This document shows, piece after piece, positions 1 through 64,000 of a stretch of DNA of 64,000 nt. Below the pieces are notes generated by a model, which made no database searches, was not told the DNA's origin, and was given only the letters and a program-made list of their open reading frames with translations. The stretch lies in the NCBI GenBank assembly GCA_035283685.1, contig DATETJ010000011.1:95994-159993 (forward strand), read 5' to 3'. Source of the stretch: Candidatus Bathyarchaeia archaeon (GTDB lineage: Archaea; Thermoproteota; Bathyarchaeia; Bathyarchaeales; Bathyarchaeaceae). Every line of letters begins with the position of its first letter. The first letter of the stretch is position 1. Both the position numbers and the translations under genes were made by a program.

Positions 1-96
1 TTAAATAGGTCATGTGTCAACTGACTTGACAAGCGAGAATTAGAATTCCATGAGAATGCTAGTTTTCCGTTGATTATACATGGAGGTGTAACTGGA

Positions 97-243
97 TTGT
101 CGTATAGAGAAAACCGAGAAACGCACAAGGCCGTATGCGCTGATTGTGGTAAAGAATGTGATGTTCCCTTCAAACCTGACGGGAGCAGACCCGTATACTG
201 CCGAGAATGCTATTCTAAACGAAGACCCCCAAGAAGATATTAA
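97..243 (+). CDS. CxxC-x17-CxxC small zinc protein
   Basis: A 48-residue protein read from TTG at 97. The start is chosen because GGAGGTG lies at 82-88, eight bases upstream. Cysteines 14/17 (CADC) and 35/38 (CREC) are separated by exactly 17 residues, which is the signature of the CxxC-x17-CxxC family (TIGR04272-like), expected to bind one zinc ion. The C-terminus is very basic (KRRPPRRY), suggesting nucleic-acid contact. Function in this family is not established. It stands alone on the plus strand. Confidence 0.75.
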   Translation: MSYRENRETHKAVCADCGKECDVPFKPDGSRPVYCRECYSKRRPPRRY

Positions 244-547
244 GCTTATTAGCTAAATCTTCGATCCTTTCTTACCCACAGTTTTTTTATCAATCCCATA
301 AGAAGATTGCTCCCTAAATTTTAGCAGCCACCATCGAATAACTGCATGTTTGCATGAGTTAACGTATTCGTGTGTTGGGTAGAAATTCTGTCCCCTCGCG
401 CCCCACGGCAAAAACTATTTGGCTTTAGCAAAGCGCGCGAAACTTACTCGAAGTCCCATCCAAACAATGCCAAGTCAAAATCAGTATATGTAATCTCTCA
501 ACAACGCGCACCAAAACAACTATAATCTCGAAACCTTTTCGCTATAG
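244..547. other. Intergenic gap, no gene seen
   Basis: About 300 bases between two small metalloprotein genes. I see no open frame with a start and ribosome site. A GCGCGC element lies at 433-438, one of several in the gaps of this window. The last 60 bases are AT-rich and probably hold the promoter of the next gene. Confidence 0.4.
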
Positions 548-937
548 TTGAGGACTAGGGTTCTGGTGCGCTGTTCAAATTGTGGAAAATGCTGTGAAAG
601 AACAGAGATGGAGCTTTCAAACAAGGACATCAAGAGATTGGAGGAAACCGGTTATCGCAGAGAGGAATTTGCAGTTATAGACGATGATGGGATTCGCCTC
701 AGAAACGTTGACGGATGGTGCTATTTCTACAGTCTCGCTGAGCAGATTTGCCGAGTCTATATTAAGAGGCCCTTGGGATGCTGTCTCTATCCGGTGGTGC
801 ATCTGGCAAATGAAGGTGCCATAATTGATGAATTATGTCCCATGGGACAGACGATTTCAGAACAAGAGTTGAGAACGAAAGGGAAAATCCTTGACCAACT
901 CTTGAAAAGAATCGATAGTGAAAGAAAGTGTAAATAG
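548..937 (+). CDS. YkgJ-type CxxCxxCC cysteine cluster protein
   Basis: A 129-residue protein starting at TTG 548. Residues 9-16 carry C-x2-C-x2-CC, the hallmark of the YkgJ/UPF0153 family, which is thought to chelate zinc or an iron-sulfur cluster. Further cysteines follow: one before VYIKRP, a CC pair in LGCCLYP, and one in LCPM. This is the usual pattern for the family, and the length is normal. The C-terminus is a short charged helix. Actual substrate or partner is unknown for the family. Flanking genes give no context. Confidence 0.8.
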   Translation: MRTRVLVRCSNCGKCCERTEMELSNKDIKRLEETGYRREEFAVIDDDGIRLRNVDGWCYFYSLAEQICRVYIKRPLGCCLYPVVHLANEGAIIDELCPMGQTISEQELRTKGKILDQLLKRIDSERKCK

Positions 938-1138
938 AACGCCATTTCTTAATGTGCTCTAGATATGAGCTTTCAGGTGTACGCAGATATCTGCTGAGTG
1001 AGGATCTGATGTAGAAAGTGGTGAAGGCTCCTTTTTGCAGTGGTTAGAAACCATTACTGATTTAGAAAATGCTTTGGAAGACTATCCCGCTCTATGGGCG
1101 GATAAAAATTGGGCAGGTCGATGTGGAAAAATAGAGTC

Positions 1139-1366
1139 TTATTTGACTATCTCAGCGTTTGCGGCTCTGCGACCTATTCTCGTAATCCGTATTTTCACGT
1201 GGTCTCTCGGCTTTGCGTTGGCAACAAATACCACGAAACCTTGGATTCTGGCTACGCCTTCCCCTTGGCGGCTCGTCTCCGTAATGTCAACTTCGTATTC
1301 TTTTCCCATCTCAACTGGGGAAGGCTTAAAGCCCCCACCATAACCGCTTCTTCGCTCATAACTCAT
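1139..1366 (-). CDS. Stand-alone TRAM domain RNA-binding protein
   Basis: About 75 residues after re-siting the start. A longer frame begins at 1408, but GGAGG at 1381-1377 lies ten bases before ATG 1366, inside that extension, so 1366 is the likelier start. A Gly/Arg/Tyr-rich N-terminus (ERRSGYGGG) precedes a single TRAM domain: GKEYEVDI, then GEGVARI, FVVFV, and VKIRITRI. Archaeal single-TRAM proteins bind RNA and act as chaperones or modulators of translation, including cold-responsive ones in methanogens. Family assignment is firm; the exact role here is inferred. Confidence 0.88.
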   Translation of the reverse strand: MSYERRSGYGGGFKPSPVEMGKEYEVDITETSRQGEGVARIQGFVVFVANAKPRDHVKIRITRIGRRAANAEIVK

Positions 1367-1564
1367 AGGACGTCTTCCTCCTTTCACATTTGAGATGATA
1401 ATGGGCACTTTGAGACTTTAAGTGTTCCGTATCGGGCAACGCCATCTGCTCTATCTCTTTCTTCGCTGATGACCTTTTTCTTACCGAGGTTCTCTTTATC
1501 TTACAAGAGGAACTCTACTTCAAACCGCTAGTGTTACTTAGACTGAAAGCAACACAGATTCCAT

Positions 1565-1915
1565 TCAACCGATTATTTCCACTGGGCTTCCCAACGCTTG
1601 GCCCGGCACGCCTTTCCTGAAACGAGCCCTGACGAGGCCGTTCTTTCCATGCAACGCCACGATTTTTCCTCGAGCCTTACGTTTTCCAACAGGCCACGCG
1701 ACCTTTCGACCAATGAGACGCGCTGCCTCGCTAACTGATTCCATGCCGGGAAAACGAAGGATGTATTCTTTGGGCTTCTGGGTTTTCGGCCCCCTCCGAC
1801 AGCTCACAATTACGCCTTGACTGGTTTTGGACACACAATTCACTTCGCATTCAGTTAATAGGTAACAACTAGGTGCATAAAACTCGTATATACCTTTTTT
1901 AAAGCCACGCACCAA
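1565..1915 (-). CDS. rpl35ae: Ribosomal protein eL33 (L35Ae)
   Basis: A component of the large ribosomal subunit shared by archaea and eukaryotes. The C-terminal half is diagnostic: IGRKVAWPV, then GKIVALHGKNGLVRARF, then KGVPGQALGSPVEI. At 116 residues it is about 30 longer than Pyrococcus-type proteins because of an N-terminal extension. The start is TTG 1915, or GTG one codon later. It lies about eight bases after the UbiA gene, so the two are probably cotranscribed. Confidence 0.93.
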   Translation of the reverse strand: MVRGFKKGIYEFYAPSCYLLTECEVNCVSKTSQGVIVSCRRGPKTQKPKEYILRFPGMESVSEAARLIGRKVAWPVGKRKARGKIVALHGKNGLVRARFRKGVPGQALGSPVEIIG

Positions 1916-1922
1916 ATCCCAT

Positions 1923-2804
1923 TCAAAAACCGGCTATTCCCGCAAGTAGTGCGTAAGCCCATAGAACTGTTACCCCGATGATTCCGTATTTTCTTGCAGT
2001 TTTCTGTGTGTTGATGACATTTTTGGTCGACGGGTTTTTCAACATATCTGCAAAACGCATTATGATGGGTAGAGAAAGGGGGAAGAGGATAAGAAACAAG
2101 AACAAATGCCTGTAGGGAAGCAAACCAAAAGCTGAATAAGCGAATGGCGAGAAACCTGCCGTCAGAAACATAAGCCCAGCGACAATGACACCGTTCTTCC
2201 TTCCATACCTTACAACAAAAGTGTGCACTCCTGTCTTGCGGTCTGCTTCATAGTCTCCAACGGCTTGAATAATATGGCCACCACATTGGATCAGCATTAA
2301 CGGCATGGCGCCCAACATGATTAATGGAATATTGGAGACCAGCTTGTCGGTTAATTCTCCTCCCATTAAGAATGGCAGGAAGCCTGCGCCTATGCCTGAG
2401 ATCACGAAGTCTGCAACTGGTACGCTTTTCAGTCTGAGTGGGGGAGTGGAATAAGCAGTCCATAGTCCTAAGTAAACGATAAACAACGGGAGAGCCTGCA
2501 CGTTGGCCATAAACACCAAGACTAAACATGATGTGACCAGTAAGAAGGAGAACATTAGTGTCTTCCTCGGTGTTATTTGTCCAGAGGCAACAGGTAGTTT
2601 TGATTTTGCCTCGTTCTCTCGATCCGCTTCGCGGTCAAAGTATTGGTTCAACACGAAGACGCTGGCTGTTGCGAATGAGAAGGCAAAGAGGACTGCAACA
2701 GCACGCCAAAGATGAGGCACACCGAAGAGAACACTTCCAAAACCAAAATTGAAAATCCATCCAATCCAGCTCCCCACTCTTGCAACCTCAATATACTGAA
2801 ACAT
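1923..2804 (-). CDS. UbiA-family prenyltransferase
   Basis: A 293-residue integral membrane prenyltransferase with about eight or nine hydrophobic segments. Both Asp-rich motifs that bind Mg-prenyl diphosphate are present: NQYFDREAD at residues 53-61 and GDYEADRKTG near 183. Archaeal members make the geranylgeranyl ethers of membrane lipids or prenylate quinones and hemes. The sequence alone does not say which acceptor is used. It ends just upstream of the eL33 gene and is probably the first gene of that pair. Confidence 0.88.
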   Translation of the reverse strand: MFQYIEVARVGSWIGWIFNFGFGSVLFGVPHLWRAVAVLFAFSFATASVFVLNQYFDREADRENEAKSKLPVASGQITPRKTLMFSFLLVTSCLVLVFMANVQALPLFIVYLGLWTAYSTPPLRLKSVPVADFVISGIGAGFLPFLMGGELTDKLVSNIPLIMLGAMPLMLIQCGGHIIQAVGDYEADRKTGVHTFVVRYGRKNGVIVAGLMFLTAGFSPFAYSAFGLLPYRHLFLFLILFPLSLPIIMRFADMLKNPSTKNVINTQKTARKYGIIGVTVLWAYALLAGIAGF

Positions 2805-2900
2805 TTTTGTGCCTTCTAGAACGAAGTTAAAGCTAGGGAAATTTAAGAATTTTGACCCATTTGCCTAGACATTCTTGATTTTCACGTGCTTTTTTTCTTT

Positions 2901-4124
2901 TTATCTGTTGAGTGTTTCTAGAAAAGTTGCGAATCTTTCTTTTACTTGTGCTTCTCCTGCTATGCGCCAGTCTGACGAGTCTACGTCGATGATGAGGCTT
3001 TGCACGCCCAGTTTCTTGTAGATTGTGTCTCGGACGATGGTTTCACCTATCGACATCATGCGGCAACCCCAGTTAGTTGGCAGTATAACGCCGTTGACGT
3101 GAAACTCTTTCACCAAATCAAGAATAATGTCAACTCGGCGCTCTATCGTTGAATTGGCCATGTTGGGCAAGTACTTGCGAGCCAAGCTTTCATACGGCTT
3201 CTCCGGATCCAGGCTGCCCGTCCACGTGTGCGAAAAGACTTCAGCCACAACCACCGCACCCAAATTGTTCAAGTATTCAAAAATTTTCAGATTGTACCAG
3301 AGGGGCAGGTTGTCCCAGACTAGTCGATACCGTTCATTTTCAGCCACGCCTACGCCGTCCTTTACTCGTTCACGCAGTTCATCCCGCAACTGTGTGTAAA
3401 TATCCACAGCGGCTTGCGAACCCGGCACACACAGCATAAAAAAAACAGCTGAAAAAGCGTCTCGCGCGTCCATGGGGCATGGGATGTTTTTTCTCAGGTT
3501 CTGGATCTCTGTCCACAGTTTGCTTGTCCAGTCGGAAAGCGCTAGGGTTTCGCCAAGTTTGTATTTGTCGAATCTTGTGCCAGTCTGCCTTTCTAAGAAG
3601 GCGAATAATTCATGCAGTTGCGATTCGTAGTATTCGATGTGCGTCTTATCTATGTGTTCTGAGTCTCTTCCGCCTATGTTGTAAGGCGTGTCTAAAACAA
3701 AAAATGGTGCCTTGTAGATTCGACTTGCCACCTGAAACCATTTCATATGAGTGTCGCAGGCAGATGTGGTGGCTACTAGAAAGTCGGGTTTGGGTAAGCC
3801 GCCTTCAGGCAATTCTTTCTCGTAGCCGAACACTGAGCCTAAGACACAGCGGGAGTAGGAGCATAAGTCTCTTGAGAAGCCTTCACGCTCAGCTAACTCA
3901 CACAGTTCAACTGAAACCTGGCGGGCAGCGCAGACGGAAGCGTAGTTTTCAGGCCAGACAGGCACGACGTCCATGGCTTGTAGGGTTTCAACTGGAAAAG
4001 TGGATGATATCCATGCGACTGGGCGCTTTTTGGCTTTGGCGAGGTGAGCTTCCTCGTAAGATCTCTTCACGTAATTTCGGTAGAATCCGCTTGTCGCCTT
4101 CAGCCTTCTATCCACTGTGCTCAT
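2901..4124 (-). CDS. 2-hydroxyacyl-CoA dehydratase, subunit of HgdB/FldB/BcrC type
   Basis: A 407-residue member of the 2-hydroxyglutaryl-CoA dehydratase D-component family (PF06050). Such enzymes remove water from (R)-2-hydroxyacyl-CoA by a ketyl-radical mechanism after ATP-driven activation by a separate iron-sulfur ATPase. Cysteines placed to hold a [4Fe-4S] cluster appear in RDLCSYSRCVLGS and in TTSACDTHMKW. Its ATG overlaps the stop of the next gene upstream (TAATG), so the two subunits are translationally coupled. No activator (HgdC/HadI) gene is in the window. A benzoyl-CoA-reductase-like role is an alternative. Confidence 0.9.
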   Translation of the reverse strand: MSTVDRRLKATSGFYRNYVKRSYEEAHLAKAKKRPVAWISSTFPVETLQAMDVVPVWPENYASVCAARQVSVELCELAEREGFSRDLCSYSRCVLGSVFGYEKELPEGGLPKPDFLVATTSACDTHMKWFQVASRIYKAPFFVLDTPYNIGGRDSEHIDKTHIEYYESQLHELFAFLERQTGTRFDKYKLGETLALSDWTSKLWTEIQNLRKNIPCPMDARDAFSAVFFMLCVPGSQAAVDIYTQLRDELRERVKDGVGVAENERYRLVWDNLPLWYNLKIFEYLNNLGAVVVAEVFSHTWTGSLDPEKPYESLARKYLPNMANSTIERRVDIILDLVKEFHVNGVILPTNWGCRMMSIGETIVRDTIYKKLGVQSLIIDVDSSDWRIAGEAQVKERFATFLETLNR

Positions 4125-5245
4125 TATTGGACTCCGCCTACCATCTCAACGAACGCTTCGATGCGGGTTTTTAGGCTGGCAAAACCGCTCATGGAATGCT
4201 CCCATTCAAGATACAAGACGGGCAAGCCCATGGCTTTCAGTTCATCGCGCAGGTACGGAGCATCAAACATGTGAGTGTCACAGTATTTGATGAGGAACAT
4301 TATGACGCCGTCAACATCAAACCGTTTGGCCAACTCTGCCACATGTTTGAACCGTTGCTCACGCATGTACATGAACGAAGATGGAACTTTGTCCAAATAC
4401 CGCCGGGCTATGGCTTTCAAAGGGTCACCGTTGCCCATTTCGACGTCATTCCAGAAGTATCGCGAACCGGTGCACCAGTCATCTGCCACCACTGTGCCAC
4501 CAACTGACTCGATAAGCCTTACCAACTCCGTATTATCCATAACGCTGCCAGAAACCATCAACCGCAAGCCCTCACGAGGCATGTCGGCACGGCTTTCGAC
4601 TTCGCTTAGCAAGGCTTTCATGAGCTGGTTATGCTCCGTCTTAGGCATCACCAATCCGGACAGAGCGATTTCCAAGTATTCAGTGCCTGAGAGCAGAGGG
4701 GGCTTTTTCATTTTAAGGTCGTAAATCTGTCTCAGAAGATTTCGATTCTCATTGTAGACAGCAACTGCCTCCTTCAACGAGTCTTCGGAAATCTGCGACT
4801 TGAGGACTTGCTCCAGCCATTCTTTGAACTTCACGACTTGTTGATAGTAGAATTGATGCGCGCTTTCCGTGTTAGTGTGCGGCATGTTAATCAGATAAAG
4901 GTTGGGAACCTTGGAGTAGTTAACCCACATGTCAAAGGTTTTCTCTCGGTTATCACAACTCGTGGACTCAACGAAAGCGTCAAGATAATCGAATTCTCCA
5001 CGTAGCGCTGCATTAAAGCAACTACGGGCAAAAGAGCAACTGTTACTCGGCATGTAAGCGTCAGCTAAGTTCGTTTCGCCCAGACTGCCACAAACCATTA
5101 CGGGCAAAGCGCCAGATGCGTAGATGACCTCTTCAGGCGTGTACGTGCACGTCCAACCAACGACACCGCCGCCTCGGCTCTTCCATTGCCTCGCTGCTTC
5201 ATGTCGGTTTGAGAGTATTCGACGGAATGGTTGCAGGGCTTCCAT
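4124..5245 (-). CDS. 2-hydroxyacyl-CoA dehydratase, second subunit
   Basis: A 373-residue paralogue of the neighbouring subunit, as expected for the heterodimeric enzyme. Cluster-ligand candidates are in NSCSFARSCF and ESTSCDNREK; a further Cys lies in GWTCTYTPEE near the N-terminus. The start is ATG 5245, a few bases after the stop of the dehydrogenase gene upstream. Gene order is dehydrogenase, this subunit, then the other subunit, on one strand with almost no gaps. That argues for one operon handling 2-oxoacid to enoyl-CoA conversion. The acyl group is not determined. Confidence 0.9.
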   Translation of the reverse strand: MEALQPFRRILSNRHEAARQWKSRGGGVVGWTCTYTPEEVIYASGALPVMVCGSLGETNLADAYMPSNSCSFARSCFNAALRGEFDYLDAFVESTSCDNREKTFDMWVNYSKVPNLYLINMPHTNTESAHQFYYQQVVKFKEWLEQVLKSQISEDSLKEAVAVYNENRNLLRQIYDLKMKKPPLLSGTEYLEIALSGLVMPKTEHNQLMKALLSEVESRADMPREGLRLMVSGSVMDNTELVRLIESVGGTVVADDWCTGSRYFWNDVEMGNGDPLKAIARRYLDKVPSSFMYMREQRFKHVAELAKRFDVDGVIMFLIKYCDTHMFDAPYLRDELKAMGLPVLYLEWEHSMSGFASLKTRIEAFVEMVGGVQ

Positions 5246-5251
5246 GATGAA

Positions 5252-6208
5252 TCAGCGTTTAAGATATTGATTCTCTATCGCCTTGAGCAAATCGGTGAAC
5301 ATCAAGTTAACCGGTGTAGGCACATTGTACTTCTGTCCGTAACGGGCTATGGCGCCACTCATGAAGTCCACTTCAGTTGGACGCTTGTTCTCCACGTCGA
5401 TCAGCATCGAGGGTTTGTGAGCGCCGCCCTTCTCCAAATACGCCGTGAACTTGGCTAATGCGTCTGAGCCGAAGTCACACGCATCGGCTCGGGCAGCTTT
5501 CAAGCCTTCCTCGAGCACTTGAAGGGCGAGCTTGCGGCTGTGCGGATATTCCATAGCCTCCTTCATGGTTTGCCCGGTGACAGCGCATATGGAGCAGAGA
5601 GCAGCGTTTAGGATGGCTTTCTCCCACACGTCTTTCTTGATGTTAGGTGCTTCCTCAGTTTTAAGTCCGGCTGCGGTGAGCATGTCTGCGATTTTCTTGG
5701 TGGTTTCATCCGTTGTATAGTTGCCGTTGTGAAGGGCGCCAACATAATTGGGGGGCTGGAACCAGTTCATCATAACGTGTCCGGGGTGCACCAAGTTTCC
5801 AGCGTAATTGATGACCACTCGATAAGCCGTGTCGGTGCCAAGCTGTTCCGCGATGACCTGCTCGTTGCCTAATCCGTTTTGAAAGCTGACAACCTTCAAT
5901 TTAGGCGAGCAGATCTGTTTGATCTCTGGCAAAACATCCTTCAAATAACACGCTTTGGTCACGATAAAAACTATCTCAGGATCAAACTCGGCGAGGTGAG
6001 GTATAGACTCGGCGATTTTGTCAATTTTGGCTGTTAACTGTGTTATTCCGCCTACGGTGATGCCGTCTTGCTTCACCTTCTGTCTTATGTGCGGCATAGC
6101 ATCCTGCACTACAACGTTGACTTTGCCATTTGCCAGATGCGCAGCCAGTATAGAGCCAACGGGACCTAAGCCGATGACCGCCACGGTTGACTTCTCAGTC
6201 GACATCAT
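5252..6208 (-). CDS. Ketopantoate-reductase-family 2-oxoacid reductase
   Basis: A 318-residue NAD(P)H-dependent dehydrogenase of the PanE/ApbA family. The N-terminal Rossmann motif GLGPVGS is at about residues 13-19. The C-terminal helical domain has the lysine-bearing WEKAILNAALCSICAVTG segment and PTEVDFMSGAIA. Start ATG 6208 follows GGAG. Named PanE by homology, but lying directly in front of two 2-hydroxyacyl-CoA dehydratase subunits it may instead reduce a 2-oxoacid to the (R)-2-hydroxyacid, as PanE-like D-hydroxyacid dehydrogenases do. I see no other pantoate or CoA gene nearby. Confidence 0.85.
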   Translation of the reverse strand: MMSTEKSTVAVIGLGPVGSILAAHLANGKVNVVVQDAMPHIRQKVKQDGITVGGITQLTAKIDKIAESIPHLAEFDPEIVFIVTKACYLKDVLPEIKQICSPKLKVVSFQNGLGNEQVIAEQLGTDTAYRVVINYAGNLVHPGHVMMNWFQPPNYVGALHNGNYTTDETTKKIADMLTAAGLKTEEAPNIKKDVWEKAILNAALCSICAVTGQTMKEAMEYPHSRKLALQVLEEGLKAARADACDFGSDALAKFTAYLEKGGAHKPSMLIDVENKRPTEVDFMSGAIARYGQKYNVPTPVNLMFTDLLKAIENQYLKR

Positions 6209-6340
6209 TTTTCTTCTCCAATCACTTCCAAGGATTCACATAGCAGGAATATCAAGTTAGAATAGAACATGCTGAAACAACCCTTTTAAGCGTTCCCGAT
6301 TACAAAACCCTCAACCCAACATGAAAAGGACACGGCGCGC

Positions 6341-7483
6341 ATGGACTTCTCTTTCACGCCCGAACTCGAAATGCTAAGGAAAGCCATGCAAGACTTCGCC
6401 AAACGAGAACTACTGCCCAGAGCACAGCAACTTGACGAATCAGGCGAGTTTCCAAGAGACATAATCAAGAAAATCGCTGACCTAGGAGTTATCGGCATAG
6501 TTTTTCCACCTGAATACGGGGGCTCGAACATGGGACACCTTGCCCGAATGATAAGCATAGAAGAGCTGTCACGAGCCTACGCCTCAATCGGACTATTCCT
6601 CCAAGCGTCCCCTCTGGGCTTGTGGGTTCTACTGCATTTTGGAACAGAAGAACAGAAGAAAAAGTACATTCCGCCCGTCATAAGTGGAGAACAAATAATG
6701 TGCATGGCAGTCACCGAGCCTTCAGGCGGCTCAGACCCGTCAGCAATTGGCACAAAAGCAAAACTCGAAGGCAACCACTACATCGTAAACGGAAGCAAAT
6801 GCTTCATAACAAACGGTGGCATAGCCGACACCTGTGTTTTCATGGCTAAGACAGGAGAAGGCGCCAAAGGCTTCAGCGTCTTCGCCGTTGAGAAAGGCAC
6901 GGCTGGCTTTGAACCGGGCATGCGTGAAATGCACGCTGGCATGCGCTCCATGATCGTATCCGAGCTAGTGTTCAAAAATTGCAGGATACCTAAGGAGAAC
7001 CTGATAGGCAACGAAGGCGACGGACTAAGAGCCAGCCTGAAAACCGTCGCCGAAATCGGCAGAACAGGCAACACAGGCGTAGCATTAGGAATTGCGAGAG
7101 CCGCCTACGAAACAACCCTACAATACGCCAAAGAGAAGCAACTGTACGGCAAACCCATCGCTGAAATTCAAACGATCAAATTCATGCTCGCCGACATGCA
7201 CATGCAAACCGAAGCAGCAAAACTACTAGCATACCAAGCTGCATGGCTACTCGACCAGGGAAAGACAGGCAGAGACATCGCCAAAGAAATCGCATCGGCA
7301 AAGGCTTACTCCAGCGAAGTTGCCAGACGAAACGCCATAAAAGCCATCCAGATTCACGGCGCCTACGGAACCTTGCCAGAGTTCAACCTCATGCGTTATC
7401 TACGCGACTCGCTCGAAGCGATTTCAGCGGGCGGAACAAACGAAATAATGCGCACAGTTATTGGCAGAGAAATAACCAAGTGA
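6341..7483 (+). CDS. Acyl-CoA dehydrogenase
   Basis: A 380-residue FAD enzyme of normal family length, divergent from the dehydratase operon. FAD and acyl-binding motifs are clear: AVTEPSGGSD, then CFITNGG, and in the C-terminal helical domain YGKPIAEIQTIKF and QIHGAYG. The usual catalytic Glu of the EGT motif is Gly here (AGGTNEIM, Gly364), as in isovaleryl- and long-chain dehydrogenases, which use a Glu on another helix. I do not find a Glu at exactly that alternative position, though AEIGR is close. In this context it may reduce the enoyl-CoA made by the dehydratase. No electron-transfer flavoprotein is adjacent. Confidence 0.92.
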   Translation: MDFSFTPELEMLRKAMQDFAKRELLPRAQQLDESGEFPRDIIKKIADLGVIGIVFPPEYGGSNMGHLARMISIEELSRAYASIGLFLQASPLGLWVLLHFGTEEQKKKYIPPVISGEQIMCMAVTEPSGGSDPSAIGTKAKLEGNHYIVNGSKCFITNGGIADTCVFMAKTGEGAKGFSVFAVEKGTAGFEPGMREMHAGMRSMIVSELVFKNCRIPKENLIGNEGDGLRASLKTVAEIGRTGNTGVALGIARAAYETTLQYAKEKQLYGKPIAEIQTIKFMLADMHMQTEAAKLLAYQAAWLLDQGKTGRDIAKEIASAKAYSSEVARRNAIKAIQIHGAYGTLPEFNLMRYLRDSLEAISAGGTNEIMRTVIGREITK

Positions 7484-7500
7484 CCCCTGTCTGGCAAGGT

Positions 7501-8532
7501 TTAGACGAGTCTGCGCAAGGCTTCGATGACCTCGTCAACGCTTTCATAGCTTCTTTCAGGCAGTTTGCAGAGCATTTCTGACGCTCGGATTCGCTCGTCA
7601 GATGTCATGTCAAAGAGCTTCCAGCCCTGATGCTCAACAAGCTCCTGCTTGCCGCTTGGAAACTGGGCGTCTTCCTTCAATGCTTCCATCAGTGATGCAA
7701 ACCCTGTTGAACGAGTAATCATGGGAAACTTGCCTGATTCCTTGTACAACTTGAGTCTGCGCGCGTCCTGATACATTCGCACGAAATGAAAACTGACTAC
7801 GGCTTTCTTGTGCGTTCCTTTTGAGGCTCGGTCGTCGATGTTCTTCAACTCTTGATCTGTGGGCTGGTAAATATTGTGCGTCCCTTTTCCGAATAAGCGG
7901 GCATAAAGAACGTCGCTCTTGTAGGCAGGCGCCTCATCATTGGATAGGTCGACGCTGTGAACCATACTGTGGTTCTGCATGGCTTGCGTGAAATCTGCGC
8001 TTAGAGCTTGATTGCTACCTCTTACTTCCATGGCGATTCTAACATCTTTGCGATCGGTAGAGGACATGAACGAGTCTAAAAGGCTAGCGTTTTCCTTGCT
8101 GGGCTGAAAAGATGAAGGAGTCTGCAGGTGCAGGATTTCTGCCTTCAACGCTTCACAAATGCTTATCATCTGACTGAAAATCTTGAAGGCGCCTTCGGTT
8201 GGTTGAAACTGGAACTTGTGAGTCACATCTCGGTTGCATCTTACTGCAAACTCGAAGTCTGATGGCACTTGTTTTCTCCAATACTCCACGGACTTGAGAG
8301 TGGGGATTTGGTAGAAAGTGGAATTAACCTCGACAAACTTGAACAATCGGGAATACGCGACCAAGGGACGAAGCCCTGGCACATGAAAATACGCCCAGCC
8401 GCCAGCGCCGATTACATAGTCAGCCAAAGACGCTTTGCCTCTATTTCCATAATGAGAGCGTGAAAATAAAGCATTGTGCGCCTGAACAGCAACCAAACTC
8501 AAAGGAAACTCCGGAATAGAAGATTTCTCCAC
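7501..8532 (-). CDS. DUF72 (YecE-like) TIM-barrel protein
   Basis: A 343-residue protein with the DUF72 pattern: YVIGAGGWAYF near residue 40, VEVNSTFYQIP, FEFAVRCNRDVTHK, then VSFHFVRMYQDAR. Family members fold as TIM barrels of unknown biochemical role. The start is GTG 8532; a shorter form beginning nearer the barrel is possible, since the first 35 residues are not typical. The N-terminal part of this gene recurs as decayed fragments at 10731-10824 and 14573-14610, each beside a copy of a small conserved gene. Confidence 0.85.
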   Translation of the reverse strand: MEKSSIPEFPLSLVAVQAHNALFSRSHYGNRGKASLADYVIGAGGWAYFHVPGLRPLVAYSRLFKFVEVNSTFYQIPTLKSVEYWRKQVPSDFEFAVRCNRDVTHKFQFQPTEGAFKIFSQMISICEALKAEILHLQTPSSFQPSKENASLLDSFMSSTDRKDVRIAMEVRGSNQALSADFTQAMQNHSMVHSVDLSNDEAPAYKSDVLYARLFGKGTHNIYQPTDQELKNIDDRASKGTHKKAVVSFHFVRMYQDARRLKLYKESGKFPMITRSTGFASLMEALKEDAQFPSGKQELVEHQGWKLFDMTSDERIRASEMLCKLPERSYESVDEVIEALRRLV

Positions 8533-8626
8533 AAATCCTATAACATAACTGCATCAGATACTGATATACTCAGCACATGTTAGCTGAGATTGAAAAGCAG
8601 ACAGCTTGAAAAGTGAGGAGATATTC

Positions 8627-10699
8627 ATGCTTGACTATAGAAAGATGCTGATAACGTTCTCTTTGATTGCGTTGTTGACCCTAGTAATGTTTCCAACAGA
8701 CATGGCAAAAGCACAGAGTCAACCATTGTTCAAGGTCACAATAATCGCTCCCGGAGCCGCGAACCTGCTGCGACGTCAATGGGGGCAGATGTTTGCGAAT
8801 TCTCTGCAGCAGCTTGGAATAAATGCGAACGTCGTGTTTCTTTCATGGTCAGAGGTGTTTGATCGCGTGCTAACGCCCCCTCCAGACATAGTCGGCAAGT
8901 CATATGATGAGGGCGGTTACGACATTCTGCTGGTTGGATGGACGCTTGGACTGTTTCCAGAGCCTAGGCAGGCATATTACGGCGGAGACCCAAGATTCTT
9001 CGCACCTGAAGGACAGAACTACTATCTATGGAACAACACACGAAGCAACGACCTCTTGGACATGTTCATCACTTCGCTGGATGCTGCCGGGCAGAGCCAA
9101 AGTCTACAGCAGTGGCAGTCCTTGTATTTCGATGAAGTTCCAGCCTCTCAGATCTTCTATTCGACCAATCCGGCGCTCGTCACGCCCGAACTCTCAGGAT
9201 ATGACTCGATATACTTCGGTGTGCAGTGCAACCCAGAGTATCTAATGGGCAAGACCTCGGTTGTCTACGCCTCCCTAGGGGACATAGAATCTTTAATTCC
9301 GACCCTCTCAAACTCATGGTACGATACAATAGTAATCAGCCCCATTTTCAACGGCCTAGCTCAAGTAAGCAACGCAAATCAAGTCACACCAGCTCTACTT
9401 ATATCGTGGGCGCCAGACAATAACGGCTTCCATTGGACTTTCAACCTAAGAAACGGCGTCAAATGGCACGACGGACACGATTTCACCACAGACGACGTGG
9501 TGTTCTCATTGTGGGCGCTCATGAACGCTGACACTGGCTCTCAATACGTGGGAACCTACCGAAGTGTCTTCGGAGACAGGGTCAAATTCACGTGGCAAGA
9601 TGGCACCTCGACAACTTTGGGAACAGGTGCGAGAGTAGGTAACATAACCGCGGTAGATTCGAGCACAGTTGAGGCTTGGCTGCCTGCGTTCACAGTTGAG
9701 AAGCCCTTCGGATACATCGACCCATACCTCTTAACCCTAGCGAACAACATAATCCCCAAACACATCTTTGAAAAACTCCCTGTTTCACAATGGGCAGACA
9801 GCCCCTTCAATACGGGTCAAGGATCTATAACAATAGATGGAACAACGTACACAGGACCCATCGGAACTGGACCATACAAATGGGTGGACTATAACCCAGC
9901 AGCTCAACTTGTTCACCTGCAAAAATATGACCAATATTGGAACAAAACTGCGTTAGAAGCTGAAGGACGATTCGCAGTAACCGACTATTACGTAAAATTC
10001 ATCTACGACAAAACCGAGGCCTTGAACGCCCTAGAAAACAACGAAGTGGACATGCTTGACGTCAACTATCAGATGCAGAACGAGGTGGCAGCAGGCGAAG
10101 TTGATCCGTCTTGGGCAACTGTTTTCAACGTTGAGGGTCTGGCAAGACAGGAGGCTGGCTACAACATGCGGCATCCGATTTTTGGTCTTGGCGTGGACAC
10201 ACCGCTGGGCACGTCAGATCCTTCAAGAGCGGCCGAAGCCGCTAGGTATGTCAGAACTGCTTTTGACCATGCCATCCAGAGGCAAGTCATCATCGATAAT
10301 CTGCTGAACGGTTTCGGAGAGCCCGCTGCCACTCCTATCGCGCCAACACAAACCTACCATGACCAATCCATAACAGCAAGACCGTACGATCTGCCACAAG
10401 CCGAAGAATACCTTGAGAGAGCAGGGTTCCCTGTCGGAATTCCAAGAAGCGTCGAGGAATTAAGAACAAAGATAGAAGAACTCGTATTGGAAGACCAAAT
10501 CGACCAAGGCCCTAGTAACAGCCTTATTGCCAAACTTGATCTTGCCCAAAGAATGATCGACAGAGGAGAAGTCGATAGAGCAAAGGCAGTGTTGGCGAAT
10601 TTCATAAGGCGTGTTCAGAAAATGTCAGGAATCCACATGACTGCTGAAGCAGCAGACCTCCTGACCAGATCAGCAGAATACATAATGTCCACCCTATGA
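8627..10699 (+). CDS. Permuted ABC solute-binding protein with FIMAH domain
   Basis: An exported binding protein of the oligopeptide/nickel family (SBP_bac_5), about 690 residues. ATG 8627 is preferred over TTG 8606 because GAGGAG sits six bases before it. Counting from TTG 8606: signal peptide to about 37. Residues 40-205 then match the C-terminal part of a normal family member (LQQLGINANVVFLSW, GYDILLVGW). The usual N-terminal start appears only near 220 (YASLGDIESLIPTLSNSW) and runs through GVKWHDGHDFTTDDVVFS to EYLERAGF near 612. The order is thus circularly permuted. Residues 632-694 form a FIMAH domain (NSLIAKLDLAQRMI, AEAADLL). No permease genes adjoin it. Confidence 0.85.
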   Translation: MLDYRKMLITFSLIALLTLVMFPTDMAKAQSQPLFKVTIIAPGAANLLRRQWGQMFANSLQQLGINANVVFLSWSEVFDRVLTPPPDIVGKSYDEGGYDILLVGWTLGLFPEPRQAYYGGDPRFFAPEGQNYYLWNNTRSNDLLDMFITSLDAAGQSQSLQQWQSLYFDEVPASQIFYSTNPALVTPELSGYDSIYFGVQCNPEYLMGKTSVVYASLGDIESLIPTLSNSWYDTIVISPIFNGLAQVSNANQVTPALLISWAPDNNGFHWTFNLRNGVKWHDGHDFTTDDVVFSLWALMNADTGSQYVGTYRSVFGDRVKFTWQDGTSTTLGTGARVGNITAVDSSTVEAWLPAFTVEKPFGYIDPYLLTLANNIIPKHIFEKLPVSQWADSPFNTGQGSITIDGTTYTGPIGTGPYKWVDYNPAAQLVHLQKYDQYWNKTALEAEGRFAVTDYYVKFIYDKTEALNALENNEVDMLDVNYQMQNEVAAGEVDPSWATVFNVEGLARQEAGYNMRHPIFGLGVDTPLGTSDPSRAAEAARYVRTAFDHAIQRQVIIDNLLNGFGEPAATPIAPTQTYHDQSITARPYDLPQAEEYLERAGFPVGIPRSVEELRTKIEELVLEDQIDQGPSNSLIAKLDLAQRMIDRGEVDRAKAVLANFIRRVQKMSGIHMTAEAADLLTRSAEYIMSTL

Positions 10700-10730
10700 C
10701 CTCCCCTTTTTTTCCAGCATGTCTTCAATT

Positions 10731-10824
10731 GATAAGTAACCAAGGGACGAAGACTAGGCACATCAGAGTGTGCCCAGCCGCCTGTGCCGATGAGGTAATC
10801 AATCAAACGCGCGTCGCTTCCCAC
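10731..10824 (-). pseudogene. Relic of a DUF72 gene, N-terminal part
   Basis: About 31 codons read like the start of the intact DUF72 gene at 7501-8532: IDYLIGTGGWAHSDVPSLRP against ADYVIGAGGWAYFHVPGLRP. The match then stops and the frame runs into the end of the binding-protein gene. It lies divergently upstream of a small conserved gene at 10908. Confidence 0.7.
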
Positions 10825-10907
10825 ACATAGGCTTCAGGATTGAACCTTCTGATACGCATGTTTTATTGGGGGAGCCGCTAAATCTTTGAGGGCTAGAGGT
10901 CTGCAGC

Positions 10908-11255
10908 GTGAGGCTCTTTGAGCGGAAGATTTCTGACACAACGATGAGAGGTTTCAACATCGATGAGGTCACCCGATGGATGGACAATGTGGAAACTGTT
11001 GAAAAGTTTAAGTATTACTACTATGCGCGCGATGCAAAACGCCCCACAGAGTCCAAGAACTTGACGAATCAACCTGTGGCAGAGGTTCTGTCATTCCTGA
11101 GTAGTCATTTCGTGGAATCTCCTGAATCATTCGTTGAGGTTCAAAAGAAAGCATTCAAATCTGGAAGACACCAAGTGATCTTTAAAGCAATTGCAGCTAC
11201 TGCCACAAGACGTGAGATAACAAAAATTGCAATTTTGGAATACATGAAACAGTGA
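10908..11255 (+). CDS. Conserved small protein, paralogue of 14736-15065
   Basis: A 115-residue soluble protein I do not recognise. Start GTG 10908 has GAGG about eight bases upstream. Features: RLFERKISDTT, then DEVTRWMDNVETVEKFKYYY, PTESKNL, VAEVLSFLSSHFVESPESF, and KKAFKSGRHQVIFK, ending in ATRREITKIA. A second copy with the same motifs in the same order lies 3.8 kb downstream, and both follow a decayed DUF72 fragment on the opposite strand. This implies an ancestral divergent pair that was duplicated. No function can be assigned. Confidence 0.75.
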   Translation: MRLFERKISDTTMRGFNIDEVTRWMDNVETVEKFKYYYYARDAKRPTESKNLTNQPVAEVLSFLSSHFVESPESFVEVQKKAFKSGRHQVIFKAIAATATRREITKIAILEYMKQ

Positions 11256-11411
11256 ATATGACTTTCATGAGCTAAAGCATTGTGAGCAGGGTCATTTTAC
11301 GATTTGAATGAAGCTGTCATCATTGGCGACTCGCGATGAGTTTGGATGATAAATTTTATAAGAATCTACGGTTTTAAGAATATAAGTAGAGTGAGAGGGA
11401 GATTTGAAAGA

Positions 11412-11915
11412 ATGAAAACAAAGACTTTAGTGATAGTGCTGCTTCCGGTCTTATTGTCGCTCATGGTTTTCTTGACCCCTGTCCATGCAGATCCCGGTCT
11501 TCAACTCGATGCGGCAGAGTCGATTAATCTCTTTAACCCGGTTTTTTCGTGGTGGGAAGAAACCGCCCCGGCTCCTGAATACATGTACAACATATCTGAT
11601 TGGCAAGATATGAATGGAGACGGCAAGCTTAGCAGTGCATGGGTTGGAAACGCTGACATAGTTAAGCTGAATGGAACTTCGGATCAGTATCAAGTGAGTT
11701 ATTTGGGTCCTGACACTGGGCAGGCTATTACGCCGAACGATGGCGTTTACGACATGGAACTGTTGTTCATCGGGCCGATGCCGCCGAGAGTTCCAGAGTT
11801 TCCCTTAGGGTTCGCCATGGAAATAGCGTTTGCCGCAATTATTGCCTACTTCGTCATGAACAAAGTGGTTCGCAAACCAAACAAGTCCAACAGTGGACTG
11901 CAGCAGATGCAATGA
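11412..11915 (+). CDS. Surface protein with PEFPLG-type C-terminal sorting tail
   Basis: About 167 residues from ATG 11412, chosen because GGGAG lies ten bases upstream and the product then begins with a clean signal peptide (MKTKTLVIVLLPVLLSLM, cut near VHA-DPG). The mature part is short and acidic (MNGDGKLSS). The C-terminus is tripartite: RVPEFPLG, a hydrophobic helix, then KVVRKPNK. That plan matches PEF-CTERM-like signals processed by archaeosortases, and an archaeosortase is encoded at 53667-55751. Start codon, leader and tail are seen; processing is inferred. A TATA-like ATTTTATAAG lies near 11351-11360. Confidence 0.75.
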   Translation: MKTKTLVIVLLPVLLSLMVFLTPVHADPGLQLDAAESINLFNPVFSWWEETAPAPEYMYNISDWQDMNGDGKLSSAWVGNADIVKLNGTSDQYQVSYLGPDTGQAITPNDGVYDMELLFIGPMPPRVPEFPLGFAMEIAFAAIIAYFVMNKVVRKPNKSNSGLQQMQ

Positions 11916-12037
11916 AAAGCTTTCACTTGCATCCTTTGGCTACGCCTCTCAACCTCCTTCTTTTCTGGGCGTTAATGTTTCAGTGCTCATCTGAAAAATT
12001 AAACGAGAACAAAGAAAACTGAAACAAAATGTCTATA

Positions 12038-12559
12038 CTAGGTTTTCGTGTTCAATGAGGATTCGCCCAGCAGTTCAGCTGCTTGTTCTGCTAGGTATCT
12101 CAAAGTTAGGGGTCTAGACATGTATCCTTTCAAGTCAACCAGCAAGGTTTCGTGCTCTAATATGTAAGACCAGTCTCCCACTAGTTCTTTGACGAAGTTA
12201 GCGTAGTCTGAGTAAGACCTATGCAATGAAATCATCACTGCCTTTCTCCCACCAGAACCAGACGTACTTGAAGCAAACAGGATGGTAGGATGTTTTTTCA
12301 TCCATTCTCTCCACTTCTCAACCAACTCGGGTTCACCATGAAATTTGTATCTGCCAACCCAGATCGCCATGATTTCGTATCCGAGTTTTTCAAAGTCTGG
12401 TATTATAGTATAGTCTCGAATGATCCCTTTGCTCTCAAGTTGGTGTCGTGTTCTGGTTATAGTTGGTTGTGAGACTCGTAGAACCTTGGATATTTCCCTG
12501 TCACTCCTCTTGGAATTTTTCAGTAGTTCAGAGAGAAGTTTCATTTTTATGTGCTTCAT
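12038..12559 (-). CDS. Lrp/AsnC-type transcriptional regulator
   Basis: A 173-residue protein. Residues 1-55 form a winged helix-turn-helix (LLSELLKNSKRSDREISKVL, then VSQPTITRTRHQLESKGI). The rest is a longer ligand or dimer domain than usual for Lrp, ending in SRPLTLRYLAEQA. Such proteins are dimeric or octameric DNA-binding regulators, often of amino-acid metabolism. The target is not evident; no operator can be assigned. It is transcribed away from the neighbouring genes. Confidence 0.85.
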   Translation of the reverse strand: MKHIKMKLLSELLKNSKRSDREISKVLRVSQPTITRTRHQLESKGIIRDYTIIPDFEKLGYEIMAIWVGRYKFHGEPELVEKWREWMKKHPTILFASSTSGSGGRKAVMISLHRSYSDYANFVKELVGDWSYILEHETLLVDLKGYMSRPLTLRYLAEQAAELLGESSLNTKT

Positions 12560-12785
12560 CTATGATCAGCCTTCAAATGATTGCATCATTATCTAGATGT
12601 TCCGTATTTCACTTTTGCTATCGCTGTTTCATAACGAGTTTGCCAGTAATAATAATGCCCTTGTTAAGCGAGGAGCATGTCTTTCGATGAAAGGATAAGA
12701 GTTGCCCAGGTTGGGACGAAGTCTATCCAAACAAGGTAATCTTAGGTCAAGATCGCGCCTTGGAAACTCACAGGAAAAATAGGGA

Positions 12786-12959
12786 CTATGCACGATCCCG
12801 ACTCTCGACGAGTTGGTCTAGAAGAGCGCCAAACCTGCAAGAGTCGCACAAGCCGTCTTGTCCAGCTGGTTTTTTTCGACATTTTTCACATTTTTCTTGT
12901 GCTTCTTTCTCGCCAAACAAGCCTCTCGCTCTAAGCATTGAACGAATAAGCTTGCTCAT
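12786..12959 (-). CDS. Small CxxC...CxxC zinc-finger protein
   Basis: A 57-residue protein from ATG 12959 to TAG 12786. Two Cys pairs 14 residues apart, KCEKCRKK and GLCDSCRFG, would form one zinc knuckle. The N-terminus is basic and helical (KLIRSMLRARGLFGEKEA) and the C-terminus acidic. It lies five bases after the stop of the small frame 12965-13177 on the same strand. Function unknown; Zn-dependent nucleic-acid or protein binding is the usual guess. Confidence 0.6.
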   Translation of the reverse strand: MSKLIRSMLRARGLFGEKEAQEKCEKCRKKPAGQDGLCDSCRFGALLDQLVESRDRA

Positions 12960-12964
12960 TCAAC

Positions 12965-13177
12965 TCACTGATTGAACAACACGGACAATAGGTATTTCAA
13001 GGTAATGATAGAAAGCTCTATGCCTTCAAATGAATCTTCGCGTTGACGTGTAACAGTCTCCAGTTGCATGACTCTTAATGTGTTTCTCTCTAGTCGGTTC
13101 AACGAGGACTTGTCTCCAAGAGCTTGAAAAGCTTCGGTACAGAGAATCATTTTACCCGTTTGGGTAGGGCAGGTCAA
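12965..13177 (-). CDS. Hypothetical small protein
   Basis: A 70-residue frame (61 from the internal ATG at 13150) that I do not recognise. The sequence is mixed helical with LNRLERNTLRVMQLETVTRQ and SIITLKYLLSVLF. It is supported mainly by its position: it ends five bases before the zinc-finger gene 12786-12959, as in a two-gene operon. No strong ribosome site was seen. It may not be a gene. Confidence 0.35.
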   Translation of the reverse strand: MTCPTQTGKMILCTEAFQALGDKSSLNRLERNTLRVMQLETVTRQREDSFEGIELSIITLKYLLSVLFNQ

Positions 13178-13261
13178 CGTTGGATTGTTTGTGAAGGAGT
13201 AAGACGCCCCGGAAAGGCTTGGTCTTAATTAGGTTAGTCGTGCATAAGTGGAGGAATTGCT

Positions 13262-14563
13262 GTGGTCAATTGGGGTCTGTGGATGAATCCTTTTGTCGGA
13301 CGAGTTGGAGGTCGCCTGCGATTTGAGGGCGTTGACGTACATGATCTGTGTGAAAGCTTAGGAACTCCGTTGTTTCTCATTTCTGAAAACTTGTTGAGAG
13401 GTAGATTTAGACGATTCCGAGATGAGTTTCAAAAGCGGTATCCAAACGTGGCTGTGGCATACTCGTACAAGACAAACTATCTGCCCAGTGTGTGTTCCGT
13501 TCTCAATAGTGAAGGGGCATGGGCTGAGGTAGTTTCTTTGCTTGAGCTGCGTATCGCAGAGATGATTGGCGTGGATCCTCTGAAGATTGTTTTCAATGGT
13601 CCGTCTAAATCGGATGATGAGCTTCTTAGAGCCTTGGAGCTGGGCATACGGGTTCTGAACGTTGATTCTGTTAGTGAGCTTCGGAGAATAATCAGCTTGG
13701 TGCGTAATACTGGTCTTAGGGTAAATGTGGGTTTCAGGCTTTCTTATCCTGGAAGGGATCCTTCGAGGAATAAGTTTGGTATTACAGCTGAGCAGATACT
13801 TGATGCTTGCAGCATTATTGCCAAGGAAAAAGAGATACGATATGTAGGATTGCAGATGCACATTGGAACGGAGGTCACGCAGGTTGACAAGTATGAGAGG
13901 GCGATAGGGCTCTTGACAGATCTGGCGTCATCCATCCATAGAAGATTCGGATTACAGACAGAAATCATTGATCTAGGAGGAGGATTTGCATTCAGAGAAG
14001 TCGCGCCGTACTCGCACAAAGGTCGCTGGTCGCCCCCGTCGTTTTCCGAATATGCTTCCAGAATATGCTCGAAATTGCTACGTGCGTCAACGGAAAAACT
14101 GCCCGACCCTCCCACACTTGTTCTTGAACCTGGAAGAGCATTAGTCGGACCGACAACATTACTGGCAACGAAGGTAATTGCCACAAAGCAGGTCTCAGGC
14201 ATAAAATGGGTTGTGACTGATGCTGGGCTCAACTTGATTCCTGAGGCGGAACTCAACCGACACAGGGTTGTGCCAGCAGTGTTGAGGAAGGGAGAATCTG
14301 AGAAAGTCAGTGTCGCGGGACCTTTGTGTGTGTATGAGGATGTCATAAGGTACGGAGTCGAGATGCCTCCGATCAAGGAAGGAGACGTATTAGCAGTTCT
14401 CGATGTAGGCGCCTACAGCATATCGTTGTCTTGGCAGTTCATCAAGTTGAGAGGCGGGGTGTGCCTTCTTCATAATGGGGAATACGAGACCATTCGAAGA
14501 CCTGAGACAGTGGAAGATGTTCTTAAACTGGACGTTATACCACACCGCCTAACGAGCCCCTAA
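13262..14563 (+). CDS. Diaminopimelate/ornithine-type PLP decarboxylase
   Basis: A 433-residue fold-type III PLP enzyme. GTG 13262 is supported by GGAGG at 13250-13254. The PLP lysine is Lys70 in AYSYKTNY; phosphate and ring contacts are in HIGTEV, DLGGGF and LEPGRALVGP. The substrate-side Cys lies in GPLCVYEDVI, where the standard CESGD motif of meso-diaminopimelate decarboxylase is altered, so the true substrate may be another amino acid. Length fits LysA. No lysine genes are adjacent. Confidence 0.82.
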   Translation: MVNWGLWMNPFVGRVGGRLRFEGVDVHDLCESLGTPLFLISENLLRGRFRRFRDEFQKRYPNVAVAYSYKTNYLPSVCSVLNSEGAWAEVVSLLELRIAEMIGVDPLKIVFNGPSKSDDELLRALELGIRVLNVDSVSELRRIISLVRNTGLRVNVGFRLSYPGRDPSRNKFGITAEQILDACSIIAKEKEIRYVGLQMHIGTEVTQVDKYERAIGLLTDLASSIHRRFGLQTEIIDLGGGFAFREVAPYSHKGRWSPPSFSEYASRICSKLLRASTEKLPDPPTLVLEPGRALVGPTTLLATKVIATKQVSGIKWVVTDAGLNLIPEAELNRHRVVPAVLRKGESEKVSVAGPLCVYEDVIRYGVEMPPIKEGDVLAVLDVGAYSISLSWQFIKLRGGVCLLHNGEYETIRRPETVEDVLKLDVIPHRLTSP

Positions 14564-14572
14564 GAAAGATGC

Positions 14573-14610
14573 TCAGCCGCCCGTGCCGAACAAGTAATCA
14601 ACCAAGCATG
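14573..14610 (-). pseudogene. Second DUF72 relic
   Basis: Read on the minus strand this gives LVDYLFGTGG followed by a stop. It matches the N-terminus of the DUF72 gene (ADYVIGAGG) and the relic at 10731-10824 at DNA level over about 40 bases. It too lies divergently upstream of a copy of the small conserved gene. Confidence 0.6.
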
Positions 14611-14735
14611 CCGCTTCTCACACTGCGGGTTCACAGTTTAACTTCTTATACGTTACGGCTAGATTCGTGTTCTTATGCGCCTTACATGTTTTTGTAGTGG
14701 AACCCGTAAATCTATGACGGCTGGAGGCGGGAAGC

Positions 14736-15065
14736 CTGAAGCTCTTTGACAGAAAAACCGCAGACACAACCCGGGGAGGTCTCAACCTCGACGAAATCGC
14801 AGCATGGCGGCACGATGTTGAAAAAATCGACGAATTCAAATATTATTACTATGCACTTGGAGCAAAAAAGCCCACCGAATCCCAGAATGAGAAAGGTCAA
14901 CCCGTAAGAGAAGTCTTGGACTTTTTGAACACTCATTTCACGGAATCTGTTGACTCTTTCGTAGAAGTTCAGAAGAAAGCGTTCAAATCTGGAAGACACC
15001 AAGTAATCGTGAGAAAAATCACGGTCACAGCCTCAACACGAGAAATAACGAGATTGCAGTTTTGA
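14736..15065 (+). CDS. Paralogue of 10908-11255, non-standard CTG start or decaying
   Basis: A 109-codon frame clearly homologous to 10908-11255: KLFDRKTADTT, then LDEIAAWRHDVEKIDEFKYY, KPTESQN, VREVLDFLNTHFTESVDSF, KKAFKSGRHQVIV, STREITR. The frame has no ATG, GTG or TTG before the conserved region. The codon aligned with the GTG start of the paralogue is CTG at 14736, and GGAGG at 14723-14727 sits eight bases before it. Either CTG is used or the gene lost its start recently. The reading frame is otherwise intact, which argues for selection until recently. Confidence 0.6.
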   Translation: MKLFDRKTADTTRGGLNLDEIAAWRHDVEKIDEFKYYYYALGAKKPTESQNEKGQPVREVLDFLNTHFTESVDSFVEVQKKAFKSGRHQVIVRKITVTASTREITRLQF

Positions 15066-15249
15066 ACAACACCATTCAAAGACTTCTTTCTTAATGGAAG
15101 AGATTTCTAATCTGTGTCTGACTTTCAAATTGTCATAATGAAGCAAAATAAAAGGCTGTTTTTTGTAGTAGGTTTATTAGCCAACGAAAGTTGAACCTAA
15201 TGCTACACCTAAATGAAATAAGTATCCAAGAATTATTGGAGAGGAAAAG

Positions 15250-16095
15250 ATGAGACGTCTGAATGTATATAAGTCAATAATGGTTGAATGCCCTAAATGT
15301 CATCGTGGTAGATCTCTAACTCATCAGGAGGTTGAAGCGGTGGCGAAAAGTGAACTTCTAAAATGTATATGTGGGCATAGATTTAGTTTTGATGAAGGGG
15401 TTAGTCAGGTGATAAGCTCTACGAATGTTTTCACTAAAATGGAATTTGTTAGTAACTTTTCACAATATGGTACAGCAAAAATAACCGTTGGTGAATTGGA
15501 AAGGGTAGTTTTCGAAGAACCTTTTACGGAAATCCATAAAGTCTTTCTGACACCTTATAAATATCTAGTGCATGTTGAACCTATAGGTTTAATGCCAGAT
15601 TCTTTCGACATAATCAGCTCAAAACCCAAGAAAGTTAGCCAACTTATTCCTGATAAGGTAGAAATGAGTTGGCTTGCTTATGGAAATAGTAAAGACATTC
15701 AGATTCCCTTTTGGCAAAAACTTCTTTCAAATGCGAAAAATTATGAAGTGAACAGGGATTTCAGAATGGCGATAATAGAGTGCGAAACAGCTTTTGAAAT
15801 ATACATCGACAACATCCTCGTTCACCAATTTAGAGATAAACTAAGCAACAGATTTGTGGATGATATTCTAAGAAGAACATCACTGGATGATAAACTCAAT
15901 ATATGGTTTAAGGAAGCAACTGGCAAGCAGTTTTCTGAGCGATTACGTACACAATGGAACGAAAAAGTTAGAAAAATCAGAAATCATATTCTTCATCGAG
16001 GGAAAACAGATGTTACAGAGGATGATGCAATAGAAGCATTTGCCACAGCATTCAAAATATTTGAAAAATATTCATCATTTTTGAAAAGTGCTTAA
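15250..16095 (+). CDS. Zinc-ribbon plus HEPN-like protein
   Basis: A 281-residue protein with a good ribosome site (GGAGAGG). The N-terminus has a zinc ribbon: C14 and C17 in CPKC, C39 and C41 in CICGH. The C-terminal 130 residues are helical, and RNHILH at 244-249 fits the R-x4-H catalytic motif of HEPN RNases; the helix before it (FRMAIIECETAFEIYIDNIL) resembles ApeA-like HEPN domains. The middle part is unassigned. HEPN proteins serve in toxin and antiviral systems. The next gene, convergent, looks like a PD-(D/E)XK nuclease. Domain calls are by eye. Confidence 0.6.
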   Translation: MRRLNVYKSIMVECPKCHRGRSLTHQEVEAVAKSELLKCICGHRFSFDEGVSQVISSTNVFTKMEFVSNFSQYGTAKITVGELERVVFEEPFTEIHKVFLTPYKYLVHVEPIGLMPDSFDIISSKPKKVSQLIPDKVEMSWLAYGNSKDIQIPFWQKLLSNAKNYEVNRDFRMAIIECETAFEIYIDNILVHQFRDKLSNRFVDDILRRTSLDDKLNIWFKEATGKQFSERLRTQWNEKVRKIRNHILHRGKTDVTEDDAIEAFATAFKIFEKYSSFLKSA

Positions 16096-16256
16096 GCAGA
16101 ACTATTCTGTGATGATTCCTATGTATGAATCCTTAGATACCTCAAAATGTGAGAAATGTGACAGAACAATAGCAGAACCTAAAGAAACTAATAATGATTC
16201 ATAAAGGAGTTTTACTTCCCCCGTTAAGCCAAGTGGCTACGAACTGTTTCTGTTTA

Positions 16257-16940
16257 TTAGTCTTTCAATAGGCCATTACGTTTAAGCTCTTCCCATCTTC
16301 TTTTGTGTAACGACCTATTTAAAAGAGATTTTTCTATTTCCAGTGGTTGTATTCCAAACTTTGTATTCAACCGCCTATCAAAGAAGTTGTTTTCATCAGA
16401 CGTTTCTATGAAGTAACTTTTCTTCTTCTTGCCTGCTTCTCCAGAGATTCTATCTTTCATCCCCTTTTTCATTTCTTGCAGTGTAAGAACGAAAATATGC
16501 TTTGGTTCAGCATCGTTTTTGGTTGCCGCTAATAGGACGCAATAATCAAACTTACTATTTTTGAATTGACTTCCCTTTGAACCAAAACCCCATCCCCAAT
16601 ATGGAATCTTACCCCTTGTATCAAAGTAGTAATCACCGTCTCTATGGTGTAACATGCCCCACTTTACTTCCACCTTCTTCTGAGTTTCATAAAGGACGAT
16701 ATCCGAACTTGTAGGTCGCGAGACACCTTTCAACTCATTTCTTTTCTTCCCTATTATTGGCTCATGTTCCCGCAATTCGCTTGCGACAAATAACTCGCCG
16801 TACTTGCTACCAATTGCTGAGTGGATGTTCCACTGTTTATCAAACGACATACATACCAATTCCCTTAGAAGGTTTACTGCCTTTTTCAGATCATTATCAA
16901 ACGGGGTAGCCATTGTATTCTCTTCCTTGTGAAGTATCAT
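16257..16940 (-). CDS. PD-(D/E)XK nuclease-like protein
   Basis: A 227-residue protein; the real start may be ATG 16913, since a GGAAGAG lies just before it. Glu49 in KYGEL, Asp80 in SSDIVLY, then Glu91 and Lys93 in KVEVKWG are arranged as in the PD-(D/E)XK nuclease core (D-x10-E-x-K). The remainder (YWGWGFGSKGSQF, FDYCVLLAA, HIFVLT) resembles restriction-enzyme-like proteins that cut or sense DNA. No methyltransferase partner is present. The C-terminus is basic. Convergent with the HEPN-like gene. Confidence 0.6.
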   Translation of the reverse strand: MILHKEENTMATPFDNDLKKAVNLLRELVCMSFDKQWNIHSAIGSKYGELFVASELREHEPIIGKKRNELKGVSRPTSSDIVLYETQKKVEVKWGMLHHRDGDYYFDTRGKIPYWGWGFGSKGSQFKNSKFDYCVLLAATKNDAEPKHIFVLTLQEMKKGMKDRISGEAGKKKKSYFIETSDENNFFDRRLNTKFGIQPLEIEKSLLNRSLHKRRWEELKRNGLLKD

Positions 16941-16998
16941 GAACGTGTGGAACGTTTCTCCTTAAATTATTAATGCAGGTTGAGAACAAAAACATATA

Positions 16999-17427
16999 AT
17001 TGAAGCAGAGGGAACGCACCGTTGGGCTCTGGAAATTCCACCAAGTGCAGAGGAAGTTTCGTGTGGAACCTGCGCATTTTTTGGCAAGCTCGCCCTCTGT
17101 CCAAGAAGGGAAAGATATGCTGGCGCAACGACATGTAGACTCTACGAGAAAGAAAGCGAAGAGACTTCGCCCATGTTTCCGTTTCTGCCTGACACTGGAA
17201 TGAGACAGTCGGGACAAGAGATCGAAGAGACTCTTGGACCAAGTCTCCTGTGGTATTTGGTTCCGTTCTTTTTTGGGATACTTGGGGGCATCGTGGCTTA
17301 CGTTGCAGTAAAAGATAGAGATGAAGGAATGGCTTTTGGGCTTCTGGTATTCGGACTAATCTGGACAGTCGTGGAAGTTATCTTATATTATGCAGCAGTC
17401 GCTTACTACCTAAACATCCTATTCTAG
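16999..17427 (+). CDS. Cys-rich domain plus three-helix membrane protein, start uncertain
   Basis: An open frame longer than its first ATG (17173) suggests. Upstream of that ATG the same frame encodes EEVSCGTCAFFGKLALCPRR and then TTCRLYEKE, a four-Cys (CxxC...C...C) metal site of the sort found in small archaeal zinc domains. Downstream are two to three membrane helices (LLWYLVPFFFGILGGIVAYV, MAFGLLVFGLIWTVVEVILY). There is no ATG, GTG or TTG in frame before the Cys domain; ATT 16999 or CTG 17029 would be needed. Either the start is unusual or the gene is damaged. Function unknown. Confidence 0.5.
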   Translation: MEAEGTHRWALEIPPSAEEVSCGTCAFFGKLALCPRRERYAGATTCRLYEKESEETSPMFPFLPDTGMRQSGQEIEETLGPSLLWYLVPFFFGILGGIVAYVAVKDRDEGMAFGLLVFGLIWTVVEVILYYAAVAYYLNILF

Positions 17428-18047
17428 AAAACACGGCTCATTCTGAGAGATAGCTCACCCACCCCTTCAATACAGAAGTAGTAGTCATCGTACACGCGGC
17501 GCAGACTACTACTTCTAAACTTGTACAGGCTCGGTGTTATTACTTGTTCTAAGCGGAAATTAATAACACATGAAACAGAAACCACTCTTCCGTTCAACAT
17601 GATCCATCATTCCAGAAGTTGTTGTAACAAAGCACTACGCAGGTCAACAACAGCTTCAACTCAGCCACAGCCCACCATGGCGCACCACAACCATTCATAA
17701 ACGTTGATGTCACCAAGAACACACTGACGACGACATCCATACAGCTTTCAGAAGAATAACACTCGCAACAAAGGGTAGAAGACGGGCTTAGGCAACCCTC
17801 TCCTTCTTCTTGTACACAGTCTTTCACAGCAACTGCCGCAACCGCACAACATACGCAAACACCACGCATACCAACATTAAACGTCACGCATAGCAACATA
17901 GAACGTCACCATAAAACACCAGTCAACAGCCCCAGAAACACCATACAGAAACCTGAACAGCGCCACAGACACAAACTGGAAAGTGGAACTTTCACGCTGA
18001 AAAAAATTTTCCAGACTCATACTAACCCTACTCCTAAAACAACATAG
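17428..18047. repeat. Non-coding region sharing blocks with 38817-39100
   Basis: No convincing gene. Three blocks recur about 21 kb away. Block 1 (17531-17584) matches 38821-38874 at about 47 of 54 bases and contains the inverted repeat TGTTATTA/TAATAACA around a loop with CTAAG. Block 2 (17703-17750 and its tail) matches 38984-39030. Block 3 (17937-17960, ACACCATACAGAAAC) matches 38935-38958. Order differs between the two loci, so they are mosaic copies. Could be a decayed mobile element or a small RNA family. Confidence 0.6.
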
Positions 18048-18365
18048 TGGATTGGTGTGCTGGTCGTAACCCGCCTTTTGTTCAACGACGGCATTCAGCT
18101 AAACGGGCTACCCGCGCCTCGCGCAGACAGCTCCCAGGCGTCTATTTGCCCTTTCACCTCGCAGGACAGCCGTTTCACCGTTCCACACTCAACTCCTCAG
18201 CAACTCAGCGTTGCATCATCGTACAAGCGCTAAGCGGGACGTATCGTTTCTGCGCCGTAGCCAGAGCTCTCACCCTGCGCCCTACGCGAGCGCTGCGACG
18301 TCTGCGTGGTGGGCGGAGTTTCCTCACACTGAAAGTGCGACAGCCGTCCGCCAGCTCACCAACCC
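18048..18365 (-). ncRNA. rnpB: RNase P RNA
   Basis: The catalytic RNA that trims the 5' ends of tRNAs, about 318 nt on the minus strand. Helix P1 forms between TTGGTGAGCTGG near the 5' end and CCAGCACACCAA at the 3' end, with one mismatch. Conserved core elements occur in the right order: GAGGAAACTCCGCCCACC early, AACGGTGAAACGGC and GGTGAAAGGGCAAATAG in the specificity half, then AGCTGAATGCC and GAACAAAAGGCGGGTTAC before P1. The pattern parallels bacterial and archaeal RNase P RNAs. Ends are approximate. A T-run at 18008-18001 (minus strand) may end transcription. Confidence 0.92.
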
Positions 18366-18389
18366 AAAATATGAATGAGGCTACGCTGT

Positions 18390-18403
18390 GAGATAAGAAT
18401 TTT
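18390..18403 (-). promoter_or_regulatory. Likely TATA box of the RNase P RNA gene
   Basis: Minus-strand AAAATTCTTATCTC is centred about 30 bases before the RNA 5' end near 18365, the usual TATA-to-start distance in archaea. No other AT-rich element lies in that interval. Confidence 0.45.
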
Positions 18404-18496
18404 GATTCTCCAACATACTGTTCTAGAGCATAGATTTAAGAGAAAAACCCGCGCCATACAACTATTTGCTGGATCATGTTAAAGCAGGCTTATTGA

Positions 18497-21340
18497 ATGC
18501 CAATCTCCTACGTGATCAAACGGCTCGTTCGCTCTTGGCAACTATACATAGCCCTTCTCCTAGGCGTCCTCTTGGCTTCAACCTTCTTCGCAGGAGTCAA
18601 CGTAGGAGCCGACACAGCAGCAAAACAAGCATTAGACCAAGCGTTGGCAAAAGTCCCAGTGGACTTCTACATAAACGGCTATCAAACACTATCATCCCGA
18701 AACGCCACAACTCTACTCGGGAACGTGTCTGCAACTGAGGGCGTCATCCAAGCCGAGGTAATCTCTAAGGTATACGCCAATATACGTCTGCCAAACGAAG
18801 ACTACTACCACACAGCTCGACTCGTCGGCATACAACCAAACTCACAAGTCTACCAAGGCTGGGCAGAACATCCCTCTTCAATTGCTGAAAACGAAACCTA
18901 CGTCCTAGCCAACTCAGGCTTAGCCAAAACACTGAAGCAAGGAGACACAATTCAAGTCAACATGACAATGCCATTTTACCAACCTGATTCTCCAGAGCCA
19001 AAGGCAGTCAGCTATACTCTCAACCTCACAGTTGCAGGTTTCGCCGAGCTCGACGACAGAGCGTCAGCGCTTGTGCAAGGCCAATATTTTGCCTACGATT
19101 TCAGCTTCTTCATGATGGGTCCGGGAAATCCGGCTGTCATTCCCAGCTACATCGAGGATTTGTTGATAGTTGACTGGGAAAAAACCATGGTTAGATTCGT
19201 AGACTTGTTTCACGAAATTTCTCAATTCTTTTTCGAAACCGACATTCTCATGTATGTTGATCGCGGCGCGGTGATCAGCATCTGGGACATACCTGGCTCT
19301 TTGAACAGGCTTGAGACTCTGAGACGCAAGATTGAGCAACAGGTCAGCAGGGGCGGGTTTGGTCTGCCTGTTGCAGGTGGACTTCAGGGCGTTTTGACTT
19401 TTTCGCAGATGATGTTGACCATGATGCGACTGGCTTTTATCGCGGTGTCATTGCCGGTGTTTTTCGTAGCTTGGTACATGGGCACAACGGTTTCAGATGT
19501 TTCCTTCAACCTTAGACGTCGCGAAATAGGGTTGCTATTGACCAAGGGCTTCTCCAGAAGCCAACTCTTCCGAATGTTCCTCGTTGAAGCCCTACTAATC
19601 GGCATCATTGCAGGAGCCATCGGAATACTTCTCGGTATCGCGTTGACTCCCGTATTCGTCAGAGCTGTCGGCGGCGAATTCGCAGCCACACCCATAATAG
19701 GAGTTGACACTATGATAATGACTGTTTTTTTCAGCGTTGTCTTGATTGTTCTAGCTGTTTTTAGACCCGCTCGAAGAGCCTCAAACCTGCCCACTGTAGA
19801 CGCCCTCCGCGAATACATGCTTATAGAGGAAGTCAAACCCTACAAAAAACGATGGCCATGGATTGCATTCATCCTAGGCACATACAAGCTGATAATACTG
19901 GCTTTAGGGATAAACTTGTTCAATGAAGTCTCAAGACTAGCCATGTATGGAACCAACTTCCTGCTAACTATACTAGCAATATTGTGGGCAATAATTGATG
20001 CAATCTTGACATACATTGGTCCTGTCCTGTTCTTCTGGGGTTTCACAAAAATATTCATCCGAGGCTCGTTGAAGTTTCAGGAAATCACGGCGAAAGCAGC
20101 CAAGTTTTTGGGCGACTTAGGTGTTTTGGCAACAAGAAACGTGCAGAGGAATCCCGCACGAGCCGCGTCCGTAGCCTTCCTAATAGCTTTGATAATAGGC
20201 TACGGCATACAAATAACAGGAACTCTAGCCAGCGACCAAGACTACAACACGCGCGTCATCTATGCCACCATAGGTTCCGACATGAAAGTGGATCTGCAGC
20301 CACCAGTCAACATTTCAGCCACAACGGACCTAGCAGAAACAATTCGTGACAGCGTACCGGGAGTCGCCTCCACAACCACAGAATATTCACTGTACGGATC
20401 TTCAAGCTTCGGAAGCCTTCAACTGACAGCGATCAACACAACAGACTGGCGCAACACAGCTTACTACGAGGAAGGCTGGTTCAGTGGCAACGACATAACG
20501 ACGGCCTTTGAGAAGCTGGCATCAGACAATCGCACCATAATCTTGGACCGTGACACAGCGGAACGCAACGATCTGCACTTGGGAGACCGAATAAAAGTGA
20601 CTTTCTATGGAGACAGATTCGGCATGGACACTGCCTCCCGAGATCTAACCATTGTGGGATTCTTCGGTGTCAAGCGACCAGACTCACCCATATTTGGTCA
20701 AATCAGCATATACAATCCTTTATCTTACACCTCCCACGAATTGTTCCACGAAACACGCCTAATTGTCTCAAACACTTCCTCAAGCAGAATACTCATGAAA
20801 CTAACAAGTGGAACCAATGGAACTGCCGCGGCGGAGCAAACTAGAACACTCGTACCTGCCACGGCCACGGTCTATTCTGTTTCTGAACAGATACAATTGC
20901 AGCAAAGCAACCCCATGTACACAGGCACATTAAACGTGCAACGATTAGGCGTGGCATTTGCCATCGTTGCAGCCTCAGTTGGAACAGCGCTAGTTTCGCT
21001 CGTCAGCTTGAAGGAGAGGCAGCGAGAAGCTTCCATGATGGGCGTACGCGGACTGTCATTCAAGCAATTGACGATCATGCTGTTAACAGAGAACTTAGCC
21101 GTGGTAACCTTTGCAGTTCTGCTTGGAACCATAGCTGGAATTGTAATAGTCTATGGAAACGTTGCTTCATCCACCGCCACAACGGCAGCTCTTGTCTCAA
21201 AACGCCTAGTCTTTCCAATCGACGCCTTACTAACCATATTCGCCTATTTCGGTTTGGTATTCGCATCCAGCATTATCCCAGTCATAATAATGTCAAGAAG
21301 ATACGTTTCAAGATTAGATAGAGTGGTGCGACAAGCTTGA
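18497..21340 (+). CDS. FtsX/MacB-type ABC transporter permease
   Basis: A 947-residue permease with one N-terminal helix (residues 15-37), a large extracytoplasmic domain, a first FtsX core with three or four helices around 295-430 (LRRREIGLLLTKGFSRSQLF), further helices near 455-520, a second extracytoplasmic domain, and a second FtsX core at the C-terminus (LKERQREASMMGVRGLSFKQ). The double-FtsX layout is like LolCDE/MacB relatives, which move lipoproteins, lipids or peptides out of the membrane using mechanotransmission. Its last codons overlap the ATPase start at 21337, so the two form an operon. Confidence 0.9.
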   Translation: MPISYVIKRLVRSWQLYIALLLGVLLASTFFAGVNVGADTAAKQALDQALAKVPVDFYINGYQTLSSRNATTLLGNVSATEGVIQAEVISKVYANIRLPNEDYYHTARLVGIQPNSQVYQGWAEHPSSIAENETYVLANSGLAKTLKQGDTIQVNMTMPFYQPDSPEPKAVSYTLNLTVAGFAELDDRASALVQGQYFAYDFSFFMMGPGNPAVIPSYIEDLLIVDWEKTMVRFVDLFHEISQFFFETDILMYVDRGAVISIWDIPGSLNRLETLRRKIEQQVSRGGFGLPVAGGLQGVLTFSQMMLTMMRLAFIAVSLPVFFVAWYMGTTVSDVSFNLRRREIGLLLTKGFSRSQLFRMFLVEALLIGIIAGAIGILLGIALTPVFVRAVGGEFAATPIIGVDTMIMTVFFSVVLIVLAVFRPARRASNLPTVDALREYMLIEEVKPYKKRWPWIAFILGTYKLIILALGINLFNEVSRLAMYGTNFLLTILAILWAIIDAILTYIGPVLFFWGFTKIFIRGSLKFQEITAKAAKFLGDLGVLATRNVQRNPARAASVAFLIALIIGYGIQITGTLASDQDYNTRVIYATIGSDMKVDLQPPVNISATTDLAETIRDSVPGVASTTTEYSLYGSSSFGSLQLTAINTTDWRNTAYYEEGWFSGNDITTAFEKLASDNRTIILDRDTAERNDLHLGDRIKVTFYGDRFGMDTASRDLTIVGFFGVKRPDSPIFGQISIYNPLSYTSHELFHETRLIVSNTSSSRILMKLTSGTNGTAAAEQTRTLVPATATVYSVSEQIQLQQSNPMYTGTLNVQRLGVAFAIVAASVGTALVSLVSLKERQREASMMGVRGLSFKQLTIMLLTENLAVVTFAVLLGTIAGIVIVYGNVASSTATTAALVSKRLVFPIDALLTIFAYFGLVFASSIIPVIIMSRRYVSRLDRVVRQA

Positions 21341-22233
21341 AAGGCGCAGATATAACCGTAAAAGACGTAGTCAAAGCGTATCGCATGGGCAAGTTGGAAG
21401 TCCAAGCCCTACGCGGCCTGAGCATGACCGTTAAAGAAGGCGAAGTAGTCGCAATCATAGGACCTAGCGGAAGCGGAAAAACCACCCTGCTCAACATCAT
21501 GGGCGGTTTGGACACTGCAACCGCGGGCACAGTAATTGTAGGCGACCTGCAGGTAACAGCACTTGCGCCTGCACAGCTTATCGATTACAGGCGAAAAACC
21601 GTGGGTCACATTTTCCAAACCTTGAACTTGATCCCAACATTAACCGCGGCTGAGAACATAGAACTGCCCATGATGGCGCTGGGCATAGACAAAAGCAAAA
21701 GAAAACAGCGAGTCAAAGAACTGCTTGGCGTGGTAGGCTTGACTCCTCGAGCTGACCACAAACCCGACGAACTGAGCGGTGGAGAACAGCAGCGTGCAGC
21801 AATGGCGGCAGCATTGGCAAACGACGCCCCCGTTATCCTCGCAGACGAACCCACAGGCGAGTTGGACACAACCAACGCTAAAATCGTGGTCGACTACTTG
21901 GTGAAAATCAGTCGAGAACTAGGCAAAACAATCATCATGGTGACGCACGACCCTAACATAGCGCGGCACGCCGACAGAATCCTCCGAATTGAGGACGGCA
22001 CAATCAAAGCGGCATTGACACCAGCCCAAGTCTTAGAGCCCACAGCGGCAATTTCCTACGTTGATCAGCTCAAATCGAGGCTAGTAGACATAGACGCGCA
22101 GATGGAACAGCTGGACAAAGACTTCCGCGCAGGCAAAATCGACGGAGACCAATACGCCGAGCAAAGACAGAGACTCAACCAGGCAAAAACAGGATTGCTC
22201 GACGAACTGCACCGAATGGGCGTCGTTATCTAA
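21337..22233 (+). CDS. LolD/MacB-type ABC ATPase
   Basis: A 298-residue ATPase, partner of the permease in front of it. TTG 21337 overlaps the permease stop. Walker A GPSGSGKTT near residue 43, Q-loop FQTLNLIPTLT, signature LSGGEQQR, Walker B VILADEPTGELD, and H-loop MVTHD are all intact. After the ATPase core the last 60 residues form a helical tail (LDKDFRAGKIDGDQYAEQRQ) of a short-oligomer-like type. It powers export by the FtsX-type permease. Substrate unknown. Confidence 0.95.
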   Translation: MKGADITVKDVVKAYRMGKLEVQALRGLSMTVKEGEVVAIIGPSGSGKTTLLNIMGGLDTATAGTVIVGDLQVTALAPAQLIDYRRKTVGHIFQTLNLIPTLTAAENIELPMMALGIDKSKRKQRVKELLGVVGLTPRADHKPDELSGGEQQRAAMAAALANDAPVILADEPTGELDTTNAKIVVDYLVKISRELGKTIIMVTHDPNIARHADRILRIEDGTIKAALTPAQVLEPTAAISYVDQLKSRLVDIDAQMEQLDKDFRAGKIDGDQYAEQRQRLNQAKTGLLDELHRMGVVI

Positions 22234-23801
22234 TCAAGCGCTGAGTAGACAACTTTTCCATCAACGATAGTCATCTCAACTCGAATATCCCTGATTCTTT
22301 CTGGTTCAACCTTGAACGGATCATGTGACAAAACTGTTAGGTCAGCATATTTGCCCACTGCAATTGAACCTTTGACATCCTCTTCAAACGAGAAATAAGC
22401 TGCATTTATAGTGTAGGCTTCAAGCGTTTCTCTGACAGAAAGCCGCTCTTCTGGAAATGACTCTCTTGCAACAGCAGCCCACAAGCCTAAGATGGGGTTC
22501 AAAGGCTCAGCAGGGGCGTCAGAGCTGGCGGCTATAAGAATTCCACTTTCCACCATTGACTTCAACGCATACGTCCAACGAGCCCTTTCATGTCCCAAGC
22601 GGTCTTCAACCCAGAAATCTGAGACTACAAAATGAGGCTGCACACAAACAATCAAGCCAAGCTTCTTGATCTGCCTAATCAGCTTCGGATTCAATATCGA
22701 TGCGTGTTCGATGCGATGCCGCATTTTGGCGATCCGTTCTCGGTTTAGCATAGTCTTGAAGGCTTCGAGGGCTTGACCTAAAGCCAAATCGCCTATGGCG
22801 TGAAGGGCAGCTTGATACCCCGCGTTATCCACTTCGCTGATGAGTTTGCTCAGCTCTTCTTGGCTGTAATAAAGAACGCCTTTGGTTGAGGGCTCATCCG
22901 CGTATGGTTTTTCCAAGGCGGCTGTTCGAGCGCCCAGCGAGCCATCGGTGAAGATCTTGACGCATCTTTGTCTCAGAAATTGATCGTCTAGTGCCTTGTC
23001 CCTAAAGCTGCGAAAATATTCAATGGGAATCATGACATTAATCCTGAGCGGCAGCTTCCCTTGTCGTCTCAGTTTCTTTAAAGCGTGGACTTCATTGGGT
23101 TTGTAGACTAACCATGTGACACTGGTCAAGCCAACTTTAACAGCCTCTGCGCATGCTCGACCGCACGCAGCACGCAGATCTTCTTCGCTGGGTTCGGGCA
23201 AATCCCATAAAACGTCCGATGCTCCCTCAAGGAGAATACCTGTTGGTTCACCAGTTTTTGGGTCTCTGCTCACAAGGTTCCCGAGCGAAGCAGTTTCATC
23301 TGCGTCTATCTTGGCGATTTTCAAGGCTTTGCTGTTCGCCACGCCGATGTGTCCGCAGACGCGTTTAAGCATGACTGGATTTTCGGGAGAAACCCGGTCC
23401 AAGTCCCATTTAGTTGGATACCTCTTCTCCTTCAAGCGGTCTTGATCCCATCCTCGGCCCTGAATCCATCTCCCTCTCCCCGTTTCTTTCACTTTTGCAG
23501 CTAATCTGCGCTTGATTTCTCTGATTGAGTGAACACCTCTCAGATCTATCATAGGCAAAGGACTACCCAGCGTAATCATGTGTGCATGCGTGTCGATGAG
23601 ACCCGGAACAACGGTTTTTCCTTTTAGATTGATGATCCGGGTTTGTGCATCAATCCATCGTTTCATGGCGGAGGTTGCGCCGACATCTACAATCTTGCCG
23701 CCCTTAACGGCGATGGCTTGTGCCTGCGGTTTAGCTGAATGCATGGTGATAACGTTGGCATCAATGATGACTAGGTCGGCGCCCATACCACCATCGCTCA
23801 C
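22230..23801 (-). CDS. YtcJ-type amidohydrolase
   Basis: A 523-residue metal-dependent hydrolase of the amidohydrolase superfamily (Amidohydro_3). Metal ligands HxH are in DTHAHM near residue 70. Later His residues lie in ALHAIGD and RIEHASIL, and the active-site Asp is in SSDAPAEPLNP. The usual tail ADLTVLSHDPF and VDGKVVYS closes the beta-sandwich domain. Substrates of YtcJ-like enzymes are mostly unknown amides or cyclic amides. Start GTG 23801. Converges on the ABC ATPase with a four-base overlap. Confidence 0.88.
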   Translation of the reverse strand: MSDGGMGADLVIIDANVITMHSAKPQAQAIAVKGGKIVDVGATSAMKRWIDAQTRIINLKGKTVVPGLIDTHAHMITLGSPLPMIDLRGVHSIREIKRRLAAKVKETGRGRWIQGRGWDQDRLKEKRYPTKWDLDRVSPENPVMLKRVCGHIGVANSKALKIAKIDADETASLGNLVSRDPKTGEPTGILLEGASDVLWDLPEPSEEDLRAACGRACAEAVKVGLTSVTWLVYKPNEVHALKKLRRQGKLPLRINVMIPIEYFRSFRDKALDDQFLRQRCVKIFTDGSLGARTAALEKPYADEPSTKGVLYYSQEELSKLISEVDNAGYQAALHAIGDLALGQALEAFKTMLNRERIAKMRHRIEHASILNPKLIRQIKKLGLIVCVQPHFVVSDFWVEDRLGHERARWTYALKSMVESGILIAASSDAPAEPLNPILGLWAAVARESFPEERLSVRETLEAYTINAAYFSFEEDVKGSIAVGKYADLTVLSHDPFKVEPERIRDIRVEMTIVDGKVVYSALD

Positions 23802-23886
23802 AGCCTATCGAGACCTTACAATCAGCCTATAGTCTAATTATTGTTAACGCTTCACGGACTAGAACTAGCTAGGATGTCAGAGAAGC

Positions 23887-24048
23887 CTAGACCCAGTTCT
23901 GCCCCGCCTTGCGCTGAAGAAGTAGCCTTTTCTCATAGTTGCGTCTGGAACGCATCCTAGGCGTGGGCTTCCTTCTCTCCACAGGAGCAATCTTAGGGGT
24001 CTGTCCCCTCACTTTGCCGGCTTTTGAAAGACTTCCGTGTGTAGGCAT
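23887..24048 (-). CDS. rps30e: Ribosomal protein eS30
   Basis: A 53-residue small-subunit ribosomal protein of the archaeal and eukaryotic type, easily missed because of its size. The conserved N-terminus [17 protein letters not shown] is diagnostic, and the rest is rich in Arg and Lys ([20 protein letters not shown]). ATG 24048, TAG 23887-23889. It sits alone between an amidohydrolase and a bactofilin-like gene on the same strand. Confidence 0.93.
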
Positions 24049-24102
24049 CTGCCAAGTCCTCGACTATTCAGTCTGAGCACATTCTTTTAAGGATTTTCGT
24101 CT

Positions 24103-24783
24103 TCAACCAATTTCGTCTAGGGCTTGAGGCAAATCCACCCTCGGGCATCTAAGCACTTTGATAGTGCCACGTGTCAGTATGCTTCCACTAACCTCAGAGC
24201 TTTCGTAGACTTCAACATCTCCGCCTGCCACCAACGTCAGTCCAACAAACACCTTTTCACCCAATTTCGCCGAGCCTTCAGAATGCACTGAACCAGCAAC
24301 AACTACGTCATCTCCCAAGTGTATATCGCCCAACGAAATGAGATTGCCCCTAATGACTACGCAATCACCTATGACCGCTTTCTCTGCAGCCTTAACGCTA
24401 CCATGAAAAACGCATCTAGCCCCTGCCTTGAGGGCACCATTAACCACGATATTGTCTGTGATTTCAACGCCGGGCTCAAATTCCACACCCTCAAGAATCC
24501 GTACAGTGTTCTTGTTGACTCTGCGGGATTTCACTCCAGATGCCATCAGTATTTCCTGCAAGTCGCCGGATTCCAGCTTAGATGTGCATGAACCGGCTCT
24601 TTGAACCGGGACAAGTTTAGGAGTTCTCGCCACTGACTCCTGAAGCGATGATTTCCTGATTCTGCGAGGTCCCTTATCTCGGGGTTTCTTCAGCTCAATT
24701 ATCGAAGGCAAGAAAACCATAACAATGAAGCCGAAAGCAGAGATTATGATCATGACAAACAACGCATTCGAGTCTAGAGGCAC
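24103..24783 (-). CDS. Bactofilin-like polymer-forming protein with N-terminal membrane helix
   Basis: A 226-residue protein. Residues 8-28 form a membrane helix (LFVMIIISAFGFIVMVFLP), followed by a basic linker. From about 95 onward there is a right-handed beta-helix of short repeats: VVNGALKAGARCVFHGSVKA, then VVIRGNLISLGDIHLGDDVV, then SGSILTRGTIKV, typical of polymer-forming cytoskeletal domains. It overlaps the end of the glycosyltransferase gene by ten bases, so it is cotranscribed with it. It may scaffold the glycosyltransferase at the membrane; that is inference. Confidence 0.75.
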   Translation of the reverse strand: MPLDSNALFVMIIISAFGFIVMVFLPSIIELKKPRDKGPRRIRKSSLQESVARTPKLVPVQRAGSCTSKLESGDLQEILMASGVKSRRVNKNTVRILEGVEFEPGVEITDNIVVNGALKAGARCVFHGSVKAAEKAVIGDCVVIRGNLISLGDIHLGDDVVVAGSVHSEGSAKLGEKVFVGLTLVAGGDVEVYESSEVSGSILTRGTIKVLRCPRVDLPQALDEIG

Positions 24784-26045
24784 TTCGGTTCATCCCCATT
24801 GTGAAGTGTTTTGTTCCAGCTATGTTCGTTGTTGCGAGCTATTTTCGAAATGACCACGTCGAGGAAAGCTTTGGAGCAGATAAGCACATTGAACACGAAG
24901 GACAATAGCAGAAGAGGCATTAACCAACTCAACCGCGCCCTCTTATCAAGATACAAACCCACACCAATCTCAAAGAACAAACCAAAGTTGCCAACTCCAC
25001 TGAAAGCGAACACAGGAAGAAGTGCCCACATAGACTCGAACCAACTGGTAGGCGACTGAAAGAAAATAACTGCTCCTAAAAGCCATGATAATCCTGCGAG
25101 AATCGGAAGAAAGTAAACATTCAACAACAGCAGTCCATCAATCTTCTCCCTCAGGCTCAAACTCTCACTTCTCAAGACAGGTAGAAAATGCTTGAAGAAA
25201 CATTGCATGTGACCCTTCGCCCATCTGTGTCTCTGACGCCACAAAGATCTCCAATCGCTTACAGCCTCCTCGTAGCACTCAGCACCATTAGCATAGCGCA
25301 CCTTGAACCCAGCTCTGCAGACCTGAAACGTCAGGTCAGTGTCATCAGCCAAGATGCTCGTGTCCCAACCGCCCAAAGCTTCAATGAGCTCCCTCTTCAC
25401 CGCGCCCACTGTGCCTCCATATTGCGGGATTAAGCCAAGTTTATCCCGTGCCAACTGATCTACTCGATAGCCGCCAATGCGTTCCATAGCTGCTAGCCTT
25501 GAAACTAGGCTTGCAGACTCATTCAGAACTGTCACCCTGCCTTGAACCAACCCCACTTCAGGATCCACGAAATATCCGACTAGCTTTTCAACGATATCGA
25601 TTGGAGGATAATAGTCAGCGTCAAAACAGATCAGAATCTGACCTTTGGAGTGTTTGAGTCCCTCGTTGAGCGAACTGGGCTTGCCTTTTCCAGCGAAGCT
25701 CGGTTCTCTGTGAATGACTTTGATGATGCTGTGCATTCGGGCAAAATCCTCCGCGATATTTCCAGTCTGGTCCTTTGAGGCATCGTTGATGACAATCACT
25801 TCAAGCTTGTCCTTTGGGTAAGTGAGCTCTGTAATTCTGTACAAAAGCCTGCCGAGGACTGTCTCCTCATTTCGAGCAGGTATCAAGACTGAAACCATGG
25901 GTTTGAAACTTAAGCCATGCAACGCGTAATTAGGTTGACCTTTCCGATAGTACAAAGCCACAAGCGAGAAAACATAGTGTCTAACAAGATAAAACAGCAT
26001 CACCGAAACCAGAAGCATAAACAGAGCGTAAAGGGCAAGAATCAC
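24774..26045 (-). CDS. Processive family-2 glycosyltransferase
   Basis: A membrane glycosyltransferase, 423 residues from GTG 26045. That start has GGTGA five bases upstream and follows the previous gene by four bases; a longer frame to 26177 overlaps that gene and is unlikely. N-terminal helices (LYALFMLLVSVMLFYLVRHY) precede the GT-A domain: SVLIPARNEE, CFDADYYPP (DxD), ILADDTDLTF (acceptor Asp) and RQRHRWAKGH (QxxRW-type processive motif). C-terminal helices follow. This matches cellulose/poly-N-acetylglucosamine synthase-like enzymes that make and extrude a polysaccharide. Confidence 0.92.
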   Translation of the reverse strand: MILALYALFMLLVSVMLFYLVRHYVFSLVALYYRKGQPNYALHGLSFKPMVSVLIPARNEETVLGRLLYRITELTYPKDKLEVIVINDASKDQTGNIAEDFARMHSIIKVIHREPSFAGKGKPSSLNEGLKHSKGQILICFDADYYPPIDIVEKLVGYFVDPEVGLVQGRVTVLNESASLVSRLAAMERIGGYRVDQLARDKLGLIPQYGGTVGAVKRELIEALGGWDTSILADDTDLTFQVCRAGFKVRYANGAECYEEAVSDWRSLWRQRHRWAKGHMQCFFKHFLPVLRSESLSLREKIDGLLLLNVYFLPILAGLSWLLGAVIFFQSPTSWFESMWALLPVFAFSGVGNFGLFFEIGVGLYLDKRARLSWLMPLLLLSFVFNVLICSKAFLDVVISKIARNNEHSWNKTLHNGDEPKCL

Positions 26046-26049
26046 TTTT

Positions 26050-26616
26050 TCACCAAGCCGCCCGATGCCTGACAGGCACAGACGTTGACAAGCACAGTGA
26101 CCAAATCGAAACCATCCAAACGAAATCTGTAAGTGGACCCGTGAAAAACTCCGCAAGAACAAAAGCGCCCACACCAAAATAGTAAGAAGTGAAAACAGCG
26201 AGAAGCAACCGAATTAGACTCCAAGTCAATCCTATGAGAAAACCAAGCTCCAACCAGAGCATTTTTAACCTCATCGCGCCTCCAATCGGAAGCATAAGAA
26301 AGACAAACAATAATGCGAAAATCAAAGCGGAAACAAATCCAGATCTCTGCCATGTCAATGTTACATCGAGACTTGAGCCATCGAGAAGCTTAAGGACAAG
26401 CTTTGGCCCTTCAGCACTTAATGATTGAGTTACCTCTATTTGCGCGCCAGACAGCAGTTGAGCGAGGACATCGGCCAAGAGAGGTCTGGCATTAAGCCAC
26501 AACAAAGCGCACGATAGAATTGAAACCACAAGTCCTGTTAGAAATTTCAAGCTTAGGAATTTCGATCGATGGGAAAGCCATGAACCACGCGAACCAGCGG
26601 CGTGAGATGCCCTCAA
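26050..26616 (-). CDS. Archaeosortase-like protein lacking the catalytic Cys
   Basis: A 188-residue membrane protein starting at TTG 26616 after GGGGGAT. The C-terminal 110 residues align by eye with the archaeosortase encoded at 53667-55751: WQRSGFVSALIFAL against IACSGIYSIMTFSI, and TWSLIRLLLA against LNIVRIIVIA. The conserved Arg is kept (Arg136), but the nucleophile Cys is Arg91 and the third catalytic position falls on Glu or Phe (LAEFFTG). So it looks like an inactive relative. It is the first gene of an operon with the glycosyltransferase and bactofilin-like protein, suggesting a structural or targeting role. Confidence 0.6.
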   Translation of the reverse strand: MRASHAAGSRGSWLSHRSKFLSLKFLTGLVVSILSCALLWLNARPLLADVLAQLLSGAQIEVTQSLSAEGPKLVLKLLDGSSLDVTLTWQRSGFVSALIFALLFVFLMLPIGGAMRLKMLWLELGFLIGLTWSLIRLLLAVFTSYYFGVGAFVLAEFFTGPLTDFVWMVSIWSLCLSTSVPVRHRAAW

Positions 26617-26743
26617 ATATCCCCCAGCGTGAAACTCGCAAAACAGGTTTTCTCATCGAAGTGCAAATGGGGTTCATGTCTTTTTTCCAAATCGCAGATA
26701 AGCTTTTCTAACATGCACAAGAAACAGAAAAGAAGGCCAAGAC

Positions 26744-27235
26744 TTAGAGCTTGTAGCCGATTCTTCTCAAGAACTCTCTTCGAGCCTTTATGTCGGCTTC
26801 TGTCTCCACTCCCTTGCTCTTCATGCCATCAACTACGCCCAATATCCCTCTTCCTTGCTCGGTTTCAGCCACAATTACTTGGAGCGGGTTGGCAGTCGCA
26901 GCGTGTATGGTACATACTTCGGGTACACGTTTGATCGTGTCCAGAACGTTTATCGGATAAGCGTTCTTAATGAAAATGACAAACGAGTGACCGCATGCCA
27001 ATTCCAACGCGCACTTCGAGGCTAAGGTTGTGAGTTCATCGTCGTTACCTTCCCTTCTCACCAAACATGGTCCGGAGCTTTCGCAGAAACCTATGCCAAA
27101 CTTGATGTCTGGCACGCTGTTTTTCAAGGCCTCGTAAAGGTCTTCCACGGTCTTGATGAAATGCGCTGTGCCTAGGATTATGTTAACATCTTCAGGTACA
27201 TCAATTTTTACGACACTAAATTCCAATGTGCCCAC
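26744..27235 (-). CDS. Adenosine-specific kinase (DUF355 family)
   Basis: A 163-residue protein with the full pattern of the adenosine-specific kinase family PF04008: [20 protein letters not shown] at the N-terminus, [15 protein letters not shown] in the middle, and [20 protein letters not shown] followed by DGMKSKGVE. The family is named from structural and ligand work on archaeal members; the physiological reaction is less certain. Length is normal. It is a single-gene unit. Confidence 0.9.
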
Positions 27236-27465
27236 CAGCCCGAGCGCGCTATACCCAGGTCATCTCTGACGAGGATTGTGTATTTATGACTTAAGTTCGC
27301 TAATACTTGCAGGGCAGACATTCATGAGTTTACCAACGAAAAAACCTCAGCACCCTTCTGAACGAAATTTCTATCTTTTTTGCTGAAGTGTGCGCTAGCA
27401 ATTGAAATGATTCCTTCGTTTGGGATTCACCGTAAACTCTCCTATGCTTTCCGTGTTTTCCGCCT

Positions 27466-29412
27466 TTGGTTGAGCGCAGTGAGTTTTTAAACCACTACTC
27501 CAGTCATGGATATGAAAAAGACAGAGAGGTTTTATGGGACGGGGGGGAGGGAAGGCTAACGGTAAACTTCGTTATTGCTGTTGACCACAATTGTGAACGA
27601 CTGACTTTTTTCATTGAGAAAATAAGGTCTTGCTTGGCTCCAATAGAAGGATTGCAGACAGATGTTTGTTCTTATGGAGCTTTTTCTGCTGTCTGGGCGG
27701 CGAGCAAATGGGCGCCTATCAGTCATATCGCCGACGATAGCGGTGCAGCAATAGTATGGGGAGAACCTACCAAAGACCCTGGCTCGGAAAGAGTCGACGC
27801 AGAGCGGCTTCGTGTTCTGTGGAAACCAAGAAGCGAAGTGCCGCCTGTTTTTGACGGTTTCTACGCAGCCGCATTGTACAGTCCTGAGGAAGGCTTATTG
27901 ATGGGGGTTGATATTCTAGGAATCTTTCCAGTCTACTATTATTCTACGGATGATTTGATTCTGGTTGGCTCCAGCCCCGAACTCTTTAGGTTCCATCCCG
28001 CTTTTCGAATGCAGTTCAACCCCGCTGGTCTTGTGGGCATTTTTCTTGCTAGCGGTTTGTTCGATGGCAAAACTTTGCTTCAAGGGGTCAATCGTTTAGG
28101 CGCTGGCAACATGCTTGTTTGGCGATGGGAGAAAGGAGCAAGCGAAGTGAACCAGTATCGAGTCCCGCTTTCACAGAAGTATTTTGATTTTTCATTGAAG
28201 GAGCAGTTGGACGTGCTCGATGAGGCAATTGGCAGTGCAGTTAGGCGTTACACGGTTAAGGGCGCTAGGTACACTATGCTTCTTTCAGGCGGGCTCGATT
28301 CAAGAATGGTCGCAGGCTACCTTAAACGAGAAGGCGTTGAATTTACAGCTTTAACCGATGGATTGCCAACCGACATTGACGCAGAATGCGCGGCGCAAGT
28401 ATCCGCAGATTTAGGCGTTAAACATGACTTAATTGATGTCGGAGCACGGGAATGGCTCCAATACGCACATGTGTCGTTGAAATGGGAGTTTCTAGCCAAC
28501 GGTTTCACAGGTGGCAGAACCTGGGGAATCTGCTCTCATCTGGAAAAGAGGACGCCTCGAGTCATCGCAGGCTTTCTGGGCGACGCCATACTAGGAGGAC
28601 TTTATATCAACTGGGCTAAAAATCCCATGTCATTTCGTGGTCTTGGTGGTGACTTGTCTTTTGACGCCTTTTTCCATCAGATTAACAGGCGTGGTGTCCC
28701 TCGGTTCGTCCTTAAGAAGCTGCTACGAAAGGAGTTGTTTGATGATTTTGTTCAAGACACGATAGCGCGTGTTAGAAGAGAATATGAAAGCTATTCAGAT
28801 CTAGAGTTTCAGCGCGCTTGGTGTTTCGACCTGCATCATCAAGAACGGTTCCGTCCAGGAAACATGGTGTGGATTCTCTCCTTTGGAGCATGGCCAGTGC
28901 TACCTCTGATTGACCGAGGCATCCTTGAAGTCGCTGCAGGCTTGCCCGTATCTGCATTTAACAATCGACGGTTGGAAACAGAGCTAGTTTGCAAGCAGTT
29001 TCCAAACTTAGCCAGCCTGCCTTTAGACCGTAGTTCATACGACACAACTCCGTTGAAACCCACAATCAAACAACGGCTCATGTGGTTTGCGATTGGCGAC
29101 GGAGGGGTTTGGAAGTTGAGCGGAAACGCTCGTCACCTGCGTCGCTTTCTATATTCCCATCTGCGTGGCGTTGAGCCACGATATTACTATCGCGTGTGGG
29201 ATTTCAACAGTGCGAACTGGAGGGCAATAAGACGTGAGGCGGAAAAGAATCGTGAATTAGCGGGACAGTTTTTCGATGAGTCCGTGTTCGGAAAGGTCTT
29301 GCCTGGTCCCGATGCGACTTTAGAGTTTGACAATCCCGCGGTTGAATCGATGGGTCTGAAGTGTTTAATCGGATTCGTGTTATGGCTAGAGAGCCACTGC
29401 GAAAAAATCTGA
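27466..29412 (+). CDS. Asparagine-synthetase-like protein without glutaminase Cys
   Basis: A 648-residue protein with an N-terminal Ntn-hydrolase-like domain (FDGFYAAALYSPEEGLLMGV, LILVGSSPELF) and a C-terminal ATP pyrophosphatase domain with the PP-loop LSGGLDSRMV near residue 273. The N-terminal Cys that hydrolyses glutamine in AsnB is absent: the protein begins MVERSEF and the motif region is shifted. It therefore probably uses ammonia or another acceptor, or works as an AMP-forming ligase in a special pathway, as in beta-lactam synthetase relatives. The start at TTG 27466 is uncertain. No neighbour clarifies its role. Confidence 0.8.
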   Translation: MVERSEFLNHYSSHGYEKDREVLWDGGEGRLTVNFVIAVDHNCERLTFFIEKIRSCLAPIEGLQTDVCSYGAFSAVWAASKWAPISHIADDSGAAIVWGEPTKDPGSERVDAERLRVLWKPRSEVPPVFDGFYAAALYSPEEGLLMGVDILGIFPVYYYSTDDLILVGSSPELFRFHPAFRMQFNPAGLVGIFLASGLFDGKTLLQGVNRLGAGNMLVWRWEKGASEVNQYRVPLSQKYFDFSLKEQLDVLDEAIGSAVRRYTVKGARYTMLLSGGLDSRMVAGYLKREGVEFTALTDGLPTDIDAECAAQVSADLGVKHDLIDVGAREWLQYAHVSLKWEFLANGFTGGRTWGICSHLEKRTPRVIAGFLGDAILGGLYINWAKNPMSFRGLGGDLSFDAFFHQINRRGVPRFVLKKLLRKELFDDFVQDTIARVRREYESYSDLEFQRAWCFDLHHQERFRPGNMVWILSFGAWPVLPLIDRGILEVAAGLPVSAFNNRRLETELVCKQFPNLASLPLDRSSYDTTPLKPTIKQRLMWFAIGDGGVWKLSGNARHLRRFLYSHLRGVEPRYYYRVWDFNSANWRAIRREAEKNRELAGQFFDESVFGKVLPGPDATLEFDNPAVESMGLKCLIGFVLWLESHCEKI

Positions 29413-29603
29413 GCCAAGTAACTCGGCTGTTCTAAGCGTACTGTGTATAATGATTTAGAAGTCGGTTTGATTGGCAGTCTGTTTTGCAGAGCGTCATCAA
29501 CCGTGAGGCTGAACCAATGATTAGTGGCGGTGTCTCCCGCAAACCCGAACTTTTGTCGGATGCAGATATCTCTTTAACTCGGCAAAACCAATGAGTTATC
29601 TGA

Positions 29604-29935
29604 CCTGAAGATGAATGCTCTGCGGCAACAGCCAACGTGGTTGCCCAGAAGTATGCTCTGGCTATCCAGAAGGCACAGCAGGAAGGCAAGCTGTCAATGC
29701 AAGTGCCTTAGGGCCTGGAGTAGTTACGCCGATGGGTCCACAAGTGCTTGGAATGCCTAGCCCATTCCCGACCGCTGGACCACCAACACAACCACCCTAC
29801 TACTACCAAGCACCACCCTACTTTCAACCACCTCAACAGCAACCATCTTACCAGTACCCACCACAGCAACCATACGTGGATCCCGACGCCTTAGCACACA
29901 AGGTCGCAGACAAAGTGAGAAAGCCACTCGAGTAG
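29604..29935 (+). pseudogene. Frameshifted Pro/Gln/Tyr-rich protein remnant
   Basis: A frame beginning after the stop at 29601 reads ANVVAQKYALAIQKAQQEGK with coding character, then ends at TAG near 29700. The next frame over continues as GPGVVTPMGPQVLGMPSP, then a low-complexity stretch of PPYYYQAPPYFQPP type, and ends VDPDALAHKVADKV. The two pieces look like one gene broken by a frameshift near 29690-29710. No start codon is evident. Family not recognised. Confidence 0.5.
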
Positions 29936-30014
29936 AATAGCCTTTCTAACTGGCTGATTCTCTTGAAGATAGGCTACTAGACCACTTTCCTTGATTTCGT
30001 TGACTTCAGTCTTC

Positions 30015-30266
30015 ATCAGATTTGCCATTGAGAATGTTGTGGAAAGGCTTGAAGCCGGGGTCCGAAACTGGAGAAAGAGCTAAAGGCAAAACTGGAGCAA
30101 CTAGAGGCCTGAAAAAAGGATAGACCTGTCTGAACAATGTCCTTTCTGTCATGCTGTCGTTGAGGTAAGCATGTTCAACCATTTGAAAGTCTGCTCTGTG
30201 GTTACTGAGGGTAGAAAACAGCCTTATGTAGAAGGAAGTGCCAGAGTACATTCGGATCTTGCTTAG
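30015..30266 (+). pseudogene. Coiled-coil and zinc-finger fragments
   Basis: Two coding-like fragments without starts. One, from about 30018, reads RFAIENVVERLEAG and seems to shift frame into LEKELKAKLEQLEA. The other (30108-30266) reads SEQCPFCHAVVEVSMFNHLK then VC, a C-x2-C-x12-H-x3-C zinc-finger pattern. I take them as relics of genes in a decaying stretch rather than functional genes. Confidence 0.4.
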
Positions 30267-30286
30267 AGAAAAGGGGTCGTTTCTGA

Positions 30287-30631
30287 GTGGTGTTAGGGCA
30301 GAACTTTGACCTAGTTGTCACAAAAGATCCAAGCCTCATCGGAGCGACCGGTGAGATGATCGCTTGGAAATACCTCAGGGGCAAGAGAATATGGACTCAC
30401 AGAATCGGTTCATGGTATCCTTTTCCACCGAGCCACCCTCTCCGAAAAGGTGAGGACAATTTTGAGCTTAGGGGTCTGAAAGACGAACAGGTGGAATACT
30501 TGAAGAATAATTATTTGCGGGGCCCAAGGCCGTATGACTTCGTGGGTGTGAAGCGGAAGCGTGGTCCTGACGGTTTCGTCGGAGAGGCTGACAAGAGCTG
30601 GAGAGGGTCAAATCGTCGCGCAATTCCTTAA
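30287..30631 (+). pseudogene. Truncated nuclease-like protein
   Basis: A 114-codon frame from GTG 30287. It contains SLIGATGEMIAWKYLRGK, an aromatic IGSWYPFPPSHP, and RPYDFVGVKRKR, like archaeal PD-(D/E)XK-type proteins in which such a YDFVGV strand is followed by a GEVK-type strand. Here the following stretch is FVGEADKSWRG and the frame stops shortly after, so the catalytic strand and C-terminus look lost. It lies immediately before the first AMP-ligase gene, in debris. May still be expressed. Confidence 0.45.
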
Positions 30632-30666
30632 GGATTTACCAAAGTATCTATTCTTGGACACGTATA

Positions 30667-31962
30667 ATGCGCAACTTGCGAGCCCTGCGCAGAAATACCT
30701 GGCTTCCGACTTCCGAATTAGAAAGAATGCAATTGAAGGCTCTTCGTAAAATCTTGAAATACGCTTACGAGAACGTTGCTTTTTACCATCACAGATTTGA
30801 CGCAGCCAAAATCAAGCCTGAAGACATTCAATCTATAGAGGACATGCAAAGACTTCCAATTCTCACAAAAAAGGACGTGCAAAGGAATTTCGATTCTCTG
30901 GTCTCAAGAAACGTCAGAATGGAAATGTGCACGAAAGAAACAACCTCAGGCACGACTGGCACTCCTCTAAACATTATTTCTGAGAAAACAGCCTCTAGTA
31001 TTATGTCGGCCAACAAGCTTAGGCATCAGGTGGAAAATGGAAGCAGACTACTCAGAGACAAATACGTGCTTCTCCTACCAGTGAAGGGATTAGCTCGTGC
31101 GTATGCTAGAAGGACTTATCTTGGCGGTTTTCTCACACGTTTGGGCCTCCTCAGAAGACGTTTGATGGACGCTCAAGAGCCAATAGAAGACGTGATGGAG
31201 AAGTTGCTACACTTTGGGCCGGATGTAATAGATAGTATGCCAAGTTTCTTCCTATTGCTGATGAAAGAAATGGAAAAAGGAGGACAAGATATTCGTCCAC
31301 GACGTATTTTTGCGTGTGGAGAACTCCTTGACGCTAGAAGTAGGGCATTCATCAACTCCGCTTTTAAGGTTGACGTTATTGACGTGTATGGATGCACGGA
31401 GGCAGGAAACATTGCCTGGGAGTGTTCTGAACGTATCGGTTATCACACAAATATTGACCTGATAGTGCCCGAATTTGTCAAGGATGATGCGCATGTAGCT
31501 GTGGGGGAAGCTGGAAAGATTGTTTTGACACCGCTCTGGAATTTTGCGATGCCACTGATAAGGTATGATATTGGCGACGTTGGAAGACAGAGCAGCGAGA
31601 GATGCCCTTGCGGGAGAGGATTGCCTCTAATGGAAGTAGTAGAAGGAAGATATGAGGATTTCATAGTCTTACCGAGTGGCAGAATGATTTCACCGTACGT
31701 CACCTCGCGCTATTTTGAAAATGTTGAAGGCATAGATGAGTATAAGATAATTCAACAGGCAAGAAACAAAATCTATATACAACTAGTGCTGAGAGAAAAG
31801 CACAATAAAGACATATTTCTTCGTCTTGAAAACACGTTCAGAAAGGAGTTAGGAGAAGACCTGACGATTAGCATCGAGGCCGTGGATTCTCTACTGAAGA
31901 ACGGAAAACGTCGAAACGTAATCTCAAAATGTTTAACTCGGGAACAGTTTTTCTCCTATTAG
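30667..31962 (+). CDS. CapK/PaaK-like AMP-forming ligase 1
   Basis: A 431-residue adenylating enzyme of the phenylacetate-CoA ligase family. ATP-binding loop TSGTTGTP is at residues 93-100; YGCTEAGNIAWEC and RYDIGDVGR follow, with RCPCGRGLPLMEVVEGRYED before the C-terminal mobile domain. The CxCGR type cysteine cluster is usual in this group. It activates a carboxylate as acyl-AMP and probably transfers it to CoA or another thiol. A paralogue is at 36143-37435. Between them lie the precursor peptide, peptide-recognition and radical SAM genes, so the pair may serve that pathway. Confidence 0.88.
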   Translation: MRNLRALRRNTWLPTSELERMQLKALRKILKYAYENVAFYHHRFDAAKIKPEDIQSIEDMQRLPILTKKDVQRNFDSLVSRNVRMEMCTKETTSGTTGTPLNIISEKTASSIMSANKLRHQVENGSRLLRDKYVLLLPVKGLARAYARRTYLGGFLTRLGLLRRRLMDAQEPIEDVMEKLLHFGPDVIDSMPSFFLLLMKEMEKGGQDIRPRRIFACGELLDARSRAFINSAFKVDVIDVYGCTEAGNIAWECSERIGYHTNIDLIVPEFVKDDAHVAVGEAGKIVLTPLWNFAMPLIRYDIGDVGRQSSERCPCGRGLPLMEVVEGRYEDFIVLPSGRMISPYVTSRYFENVEGIDEYKIIQQARNKIYIQLVLREKHNKDIFLRLENTFRKELGEDLTISIEAVDSLLKNGKRRNVISKCLTREQFFSY

Positions 31963-32029
31963 CCGCGCTCCGGGGCTTTCTAGCCTAACAAACGATTCTT
32001 GACTTCTTCTAGAGCAAACTTCCATAATA

Positions 32030-32039
32030 CTTTTATACG
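32030..32039 (+). promoter_or_regulatory. TATA box of the peptide operon
   Basis: CTTTTATACG is a good archaeal TATA box about 40 bases before the ATG of the small Cys peptide (32073). Transcription should begin near 32058-32064, giving a very short leader that just holds the ribosome site GAGGGAG at 32062-32068. Confidence 0.6.
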
Positions 32040-32072
32040 ATGCCTCATCATCATATCCTAAGAGGGAGAAAC

Positions 32073-32174
32073 ATGTCGAAACCCACAATCCGTAGAATCT
32101 CAGGAATCAGCAAAACACGGAAAGCCGAAAAATGCAGCGGTTGCGGCTGCTCGGTAGACTTGGACAAAAAATAG
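32073..32174 (+). CDS. Candidate RiPP precursor peptide, 33 residues
   Basis: ATG 32073 to TAG 32172-32174, with GAGGGAG four bases before the ATG. Residues 1-20 are basic and leader-like (MSKPTIRRISGISKTRKAEK). The C-terminal 13 residues CSGCGCSVDLDKK hold three Cys (21, 24, 26). It lies 65 bases before a PqqD-type peptide-binding protein and a SPASM radical SAM enzyme on the same strand, the standard arrangement for a ribosomally made peptide modified at Cys or nearby residues. A small zinc-binding peptide is the alternative. Too short for normal gene finders. No modification is proven. Confidence 0.65.
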   Translation: MSKPTIRRISGISKTRKAEKCSGCGCSVDLDKK

Positions 32175-32239
32175 GAAAGCGCTAGACTCGGCTCGCGACA
32201 TTCGTAATTCCCAAGGAACGCCAGCCAGAAGACTGGATT

Positions 32240-32548
32240 ATGAGAACAAATGGTGAAGCGAAAGCCTCTCCGAGAAAAAAAGCGATCAAAAGAAAAAGAA
32301 TAGTTGTAAGAGACAGCCTCGAAAGCAGTGGTCATTATCTGGTACTAAACACTTCCAATGGAGACAGCTACGAGATAAACGCCACTGGCAAGCTAATCTT
32401 GGATTGCTGTGACGGTTCTTTAACGAAAGACGAAATAGCAAAGAAGATTGCCGACACGTACAGACCCAAGGAAAAAGTCTTAAACATAGACGTAATCAGG
32501 TATCTCAACCTCTTGTTGAAAAAGGGCATCTTGGATGAAGAGGAATAA
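32240..32548 (+). CDS. PqqD-like peptide-recognition (RRE) protein
   Basis: A 102-residue protein of the PqqD/RRE fold. After a basic 25-residue N-terminus come the beta strands HYLVLNTSNGDSYEINATG, then LILDCCDGSLTKDEIAKKI, and a C-terminal helix with VIRYLNLLLKKGILDEEE, the canonical PqqD pattern. Such domains bind leader peptides and hand them to radical SAM enzymes. Its end overlaps the start of the radical SAM gene by 14 bases, so the two are coupled. It has CC in the middle, unusual but not diagnostic. Confidence 0.88.
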   Translation: MRTNGEAKASPRKKAIKRKRIVVRDSLESSGHYLVLNTSNGDSYEINATGKLILDCCDGSLTKDEIAKKIADTYRPKEKVLNIDVIRYLNLLLKKGILDEEE

Positions 32549-33665
32549 GCAGAAGAAAGAAACAACTTCTCTAGCAACGTGCGAAAAAGTAATCCAAGAA
32601 AACTCCAGGACAAACTCTCTGGGTTCCAAAACTCCTCGGCACGAAAAACACGCGAAACCAAACTTTCGGTTTCAATGGCACATCACAGACAGATGCAATC
32701 TCGCGTGCAAACACTGCTACATAGAAGACAATAACTCGGTAGAACTGAGTACCGAAGAGATTACTCAAGTTATTGACCATCTTGCTGAAGTCCTAGAGCG
32801 GTGGAATTACTCGGGAAGCGTCTCTCTTACTGGAGGCGAGGCGCTCATGAGACGCGACTTTGAGAAAATTGTGAAAGCAATCAGAAAACACGAACAGTTC
32901 AAGAACATTTTGGTGATGACTAACGGTGTGCAGATTTCAGGTGAGACTATCGAGTTCCTGAGAGATAACGACTGTGCCGTTCAGGTCAGCATAGACGGCT
33001 TCACCAAACAACAACATGATGAAATCAGAGGTGAAGGAAATTTCGACAAAGCCATCGCAACGCTTGGGAAGCTGTCCGAATCAGGTATCTATACTGCCGT
33101 GCACTACGTCGTTCACAGGCTAAACTGTCCCACAAGTATCGATCAGTTGAAAGGCTTCTTCAGCTTGTTTGGGCAAGCTGCCGTAAAACAGGTCGTTTTC
33201 AGCCTGTTGATTCCAATAGGCAAGGGAAGAGAAATGAGAAGGTTACTGCTCTCACCCAATGAGGTCAGAACCTTGTTCAACCAGTTAATTGAGGTTTCAA
33301 GAGATTTTCCAACCGTGCATTTGGACACAAATCGTCCGTTGTGGGCGGCGACCGAAGCCTGCTCAGGCGGCGCATGCCCTGTTGGCTTTTGGTATTGCAC
33401 TATTCTTCCAAACGGCGACGTGCTTCCATGCAGGCGCCTGCCAATCGTTTTGGGCAACCTGAGAAACCAGTCCTTCTATGAGATCTGGTACAAATCAGAC
33501 ATCTTGTGGAGACTAAGGGAGCATCGAAAGATTGAAGTCTGCGGTCAGTGTAAGCTGCTAGATCAGTGTGGGGGATGTAGAGGCATGGCCTACGCAGTTT
33601 ACGGAGACTACATGGCAAGAGATCCCGAATGCTTTCTTCTCTCTGATGGACAAGAAAGCTCCTAA
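32535..33665 (+). CDS. SPASM-domain radical SAM peptide-modifying enzyme
   Basis: A 376-residue enzyme. The radical SAM cluster motif is C54-x3-C58-x2-C61 in CNLACKHCY; SAM-binding GGEAL and MTNGVQISGE follow. A SPASM/twitch domain at the C-terminus has Cys 276, 281, 288, 299, 336, 339, 345, 348 and 366 (GACPVGFWYC, NGDVLPCRR, CGQCKLLDQCGGC), enough for one or two auxiliary [4Fe-4S] clusters. Together with a preceding PqqD-like protein this is the hallmark of radical SAM peptide maturases that form thioether or C-C cross-links. Heme-pathway AhbC/D-like enzymes are an alternative, but the peptide next door favours a RiPP. Confidence 0.9.
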   Translation: MKRNKQKKETTSLATCEKVIQENSRTNSLGSKTPRHEKHAKPNFRFQWHITDRCNLACKHCYIEDNNSVELSTEEITQVIDHLAEVLERWNYSGSVSLTGGEALMRRDFEKIVKAIRKHEQFKNILVMTNGVQISGETIEFLRDNDCAVQVSIDGFTKQQHDEIRGEGNFDKAIATLGKLSESGIYTAVHYVVHRLNCPTSIDQLKGFFSLFGQAAVKQVVFSLLIPIGKGREMRRLLLSPNEVRTLFNQLIEVSRDFPTVHLDTNRPLWAATEACSGGACPVGFWYCTILPNGDVLPCRRLPIVLGNLRNQSFYEIWYKSDILWRLREHRKIEVCGQCKLLDQCGGCRGMAYAVYGDYMARDPECFLLSDGQESS

Positions 33666-33709
33666 GAACATATTGACGATGCGATCATGCAACAAAATAG
33701 TGGATAATT

Positions 33710-34369
33710 GTGTTCGAAAGGCAGTACGTCGAAAACGAGTGCTTGTGGGGCCTATCTCCTGATTCTATTCTGACCAAAAATATAGGAAAGATTCCAGTGG
33801 GCAGAGCATTGGATCTAGGTGTCGGTGAAGGGAGGAACGCCCTTTTCTTGGCTCAGACTGGTTTTCAGGTCACTGGAATTGACATCTCACCCAAGGCAAT
33901 AGAAAAATTCCTCAATCTAGCCAGAGAAAGAGACGTTGCAGTTGAAGGATTGGTGAGGGACATCAGAGACTTCGAGTTCAAACCACACACGTATGATCTG
34001 ATCGTCGCAACTGTCACCCTACATTTTCTCGCAAAGACAGAGGTGTACGAGACAATCTCCAAAATCATCCGAAGCGTGGCCCTTGGCGGCTACGTTTACA
34101 TCGGAGACTTCACAGTCAGTGATCCAAGCTACAAAAGTGCCAAGAAAAGACTGAGACAAGTGGATGAGAACACGTTCTGGTACCCAGACTTATCCTGCTA
34201 CCTGTATTTCTTTTCACACAACGAGTTGAGAAGGATGTTTACGGATTTCGAGACAAAAGTCTATTTGGAAAGAACTCTTGCAGATACCCCTCATGGAAAA
34301 CGAGGTATCCATACCCATTCAGTTGCCTTATTGCTCGCGCAGAAGTGCCCGAGGAAAAAAGGACTTTAA
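33710..34369 (+). CDS. Class I SAM methyltransferase, TehB-like
   Basis: A 219-residue methyltransferase. Motif I is ALDLGVGEGRNALFLA, motif II includes VTGIDISPKAIEK, and YDLIVATVTLHFL marks motif IV. The C-terminal part (PHGKRGIHTHSVALLLA) resembles TehB/tellurite-resistance-type enzymes, which methylate small thiols or related acceptors. GTG 33710 is the start, 44 bases after the radical SAM gene. In this cluster it may methylate the modified peptide; that is inference only. Confidence 0.85.
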   Translation: MFERQYVENECLWGLSPDSILTKNIGKIPVGRALDLGVGEGRNALFLAQTGFQVTGIDISPKAIEKFLNLARERDVAVEGLVRDIRDFEFKPHTYDLIVATVTLHFLAKTEVYETISKIIRSVALGGYVYIGDFTVSDPSYKSAKKRLRQVDENTFWYPDLSCYLYFFSHNELRRMFTDFETKVYLERTLADTPHGKRGIHTHSVALLLAQKCPRKKGL

Positions 34370-34553
34370 AGCGTGCTGCATCTTCCGTAACGAATCATGA
34401 ACAGCATTACCGTCTGGTCCCAGAACGCTTAAAGCAATCTTTCGCAATCCAGCACGCACTCGTACCAGACACAACCGATTTATACGGTGAAACTGCGTCA
34501 AAGTAGAAGCATTATTGTATGTGGTCTGAAGAACAAAATACAATGGAGACTGT

Positions 34554-35237
34554 ATGATTATGAAAAGACCAGACTCACTGACAAATGCGAACAGCGCTCA
34601 CAAGAACCTAAAGAGCTTACTTGACACGATAACCGAAAGAAGAAGTGTCAGAAGATTTCGACAGGATGGGATTACAGACGCAGACCTCAGAACTTTGGTC
34701 TTTGCTGCAACAAGGGCTCCTAGCGGTGGGAACATGCAGCCATGGTTCTTCACAATTGTCAAAAATCAACATCTAAAGGACAGACTTGCAAGTGTCATTC
34801 TGCAGAACGTAAACGAATTGAATCAAAGTGACCTCTTCTTCAGGAAAGCCACAAAGAGTATCCGGAAGTACTCAACTTTCTTCAAAAACGCCCCCATCGT
34901 GATCGCAGTCTTAGTTAAACTGTACGACCGAACCTATATTGATTCAATCGTAAAATTCATGAACGTGGATGCCTTCGAGGCTGTTCACCTACTGGGTTTT
35001 GCAGAGGTACAGAGTGTGGCAGCTGCCATAGAGAATCTGCTGTTGGTTGCTCACGCTATGGATTACGGAGCCTGCTGGATGAGGGTGCCTTTCTGTTCAA
35101 AAAACAATCTCGAACGAGAACTGGGAGTAGAAAAGCCATGGCATCTGCTAGCATTCATTCCGATAGGATTGCCCGACGAGAAACCGAAAGCAATAGCAAG
35201 AAAAGCCGTTGAAGAAGTCATGAAAATCATAGAGTAA
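34554..35237 (+). CDS. Nitroreductase-family flavoprotein
   Basis: A 227-residue FMN enzyme. Family motifs are ITERRSVRRFRQDG near the N-terminus, APSGGNMQPWFFTIV (FMN-phosphate and dimer contacts), AAIENLLLVAHAMDYGACWM and AFIPIGLPDEKP near the end. Members reduce nitro or quinone compounds or oxidise azoline rings and amide bonds in some natural-product pathways. Here it is the last gene before a 0.9 kb gap, in line with the radical SAM and methyltransferase genes. It is not close enough in sequence to McbC-type dehydrogenases to claim azole formation. Confidence 0.85.
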   Translation: MIMKRPDSLTNANSAHKNLKSLLDTITERRSVRRFRQDGITDADLRTLVFAATRAPSGGNMQPWFFTIVKNQHLKDRLASVILQNVNELNQSDLFFRKATKSIRKYSTFFKNAPIVIAVLVKLYDRTYIDSIVKFMNVDAFEAVHLLGFAEVQSVAAAIENLLLVAHAMDYGACWMRVPFCSKNNLERELGVEKPWHLLAFIPIGLPDEKPKAIARKAVEEVMKIIE

Positions 35238-35847
35238 CCCATCCCACACAGCCGAATCTTCTGACACGGAACTAGCGCGAGCGGTCGAATCGAAATAGGT
35301 AATCAATACTGGGATTGCCATCTTAATAGCTGAGATAGGTCCCGCTGCGGATGGACCCCCAAAGAAAGCGAGAGCGCACCTGCGAGGTTCAAGCGGCGAT
35401 AGTCATGACTGCTAGTAGCTGCCAGTTGAGGTTCTTGGAACTGGACTAGGCCCTCAACAACTCCTCTTAACTGACAGTAGCTCCCACACGTCCCTAGGCT
35501 TCGCTTGCTTCTTCCGGACAGGGCAGTCTATTCAGGCACTCTCTAGAGAACTAGCAGTCAACTGGCAGTCAACTACTCTTAACTATATCTGAACGCGGTT
35601 AACTGAAAAACAACTTCGCCCAACGTCACGACCACACAGAAAAACAGGTGCCTCCAAACCTTAGGATTCAGATTCACCCGTGTCGACTCGGAACTCCCCT
35701 AACTGCCCTCACTACTCTCAGATAACTAGCGGAACTGCTTACAGTCATCTGAAAGCACTACAAAATCTATAAATTCGAGAGTTTCGAATGGTTCGGAATA
35801 TGGGGTATGGGGAAAGTCCATTGAATCCATATACGTTCATAAGTAGA

Positions 35848-35866
35848 ACAATCTACTGTAGATTGT
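35848..35866. promoter_or_regulatory. Perfect palindrome, 9-base arms
   Basis: ACAATCTAC-T-GTAGATTGT, a 19-base perfect inverted repeat with a one-base centre, the shape of a dimeric regulator's operator. It sits about 280 bases before the second AMP-ligase gene and seven bases before another palindrome. Confidence 0.5.
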
Positions 35867-35873
35867 CCTTTAA

Positions 35874-35893
35874 TTGTTAATAGTAATTAACAA
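35874..35893. promoter_or_regulatory. Stem-loop, 8-base arms
   Basis: TTGTTAAT-AGTA-ATTAACAA, perfect arms around a four-base loop. All A/T apart from one G-C pair, so more likely a protein-binding site than a strong RNA terminator. Confidence 0.45.
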
Positions 35894-36142
35894 ATATTTC
35901 CCACGCCAACATAACAATATGTTCATGGAAAATCCAAGTTCATCATTAAAATCATGGATATCCTTTTCCGACAATTTCTCGGGTTGTCTCCCGCAAACTC
36001 CTTTTTTTGTTTGATTGAGTGTTAAAAAAAAGAATTCTTTTTAGCGCGCGCTGCACCCCATATGCTTGCAATTTTCTGGAGCACAAGGTTAATAGGAAAA
36101 AGGGAAGTGCGTAGTTATGTTGGGAATTGGTGCTAGCAAAGG

Positions 36143-37435
36143 ATGCGCCGTTACGAATCTGCCCCGCGCTTTCTCTATTATCTCTTCACGTATGGAAAAA
36201 ACACTAGATTAGAAACACCTAGACTTCTTGCGATACAGGAAAAGAAAATGAGAGCGATGGTAAGATACGCCTATGATAACGTACCTTTTTACCACAAATT
36301 GCTGAACGCCATCAATGTGAAGCCGACGGAGATCAAAACAGTCAACGACCTGAAGAGGCTTCCCATAATATCAAGAAGACAAGTGCAGGAAAACTACGCC
36401 AGTATCATATCAAGGGAATTCAACCCCGCGAAATGTGCCAAACACAAGACCTCCGGGTCAACCGGGGTTCCACTAACGGTTCTTACCGACTACAGAACTT
36501 TAGAACCGTCGTGGGCAGTTTCTCTACGCCAGTTCTTTGAAAGCGGCGGGCGATTGCTTGACAAACAGGTGCGCCTTCGGGGACCGGGAGGAAACCCTCC
36601 GCATGCCGGAGCCAGACCGTTCTCAGAACATATTGGAATTTTCAGAACAGAATGGGTTACCATAGTTGATGAAATCTCTGACGCTGTACTTTCTTTTCTA
36701 AAAGCCTACAAGCCTGACGTAATGATTGGTTACCCTGGCTTTTTTCAACTGCTTTCGGAGAAGACAAGGGGTGAGTTAAGTCCGAGAATCATTTTTTGCA
36801 TGGGCGAAACCTTGAGTAGTCGTTGCCGCGCCTTGATGGGTTCAGCTTTTGAGGCACGGACTTTTGACTCTTACGGGTGCACTGAAACAGGGGACATCGC
36901 TTGGGAATGCCCTGACGAACATGCAGGTTATCACATAAATATTGATTCTGTCATCGTTGAATTTATCAATGAAGGCGAGAGCGTCGCCCCGGGTGAAGAA
37001 GGAGAAATTGTTCTCACATATCTGTTCAATCATGCTATGCCCTTTATTCGTTACAAAATAGGTGACGTTGGAGTTCCAATCGAAGAGCAATGCTCTTGTG
37101 GAAGAACTTTGCCTCTTATGCGTTCGATAAAGGGTCGAGCTGACGATTTCATAGTTCTTCCCGACGGAAGAAAAGTGTCTCCCTTGGGTATCTTGAACAT
37201 GGAAAATTTCGCAGGGGTGTCAGAGTATAGGATAATTCAAGAGAAGCGAGACCTTATAGAAGTTTGGTTGAAAATGCCTGAACACTATTCCGATGACTCT
37301 GTGAAGAAGTGCGTTTCCGCCCTCAGAAGAAGCTTGGGAGAAGGAGTTCAAATAAAACCGCGAATTGTTGAGGAAATTCCGAGAGATAATTCAGGAAAAT
37401 TGAGGCGTGTCATCTCAAAAGTAGCAAACTGCTGA
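36143..37435 (+). CDS. CapK/PaaK-like AMP-forming ligase 2
   Basis: A 430-residue paralogue of 30667-31962. ATP loop KTSGSTGVPL near residue 97, YGCTETGDIAWEC, and QCSCGRTLPLMRSIKGRADD are all present; C-terminal KLRRVISK carries the usual mobile-domain lysine region. Start ATG 36143 has no clear ribosome site; a short frame from ATG 36118 overlaps it in another phase. The two ligases differ in their middle parts (AYARRTYLGG versus GGNPPHAGARPF), suggesting different acyl substrates. It may act with the peptide cluster or independently. Confidence 0.88.
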   Translation: MRRYESAPRFLYYLFTYGKNTRLETPRLLAIQEKKMRAMVRYAYDNVPFYHKLLNAINVKPTEIKTVNDLKRLPIISRRQVQENYASIISREFNPAKCAKHKTSGSTGVPLTVLTDYRTLEPSWAVSLRQFFESGGRLLDKQVRLRGPGGNPPHAGARPFSEHIGIFRTEWVTIVDEISDAVLSFLKAYKPDVMIGYPGFFQLLSEKTRGELSPRIIFCMGETLSSRCRALMGSAFEARTFDSYGCTETGDIAWECPDEHAGYHINIDSVIVEFINEGESVAPGEEGEIVLTYLFNHAMPFIRYKIGDVGVPIEEQCSCGRTLPLMRSIKGRADDFIVLPDGRKVSPLGILNMENFAGVSEYRIIQEKRDLIEVWLKMPEHYSDDSVKKCVSALRRSLGEGVQIKPRIVEEIPRDNSGKLRRVISKVANC

Positions 37436-37561
37436 AAAGATCAGAGTGCCCAAGCTCAAGCCACCGAATTCACAGGCCTAGCAACTCCAGCGGGAAGCTT
37501 CAACGCCAACAATTCGCTCGTTCTGTAAACGCCAGCACGTGCGCTATGCATTAGTCCGCCC

Positions 37562-38659
37562 TCAGAGAAAGTCGCCAAGTGCGGTGTACCACTGCCCGCT
37601 GCATTTGATCAATTCCTCTGAAATTTTCGAAGGATCAAATCTGACGACCAATGTGCTCCTCGGAAATAGAGCAGATGCGAAGAATCCATGCCTTTTCAAT
37701 GGCTTGTAGCAGGGACTATTCTTCACGGTCCAGCATTCAACATAGTCAACGCCGATCTTCTTGAAGTGCTCTGAAGCTTGGGAAAGCGAGAAACACATCA
37801 CGTCTTTTCGTCGAGGATGTGTCACCATCTCAACTATGAACCCCTTGTTGAAGCCATCTTGGATCCTTGTTGACAAAACGGTGTAGCCTAAGATTCTTTC
37901 TCCCGCCTCGGCTAGGAACACGTCAAAACTCAAGTGGGGTCTTTCGAAGTATTTCCAGTTCAAATATGCCTTACTTCTCATGACGCATATCCCGTAGAAA
38001 GGGGAAATTTCATTCCAGAAAACATCGATCCTATCATCAAAGGCTGATATTCTCCTCATTCTTAACCCTGTCGCTTTTACTTTCTTTCTGGCGACGGAAA
38101 GTATTTTAAATGCGGATTCGACCCCATGTGAAACTGTTTTCGCGAAAAAACTTCGGCCAAAGCGTTTTTCCACGATTTCACGGGGGTTTAGAGGGTTTAT
38201 CATAACGGTGATTTCGGAAACCTTTAGTATTCCATATCTTCGCGCGGGTGAAATTGTCATTCTCGAAGCGTCAGCGAAAGAGATGGGAATATGATGTTGA
38301 ACTGCGTCTTTCCACGACGATTCTGAGAGTGTTCTGTATATCCCCCGACGCCTGAATTCAGGGTGGGTAGCTGCGTCTGCTGCAATCGATCCTTTCAAAG
38401 TTTCCTCTCCCAGCTTCATCGCCAGCGGAATGCGTACAATGTGTCCAACTATTTCTCCGTTACATTCGGCAACCCACCTGATGTTCCTTCCAAAAGGATT
38501 GGTTTGTTGCCAACGAAAATGGCGTAACCACCTAGATGAATAGGATCTGGAAAACACAATTCCCATTAGCTTTGAGATGCCTAACTCGTCTCCCAGTTTG
38601 TATCGACGAGTAATGAGCGACTGAGTCGTGACAGTCCCCCACTCGTTATGCAGCAGCAT
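37562..38659 (-). CDS. GNAT-like acyltransferase
   Basis: A 365-residue protein, longer than a single GNAT domain. The N-terminal half shows the acetyl-CoA site pattern IAADAATHPEFRRRGIYRTL, with the R-R-x-G-x-Y/L loop. The C-terminal half (LSFDVFLAEAGERILGYTVL, FIVEMVTHPRRKDV) looks like a second, degenerate GNAT fold, as in Eis-like or FemX-like double-domain enzymes. Convergent with the second AMP ligase. Acyl donor and acceptor unknown. Two GCGCGC elements (38674, 38696) lie just upstream of the start. Confidence 0.78.
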   Translation of the reverse strand: MLLHNEWGTVTTQSLITRRYKLGDELGISKLMGIVFSRSYSSRWLRHFRWQQTNPFGRNIRWVAECNGEIVGHIVRIPLAMKLGEETLKGSIAADAATHPEFRRRGIYRTLSESSWKDAVQHHIPISFADASRMTISPARRYGILKVSEITVMINPLNPREIVEKRFGRSFFAKTVSHGVESAFKILSVARKKVKATGLRMRRISAFDDRIDVFWNEISPFYGICVMRSKAYLNWKYFERPHLSFDVFLAEAGERILGYTVLSTRIQDGFNKGFIVEMVTHPRRKDVMCFSLSQASEHFKKIGVDYVECWTVKNSPCYKPLKRHGFFASALFPRSTLVVRFDPSKISEELIKCSGQWYTALGDFL

Positions 38660-39191
38660 AACACATAGGCTTTGCGCGCACAGTTGGAAGTGCTAGCGCG
38701 CGCTGTGTGTCCGCATGTGTATGCGGTGTGGTCTCTGCAGAATTATCTGCGATTTTTCCACTATGCGTTGAGAAGACACAACACATGGCACAGATCACCT
38801 GCTTCTGAACAGAAACCGGTTCGGTATTATTACTGTTTCTAAGTGGAAGTTAATAACATCTGAAACAGAAACCAGCCTCACACGTATAACAGTGACGAAG
38901 CCCTAACACAAGACAACGGGCAGACAGAACCTAAAACACCATACAGAAACCCGAACAGGTCCGAAAGCACAATGCTCAAACTTGTTGATGTCACCAGGAA
39001 CAGTCTGACGACGACATCCACACAGCTTCAGCCTCAAAACGCACTTCAACACCGGTAGAAGAAGGTACAAGGGGCTTACCTCTTTCTTCTTTTGAAATTT
39101 CTCTTTCCGCAGAGCCAGCAACATGCCCGTGAATGTTGTTCTAGCGTGCATCACCGCATTCAGGCACGCGATCCACATTAGACCATTTGAC
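38660..39191. repeat. Non-coding region sharing blocks with 17531-17960
   Basis: No gene that I trust. Blocks at 38821-38874, 38935-38958 and 38984-39030 with tail match three blocks in 17428-18047, in a different order. The first block has TATTATTA/TTAATAAC-type inverted arms around a conserved CTAAG loop, with changes mostly outside the arms. This second copy supports a repeated element rather than chance. Confidence 0.6.
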
Positions 39192-39779
39192 CTATTTTGG
39201 CCGTTTTTCCGCGTTTGTTAATCTCTTAAGGTCTTCTACACCTTCAGCATATCCTGAGGCAATAAGGTGGTCTCCTGCCTCTATAGCCGTATCAGGTTTT
39301 GGTCGAATCCACTTGTCTCCACGCTTTATGCACAGAACCCACATGCCCGTTTCTTCATGGATCTGTGCTTCTTTAAGCGTCTTCCCAGCCAATGGAGATT
39401 TCTTCGACACCTGTGCATGGACAACCGTTTCTTCAGCTTCCTTGATAGCGAGTTTCAGCACAGGGTGAGGATCAAGTCCTCTAAGCACAACACCCGCGAT
39501 CTGCATAGCTGCATCAGCTATCTTTTCAGTGACCACGCCCAACCGGATAAGCCCTAAGTAGTCTTTTGACTCCTCTGGACTGATGCATCGCGTCAATACC
39601 AGGAGTTCGAACTTAGTGTGCAGATCGTCTATGTATTCTTCAAGTGTGGCAACTTCCTGAGCCAGCTCTTTACTATTGAGAAATATGGAAGAGTAAGCAA
39701 GATCCATCATGAGCTCTGAGGTGTCCTTAAGTTCAACAAGCATGTCAACCACGTCTTTGAATGATTTGTCAATGCTCAT
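39192..39779 (-). CDS. PhoU-like plus TrkA_C regulatory protein 1
   Basis: A 195-residue soluble protein. The N-terminal 105 residues are PhoU-like helices (VDMLVELKDTSELMMDLAYS, VTEKIADAAMQIAG). The C-terminal part is an RCK_C/TrkA_C domain (SPLAGKTLKEAQIHEETG, DTAIEAGDHLIASGYAEG) that binds ligands such as nucleotides in potassium-transport regulators. It follows the paralogue 39784-40392 by four bases. The pair stands divergent to an MgtE-type transporter, a common archaeal arrangement, so both probably gate that transporter. Confidence 0.88.
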   Translation of the reverse strand: MSIDKSFKDVVDMLVELKDTSELMMDLAYSSIFLNSKELAQEVATLEEYIDDLHTKFELLVLTRCISPEESKDYLGLIRLGVVTEKIADAAMQIAGVVLRGLDPHPVLKLAIKEAEETVVHAQVSKKSPLAGKTLKEAQIHEETGMWVLCIKRGDKWIRPKPDTAIEAGDHLIASGYAEGVEDLKRLTNAEKRPK

Positions 39780-39783
39780 GTTT

Positions 39784-40392
39784 CTAGCTCCGTGCAGCCT
39801 GCAATGTTCTACCCGCTAGTCTTTCGAACTCTTCGACGCCCATTGGAGCACCTCTAGCTATGACAACGTCTCCTTCAAGGATTAGCTCGTCTTTTTCAGG
39901 ATTAATTATGAAGTCTTTGTTGCGGCGTATAGCGATTATGTCTACTCCCATCTTTGGCGCTAATTCCAAGTCTTTCAGTGTCTTGTTTGCCCAAACAGAG
40001 CCCTTTTCAATCTCAACCCGCGTCAGACGTTCTTCAACCTGCTCAAAGGCCGCGCGCACTATTGGATGTATGCCGATTTCTCGCAAGACTATGCCCGCTA
40101 TGTCGCCTGCAGCATCTGAAATCTTGTCTGCAGCCGAGGCCACCATCGATACCGCGACAAGCGATTCCGCATCTCTTGGATCCCTAGCTGCGACCATAGC
40201 GCTCATGTCAAGAAGGTAAGCAAGATTGTCAACTCGCCTCTCCATTTCGATGACTTCCTCAGCCAGCGGACGGCTATTAAAAAGAGCCGCAGAATATGCC
40301 AAGTCAATCATCAGTTCGGAGAGATCCTTCATCTCAGTGATCAAATCTCTGACCGATATAGGTTTGTACTTGATCTTGTCCAATCGAGCCAT
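39784..40392 (-). CDS. PhoU-like plus TrkA_C regulatory protein 2
   Basis: A 202-residue paralogue with the same layout: PhoU-like helices (LITEMKDLSELMIDLAYSAA, ASAADKISDAAGDIAGIVLR) then TrkA_C (SVWANKTLKDLELAPKMGVD, ELILEGDVVIARGAP). It is first in the two-gene operon and reads away from the MgtE-like gene at 40591. The two subunits may form a hetero-oligomeric cytoplasmic ring on the channel; this is inference from their tandem occurrence. Confidence 0.88.
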   Translation of the reverse strand: MARLDKIKYKPISVRDLITEMKDLSELMIDLAYSAALFNSRPLAEEVIEMERRVDNLAYLLDMSAMVAARDPRDAESLVAVSMVASAADKISDAAGDIAGIVLREIGIHPIVRAAFEQVEERLTRVEIEKGSVWANKTLKDLELAPKMGVDIIAIRRNKDFIINPEKDELILEGDVVIARGAPMGVEEFERLAGRTLQAARS

Positions 40393-40590
40393 TTCTGTCT
40401 AAAACTCCCACTGGAACAGTTTGCTTCCCGTGGCAACACTACAATAGATTTCCTACGACAGATAATCTTTGTCCCAATTGCGACTGGACCACACGGGGCG
40501 CATGGAAACACCTTTATAAACGAAACGCAAAAAGGGATGACTCAATCGTCTAGCAAAAAAGGGTGAAAGAACTGCTGCAGGGAATGCAAA

Positions 40591-41985
40591 ATGACTCGAC
40601 TTCAGAAGAGACGGAGCAATCTGAAACTCTCCAAGATACTCCCCCGCGGCAACCCTCGAACACCCTCATACAAACTGAAAACTAGTCAGCTAGAAGAGCA
40701 GGAAAAACCAACGACTCAAATCTCCATTACTGCCATATTTTTGAAAATCCGTCGCCGGCTTTTCAAAGGACCCTCAAGAGTTATAGTTTCGGAGTCCAAG
40801 CACAAACTTGCCAAGACTTTAAGGGAGTCATTGAGCGCATTTGCCTTCAACATGGTCGGAATCGTGGCTGGAACAATCATAGCCTCGCATGTGGGCTTGT
40901 TCAAACTTGCCCCGTGGGCTATCTTGGTTTATCCGTCGATCGTGAGCGCTAGGGGAGTCATAGGCGGCCTGTTTTGCGGTCGACTGAGCACAGCATTGCA
41001 CCTAGGTACTGTGAAGCCACGAGTTCGTGGAAATACCAAGAGTTTCCACTTGCTATTTCGTGCTGTGGTGATGATGACACTGGAAGCCAGCGTGGGAATG
41101 AGTCTGGTTGCAATGTTGTTTGGAAGCACGTTTCTAGCATTACCAACATCTTATTTCTCAAGTATCTTGGCTGTCACTGTCGCAACAATGGCGTTGGCAT
41201 TATTGGTTGTCTCGCCACTGACTGTACTAGTTTCCGTTATCTCATTCAAACATGGACTGGACCCTGACATAGTTCTGTATCCTGTGGAGTCCACGGTGTC
41301 CGACCTGATGATCACGCTGATTTACATTGTGGTGGTTAATGCTTTTGTTCTATTCGGCCTGACTGGGCAATTGCTCGTCGTTCTTGTGGGTTTAATCTTG
41401 GCGTCTGTTTCCGCATATTTGTTGGCGAGGAACATGCGAGAACCTGAATTCGTAAAGACAGTGAAGGAGTCGCTTCTGACTCTGTTCTTTGTTGTTTTCA
41501 TAGTCAATGTGACTGGCTCCGCTCTTGGCAGAATTGCAGAGATTGTCGGCGAGAGGCGAGAAGTCTACACTGTTTATCCTGCCATGATCGACACTATGGG
41601 CGATGTTGGTGCCGTTGTTGGCTCGACCGCGACAACAAAACTTGCTTTGGGCACGCTTCAATCATCGCTTTGGTCTATAAGGAACCACTCGATCGAAATC
41701 CTCGGGGCTTGGGTGGCGTCTTCCATTATGTTTTGTATTTATTCAGTTTCATCCCTGACCATACAAGGGCTGTTGAGCCCGTCTAATCTGATTAGGTTCA
41801 CGGCGCTGTTGCTTACGACGAACGTGGCGGCAGGAGCCATTATCGCTGTCGTTTCATACATTGTTGCTGTGCTAACATATCAGAGGGGTTTGGACCCAGA
41901 TAATTTTGTGATTCCCATTGAGAGTTCTCTCGCAGACAGCATAACAACGTTGTCTCTTCTTGCCGCACTAGGTTTGTTTGGCTAA
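40591..41985 (+). CDS. MgtE/SLC41-type divalent cation transporter
   Basis: A 464-residue membrane protein. Residues 1-75 are basic and hydrophilic, not a CBS domain. Two homologous membrane halves follow, each ending in the same motif: HGLDPDIVLYPVESTVSDLM in the first, RGLDPDNFVIPIESSLADSI in the second. That internal repeat, with acidic residues lining the pore, is typical of the SLC41/MgtE membrane domain for Mg2+ or related ions. It lacks the cytoplasmic N and CBS domains of bacterial MgtE; the divergent PhoU/TrkA_C pair likely replaces them as the regulator. Confidence 0.9.
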   Translation: MTRLQKRRSNLKLSKILPRGNPRTPSYKLKTSQLEEQEKPTTQISITAIFLKIRRRLFKGPSRVIVSESKHKLAKTLRESLSAFAFNMVGIVAGTIIASHVGLFKLAPWAILVYPSIVSARGVIGGLFCGRLSTALHLGTVKPRVRGNTKSFHLLFRAVVMMTLEASVGMSLVAMLFGSTFLALPTSYFSSILAVTVATMALALLVVSPLTVLVSVISFKHGLDPDIVLYPVESTVSDLMITLIYIVVVNAFVLFGLTGQLLVVLVGLILASVSAYLLARNMREPEFVKTVKESLLTLFFVVFIVNVTGSALGRIAEIVGERREVYTVYPAMIDTMGDVGAVVGSTATTKLALGTLQSSLWSIRNHSIEILGAWVASSIMFCIYSVSSLTIQGLLSPSNLIRFTALLLTTNVAAGAIIAVVSYIVAVLTYQRGLDPDNFVIPIESSLADSITTLSLLAALGLFG

Positions 41986-42089
41986 GAGTACTCAAGCGCT
42001 TGCATATGCATTCGAGCGTAGACTTCAGCTTTAAGTCTTCTGGCCGTGTGTGATATGTTGTAGTTGCATCAAAATGGAGGTGACAGTTT

Positions 42090-42257
42090 ATGGATAAAAT
42101 GCTGATCGCGACGTGTCCGGGTTGCGGATGGCAATTGAAGACTCCGAAAGGCGAAAATGACGTGGTAAAGCACGTTATGCTGCATGCTCAGGACTACCAT
42201 CCGGAAATGAAGAACGCAAAAAGAGAGGACATCGTGAAGATGATCAAGAAGGAGTAG
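42090..42257 (+). CDS. DUF1059 small protein
   Basis: A 55-residue protein from ATG 42090, with GGAGGTG at 42076-42082. It has one Cys pair (TCPGCGWQLKTPKGE) and the family's conserved His tail (VVKHVMLHAQDYHPEM), a potential C2H2 metal site. DUF1059 proteins are of unknown function and widespread in archaea. It is missed by longer-frame cut-offs. Confidence 0.75.
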   Translation: MDKMLIATCPGCGWQLKTPKGENDVVKHVMLHAQDYHPEMKNAKREDIVKMIKKE

Positions 42258-42531
42258 CTTGCACCTTTTCGCATACAAGAGAAGCAGTCAACGTCTCTTG
42301 GTGCCCCAGAGGTTGGGCTCTATTTTCACTTTTTCGTCATTGAGAATTATTCACTCAGGAAGAAGGGCATGCGTTTGATTTTTTTGGCTTTTTTCCTTAC
42401 AATCCATTGCAGCCGCCTCATAACCAGCGAGCGTATTCGGGAATTGTTCCCTTGCGGAGTCTATGATGTACTGTCTTGGTTTATTCTTGATACAAAAAGG
42501 GGGGAGAGGTGTAGGATGTCTGCTCTTGCTG

Positions 42532-43479
42532 CTATTGTACGGCGTAGTTGAAGTACATTGCCCAGTTGCGACTCGTGAATCTTACTCCGTTGCCCCATGC
42601 AGTCTCACACACGAGCCTACACGGAACCGTAACAGAGAAGAACTTCGTCCAACCGTCGAATGGATTTGGATCAGCCCAGCCATCTCTTAACACTGTATTG
42701 CCAAAGGAGTCGACGCCTCTCATCCAAGTACGCACGGAGATGAATAATACGTCTCCACAGTTTACTCCCATGCCAGTCAGTGAGAAGGTGTAGGTGTCGG
42801 TTGTCACTCCACCTAGTCCTGTGTGTCTGTCAGGCCACGTCCACCACGGTGGTGGAAACGGAGGTGCACTGAAGCCCACAAAGGCAAAGGTGTCGAGTAG
42901 TTGCCAGCTCCCTGTGGTTTGAATGGTGATGACGAGATTGTCTCCCACGATGGCTACTGAAACTGATCCGGCATTTTCTGCGTCAGGGTACGTGTAGAGT
43001 GGCATTGTGGCTAGTAGACCTTCTGCGAAGGCTTGATCACCTGCTGGTCCGCAGACCACAGCGTGCGCCGCTATGACGAGTACGGTTCCAGGCGTCCAGC
43101 TTCCAAGGCTGATGGTGTAAGTGAACATTGACACTGGAGGGTCGTGAATCGTGCTGAATGGAAATTGGCCTGGAATCGGGCTTCCCTGCTTGGTCCTCGG
43201 AATATCGGAGAGTGAATCGCCAACGGCGAGGTGGGTTGAAGTCATCATCCAGCTACCGGTGGTCACGTATCTGACAAAGAGATTAATACCGTCGTTCCAA
43301 ACTAGAACGTCGCCAGCGTCAATTGTCTGGTTTGCGATCAAGTCTGTAATAAACGGGTTTGCGGCAGTGTGGGCGTTTGCTCTTGGGCTCAACGCGATCG
43401 GAAGCATGCCTACTATGAACATCAATGTGATTAGCGCTGCAACAATTTTTGGTTTCATTTTTTTCATCCTCTTACTCAA
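42532..43479 (-). CDS. Secreted protein with internal duplication
   Basis: A 315-residue exported protein. Residues 1-36 form a signal peptide (basic MSKRMKKMKPK, hydrophobic core, cut near ANA-HTA). The mature part contains two similar halves, each with a TTGSW motif (RYVTTGSWMM, TIQTTGSWQLL) and a strand TYTISLGSW or TYTFSLTGMG, suggesting two beta-sandwich domains. Few Cys. It has no C-terminal sorting tail or membrane helix, so it is probably released or held by other contacts. Family unknown. Confidence 0.7.
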   Translation of the reverse strand: MSKRMKKMKPKIVAALITLMFIVGMLPIALSPRANAHTAANPFITDLIANQTIDAGDVLVWNDGINLFVRYVTTGSWMMTSTHLAVGDSLSDIPRTKQGSPIPGQFPFSTIHDPPVSMFTYTISLGSWTPGTVLVIAAHAVVCGPAGDQAFAEGLLATMPLYTYPDAENAGSVSVAIVGDNLVITIQTTGSWQLLDTFAFVGFSAPPFPPPWWTWPDRHTGLGGVTTDTYTFSLTGMGVNCGDVLFISVRTWMRGVDSFGNTVLRDGWADPNPFDGWTKFFSVTVPCRLVCETAWGNGVRFTSRNWAMYFNYAVQ

Positions 43480-43696
43480 TCTTTCTCGATTTTTTTAATG
43501 TAATTTTCACTGACCTAATGATACACTCATGCATAAAAGCAACTATGGGATTTTTTTCTAGAGCCTATCCACATTTGTTCTATAGCTAAAGCGTAGAAGA
43601 AGCCATCTCCACGAAGAATGAAGACCTGAAGTCAAGAAGTGAACCATCACATTAGTGTGCATAATCTAGTCAGGGAAAGCGGGCCCGGAGGGATTA

Positions 43697-43712
43697 GAAC
43701 CCAAACGGGTTC
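43697..43712. repeat. Hairpin GAACCC-AAAC-GGGTTC
   Basis: Perfect six-base arms around AAAC. On the minus strand the same place reads GGGTTCTAATCCCTCC followed by GGGCCCGC, like the T-loop and acceptor 3' side of a tRNA, but no matching 5' half exists. I list it as a hairpin; a tRNA-end remnant is possible. Confidence 0.35.
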
Positions 43713-44200
43713 AAGTCCACATGCTTAAACGCAGAAAAGAAGTGAGAGCGCGCGCAGCCAACATGAATGCACGCGCTCCGGGGTTCTCCTTTGCGCTCGC
43801 GTGAATTCAGCGTGCAGCAAGGATTGTCCTGACGACATGTAAGTGATAGGAGTTTTATCCCTATATTATAGTAGGGAAGAATGTTATGTAACATTTTACA
43901 AGAAAATTCATGGTCAGATTTCCTGCGTTTGAATGTGAAAGAAGGCAAATCATAACGCTGGCAAATTCAGTGACGACTAGACGATTAAAACATGAGTCTG
44001 CGTAGACCTGGCGGCTTCTTCGATGGGAATCGGTTTGCCGCCGAATTCTCTGTCTGTTTTTCCGGCTGTACGGCATACGATTATGCGTCAAAGATGTCTG
44101 ACGGTGTTTGATGTGTCTTGTTTCTAGGCTAAGGGTTTGCTACGCATGTCTGTGTATGAAGGAGCTGGTGAAATGTTTGACATCAACCAGAAGCGCGCGT

Positions 44201-44275
44201 GCTGCTAAAGAGCAGTTGCACGCCTTTGGTTTTGATTGAGCGTGTCAAATAGTCACCTATAAGTGAGTGTGAGGT
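44201..44275 (-). pseudogene. Fragment of a YdjM-like gene
   Basis: Twenty-five codons reading TSHSLIGDYLTRSIKTKGVQ then LLFSS match SHPILGDYLTRPSKTQGVQL of the neighbouring gene 44447-45073. Nothing of the rest of the gene remains, so this is a relic of a duplicated copy. Confidence 0.65.
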
Positions 44276-44446
44276 AGTTGCAGCCAGGTAGCGCGCGCTT
44301 CAAGAATAGTGAACTGACAGTCGGGCGTGCATTATGGGTTGACCGTCTCACGTGGCAATCGGTTTGCCGCCGGTTTCTTGTTGGGTGTCTTCCTAGGCAG
44401 AATGGCAAGCCGATTTGTGCTTTGGCAGCAAAAAGCGCCGTGTGTG

Positions 44447-45073
44447 TTAGGTATGTGGTTTGATGGACTTTGTGATTGGTATGATGTCAATGAGAATGGG
44501 AATCACCAAGAGAATGATCAGGATGAGGTGTGGTATGATCAGTTCTGCGGGTACGGGTATTGGAAATTCCGTGAAAACTGGAAATAAAGCTGTGGATACT
44601 GGCACTGTAAGTAGTAGGTTGGAAGAGTGACGTTCCAGCATCATTGGCAAGTCTCTTGATGCGAGCATGAGCGCTAAAAAAGCTGCGAAGAGGACAAATT
44701 CAATGTATACATAAGCGAGTTTCGCGGTTTCGGAACCCGCTGAAAACCAGTTTGATGTCAATGGATAGAGCAGTTGTACGCCTTGTGTTTTGCTTGGACG
44801 TGTCAGATAGTCGCCCAATATTGGGTGGGAGACTAGAGCGATCAGGTATGGAAGTGTCCGTTTTCTCCAAATTAGAACCGCGGGAAGAGCTGAGGCTAGC
44901 AGCAGGATGAGAGAGTGGGTGGGTCCACCGTGCTCAAGAACCGGTATTAACATGTCAATATCTGGAATGATTGAAAGCGTGAGGATCAAAGGTATGTTTA
45001 CGTTGACTTTTAGAGGCTTTGATGAGGCTTTGCCTGTTAAATAACCTAGAGCTAGGTGTCCTACTGCGTACGT
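44447..45073 (-). CDS. YdjM/DUF457-type membrane protein, start codon missing
   Basis: A metal-dependent-hydrolase-like membrane protein. From TTG 44989 it is 180 residues, but the same frame continues upstream with family-like sequence: YAVGHLALGYLTGKASSKP, carrying the N-terminal His expected in this family, followed by IIPDIDML and HGGPTHSLIL (metal-site residues) and SHPILGDYL. Upstream of YAVGH there is only AAC ACA ACG after a stop, so the original start may have changed to ACG at 45073. A TATA-like AATAATAAA lies about 25 bases further up, fitting a leaderless message. The gene may be newly damaged. Confidence 0.6.
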   Translation of the reverse strand, partial: TYAVGHLALGYLTGKASSKPLKVNVNIPLILTLSIIPDIDMLIPVLEHGGPTHSLILLLASALPAVLIWRKRTLPYLIALVSHPILGDYLTRPSKTQGVQLLYPLTSNWFSAGSETAKLAYVYIEFVLFAAFLALMLASRDLPMMLERHSSNLLLTVPVSTALFPVFTEFPIPVPAELIIPHLILIILLVIPILIDIIPITKSIKPHT

Positions 45074-45240
45074 TGTGTTTCACTTGCTTGAAGTTTTTAT
45101 TATTGTCTCTGGAATGCTTTCGCACGTATTTATGTATAGTGGGAATGGCGCGCGCTGTTTAAGTGACCTGCGTGAATGACTTTTGGTCTACATGCGTAGA
45201 GTGGGCGGCTGAAAACAAGGGGGCTCTACTTTCTTGGAAA

Positions 45241-45525
45241 TCAGCCTTGTTTGTCTTTCTTTTCTTCCTGTTCAGATGTGTCTTGCAATTGTATGTCTTC
45301 GATTGGCGTTGGAGGTGGAGTTGTGGCCATGGTCCAGCCTATCCAAGCTCCTATTCCTAGAATGGCGATGAATGCGATGAACACTGGGATTGCGACTAGC
45401 CAGAGTCGTATGGCTTCTAGGGCTGGCCAGAACAGTGCGCCAGTATATGATCCAGCGATTGTTATACAGACGACGCAGATTAATCCGCCAATAACTTGAT
45501 CCTTAGTCGTGCATGTCACCTCCAT
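45241..45525 (-). CDS. Small two-helix membrane protein
   Basis: A 94-residue protein with two membrane segments (GGLICVVCITIAGSYTGALF; LVAIPVFIAFIAILGIGAWI) and an acidic Gln/Glu/Lys-rich cytoplasmic tail. ATG 45525 is followed immediately by GGAGGTGAC, so a start a few codons later is also possible. No recognisable family; no operon partner. Confidence 0.55.
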   Translation of the reverse strand: MEVTCTTKDQVIGGLICVVCITIAGSYTGALFWPALEAIRLWLVAIPVFIAFIAILGIGAWIGWTMATTPPPTPIEDIQLQDTSEQEEKKDKQG

Positions 45526-45647
45526 TTGATTTACTTACCCTGATGCTAGCACCTACAGTGCGGCGTTTGCTATCATGTCACTGTTCAAATGGCATTTGCG
45601 CGCTGCCAACAAACTGCCTTACAAGACGCTCTGGTTTCTTTAGAAGC

Positions 45648-46691
45648 TTAGTAGGTCTCCCTGATTATGTGACCTAGCAGCTGTCTGATTGCGAATGATG
45701 TGAATTTTGGGTTTAGCATACTAGAAATTTGGTCAGTGAAGCTTTTTCGAGCTTTAGCCTCTCTGAACTTCTCCACAAATGCCTGAACTACTGTTATGGG
45801 GTGATATTTGAAGGGCATAAGGAAGTTCACTTCTTCAACGCGTGTACTCTCCAAAGGGTTCAAGTCTCTTTGGCTGAGAAGCTTAGCCAGACAATCGGGT
45901 ATGAAGCCATGAGCTTGTTGATGAAGTAGGGCTGATAGTCCTAGATGAGTTTGAAAAGCTCTGCTTATCTTGCATTCCTCAACCATGGAGATTATCGCAT
46001 TTGAAGAGGTGCTTCTTGTGTTGGCCAGAGAGTAGAGCGTTGTGTAGTATTCAGATAGGACGTACATCTGCTCCTTTAGGACCGAATGTGCAATCAGGGC
46101 AACAAGGTCCGCACATGGATCTAGTGTTCGGACGATCTTTCCATTTGAGAGTTTTTTGTCAATAATGGATTTTCTCAGTTTTTGCTTGTCAAGGTATATT
46201 ATGTGACTGGCTCCGATTTCATTGTATAGGTCAATGTTGATTTCTGCTTTGGCATCACGAAAAGTGGTTGAGAGAGGTCCAGCCGCCAAGAAGGTGTAGC
46301 CTGCATGAGACATATTCCTAATGACTTGTTGGTATTCCGGGCTAAAGATCAAGATATCTAGGTCTACCGTGACCTCTCTGTAGGGTCTTATGCTTTTGAA
46401 AAAGGCGTAATCTACGGAGGCTTTTTCTAGAGCTTGAGAAACTCTTGAAGTTGCCTGAACAATCTGAGTATATCTATTGCGTAGCTTATCGTACTCTTTT
46501 GCAAAGGAGTCTGATTTGCTGATTGTGCCTAATGCTTGAAGGAAACGGAGGGGCATCCTGTTTCTTGTAGCATAGTGATAGAGTGGTGTAACATCCTTGC
46601 CCCTCAACTCCAAATGCGATGTGGCAAAGGGGGAGCCGATAATTCTGAGGATTCTATGTGTAAGAGAATTCGAAGTTTTCACCGGTTGCAA
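45648..46691 (-). CDS. Nucleotidyltransferase-fold protein (PF14907-like)
   Basis: A 347-residue protein. The central part has the nucleotidyltransferase core: FFKSIRPYREVTVDLDILIF (a DxD pair) and AEINIDLYNEIG, then a helical region. This is the pattern of the uncharacterised nucleotidyltransferase family often found near surface-glycan genes. It overlaps the end of the kinase-like gene by 13 bases, so the two are coupled. The acceptor is unknown. Confidence 0.72.
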   Translation of the reverse strand: MQPVKTSNSLTHRILRIIGSPFATSHLELRGKDVTPLYHYATRNRMPLRFLQALGTISKSDSFAKEYDKLRNRYTQIVQATSRVSQALEKASVDYAFFKSIRPYREVTVDLDILIFSPEYQQVIRNMSHAGYTFLAAGPLSTTFRDAKAEINIDLYNEIGASHIIYLDKQKLRKSIIDKKLSNGKIVRTLDPCADLVALIAHSVLKEQMYVLSEYYTTLYSLANTRSTSSNAIISMVEECKISRAFQTHLGLSALLHQQAHGFIPDCLAKLLSQRDLNPLESTRVEEVNFLMPFKYHPITVVQAFVEKFREAKARKSFTDQISSMLNPKFTSFAIRQLLGHIIRETY

Positions 46692-47308
46692 CAGAATCCC
46701 TTGTTGTCTAGAGTGTCTAGGACTTCTTGAAATGTCTTTTTGGGGCTTTTGTTGGTGGTGTCGAGCACATTAGCACCATCTCTTAAGGAATTGTAAAGAT
46801 CAAGTTGATTCCTAAGAACACTGATGTCCTCTCCGCTTCTTTGTGCCAACTCCCTTAAATCGGCCACAACAAAGAATTTTACTTTGGTATTACCCGCTAG
46901 CGAAATCAGATGTCTTGCCAAGAAGCTTCTACAGAATGAGGGTTCCCCAGTTATTAAGGAGACCCAGACGACTAGGTCTAGAACGTATCTGTCAGCAATG
47001 ACGACATAGCCAAAGAGGCTAGGTAGAACAAACCTGAGCAGAATGACAGGTAACGCACTAATGTACTCCAGGAGCCAACATAACCTAGCCATGCGTTTTG
47101 GTAAGGTGACATTGTAATAAGGGTTCACGTTTCCGCTGTAACTGTCAAATTTTGAAAGAAAGCGGAATAAGATGGAAACAAGAGTATGAGAACCCCTCAT
47201 CCAGGAGACTTTGGTCCTTAGACCTGTCTTTCTTAGTCGATTGGAAAGGAATGTGGTTTGCGTGGTCTTGCCTGAGCCGTCAGGACCAAAGAAATAAATA
47301 ATGCACAT
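46679..47308 (-). CDS. Thymidylate-kinase-like P-loop kinase
   Basis: A 209-residue kinase with Walker A GPDGSGKTTQTTFL at residues 8-21, the DRY motif in VVIADRYVLDLVVW, and an Asp/Arg-rich lid region (RELAQRSGEDISVLR). It resembles thymidylate kinases but is placed in an operon with a nucleotidyltransferase-fold protein and near glycan genes. Such kinases in surface clusters may phosphorylate other substrates. Start ATG 47308. Confidence 0.8.
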   Translation of the reverse strand: MCIIYFFGPDGSGKTTQTTFLSNRLRKTGLRTKVSWMRGSHTLVSILFRFLSKFDSYSGNVNPYYNVTLPKRMARLCWLLEYISALPVILLRFVLPSLFGYVVIADRYVLDLVVWVSLITGEPSFCRSFLARHLISLAGNTKVKFFVVADLRELAQRSGEDISVLRNQLDLYNSLRDGANVLDTTNKSPKKTFQEVLDTLDNKGFCCNR

Positions 47309-47371
47309 TGCCGCACCAGGTTGCGTGTTGGGAAATATCGATGCTAGATCGAAAGAGGTTGCGCAAGGTTT

Positions 47372-49045
47372 CTACTGGTTCGTTTTTCCGTAGTTCTTCC
47401 CGACGCTGAATAGGTCTTGGGCATTTACAAGGTTGTCGGAGTTGAGGTCGCTGTTCGGGTGCCAGTTTGGCTTTTCCGGCGTGGAACCGTAAGCTCCTGC
47501 CAGCTGGGACAAGTCTATAGCATTAACCATAGTATCTTTGTTTATGTCGCCTATTATTGGATTGCTCCAGTATTCGTATGGGCTCATCAAAGGGTATTTG
47601 TCTTGGTTATTGCTGTCAATGACAAACGGTGTATCTCCTATTCCATCGCTTCCAGTCTTGTTCTGGTAAGACCCCCAGTACAAGTCGACGCCTGCATAGT
47701 TGCTCCAGTAGTTGCCCCCTGAGGAATAGCCATTGTCCCAGAGGTTGACTGATCCACTGCGGCTGCGCACTTGGTTTGTGTTGTTGAAATTGTTATGGCG
47801 GATGTTATTGTTGCTAGATGATATTAGCCAAATTCCATAGTCATTTCTGGCTAGATCGTTGCCCTGAATTATGTTGCCGCCTGAAGAGGTTAGCATTGAT
47901 CCAACCCAATTGTCAGTTATGTTGTTGATGCTGATCGTGTTGCCATTGGAAGAAACTAGCCAGATACCATACTCGCTGCATTCAGTTATAGTATTGTTGG
48001 TTGCGACATTACTGCTGGAACTATCGAGTAAGACTCCGTCTCTCGCAGTTCCTATAGAGTTGTTGGTTATGGTGTTTCCGTTTGATTTGTGCAGGTGGAT
48101 GGCGGCTTCACTACTGTTTGACACAATGTTGCCTTCTACTGAGGAGTTGTTTGTGTAGGCTAGTACCACTCCTTCGCGATTGTTTGCCAGATGTAGATCC
48201 CTGATGGTGATATTCGTTGAGTTCACGGCAGCTACGTAGCCCGCATCAGAAGGTATCTGTTGGCTTTGTTGGTTTACCAAGTAGTAGATTGGCTTTTCGT
48301 TTACTTTGTTTGAGGAGTCTATGTCTTGTATGAAATTCGTGAGGGTTGCGCTGTGGACTCCGAAGTTGTAGATGTTGTTGGCTATCTTGTTGTCTCTAAG
48401 GGTATTGCTTCCAGAGAATTCCAGCCACAGACCATAACTGTTTCCTGAAGCGTTGTTGCTGAGTACGGAGTTGCCGTTGGAGTAAAGCAGCCAGAGTCCG
48501 ACTAGGTTGTTCGTTGAGTTGTTATGGCTTATTGTGTTGCCGCTGGAATAGTATAGATATATGCCAACTTCTTGGTTGTTTGCCACTGTGTTGTTAGCTA
48601 TAACGCTGTTGGTTGAGTGATCAAGAAGTAAGCCGGAGTCGCCTGTGCTTTCTATGATAGCGTTGTTGGCTATAGTGCTGCCGCTCGAATAGTGTAGGTA
48701 TAAACCATAAGCGCCGTTTCTGACAGTGAACCCCTCGAAGACCACGTTGCTTGCGGTTACGTTGACTGCTGGGGCGTTCCCTAAACCGTCAATAATCGTT
48801 GATTCTCTGTTTTCGCCGATAATGGACAATGTTTTGTTTACGACAATATTTCCGGGGTAGGTTCCACTGTCTACGAGAATCGTGTCTCCTGAGTTGGCAG
48901 CGTTTATGGCTTCTTGTATCTTCGTGAAATCTGTTGGAACTCTGATCACTCCAGGGGCTGCGATTACGTCAAACCTCGGAGCAGCTAGTGAAAGTGCTAG
49001 TATTGTTGCACAGAAGATTATTCGTGAAGAGACTGTCTTTCGCAT
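47372..49045 (-). CDS. Secreted beta-helix protein with C-terminal dockerin
   Basis: A 557-residue exported protein: signal peptide (cut near VIA-APG), an N-terminal RVPTDFTKIQEAINAANSGD motif, then many right-handed parallel beta-helix turns of NosD type (NTISHNNSTNN, NTITNNSIGT and similar N-rich repeats). The end, after residue about 495, holds a type I dockerin pair: GDINKDTMVNAIDLSQLAGA and SDLNSDNLVNAQDLFSVGKN, each with a calcium loop. Beta-helix proteins bind or cleave polysaccharides; dockerins attach proteins to cohesins. I see no cohesin gene in the window. Confidence 0.88.
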   Translation of the reverse strand: MRKTVSSRIIFCATILALSLAAPRFDVIAAPGVIRVPTDFTKIQEAINAANSGDTILVDSGTYPGNIVVNKTLSIIGENRESTIIDGLGNAPAVNVTASNVVFEGFTVRNGAYGLYLHYSSGSTIANNAIIESTGDSGLLLDHSTNSVIANNTVANNQEVGIYLYYSSGNTISHNNSTNNLVGLWLLYSNGNSVLSNNASGNSYGLWLEFSGSNTLRDNKIANNIYNFGVHSATLTNFIQDIDSSNKVNEKPIYYLVNQQSQQIPSDAGYVAAVNSTNITIRDLHLANNREGVVLAYTNNSSVEGNIVSNSSEAAIHLHKSNGNTITNNSIGTARDGVLLDSSSSNVATNNTITECSEYGIWLVSSNGNTISINNITDNWVGSMLTSSGGNIIQGNDLARNDYGIWLISSSNNNIRHNNFNNTNQVRSRSGSVNLWDNGYSSGGNYWSNYAGVDLYWGSYQNKTGSDGIGDTPFVIDSNNQDKYPLMSPYEYWSNPIIGDINKDTMVNAIDLSQLAGAYGSTPEKPNWHPNSDLNSDNLVNAQDLFSVGKNYGKTNQ

Positions 49046-49209
49046 TTTGAATCACCTCTCTTTGATTTCTACAAGCGCGTTACGACAGATTCCGCTTCAT
49101 GTTGATAGATGCTGTGAGTACGACGTGACATTTGTCCATTGACATGTCGGCATGTGGGTGTCGACAGCAAGAGCACTTGGACTAGAGCGTGCTTTTCTAT
49201 CAAGAAGCG

Positions 49210-50751
49210 CTACCTCGAGAAGAGCTTCTCCGGTAGTCTGAGGTATTTTTCAAGTCTGGGAAAGGCTTGTTTAAGGAGCTCGAAATCCCTTTCATGTAAT
49301 GCTTTGAGTATGCAGAGTGCTGACAAGTATGCGGCACTTGCCCCTGTAATCTCTAAGACCAGACGTAGGACTGCCGGAAGCGTCATGAAGGCGTTTTCAA
49401 CGAGTAACAAGTACGGTACTATTAGTAGGGACGCAGCAGCTGATTTCCACAGGGATTCTCTGTCTAGAGTGAGTTTTAGGTTTTTTCTTAGCGCATGAAT
49501 CACCAGAAGAAGGCTTATTGATTGCACGAAAAACCGGGCGAACGCCGCTCCAACGGCTTCAAAATGTGGAACTAGAACCAGCAATAATAGGATATTTGAT
49601 AATGCTGAAATCGCATTTATCTTGAGTAGGTATATGGTTTTCCCAATGGCTGTCATTGCGGTATTTAATATCGCTGAGAATGAAATGACAACTGTGGCGA
49701 AAGACAATACTGCGAGCGGTATAGCCCCAGTGACGTAATTTTCCCCGTAGAAGAATTCCAATGCTGTTGGAGCTATGATCGCTAACCCTAGGCAGCTAGG
49801 AAGCATCAAGTAAGTGATGTATCGTGTCGCAACTCTTATTGTACTGCTTATGCTTTCAAATCTCTGCACTCCGTGTTGAGCCGAGAGTAACGGAAATATC
49901 GTTGATGTGACTGGCCCCCAGACTACTGAGAGCATACCAACGCTGTTCAACGCAAGATAGTAGACGCCTACCAGTCCATAGTTAGAAGTTGCTGAGGCTA
50001 TTATGGCTATATCTGCCCAATTGATGGCAAGTGAGACTGCAGTGCCGATAATGAGGGGAAGGCTGAATCGCACCAATGGTTTGTACGGGGCATAGCTGTT
50101 TGAGGGAGGAAGTCTACCTCGAGTAAGAACTACAGCATAGGTCAGTGAGACTGCAGATCCTATAACAAAGCCGCCGAGTACACCTGAAACGCCCAAGTGA
50201 AGAAGAGCCAGTAAAGCAGCTGTAGTTCGACCAAGGACTACATGTAGGAGAGCCAATGTTGCCATTTTTCCGAAAAAACCTAAAGCCTGCAAACTTGAGT
50301 TGAGAATGGCTGTTAATCCAGAAAGATATGCATATATGGACATGAAAACTAGGAGAGGGGCATTCGCTGATGTGCCAAAAAAATACTCTGAGAGCACCTC
50401 AGAAGAGCAGATAATCGCGGCTAAACAAATCGACGAGATAGTGAGAACAATCGCGACAACGGTTTTCTGGACCGCGGCAGCCGTTTCTGGTTTGTTCTTT
50501 TCGATGTATTCGGCCATGTACTTCGTCATTGCAGTTGGCAGCGCAAGACCAGTCAGGAGTGATATCGTCGACGCAAGGAAGATCAGAATTGACAGAACAC
50601 CCAGATCTGCAGGGTTCAGTGCACCTGTCTTTGCCACGACGACGTAGAATATTCCGTAGACGGCATACTGAACTAGCTGAGTCAAAGTTATCTGGAAGGT
50701 GCCTCTGCTAACGTTGGCGGTTTTCAGTGTAAGCACCTTTGGACATGTCAC
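49210..50751 (-). CDS. Wzx/MATE-like lipid-linked oligosaccharide flippase
   Basis: A 513-residue protein with about 14 hydrophobic segments, of the polysaccharide-biosynthesis (Wzx/RfbX) fold. The first segments read YAVYGIFYVVVAKTGALNPA then LSILIFLASTISLLTGLALP, with the conserved small-residue pattern and charged loops of flippases (AKYMAEYIEKNKP-like loop). It should turn lipid-linked glycans to the outer face for surface polymer or S-layer glycosylation. It lies among glycosyltransferase genes on the same strand. Confidence 0.9.
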   Translation of the reverse strand: MTCPKVLTLKTANVSRGTFQITLTQLVQYAVYGIFYVVVAKTGALNPADLGVLSILIFLASTISLLTGLALPTAMTKYMAEYIEKNKPETAAAVQKTVVAIVLTISSICLAAIICSSEVLSEYFFGTSANAPLLVFMSIYAYLSGLTAILNSSLQALGFFGKMATLALLHVVLGRTTAALLALLHLGVSGVLGGFVIGSAVSLTYAVVLTRGRLPPSNSYAPYKPLVRFSLPLIIGTAVSLAINWADIAIIASATSNYGLVGVYYLALNSVGMLSVVWGPVTSTIFPLLSAQHGVQRFESISSTIRVATRYITYLMLPSCLGLAIIAPTALEFFYGENYVTGAIPLAVLSFATVVISFSAILNTAMTAIGKTIYLLKINAISALSNILLLLVLVPHFEAVGAAFARFFVQSISLLLVIHALRKNLKLTLDRESLWKSAAASLLIVPYLLLVENAFMTLPAVLRLVLEITGASAAYLSALCILKALHERDFELLKQAFPRLEKYLRLPEKLFSR

Positions 50752-50914
50752 AAAACCGGGAGATCAGCATGATTTAGTGAAGGCGTTAGTGCGCGAGCTG
50801 GGTTTGGCGATTTGTCACTGCATTTTTCTTAATCGCGTCATTTGATAACACGTAGACATGTAGGACGATAACTATTCTCATTCCGATGCTTGACGCGAAT
50901 CGAGACCCGCGCGC

Positions 50915-51643
50915 TTATTTCTTGCGTTTTATTGCATACAATCCGAAGGCAGTAAAGAAGCTCAGAGCCAAGAACAAGGGAGCAAGCTCTGGAACCACCA
51001 GTGTGCTTCCGCTATACGGAGTTTTTATATCGAAAGGCAGTCCATAATAATTGCCATTATTATCTGGAATTGACCGCCCATTAGCCAACACGAGAGCTTT
51101 GATCTGGCTGACATCTATTGCCGAAGCAAAATTCAGAGTAAGACGAAACTCATATGGAGTTAGTGTTACTGAGTCTTTAAAGAACTTGTAGGCATAATAC
51201 ACATCTTGACCTGCGGCCCCTAGTTGATCCTTGACACCCCCTATTGCGTATTGATCATCGTAGGTGCATCCTGGGTAAGTCGAATCATAAGGTCCGTCCG
51301 GGGCTTCTGGGGGGATCCTGGGTTCTGCTGCGAGCACAAAACGGTCTTTGTCAAAGGTGACTGAGGTATCCACTCCGATTGCTGTAATATAGTCGAGGGC
51401 GTTGAATGTGGGTGTGTTCAATACAATTACAAGCCAGACATTCTTAGTAGGCGAGTGCCGGGCCGTAGTCACATAGATCATTAAGTCTGCCGGAGTGTAG
51501 GTGATCCGTGCCGCGCCAGTTTCTGTTGAACCTACGGGGATGACTCGCAGGTTGGCAAATGGATCTGGAGCGGCTTTGACACTAGATATCATGAAGAACA
51601 CAACGACAGCTATCAAACCCACTGTCAAATAGGGGCTTTTCAT
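50915..51643 (-). CDS. Surface protein with VPELAP-type sorting tail
   Basis: A 242-residue exported protein with a signal peptide (MKSPYLTVGLIAVVVFFMIS, cut near VKA-APD) and a C-terminus made of VVPELAP, a 17-residue hydrophobic helix and AIKRKK. The same plan as the PEFPLG tail at 11412-11915 suggests recognition by an archaeosortase. The mature domain is beta-rich (TARHSPTKNVWLVIVLN) and unassigned. It is close to the archaeosortase gene at 53667-55751. Confidence 0.7.
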   Translation of the reverse strand: MKSPYLTVGLIAVVVFFMISSVKAAPDPFANLRVIPVGSTETGAARITYTPADLMIYVTTARHSPTKNVWLVIVLNTPTFNALDYITAIGVDTSVTFDKDRFVLAAEPRIPPEAPDGPYDSTYPGCTYDDQYAIGGVKDQLGAAGQDVYYAYKFFKDSVTLTPYEFRLTLNFASAIDVSQIKALVLANGRSIPDNNGNYYGLPFDIKTPYSGSTLVVPELAPLFLALSFFTAFGLYAIKRKK

Positions 51644-51875
51644 CCAGATCCTTTCCTTATTCTATCTATCAAATGAGCACCAAGCTTGCTTATAATTCCA
51701 TATGGACATTCAGTGCTGTTTCGTCTAGAAAAAACCTAGGTCATGATTCTAGTGCGCGCGATACCGATTAGTGTGGAAACAGCGAACAAGTAGCCGATTG
51801 CAGCGATTTCTGGAAAACCACAAGCATCTTAATGTGTATCGCGAAAACCGGAAAACGATCACGAGTTGAGTCCTG

Positions 51876-52496
51876 CTATCTGTCTTGGCGATTTCGGCGG
51901 GATAGCTTTTCTTTCTCTCGCATTAATCCAGTTGTTGCCAAGACTATCGTAAGAGCCAACAGGCTGAATGTTGGACCCGGAGTTATTATTCCTACGGGTG
52001 TGAAGTTTAGTAGTAGTCCTACAAGCGTGGCGAGGGCGATGCTCGTCCCTATGCCTAAAGCGATGCGTTCAATGTCATTCAACCCTTTAAGGGGGAACAG
52101 TGCTCTGACCAGCGCGAACCCTGGCAAGAATAGGACAAAGAAGGCCCCGAATATGTATCTTGTATAGACGATGGGATAAGCGTTTTCTGGGACAGTGAAG
52201 ACCATGATCGCTGTTACTAGGGCTGATGTAATTATGACCCAGTACCAAAGTGCTCTTAAAGAGCACAGATAGGCTTTCAGTGTTTGTGGAGGAGATGTCG
52301 CATTAATCCCCAACTTGAGTTTTGCTTGAGCTTCCAATCGTAATATGCTTTCCAGCGCATCTTTCTTGCTTAAGGAACAATCAACCTGAGCGATTCGAAT
52401 GAGGTGTTCAACTGTTTCTGGATTCTCAGCTCTCAGGATACGTAGAATTCGTTCGTCTAGAGAAGCAAGGTCAGACTGAGTATTCATAAAACTCAC
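51876..52496 (-). CDS. DUF1616-like membrane protein
   Basis: A 206-residue protein. Residues 1-60 are soluble and helical (LDERILRILRAENPETVEHL), like a winged-helix or coiled region. The rest has four hydrophobic segments with the DUF1616 motif FFVLFLPGFALVRALFPLKG and GIGTSIALATLVGLLL. DUF1616 proteins often sit beside glycan or sortase genes in archaea. It is part of the same-strand group with the small membrane protein, the coiled-coil protein and the archaeosortase. Confidence 0.72.
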   Translation of the reverse strand: MSFMNTQSDLASLDERILRILRAENPETVEHLIRIAQVDCSLSKKDALESILRLEAQAKLKLGINATSPPQTLKAYLCSLRALWYWVIITSALVTAIMVFTVPENAYPIVYTRYIFGAFFVLFLPGFALVRALFPLKGLNDIERIALGIGTSIALATLVGLLLNFTPVGIITPGPTFSLLALTIVLATTGLMREKEKLSRRNRQDR

Positions 52497-52572
52497 TAGA
52501 AGAGTTAGGGGGTACGCAATCTTGAGAAAGCGTTGCGTATGCTTTCAGAGCTGAGTTGCACGTGCCGGGCAA

Positions 52573-52788
52573 CTAGGTTCTCAGAATACTGTAGATTTCC
52601 ACTAAGGTGGTGAGGATGAACACTAGACCAACTACCAGGGCGGCGCTTTTGAGTCGACTCCTTTCTAGAACAATGTGATTCTCTCCAGGGCACGAATAGA
52701 GGATCTGAGATGTCAGTAGTAAGATGACAGCGATTATCCCCACCCACAGGCTTATCTCCATAAAGGAAGGAAAGTAGAGCATCTTCAA
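52573..52788 (-). CDS. Small two-helix membrane protein
   Basis: A 71-residue protein with two membrane helices (ISLWVGIIAVILLLTSQILY; SAALVVGLVFILTTLVEIYS) and a short loop. Its start overlaps the stop of 52785-53627 by four bases, indicating coupling. No family assigned. A partner in the archaeosortase module is likely from position alone. Confidence 0.65.
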   Translation of the reverse strand: MKMLYFPSFMEISLWVGIIAVILLLTSQILYSCPGENHIVLERSRLKSAALVVGLVFILTTLVEIYSILRT

Positions 52789-53627
52789 TCCTCAAGGATT
52801 CGGTATTGAACCTCGATCAAATCTCCGTTTTCACTACAATTATTCTCTTCTATTACTATTGGTCTTCCCGTAGTCCGTGCGAGCGCCAAAGCGATAGAGC
52901 TGCATAAAGGGCAACCGATTCTCTTGCAGACGATCGGGAGCTTTCTTGCTTCTTTGCAGAGATCAGCGAAGATTGAGTTCTCTATTTGGACTTCAACCTT
53001 GTCATTTTTTACGCTAATCCGAAAGCCTCTGGCCATTTCCAAGCCTTCTATGAAAAGTCTAGGCAGATTGTTTTGCAGATAATCCAGTTTCACTTTGACG
53101 AAGTCGGCTCCAAGTTCCTCTTCATACAAGTTTACAAGGTCTATACCAAGTGGAATTATTATCATTCCTGACTGATTCAGCGCAGCTTTGTCTTCTTTGG
53201 ATGTTACGGGAATCGGAGAATCTTGGTTCTTTCTTGCCATTAACAACCTCCCGCCTTTTAGATCTTCAAGGCTTTCCGGTGGCAGGTATACGCCATCGCC
53301 TTCCAGTCTTAGGGCGCTAATTATTCCGTCTATAGCTGAGCACGATGAAATTGCCGTTGAGTTGAGGAGGCTGCTCTTCACGTATTTTGTTGGGCTTATG
53401 AAATGGAGAAGGGCACCCCAGAAAATCAAGGCTAGACCTACAAAATACGTAACGTTTGATGGGTAGAAGACCGACAAAACAAGTGCTGCGCAACCAAGTA
53501 GTAGAAGCCCGTATCCAGCAATTCGTGTAGGCTTACGTTTCTGTCTCCATAGCTCTCGCCTGAGCTTCTTGTTTTCGATCTGCAATTTCCGGGTCTTTTC
53601 AGCCAGATCTTCAACTTCAAGTGTCAT
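52785..53627 (-). CDS. Coiled-coil membrane protein with V4R-like domain
   Basis: A 280-residue protein: a coiled coil at residues 3-28 (VEDLAEKTRKLQIENKKLRR), two membrane helices around 35-80, then a soluble domain. The end reads RIGCPLCSSIALALARTTGR followed by PIVIEENNCSENGDLIEVQY, which resembles the C-terminal strands of V4R/4-vinyl-reductase ligand domains with their Cys and Gly-Asp. That resemblance is weak. It is 39 bases after the archaeosortase gene on the same strand. Function unknown. Confidence 0.6.
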   Translation of the reverse strand: MTLEVEDLAEKTRKLQIENKKLRRELWRQKRKPTRIAGYGLLLLGCAALVLSVFYPSNVTYFVGLALIFWGALLHFISPTKYVKSSLLNSTAISSCSAIDGIISALRLEGDGVYLPPESLEDLKGGRLLMARKNQDSPIPVTSKEDKAALNQSGMIIIPLGIDLVNLYEEELGADFVKVKLDYLQNNLPRLFIEGLEMARGFRISVKNDKVEVQIENSIFADLCKEARKLPIVCKRIGCPLCSSIALALARTTGRPIVIEENNCSENGDLIEVQYRILED

Positions 53628-53666
53628 TTTTCTCTTTCTCTCAATACTTGGCCTGATATGCGCGCA

Positions 53667-55751
53667 TCAACCTGCCCGCTGAAAAGGGACTTGGCTTTTC
53701 CATATGAGTATGGGTTCATCTTCCTGGCTTGTCAGTTGCCTTTTGACAAGACCAGCCTTTTCTGCCTTGCTGAGTGTCTCAAAGAGTAGATCTAGTTCTA
53801 TTGGTTCTTCGGTCAGCTTTTCATAAGTCGCAGCAATTTTGTCTAAAGTGGATTTTCCTGTCTTGTCACTTTCATAAACAGCTTTCAGAGCAAGTTTCTC
53901 TCTTTCCGAAGTTAGTCGTTCAAATGCTACAAAGTTAGATCTCCTTTTTCTTCGTGTTACTATGGCTTGAAGTACCAGAACACTTCCAAGACAGAAAGCG
54001 GTTGTCATCATCAGAGTTTTGCCGTACTCGGGAACAATAGGCGCGATCCATGAGTGACTCTTGGTGTATTGCCACTTGTTGACGACTTCCTGTCCTAAAG
54101 GAACTAGCAGGCTTTTAGCTTTCGCGGAATCTTCTGGCGTGATTATTGTTAGAAGGCTTGTTTTTACGTATCTTTCTTCGAACGTGGAGCCCATGTCAAA
54201 TAGCACTTTCTCGTACCAATATAGGACGGCTTGCGTCAGGTTTGATCCTACGTATTGAAAGACAAAGAAGCGTCCAATCACTGGCGGGTCCTGCAGGAGT
54301 TGGACATCTGCAAGATCCAACTGATTCACTCGAGGCTGCAACCCGAATTCCAATCGCAACGTGTACAGGCAATATTCCCAGCCGTGAAGTTCAGACAATG
54401 AATCGCCTATTTCTATCGATACCCAAGTCGTGATTTGTTCCGTTTTTCTGGGAATGTATACATACAAAAGCGCAACGTCACGACCCGCTGCTCTCTCAAA
54501 TTCCCTGTCTCGATAAGCAAATACGAGTTTATGTCCTTGAACATCCGGAAGAACATCCGGACTCGTCTTCTCGCCACCGGGATATAGAATGGATACTTGC
54601 ATGGTTTCGCCGAGAGAAAAAATGGGCACCTGCACATACAGGATCAAAATCGAGCAAACAAGAAGAATGAGGGTTTTGTACCAGTCTCGATTTGTAGACC
54701 TCCGAATTCTGTTTCCAAGGAGTTTCCCACAGCTTAGGCAAAGGAATTGTGCTTTCAAGTCGCGTAGATGATGTTCACATTGCGAAGTTCTGACATCTTT
54801 GACGAAGATTTTCGTCTTGAACATCTTTTCCACTGTGAGCAAAAAGACAAAGCTTCCCGCCAAGATCAGAATCCAGCCCCCAAACAATTCGAAAACTCGC
54901 ATCCCGATTTCAGAACCAAACTGATAACCTATCAAGGCGATAACGATTATGCGAACTATGTTGAGGGCATATATGAGGGGAAAACCAATTAGAAACATTA
55001 CTGGTTTCTTCCAAGTCCTCCCTCTCACAATATAAGCAATGAATAAGGCAAAGATGGAAAAGGTCATGATTGAATAGATGCCAGAGCATGCGATGTCTAT
55101 TGTTACGAAGAAAGGGGAATTGTCAGGCTTTTGAAGAACTATGATCGGGGCTCCGTACTCAGCAACTAGAGTTATCGGCAAGCCGATACCTTTGAGGGTC
55201 GTGTAGACGGCTTGGGAAGTGATTGTTGACAGCGTTGTACCCGCTGCGAGGAGAGCTTCCACGGGGAGTGGTATTATGAAGAAAAGAAGTGCCACTGCGA
55301 ACATCAGAGCCTTTAGCGTTTCCTTGTTGAATACAATCAGCAAGCATCCGGCTAAGAATAGCGGAAGTGAGATTAAATGATATTGAAGTGGATAAAACGT
55401 GTAGGAACCATTCCAGTATAGTAAGAAGGACAGGACTAATAATAGTCCACCTATGATTTCCTCCTTGGCATTTGCCCTCGTAGCTGTACTGGTTTCTCTA
55501 AAAGACGCAGCAGCTGCCAAAACCTTCCTTTTCCTATATATTAGGTAGCTTATGAGGAAAGGAATTAGGATTATGTAGCTGGTTGGTTCATAACGCATTG
55601 CTTCACCTGATACCATGATAATATCCGGATGATAGACAATCAACGCTGCCGCTAGTATCACAATTGCTTTTACAGTCATCGTCATTCTGCTGAGTTTCTC
55701 GCGCAGAAGAAGTAAGATGCTCATTTCAGCTTCGCCAAACCTTATCAGCAA
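53667..55751 (-). CDS. Archaeosortase fused to EpsI-like domain
   Basis: A 694-residue multi-pass protein. Residues 30-310 form an exosortase/archaeosortase domain: nucleophile Cys222 in DIACSGIYSIMTF, Arg267 in LNIVRIIV, and Arg285 in GMRVFELFGG as the third catalytic residue, as in ArtA-type enzymes. Around 325-350 are two CxxH/CxxC-like pairs (CEHHLRDLKAQFLCLSCGK). A soluble extracytoplasmic EpsI-like region (about 380-570) and a helix follow, then a winged-helix-like tail. It should cut C-terminal sorting tails and transfer proteins to a lipid or glycan. Alternative start ATG 55724. Confidence 0.85.
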   Translation of the reverse strand: MLIRFGEAEMSILLLLREKLSRMTMTVKAIVILAAALIVYHPDIIMVSGEAMRYEPTSYIILIPFLISYLIYRKRKVLAAAASFRETSTATRANAKEEIIGGLLLVLSFLLYWNGSYTFYPLQYHLISLPLFLAGCLLIVFNKETLKALMFAVALLFFIIPLPVEALLAAGTTLSTITSQAVYTTLKGIGLPITLVAEYGAPIIVLQKPDNSPFFVTIDIACSGIYSIMTFSIFALFIAYIVRGRTWKKPVMFLIGFPLIYALNIVRIIVIALIGYQFGSEIGMRVFELFGGWILILAGSFVFLLTVEKMFKTKIFVKDVRTSQCEHHLRDLKAQFLCLSCGKLLGNRIRRSTNRDWYKTLILLVCSILILYVQVPIFSLGETMQVSILYPGGEKTSPDVLPDVQGHKLVFAYRDREFERAAGRDVALLYVYIPRKTEQITTWVSIEIGDSLSELHGWEYCLYTLRLEFGLQPRVNQLDLADVQLLQDPPVIGRFFVFQYVGSNLTQAVLYWYEKVLFDMGSTFEERYVKTSLLTIITPEDSAKAKSLLVPLGQEVVNKWQYTKSHSWIAPIVPEYGKTLMMTTAFCLGSVLVLQAIVTRRKRRSNFVAFERLTSEREKLALKAVYESDKTGKSTLDKIAATYEKLTEEPIELDLLFETLSKAEKAGLVKRQLTSQEDEPILIWKSQVPFQRAG

Positions 55752-55869
55752 ATAGGGTTTCCCACTAGATCATTGTATTTGTGAAGAACAAACAGACGAT
55801 AACGTTTATTATATCTTAATACAACGTATAGTTCTTGATACTGGGAATTAGTTTACTCGGTATTGATGG

Positions 55870-57267
55870 GTGTCGCGCACGCGTATGAGTGGTCATCAAG
55901 CAATGAGGCGATCGCTTCCTTCTATTATGCTTTCTTTGCTTCTGCTCCTTGTTCCAACTGCAATGATACAAATCCTTGCTTCGCAGACTTCAGAATCCAC
56001 GATTTCATCCACTGGAATGATTGGATCAGGCCAAGGACTCCCTTGGCTACATGTTGAGGGTCAATACGTTGTAGATGACCTTGGCAATCGTGTTGCCTGG
56101 CGGGGAGCGGGATTGGATTATACTGCGTATAACTTTGGGTGGGACCGTTTCAGAGGGTACATTCGAACATTGAAAGGTAGAGGTCTTAACATGGTCCGAC
56201 TCGCGTTCTGTGTTCCTGGGCACAGAATTCAGCAAACTGAATATGATCCGGCTAAGATGGATATGGCTCTGAGCATTGTTGAAGAGTACGGCATGTACGC
56301 AATTCTTGATTCACACCATTATTGGGCAACAGAAGAGGTTGAAGGATGGGACGACGTAGTGCCAAAGTATAAAGATGAGTGGATTGCCACTTGGGTGGAC
56401 ATTGCCACCCGCTACAGAGATCGCCCCTCGATAGCTGCTTATGAACTAATCAACGAAGGCTTGGGACCACATGACGAGCTGCTTGCCGTCTTAATCGAAG
56501 GCATGAATGCCATTAGATCCGTAGACCCAAATCACATGTTTGTTGTCTTTGAATGGAGAAATACAGAATGGCAAATAGCTGAGAACTTCACGGTTTGGAA
56601 ACCAAGAGACAAGCAGCCCAATACCGTCTATGCATTACATCATTGGTGGACGGCTTATAGAAATAGCATTGAACCCAAATATCCTGAATATGACCCAACC
56701 AGATACGTGAACGAGTCCGCGATGGCTTACGGCAATGCTGCTGAATATGTTAATGGGGCAATGGCGTATCGCAGATTCATGAACGCTCCTGTGTGGCTTG
56801 GGGAATTCGGAGCCTACGACCGTGACATCGCACATGCCAATATGGCAGAAACCAAAGAGATCATAAGGTTAGCTGAAAGTCAGTCTTTAGGTTGGAGCGT
56901 CTGGCAAATGGAAGTAAACTATGATTGGGATTGGCTTGTGCCCGCTCCTTACACGAACCCATATTTCGGAGACCCCCAACCTTTTGCCCCGAAACCTTTT
57001 GACATGCGAACCAAGATCGTTGATTCATATGAAATTTTCAGGCTAGATCCATCGTTCATATGGCTCCGCAATAATGGCGCCAACGTAACCCTGAAAGACC
57101 CAATGAAAATTAGGGTAGTGATTTGGGAAGGTTGGCCAGGATTGGGAACACTCCTAAGCGATGAAATCGTGACTGTAATCGACACCACAACAGTCGTCAA
57201 CAGATTTCCGGAAGGACAGACCGGATTGGACGTGAGACATACTCAAATCCGTCCATATGGCATCTAA
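55870..57267 (+). CDS. Secreted GH5 glycoside hydrolase
   Basis: A 465-residue exported enzyme. The N-terminus has a hydrophobic signal segment (SLPSIMLSLLLLLVPTAM); start may be GTG 55870 or ATG 55885. The (beta/alpha)8 barrel is of GH5 type: VAWRGAGLDYT, NMVRLAFCVPG, ILDSHHYW, the acid/base Glu in YELINEGLG, ALHHWW, and nucleophile Glu in VWLGEFGAYD, with WSVWQMEV in the eighth strand. The acid/base motif is NEG where most have NEP. Likely substrate is a beta-glucan or mannan. The C-terminal 60 residues (NNGANVTL) may be a small accessory domain. Confidence 0.88.
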   Translation: MSRTRMSGHQAMRRSLPSIMLSLLLLLVPTAMIQILASQTSESTISSTGMIGSGQGLPWLHVEGQYVVDDLGNRVAWRGAGLDYTAYNFGWDRFRGYIRTLKGRGLNMVRLAFCVPGHRIQQTEYDPAKMDMALSIVEEYGMYAILDSHHYWATEEVEGWDDVVPKYKDEWIATWVDIATRYRDRPSIAAYELINEGLGPHDELLAVLIEGMNAIRSVDPNHMFVVFEWRNTEWQIAENFTVWKPRDKQPNTVYALHHWWTAYRNSIEPKYPEYDPTRYVNESAMAYGNAAEYVNGAMAYRRFMNAPVWLGEFGAYDRDIAHANMAETKEIIRLAESQSLGWSVWQMEVNYDWDWLVPAPYTNPYFGDPQPFAPKPFDMRTKIVDSYEIFRLDPSFIWLRNNGANVTLKDPMKIRVVIWEGWPGLGTLLSDEIVTVIDTTTVVNRFPEGQTGLDVRHTQIRPYGI

Positions 57268-57423
57268 GGTTCATGCAATGAGTGCTCACAAACTAGATGC
57301 CGAGTCTGAGTTATTCTTCCTGCGCCTTCTGGACCAAAAAAAGATGAAACGTGATCGCAACACGGGATTCAATCTGTCATCCTAGATCGAGACACCGAGC
57401 AAGTACTTTAAAGCAATCGAGGG

Positions 57424-58404
57424 CTAACTGCTTAACCTGACGTCTTTGGTTAGCCCACGCGAATCACTCGAGGTTAACATTGCTTCAAGTAACCAGAGAA
57501 ACCTTCTTAACTTAAGTCTGCACAGAAGCCTGACTCTAATTGAGAGATCTACTTTTGAAGACATATGCAATTTGAGAATTTCTTGCAAAATGACAGAAAG
57601 CTCTGCGATTCTCAACGATGCCGATGGAACGTCACTTCCGAAATATCCGCGTAGGAAGGCATTCCTCAATAGCGCCAGTCGTTGCATACTCCTCTTGGAT
57701 ACAAGAACTGAAGCATACATACTAACGAGGAAAGTCGCGAGGTCGTAATACGCTGGACCTTCGAATGATTTCTCCAAGTCTAGGAATATGAATATGTTGT
57801 CGGAAAACCGCATGTGTGTGAAGTAAGCTTCTCCATGTAGCCTAACGACTCGCAGCACATTTTCGCAAATATCAACGCTTTTCATAACTTGCAGAATGGT
57901 AGATGTATCATCAGGGCTTAGCACGCCATAATCGCGAAGTGTGTTGACCATCTCCTTTACACTGTCTACTAGGCTTTTCTTCGAAGTGGTAATGTTGCTG
58001 TGTAGGGTAATGGGGATTATGTCATGAAATTCACGTAGCGCATGGCCAAGATGAAAAAATGTATTAAGGGTTTCAGAAGTTCCGAACATCAAGAAGCTGT
58101 GTGTTGAGGGCTCCAGCTCGTTTCCTTTCACATATTCCATTAAAATAGCAGACTGTTCACCTTTTTCAACAAGATTAAGCGTTTGTGGCACATCGAAAGT
58201 CTGTGGTTGCATATTCTTGATGGCATTAAGTACTAATCTTTCACGTTCAGCTGCATCGTGTGAGTCATAGACCTTCAGGAAATACCTCTCGCTTCTTGAA
58301 TACCATCTTCCTTCATGTGCCCTGAACAGAGTTCTCCCAGTTCGAACCAGATGGAAAAAAAGACGGAGCGGGTCAAAAGAGTTCGCATTCTTCAACATTA
58401 TCAA
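57424..58404 (-). CDS. Kinase-like protein with altered HGD motif
   Basis: A 326-residue protein of the aminoglycoside-phosphotransferase/choline-kinase fold. The N-lobe (ERYFLKVYDS with Lys, ILMEYVKGNEL hinge) is normal. The catalytic loop reads LHGEAYFTHMRFSDN, with Glu replacing the catalytic Asp of HGD and no Asn after it, while the metal Asp is in FIFLDLEKSFEGP. It could be a divergent kinase or inactive. It lies in the glycan cluster, where such proteins may phosphorylate lipid or sugar carriers. Confidence 0.65.
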   Translation of the reverse strand: MIMLKNANSFDPLRLFFHLVRTGRTLFRAHEGRWYSRSERYFLKVYDSHDAAERERLVLNAIKNMQPQTFDVPQTLNLVEKGEQSAILMEYVKGNELEPSTHSFLMFGTSETLNTFFHLGHALREFHDIIPITLHSNITTSKKSLVDSVKEMVNTLRDYGVLSPDDTSTILQVMKSVDICENVLRVVRLHGEAYFTHMRFSDNIFIFLDLEKSFEGPAYYDLATFLVSMYASVLVSKRSMQRLALLRNAFLRGYFGSDVPSASLRIAELSVILQEILKLHMSSKVDLSIRVRLLCRLKLRRFLWLLEAMLTSSDSRGLTKDVRLSS

Positions 58405-58444
58405 TCCACAAAAGACTCAAGGGCACATGCGCGAATGATTGAAA

Positions 58445-59359
58445 TCACTGGTAATCACAAGAATTGGCAAACCTCAGGTTGCGTGGCCGCAGGCTTTGGG
58501 TGCGCGCGCAAGAACGAGAAATTTCGCCAAGTAAGTCTCTAAATAAACGTTGGTTGACGTACACGACATCCGCTTCAGGACTCGCGTCTCTTGAATACTC
58601 TTGAACATGAAAGAGTTGGAAGCCCGCTCTTTCAAACACGGGCCTCTCTTCTTCAAAAAGGGATTGACGTTCATACAATCTAATGTTTTGATTCCTAGAA
58701 ACAACGGATTCTACCTGAACAAAGAGAACGTTGCGGGCATATTTTCCCAGACTCTTGAAAACATCAAGATCACTTCCCTGAGCGTCAATTTTTACATAAT
58801 GAATAATAGTTTTCTTGAGACCGAGTAGTTCTATAACGGAACTCAAATGCAGGTTGTACACCTTCTCAATTCTCGTAAGGGTTTCGATTTTCCTTCCGAC
58901 AAACCACTTGTTATTTTTTTAATCAGAGAGGTGTGTGACATTCTCAACTCTCATTTTTTGCAGGCTATTGCATTGTGGGTCGTTGTAGATGTAGAAATCA
59001 TGGTAACCCTCTTCGCCGTTGGAAATGGCTGCCTGAAGAAATACTGAGAATGGAATTGGGTGATTATATCGGATCGGGTCGATCCCAATAGCAAGAATCG
59101 ATTTTGTGGGAAGGATGTTTTGGTAAAATGTCTTAAAGAAACCACCGTCGTAGCAACCAACGTCGACATATAAAAGAGATCGTGTTTTAATTTGATTTAG
59201 AATCTCAGCAATTATATCGAGTTGAGTCTTATTTCTCTTCAGAGGTAATACGAAAGTTGATTTCAAAACTCGAGCAACAGAAGGAAAACGGGCAAAAACA
59301 GCTTGCGCGCGCATGCTAAAGAATCTGAATATTTTCCTCTTCATGTGTCCATTATACAT
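58445..59359 (-). pseudogene. FkbM-type methyltransferase broken by one in-frame stop
   Basis: One gene in two pieces of the same reading frame. The N-terminal part (147 codons) has SLLYVDVGCYDGGFFKTFYQ (SAM motif I), then ends at TAA (58919-58921). The frame resumes at once with KNNKWFVGRKIETLTRIEKV and YVKIDAQGSDLDVFKSLGK, the typical FkbM continuation with its D-A-Q-G motif. So a single nonsense codon interrupts an otherwise full-length enzyme of 304 residues. Because frame is kept, a base substitution rather than an indel is likely. FkbM enzymes O-methylate sugars. Confidence 0.8.
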
Positions 59360-59534
59360 TGCGCCTCATTCCTGAGCAGTTAATGGAACGTTCTTTGGAT
59401 ATGCGCGCAAGTTTTCAACACTGCTAATCACGTGATTAACCGCAGTCAAAAAACCACCAGAGGTGTGTGTGCATACTTGACATTTCCGCTTGAAAGAATA
59501 CCACACGTTCGTGTTTCCAAGAAAGCTGAGGATT

Positions 59535-60440
59535 TCAGAGATTACCTAGGTACTTACTTAGACCCGTTTCCAGATTCATTGGATTGACGCCTAGCAAATG
59601 TTTCATCTTGCCTATGGCTGCAAGAGTGTTTTCCAAATAACTTACTGGTTTGGGAATGTAGGTGGGGGTAATATCTTTGTCTAAAAACTCATTAATCAAA
59701 GAAACTACTGAGTTGAATGTGTAAGCTCTTCCAGAACCTACGTTTACTACACCTTCAACGCTTCTTTCTGCAGACTTCTCAATCGATTTGACTACATCGT
59801 CTATGTATACGAAATCTCTCATTTGCTCCCCATCCCCGTATATGGTGGGTTTCTTTCCCCTAATCATGGAATCCAAAAACAGAGTTATCACACTCGCGAT
59901 CTCTCCTTTGTGGTCTTCACCAGGTCCATAACCTGCAAAGATTCGAAGACCAATAGAAGGAACCACCTCAGAATAATGACTGGCTATATGTTCACAGTTG
60001 AGCTTAGCTATGCCGTAAAGATTATTTGGAGCTGGGTTGCATTCTTCAGAATGAGGAAGAGGATTTCTTCCGTAGACACTACCTGATGAGGGATAGATTA
60101 TTTTCTTGATTCCTGCATCTTTCGCCCACTCGAGTATGTTTATGAATCCTATGATGGTGTCGCGAAACGCAGTTTTTGGGTTTCGGTTAAACAAGATTAC
60201 AGACGAAGGGGCTCCGAAATGGAAGACGTAATCAATGTGCGGCATTCTCTTGAATATTCCTGCGTTGGAAACATTGCATTTCAGAATTTCACATCTGGAA
60301 GGTATATTCTCCATTTTCCCTGTGGAGAAATCATCAACGACAACAATATTTGCCCTTTCTTTCACAAGCCATCTGATAAGATGTTGACCTATGAACCCTG
60401 CTCCACCAGTCACTAACACTGTCTGGCTGCTCCACCTCAT
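59535..60440 (-). CDS. NAD-dependent sugar epimerase/dehydratase
   Basis: A 301-residue extended short-chain dehydrogenase. The Rossmann motif is TGGAGFIGQHLI at residues 11-22, DDFSTGK binds the cofactor ribose, SSGSVYG and YGIAKLNCEH give the Ser and YxxxK catalytic residues, and GLRIFAGYGPG lies near the sugar pocket. It acts on a nucleotide sugar, as in UDP-glucose 4-epimerase or GDP/dTDP dehydratases. It belongs to the minus-strand glycan cluster. Confidence 0.92.
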   Translation of the reverse strand: MRWSSQTVLVTGGAGFIGQHLIRWLVKERANIVVVDDFSTGKMENIPSRCEILKCNVSNAGIFKRMPHIDYVFHFGAPSSVILFNRNPKTAFRDTIIGFINILEWAKDAGIKKIIYPSSGSVYGRNPLPHSEECNPAPNNLYGIAKLNCEHIASHYSEVVPSIGLRIFAGYGPGEDHKGEIASVITLFLDSMIRGKKPTIYGDGEQMRDFVYIDDVVKSIEKSAERSVEGVVNVGSGRAYTFNSVVSLINEFLDKDITPTYIPKPVSYLENTLAAIGKMKHLLGVNPMNLETGLSKYLGNL

Positions 60441-60626
60441 AGAAACACCTCACACATCAGTCCGTAAACTCGTGGCTATGCACACTTCCAGAAGTACTCC
60501 AAAGGTCGCGCTGGGTTTGACATAAGACCTCCACTTTAGTTCACAATGACAGACGACGTTTGAGAAACTCGTGTAGCACGCGCCATCGTGCACACGCTTT
60601 CTCCAGCTAGATCATGCGCTTTCGAT

Positions 60627-61712
60627 CTAACTGACTTTGTCAACCATGTTCAACCATAGTGAGAAGTTATCAAGAACTCTAGACATGTAGTTGTCGATAG
60701 GTTTGTAACGTATTGGAGTATTCTTCAAGAACGAAACAACATTACTGGTAATAGTGTAATAATCATGGCCTTCTATGTCTGCTCTTTTCAGAGAAGACAA
60801 TAGCCAATCGATGATGTATGATCCAAAGTACTCCTCTATAACGTCCTTTTCGAAATTGTGAGAATGCCTGTTGTGAACAGCTTGAGGTGGACCGAAAGTT
60901 ATTCTGTCATCCATTAAATCAACGATTTTCTTAAATATTAGACCTTGAGCTATGTCGTCGAATCGTCCTATTTTGATATTGTTGATATACTCTCCCATGG
61001 GAAACTCGTACTGGCATGGAAGTGTTTCTAAGTGAAATGAAACATTCTGAACTGTGTAGGAAATAAACTGTTCCTTTCCAACCATTAGTGGTTTTAGTTT
61101 CTTTTCGTGAACATTAATATCCGGATAAGATAGGTGATCAATAGCGCAAATGTCTGGGCTCTTGCTCCACAATCCGATGTTAGACACCACTCTTTTGCGC
61201 TCATTTTTGAACGAGTACCGCAGTTTCATTCTACTCATGATTGGAAATCCTCGGACAAACACCCTTTCTTTGAGATTCAGAAAATCACACTGATTGATAT
61301 AAGCAACATTATTCTCGACAGATTGGAGGTTTCTAGTTTTCCCCACTTCATGCATTGAGAAGAAGTCCTCATCCTTCTTTGGGAAATTGTCATCATCCAT
61401 TATTATTATGTTGTCTGCTCCTTCTTGAGCTGCTCTCAAGAATCCTATGATTCTTCTTTGATAATTGTTTTCTTTGAATATGAAGTTGTATCTAGATCCG
61501 AATTCCGCTTTAACATAATCCTTTTGTTCTCCAATTGACCAGATCGACAGGTTCGGGATTTCACTCAGAGTCTTCTTACATTCATCTGTGGGGGTCTTAT
61601 TATCTCCTACAAATACAAAGTCGATCTTATGACCGTGAGAAACAGCATTCTGATAGAGATCTATTACGTTCATTGGCACGGTGATGGCGGTAACTACAAC
61701 AAATGCTCTCAT
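60627..61712 (-). CDS. GT75-like glycosyltransferase family protein
   Basis: A 361-residue protein with a GT-A-like core: KIDFVFVGDNKTP, RIIGFLRAAQEGADNIIIMD and the metal motif DDDNFPKKDEDFF. The DDDxFP signature and overall plan recall reversibly glycosylated polypeptides and related UDP-sugar mutases (GT75) and STELLO-type proteins. The rest (YINQCDFLNL, VRGFPIMSR) fits. Exact enzyme is uncertain. Located between glycosyltransferase and epimerase genes. Confidence 0.65.
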   Translation of the reverse strand: MRAFVVVTAITVPMNVIDLYQNAVSHGHKIDFVFVGDNKTPTDECKKTLSEIPNLSIWSIGEQKDYVKAEFGSRYNFIFKENNYQRRIIGFLRAAQEGADNIIIMDDDNFPKKDEDFFSMHEVGKTRNLQSVENNVAYINQCDFLNLKERVFVRGFPIMSRMKLRYSFKNERKRVVSNIGLWSKSPDICAIDHLSYPDINVHEKKLKPLMVGKEQFISYTVQNVSFHLETLPCQYEFPMGEYINNIKIGRFDDIAQGLIFKKIVDLMDDRITFGPPQAVHNRHSHNFEKDVIEEYFGSYIIDWLLSSLKRADIEGHDYYTITSNVVSFLKNTPIRYKPIDNYMSRVLDNFSLWLNMVDKVS

Positions 61713-61841
61713 TTGTTCAATACTTCCTTAAATTCCAATATGATGCAGTATTCCATTCTGATGAGTCGTGCAAGCTTGTGAGACATGTGAGAACAAAGTT
61801 TCAATCATCGTGCGGACACCTGGAATGCGGTGAAGAATCAA

Positions 61842-62951
61842 CTAACTCTTCTTGAAACTTAATCTTAGCGGCTTAAGTAGCCTCAGGAAATTGTCTGAAA
61901 ACACGCTCGAATACATGAAACCCCGGCGCATCAGAACAAAAATGCCGTAGAAATGGACAAGAATTAGAGCCAGTAGAGCGCCTACGTATGATTTGCTATC
62001 TCTTAGTTTGATCGCAAAGTAAATGAAATTGCTCATGCATCTTGATATGAAGGCAAACCACGACAGTTTAAGACCCAATCTCTTGATCCTGTAGAATAAC
62101 AGGTACTCCTCAAACTTTATCTGAAAGACCTTGAACCAATCCCCTCCGCGCCTTGGGACCTGAGATGCATAATCTCCAAATATATGATAGTTGAATGGCC
62201 CACAACCATTATACTCGCAAACTTCAAATCCTCTGAGGACTGCGACTGTCGCCAGAAAAGCTTCAAACCGATACGGGTTCAATGAGTCCTCATATACATA
62301 CAGTTCGCGAATCGCTTCCCTTCTGAATGACATATTTCCTGCCCAGAAATTTATCGACTTGCTCTTGTTAGTCTGAGGACGCCCAAAGATTTTCCCACTT
62401 ATGCTCAGCCCTACATCGTAGTTTTCAAATCCCTTTGTAGACCGATCCAACACCCAGTTAATAGGCCTGCCAAGGCTCCTGAACGTGTTCGATATTATGT
62501 CCCTGTATTTATCTTGCCTGAAGACCCTACTTACAGAACAATCAGTTTTCCTTGCTGCGAGATTCTCATTCACAAAGTAGACACACTCACCCGTCAACCC
62601 GCCTAGGTTATGATTTTGTGTGTACTCTTTCACGTGCTTCTCTATGAAGTCTCTGGGGGGAATAGTATCATCCTCAGTGAAAACTATAATACTGCCTTTG
62701 GCATTTCTTAAGCCGATATTGAAACCTCTGCTGATGTAGCCTTGTTTCTGCAGGAACAATCTTAGCTCAAGATTTTTCTTCTGGCTCTGGATGACTTTTT
62801 CCGAATTGTCGCCACTTGGTTTCAGAACCACTAACACCTCGAAGTTCTTGTAGCTTTGACTAGCTAACGCCTTCAAAACACATGGAAGAAAATAATCCCT
62901 TCTAAACGTAGGCAAAATGACAGAAACAAGCGGATCGAATGCTTCTTCCAT
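61842..62951 (-). CDS. Family-2 glycosyltransferase
   Basis: A 369-residue glycosyltransferase. The GT-A domain has VSVILPTFRRDYFLP at the N-terminus, YISRGFNIGLRNAKGSIIVF, the FTEDDTIPP metal motif (EDD in place of DxD), and WAGNMSFRREAIRELYVYED acceptor loop. Two hydrophobic helices near the C-terminus (SYVGALLALILVHFYGIFVL) anchor it. It adds a sugar to a lipid-linked or surface glycan. GCGCGC at 62969 lies just upstream of its start. Confidence 0.9.
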   Translation of the reverse strand: MEEAFDPLVSVILPTFRRDYFLPCVLKALASQSYKNFEVLVVLKPSGDNSEKVIQSQKKNLELRLFLQKQGYISRGFNIGLRNAKGSIIVFTEDDTIPPRDFIEKHVKEYTQNHNLGGLTGECVYFVNENLAARKTDCSVSRVFRQDKYRDIISNTFRSLGRPINWVLDRSTKGFENYDVGLSISGKIFGRPQTNKSKSINFWAGNMSFRREAIRELYVYEDSLNPYRFEAFLATVAVLRGFEVCEYNGCGPFNYHIFGDYASQVPRRGGDWFKVFQIKFEEYLLFYRIKRLGLKLSWFAFISRCMSNFIYFAIKLRDSKSYVGALLALILVHFYGIFVLMRRGFMYSSVFSDNFLRLLKPLRLSFKKS

Positions 62952-63067
62952 GTGCAGTTCCTCCTATCGCGCGCACTCAATCGGTTCAGATCAATGAGCA
63001 GCAAAGCACTCAATGCGGTAATGCGCGTAAATTGACAGCCTACGTGATAAACTTGTACGACGCGACA

Positions 63068-63778
63068 CTATGCTTGCTTCTTTGGATTGACTTCAGTTCT
63101 CTCAAAGCGCATCACTAATCCAGCGCTGCTTGGAAATGTCGCTTCAATCTTTCGTTCCGAGAACCAATTTAGTTTCCAAGGCAAGAATAGACTCCTCCAC
63201 TCTTCGAGTGATCGCTCCCAATAGCCTTTGTCAGATTCTTTCTGCCCTACCCCTTCAGCCAAGATTATGATCGCCCTTGGTCCGCATACCCTTTTTATTT
63301 CTGAGACAGCTTTGCTCAGCTGTTTTGGGTATACATGCTGGAGGACCGTCCAGCTTACGCACAGGTCGAAGTAACCATTTGGAAACGGTAATTCTTGAGC
63401 TCTGACCTTGTGAAAGCGAATACTTGGATGAAGTTTCATCGCTTGTGCGAGGAGAACCGATTCCGGCTCAATTGCGTGATGTTCACTAGAGTGATCAGCG
63501 ATCCATGGAGTGAGACGCCCATATCCACAACCAATTTCAAGTGACCTTTCTGCGTGATAGTTCGCAATTGCCTTGTTTAGAAGAAGGACTTCTGCATACA
63601 AACGGGCGCTAAATTGTGGTAATCCTGCTCCTTCTGCTCCCCAATCGCATACGACATTTTCGAAAGTGAATGGAACCCGTTTTTCGATGTATCTACACCT
63701 GATGTACGGAAGTGTTTCCTGAGGTTTCCTAATGCCTTTGACAAGCAATTCCCAAGTTTTTCTTACTCTCGAACGCAA
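63068..63778 (-). CDS. Class I SAM methyltransferase
   Basis: A 236-residue methyltransferase. SAM motif I is SLEIGCGYGRLTPWIADH, the acidic motif II is near HAIEPESVLL, and FDLCVSWTVLQHVYPKQLSK marks motif IV. N-terminal and C-terminal parts are unassigned. In this cluster it most likely methylates a sugar, a nucleotide sugar or a glycan. It follows the truncated glycosyltransferase in the same orientation. Confidence 0.88.
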   Translation of the reverse strand: MRSRVRKTWELLVKGIRKPQETLPYIRCRYIEKRVPFTFENVVCDWGAEGAGLPQFSARLYAEVLLLNKAIANYHAERSLEIGCGYGRLTPWIADHSSEHHAIEPESVLLAQAMKLHPSIRFHKVRAQELPFPNGYFDLCVSWTVLQHVYPKQLSKAVSEIKRVCGPRAIIILAEGVGQKESDKGYWERSLEEWRSLFLPWKLNWFSERKIEATFPSSAGLVMRFERTEVNPKKQA

Positions 63779-63794
63779 CAGGGCACCTACTCCT

Positions 63795-64000
63795 TTAGCC
63801 CTGAGGTGAATTGCTCAATAACTCACTCACTATTGATGCCATCCTACTTCTGAATCTGACCACAGAAAATCCCTGAGCTCTTTCCGCAACTGCTTCAGTG
63901 AGGTTTTGCCTTAGAGCCTTGCTGTTAAGAATATTGGTGACGTCTTGTGCCGCCTCTTCGGCGGTCTCAAAAGCATAACCGTATATTTCTTGTTTTTTTT
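63795..64000 (-). CDS. C-terminal end of a glycosyltransferase, cut by window edge
   Basis: The frame is open to the window end and stops at TAA 63795-63797. It reads YGYAFETAEEAAQDVTNILN, then SKALRQNLTEAVAERAQGFS, ending in a helix ending SNSPQG. That fits the last helices of a GT4/GT-B glycosyltransferase (glycos_transf_1), after the G-x-E acceptor motif. The main part lies beyond the window. Confidence 0.6.
   Translation of the reverse strand, partial: KKQEIYGYAFETAEEAAQDVTNILNSKALRQNLTEAVAERAQGFSVVRFRSRMASIVSELLSNSPQG

Follow-up and report, generated by a model that had tools for sequence, protein, structure and literature searches.

The RRE fold binds leader peptides in known systems, and the Cys-to-Asp links of the freyrasin type follow a C-X3-D spacing. 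Stand-alone RREs beside radical SAM enzymes have been described in RRE-Finder (PMC7470986) and also in PMC12710340, in which YxxP and LxxP are given as known RRE recognition motifs; a description of the ranthipeptide class is available (PMC8326336). ACGX systems appear to be uncharacterized in the literature searched, and the top matches of the literature search included no paper that names both Bathyarchaeota and RiPPs. To our knowledge, few radical-SAM peptide products have been characterized from archaea, and none from Bathyarchaeia.

Here, a 64,000-nt stretch of DNA (the window) from a 2.28 Mb genome of Candidatus Bathyarchaeia was analyzed. The class agrees with Bathyarchaeia, in that the radical SAM proteins of three genomes from the same family as the window are identical to the one in Bathyarchaeum tardum. 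A 33-aa frame in the window, followed by genes for a PqqD-like protein and a radical SAM/SPASM enzyme, probably encodes the precursor in a small cassette for ribosomal-peptide modification.

Candidate Precursor Gene and Its Signals

The initial annotation had described a 33-residue frame with a TATA box, a ribosome site and a stop 65 bases before a recognition protein, and all of these elements are present in the sequence (Table 1), with 65 nt separating the stop of the frame from the PqqD-like ATG at 32240. The three clustered Cys that it had pointed out were located at residues 21, 24, and 26 of MSKPTIRRISGISKTRKAEKCSGCGCSVDLDKK, in which residues 1–20 form a basic N-terminal part and residues 21–33 the Cys-rich end CSGCGCSVDLDKK. 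Transcription is expected to start at about 32060, ∼26 nt downstream of CTTTTATAC. A 44-aa version from the in-frame ATG at 32040, which is the mechanical ORF start, was also considered; this ATG lies 1 nt past CTTTTATAC and would be absent from a transcript starting at about 32060, and the 33-aa version was therefore preferred.

Table 1. Features of the putative cassette and its downstream genes (window positions).
Feature	Position	Strand	Remarks
TATA-like box CTTTTATAC	32030–32038	+	Read from the sequence; 41–43 nt before the ATG in a regex scan
Shine-Dalgarno-like GAGGGAGA	32062–32069	+	3 nt before the ATG; GGAG matches the anti-SD complement
Candidate precursor peptide MSKPTIRRISGISKTRKAEKCSGCGCSVDLDKK	32073–32174	+	33 aa; ATG 32073, TAG 32172–32174
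PqqD-like protein, putative stand-alone RRE	32240–32548	+	102 aa; PF05402 3.2e-11
Radical SAM/SPASM enzyme	32535–33665	+	376 aa; PF04055 1.6e-22, PF13186 1.5e-11
SAM-dependent methyltransferase (TehB-like)	33710–34369	+	PF13649 2.2e-17; ∼45 nt after the radical SAM gene
Nitroreductase-family protein	34554–35237	+	PF00881 3.2e-32; ∼185 nt after the methyltransferase

When the intergenic ATG frames of the window were collected, 89 frames of 25–90 aa and 118 frames of 20–90 aa were obtained. An SD of at least 4 nt preceded 36 of the 118 frames, an SD together with a TATA-like box at 30–52 nt preceded four, and a Cys/Gly/Ser cluster was present in one of these four, namely the 33-aa frame. A small frame by itself is not exceptional in the window; the combination of signals is rarer. 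The codon usage of the 33-aa frame scored +1.1 bits over 32 codons (23rd percentile among same-length gene pieces), and an equal or higher per-codon score was found in 19% of the non-coding frames; codon usage is neutral, neither for nor against coding. The case for a putative coding frame is made by its signals and its context and not by its composition.

The frame might instead be a chance ORF in a 5′ leader, in which case the PqqD-like protein and the radical SAM enzyme would act on the peptide of some other gene or on a substrate that is not a peptide; we consider this unlikely. The number of small intergenic frames (118) and the neutral codon score would fit such an ORF; however, about 180 nt of untranslated leader would then be left before the PqqD-like gene, the promoter and the SD of the frame are well placed, and it is unlikely that a Cys/Gly/Ser cluster would land between the promoter and the PqqD-like gene.

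The leader region of the frame had no match in Rfam, and its RNA formed no stable structure, being less structured than shuffles (z +1.1), so that there is no sign of attenuation. A tRNA scan found none, and the sigma-70 promoter and terminator scan is not informative for an archaeon. The peptide itself had no match in Pfam or NCBIfam and no homologue in 100 relatives, the best match (E 0.0096) lying inside an unrelated 324-aa frame. Only a slight probability is assigned to the reading in which the frame encodes no enzyme substrate but either a regulatory leader peptide or a small protein with metal- or redox-binding properties (CxxCxC as half a zinc ribbon). A CxxCxC motif can bind metals, and zinc-ribbon-like and ferredoxin-like stretches occur among the weak best matches of the peptide, but a normal zinc ribbon cannot form from a single CxxCxC in 33 aa, a Pfam match is lacking, and the absence of both a stable RNA structure and an Rfam match argues against a regulatory leader. 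The position of the frame beside the PqqD-like and radical SAM genes speaks against both versions.

Recognition Protein and Radical SAM Enzyme

The PqqD-like protein scored 43.8 bits against PF05402 (cut-off 23.4) and was the only match to this family in its own genome. An AlphaFold model built on two sequences reached a mean pLDDT of 76, and its best PDB match was TbiB1 with a bound leader peptide (5v1v, E 1.3e-4), with PqqD (5sxy) and the RRE-bearing thioether enzyme 5why among the lower-ranked matches. According to this model, the protein is predicted to have a winged-helix RRE fold. In another genome of the same order (G053), one 473-aa frame (L097:6741–8159) encodes a fusion of a PqqD-like domain with a radical SAM/SPASM domain.

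The first 14 nt of the radical SAM/SPASM gene lie within the PqqD-like gene. Its product carries the CX3CX2C motif at C54, C58, and C61 and the SPASM cysteines at C281, C299, C336, C339, C345, C348, and C366, all of which are intact and invariant in the alignments. The predicted structure of the enzyme (mean pLDDT 58) was too poor for a fold search, and no second match to the enzyme was found in its own genome.

Orthologues were searched for at several levels. For the PqqD-like protein, none was found in 100 relatives, where identities were at most 30%; the PqqD query found none in plasmids. A search of viral contigs gave one fragmentary match. No orthologue of the cassette was found in 256 other Bathyarchaeia genomes or by a single-sequence scan of genome contigs, and no close relative of the radical SAM enzyme in 257 genomes of the class (own genome included) or in 398 of the phylum; the Bathyarchaeia search yielded only a distant ACGX-like enzyme, in G085.

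Gene Neighborhood

The TehB-like methyltransferase is a possible operon member with the radical SAM gene, and the nitroreductase-family protein a possible partner of the cassette. The window nitroreductase is 24% identical to the one after acgM in Roseburia, and the nitroreductases that follow acgM in Roseburia and Subdoligranulum are 21–24% identical to it. These neighbors bear on the product. If the peptide is the substrate, the product could be a small peptide-derived cofactor or carrier (PQQ- or mycofactocin-like), with the methyltransferase and the nitroreductase acting at later stages; this reading, a special case of the precursor reading with another product, is judged quite improbable. 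The short precursor, the stand-alone PqqD, the redox-type neighbors and the recurrence of a nitroreductase after acgM in two genera would suit it, but the peptide lacks the Tyr required in PQQ- and mycofactocin-type chemistry, the nitroreductases are only distantly alike at the identities given above, and the mycofactocin and PqqE scores of the enzyme are far below the cut-offs.

The cassette is surrounded by genes for an Asn-synthase-like protein (27466–29412) and two PaaK-like AMP ligases (30667–31962 and 36143–37435), and the region looks like a surface-polysaccharide locus. A 114-aa frame without a Pfam or NCBIfam match lies before the first PaaK-like gene (30287–30631), and a large exosortase/archaeosortase-like membrane protein, judged by eye, is encoded at 53667–55751. 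The polysaccharide-type region, with its AMP ligases at 30667 and 36143 and the Asn-synthase-like gene at 27466, lends some support to the non-peptide reading mentioned above, in that the PqqD-like protein and the radical SAM enzyme could serve such a pathway.

Relatives of the Enzyme and Their Neighboring Peptides

When 84,980 species genomes were scanned by an alignment-based search, at least 80 loci with relatives of the radical SAM enzyme were obtained. FastTree placed the window enzyme within a small clade, and under an IQ-TREE mixture model it lay inside an 11-row clade with support of 100/100. Besides the window, this clade comprises L122 (Desulfobacterales, JAUWQO010000037.1), L125 (Thorarchaeota, JAUVHR010000039.1), L103 (Bathyarchaeia, G085), L193 (Bacteroides), L233 (Roseburia, annotated as acgM), L236 (Subdoligranulum, unannotated) and the subclade L123/L124/L127/L129; L233 and L236 are AcgM-type enzymes from plasmids. 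The window enzyme pairs with L122 at 90/87 (IQ-TREE), and L122 is its nearest relative among the matches listed (36% in the alignment). Even the nearest relatives among these matches share only about 35% identity with the window enzyme, and the branches are long. The ACGX-system model TIGR04340 (cut-off 400 bits) was the best NCBIfam model for L122 (204 bits), L125 (180) and L103 (345).

A Cys-rich peptide or a Cys-rich protein tail adjoins the enzyme in 6 of the 10 other clade members. In L122 (5974–7432), the radical SAM enzyme, the PqqD and a 46-aa peptide MKKGTKKAYKKPVLKKEQTMNFPVEIINDSNKRIVCRQCSSCHGCR form a tight three-gene unit; the peptide gene, with the strong SD AAAGGGGG in front, overlaps the PqqD gene by 4 nt (shared ATGA), and its product ends in RIVCRQCSSCHGCR (CRQCSSCHGCR) with four Cys. 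As a gene call, it is stronger than the window peptide. That the closest relative among the matches listed has the same gene trio is a further point against a chance ORF in the window. In L125 (4491–7095), a 496-aa protein ends in DDCGGCSGCGGCGGCGGCGG, with its stop 8 nt before the radical SAM ATG, and this tail may be the substrate of the adjoining enzyme. In L103 (3756–5052), a 52-aa peptide with the end CGECGGGRGCGGCGR (RCGECGGGRGCGGCGR) is encoded 61 nt upstream of the radical SAM gene, by which L103 would be an ACGX-like system within Bathyarchaeia. ACGX-repeat peptides were found just upstream of the radical SAM genes in L193, L233 and L236, and the acgA of Roseburia is annotated as an ACGX-repeat peptide. 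Of the clade loci, the window and L122 were the only two in which a PqqD was detected.

In the bacterial subclade (L123, L124, L127–L129), neither a Cys-rich peptide nor a PqqD was found beside the radical SAM gene, which suggests a different substrate. A non-peptide substrate finds a parallel in one of these clade mates, L123, which has a carrier protein, an AMP ligase and sugar-type genes but no peptide.

Under a strict criterion, which missed L103 and L193 because their Cys are spaced wider, a Cys cluster adjoined 3 of 10 clade loci versus 3 of 105 others (p 0.008, a post hoc comparison in which the window is counted). A loose criterion (three Cys in 16 aa) was dropped since it fired in many unrelated loci. 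On the Cys stretch, the shuffle fractions of the window peptide were 0.01 against the L125 tail, 0.02 against L103 and 0.05 against L122. The window leader carries MSKP (M-x-x-P), a loose fit to YxxP/LxxP, and the L122 leader carries YKKP; the alignment of the two leader parts was not above shuffles (shuffle fraction, p 0.33). The window peptide resembles the other peptides in Cys/Gly spacing only, and not significantly beyond.

A W-[NA]-x-K stretch is common to the peptide N-termini of L233, L235, L236, and L103 (GWNKK, GWAQK, SWNEK, and FWNKT); it is absent from the peptides of the window and L122 and was not found in the L193 frame. The stretch is a possible recognition motif where PqqD is absent. 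L235 (2365–3717) lies on plasmid pNP174 of Methanosphaera sp. ISO3-F5, where an 85-aa 'hypothetical protein' proved to be an ACGX-type repeat peptide. The adjoining radical SAM gene is split into two pieces in the annotation; pNP174 holds an archaeal ACGX system whose enzyme frame is apparently broken.

Since the 33-aa frame directly precedes the PqqD-like and radical SAM genes and some distant relatives of the enzyme also adjoin Cys-rich peptides, the peptide is probably the substrate of the enzyme. This part of the initial annotation was strengthened by the AcgM clade, the Cys-rich neighbors and the RRE fold, but drew nothing from the leader, whose similarity to that of L122 was no better than that of shuffles.

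Proposed Mechanism

The frame has the general RiPP precursor feature of a short gene near a modifying enzyme, lying shortly before the PqqD-like gene that overlaps the radical SAM gene. We infer that the frame is translated, that its N-terminal part serves as a leader and that its Cys end is modified by the enzyme. Judging from the spacing, the TATA box at 32030 would give one transcript for the peptide, the PqqD-like protein and the radical SAM enzyme, perhaps with the methyltransferase. The stand-alone PqqD-like RRE would bind the basic N-terminal part as a leader and pass the peptide to the enzyme, with the fold taken from the prediction and the binding from known PqqD and lasso B1 proteins. 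The enzyme would then cleave SAM, and the resulting 5′-deoxyadenosyl radical would act on CSGCGCSVDLDKK, the Cys-rich end, where a thioether between a Cys sulfur and a nearby carbon is the most likely modification. With Tyr, Trp, Phe, and His all missing from the peptide, aromatic cross-links are excluded.

The three-gene unit (peptide, PqqD, and radical SAM) is small enough for testing in a laboratory host. By setting the window against the ACGX loci without PqqD, the evolution of leader recognition becomes directly testable.

Comparison with Known Systems

The cassette is like the ACGX systems in that its enzyme shares the 100/100 clade with the AcgM enzymes of L233 and L236, a Cys-Gly-rich peptide lies directly upstream, and a nitroreductase lies downstream, as in some ACGX loci. 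However, the window enzyme scores 150 bits with TIGR04340, fourth among its matches, against the cut-off of 400 bits; its peptide has a single CSGCGCS cluster, whereas acgA has the repeats ACGTACGAG; a stand-alone PqqD is present, while none occurs in the ACGX loci examined; and the window leader lacks the W-[NA]-x-K motif of ACGX peptides. The L122 trio, which is unannotated and whose enzyme is the nearest relative among the matches listed, resembles the window locus in that its PqqD stands alone and its peptide is short, basic and rich in Cys at the end, but its gene order is reversed (enzyme, PqqD, and peptide), its peptide has 46 aa, four Cys and a YxxP leader, and its PqqD is only 17–22% identical to that of the window.

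Like the ranthipeptide/SCIFF systems (CteB and PapB/freyrasin), the cassette combines a SPASM radical SAM enzyme with a Cys-rich precursor and an RRE, although in those systems the RRE is fused to the enzyme, whereas here it is a separate gene. SCIFF peptides have six Cys and the window peptide three; the C-X3-D spacing of the freyrasin type is absent, no Asp being found at Cys+4; and the enzyme scores 80 bits with the PapB model NF047865 (cut-off 340). A very short precursor, a PqqD-type protein and a SPASM radical SAM enzyme are shared with PQQ and mycofactocin systems (PqqDE and MftBC), but their precursors need Tyr chemistry, PqqA having Glu and Tyr, while the window peptide has no Tyr or other aromatic residue. 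The scores against the respective cut-offs were 25.7/46 for PqqD, 95/381 for PqqE (TIGR02109) and 128/265 for MftC. An RRE (B1) is likewise shared with lasso systems, in which the B2 protease and the C cyclase are encoded next to the precursor; among the window neighbor genes scanned, no B2-type protease was recognized, and the Asn-synthase-like gene lies 2.7 kb upstream.

By the features tested, the cassette falls outside the ACGX, ranthipeptide, PQQ, mycofactocin and lasso systems. A tentative extension, which falls somewhat short of probable, is that an ACGX-related branch (one Bathyarchaeia and one Desulfobacterales genome, among the matches listed) acquired PqqD as a separate protein along with another kind of leader, such that leader recognition would be swappable while the Cys-modifying enzyme was kept; the archaeal product would then be a previously unseen Cys-modified archaeal peptide. 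On the sequence comparisons made here, the cassette is best described as a putative PqqD-bearing variant related to ACGX systems.
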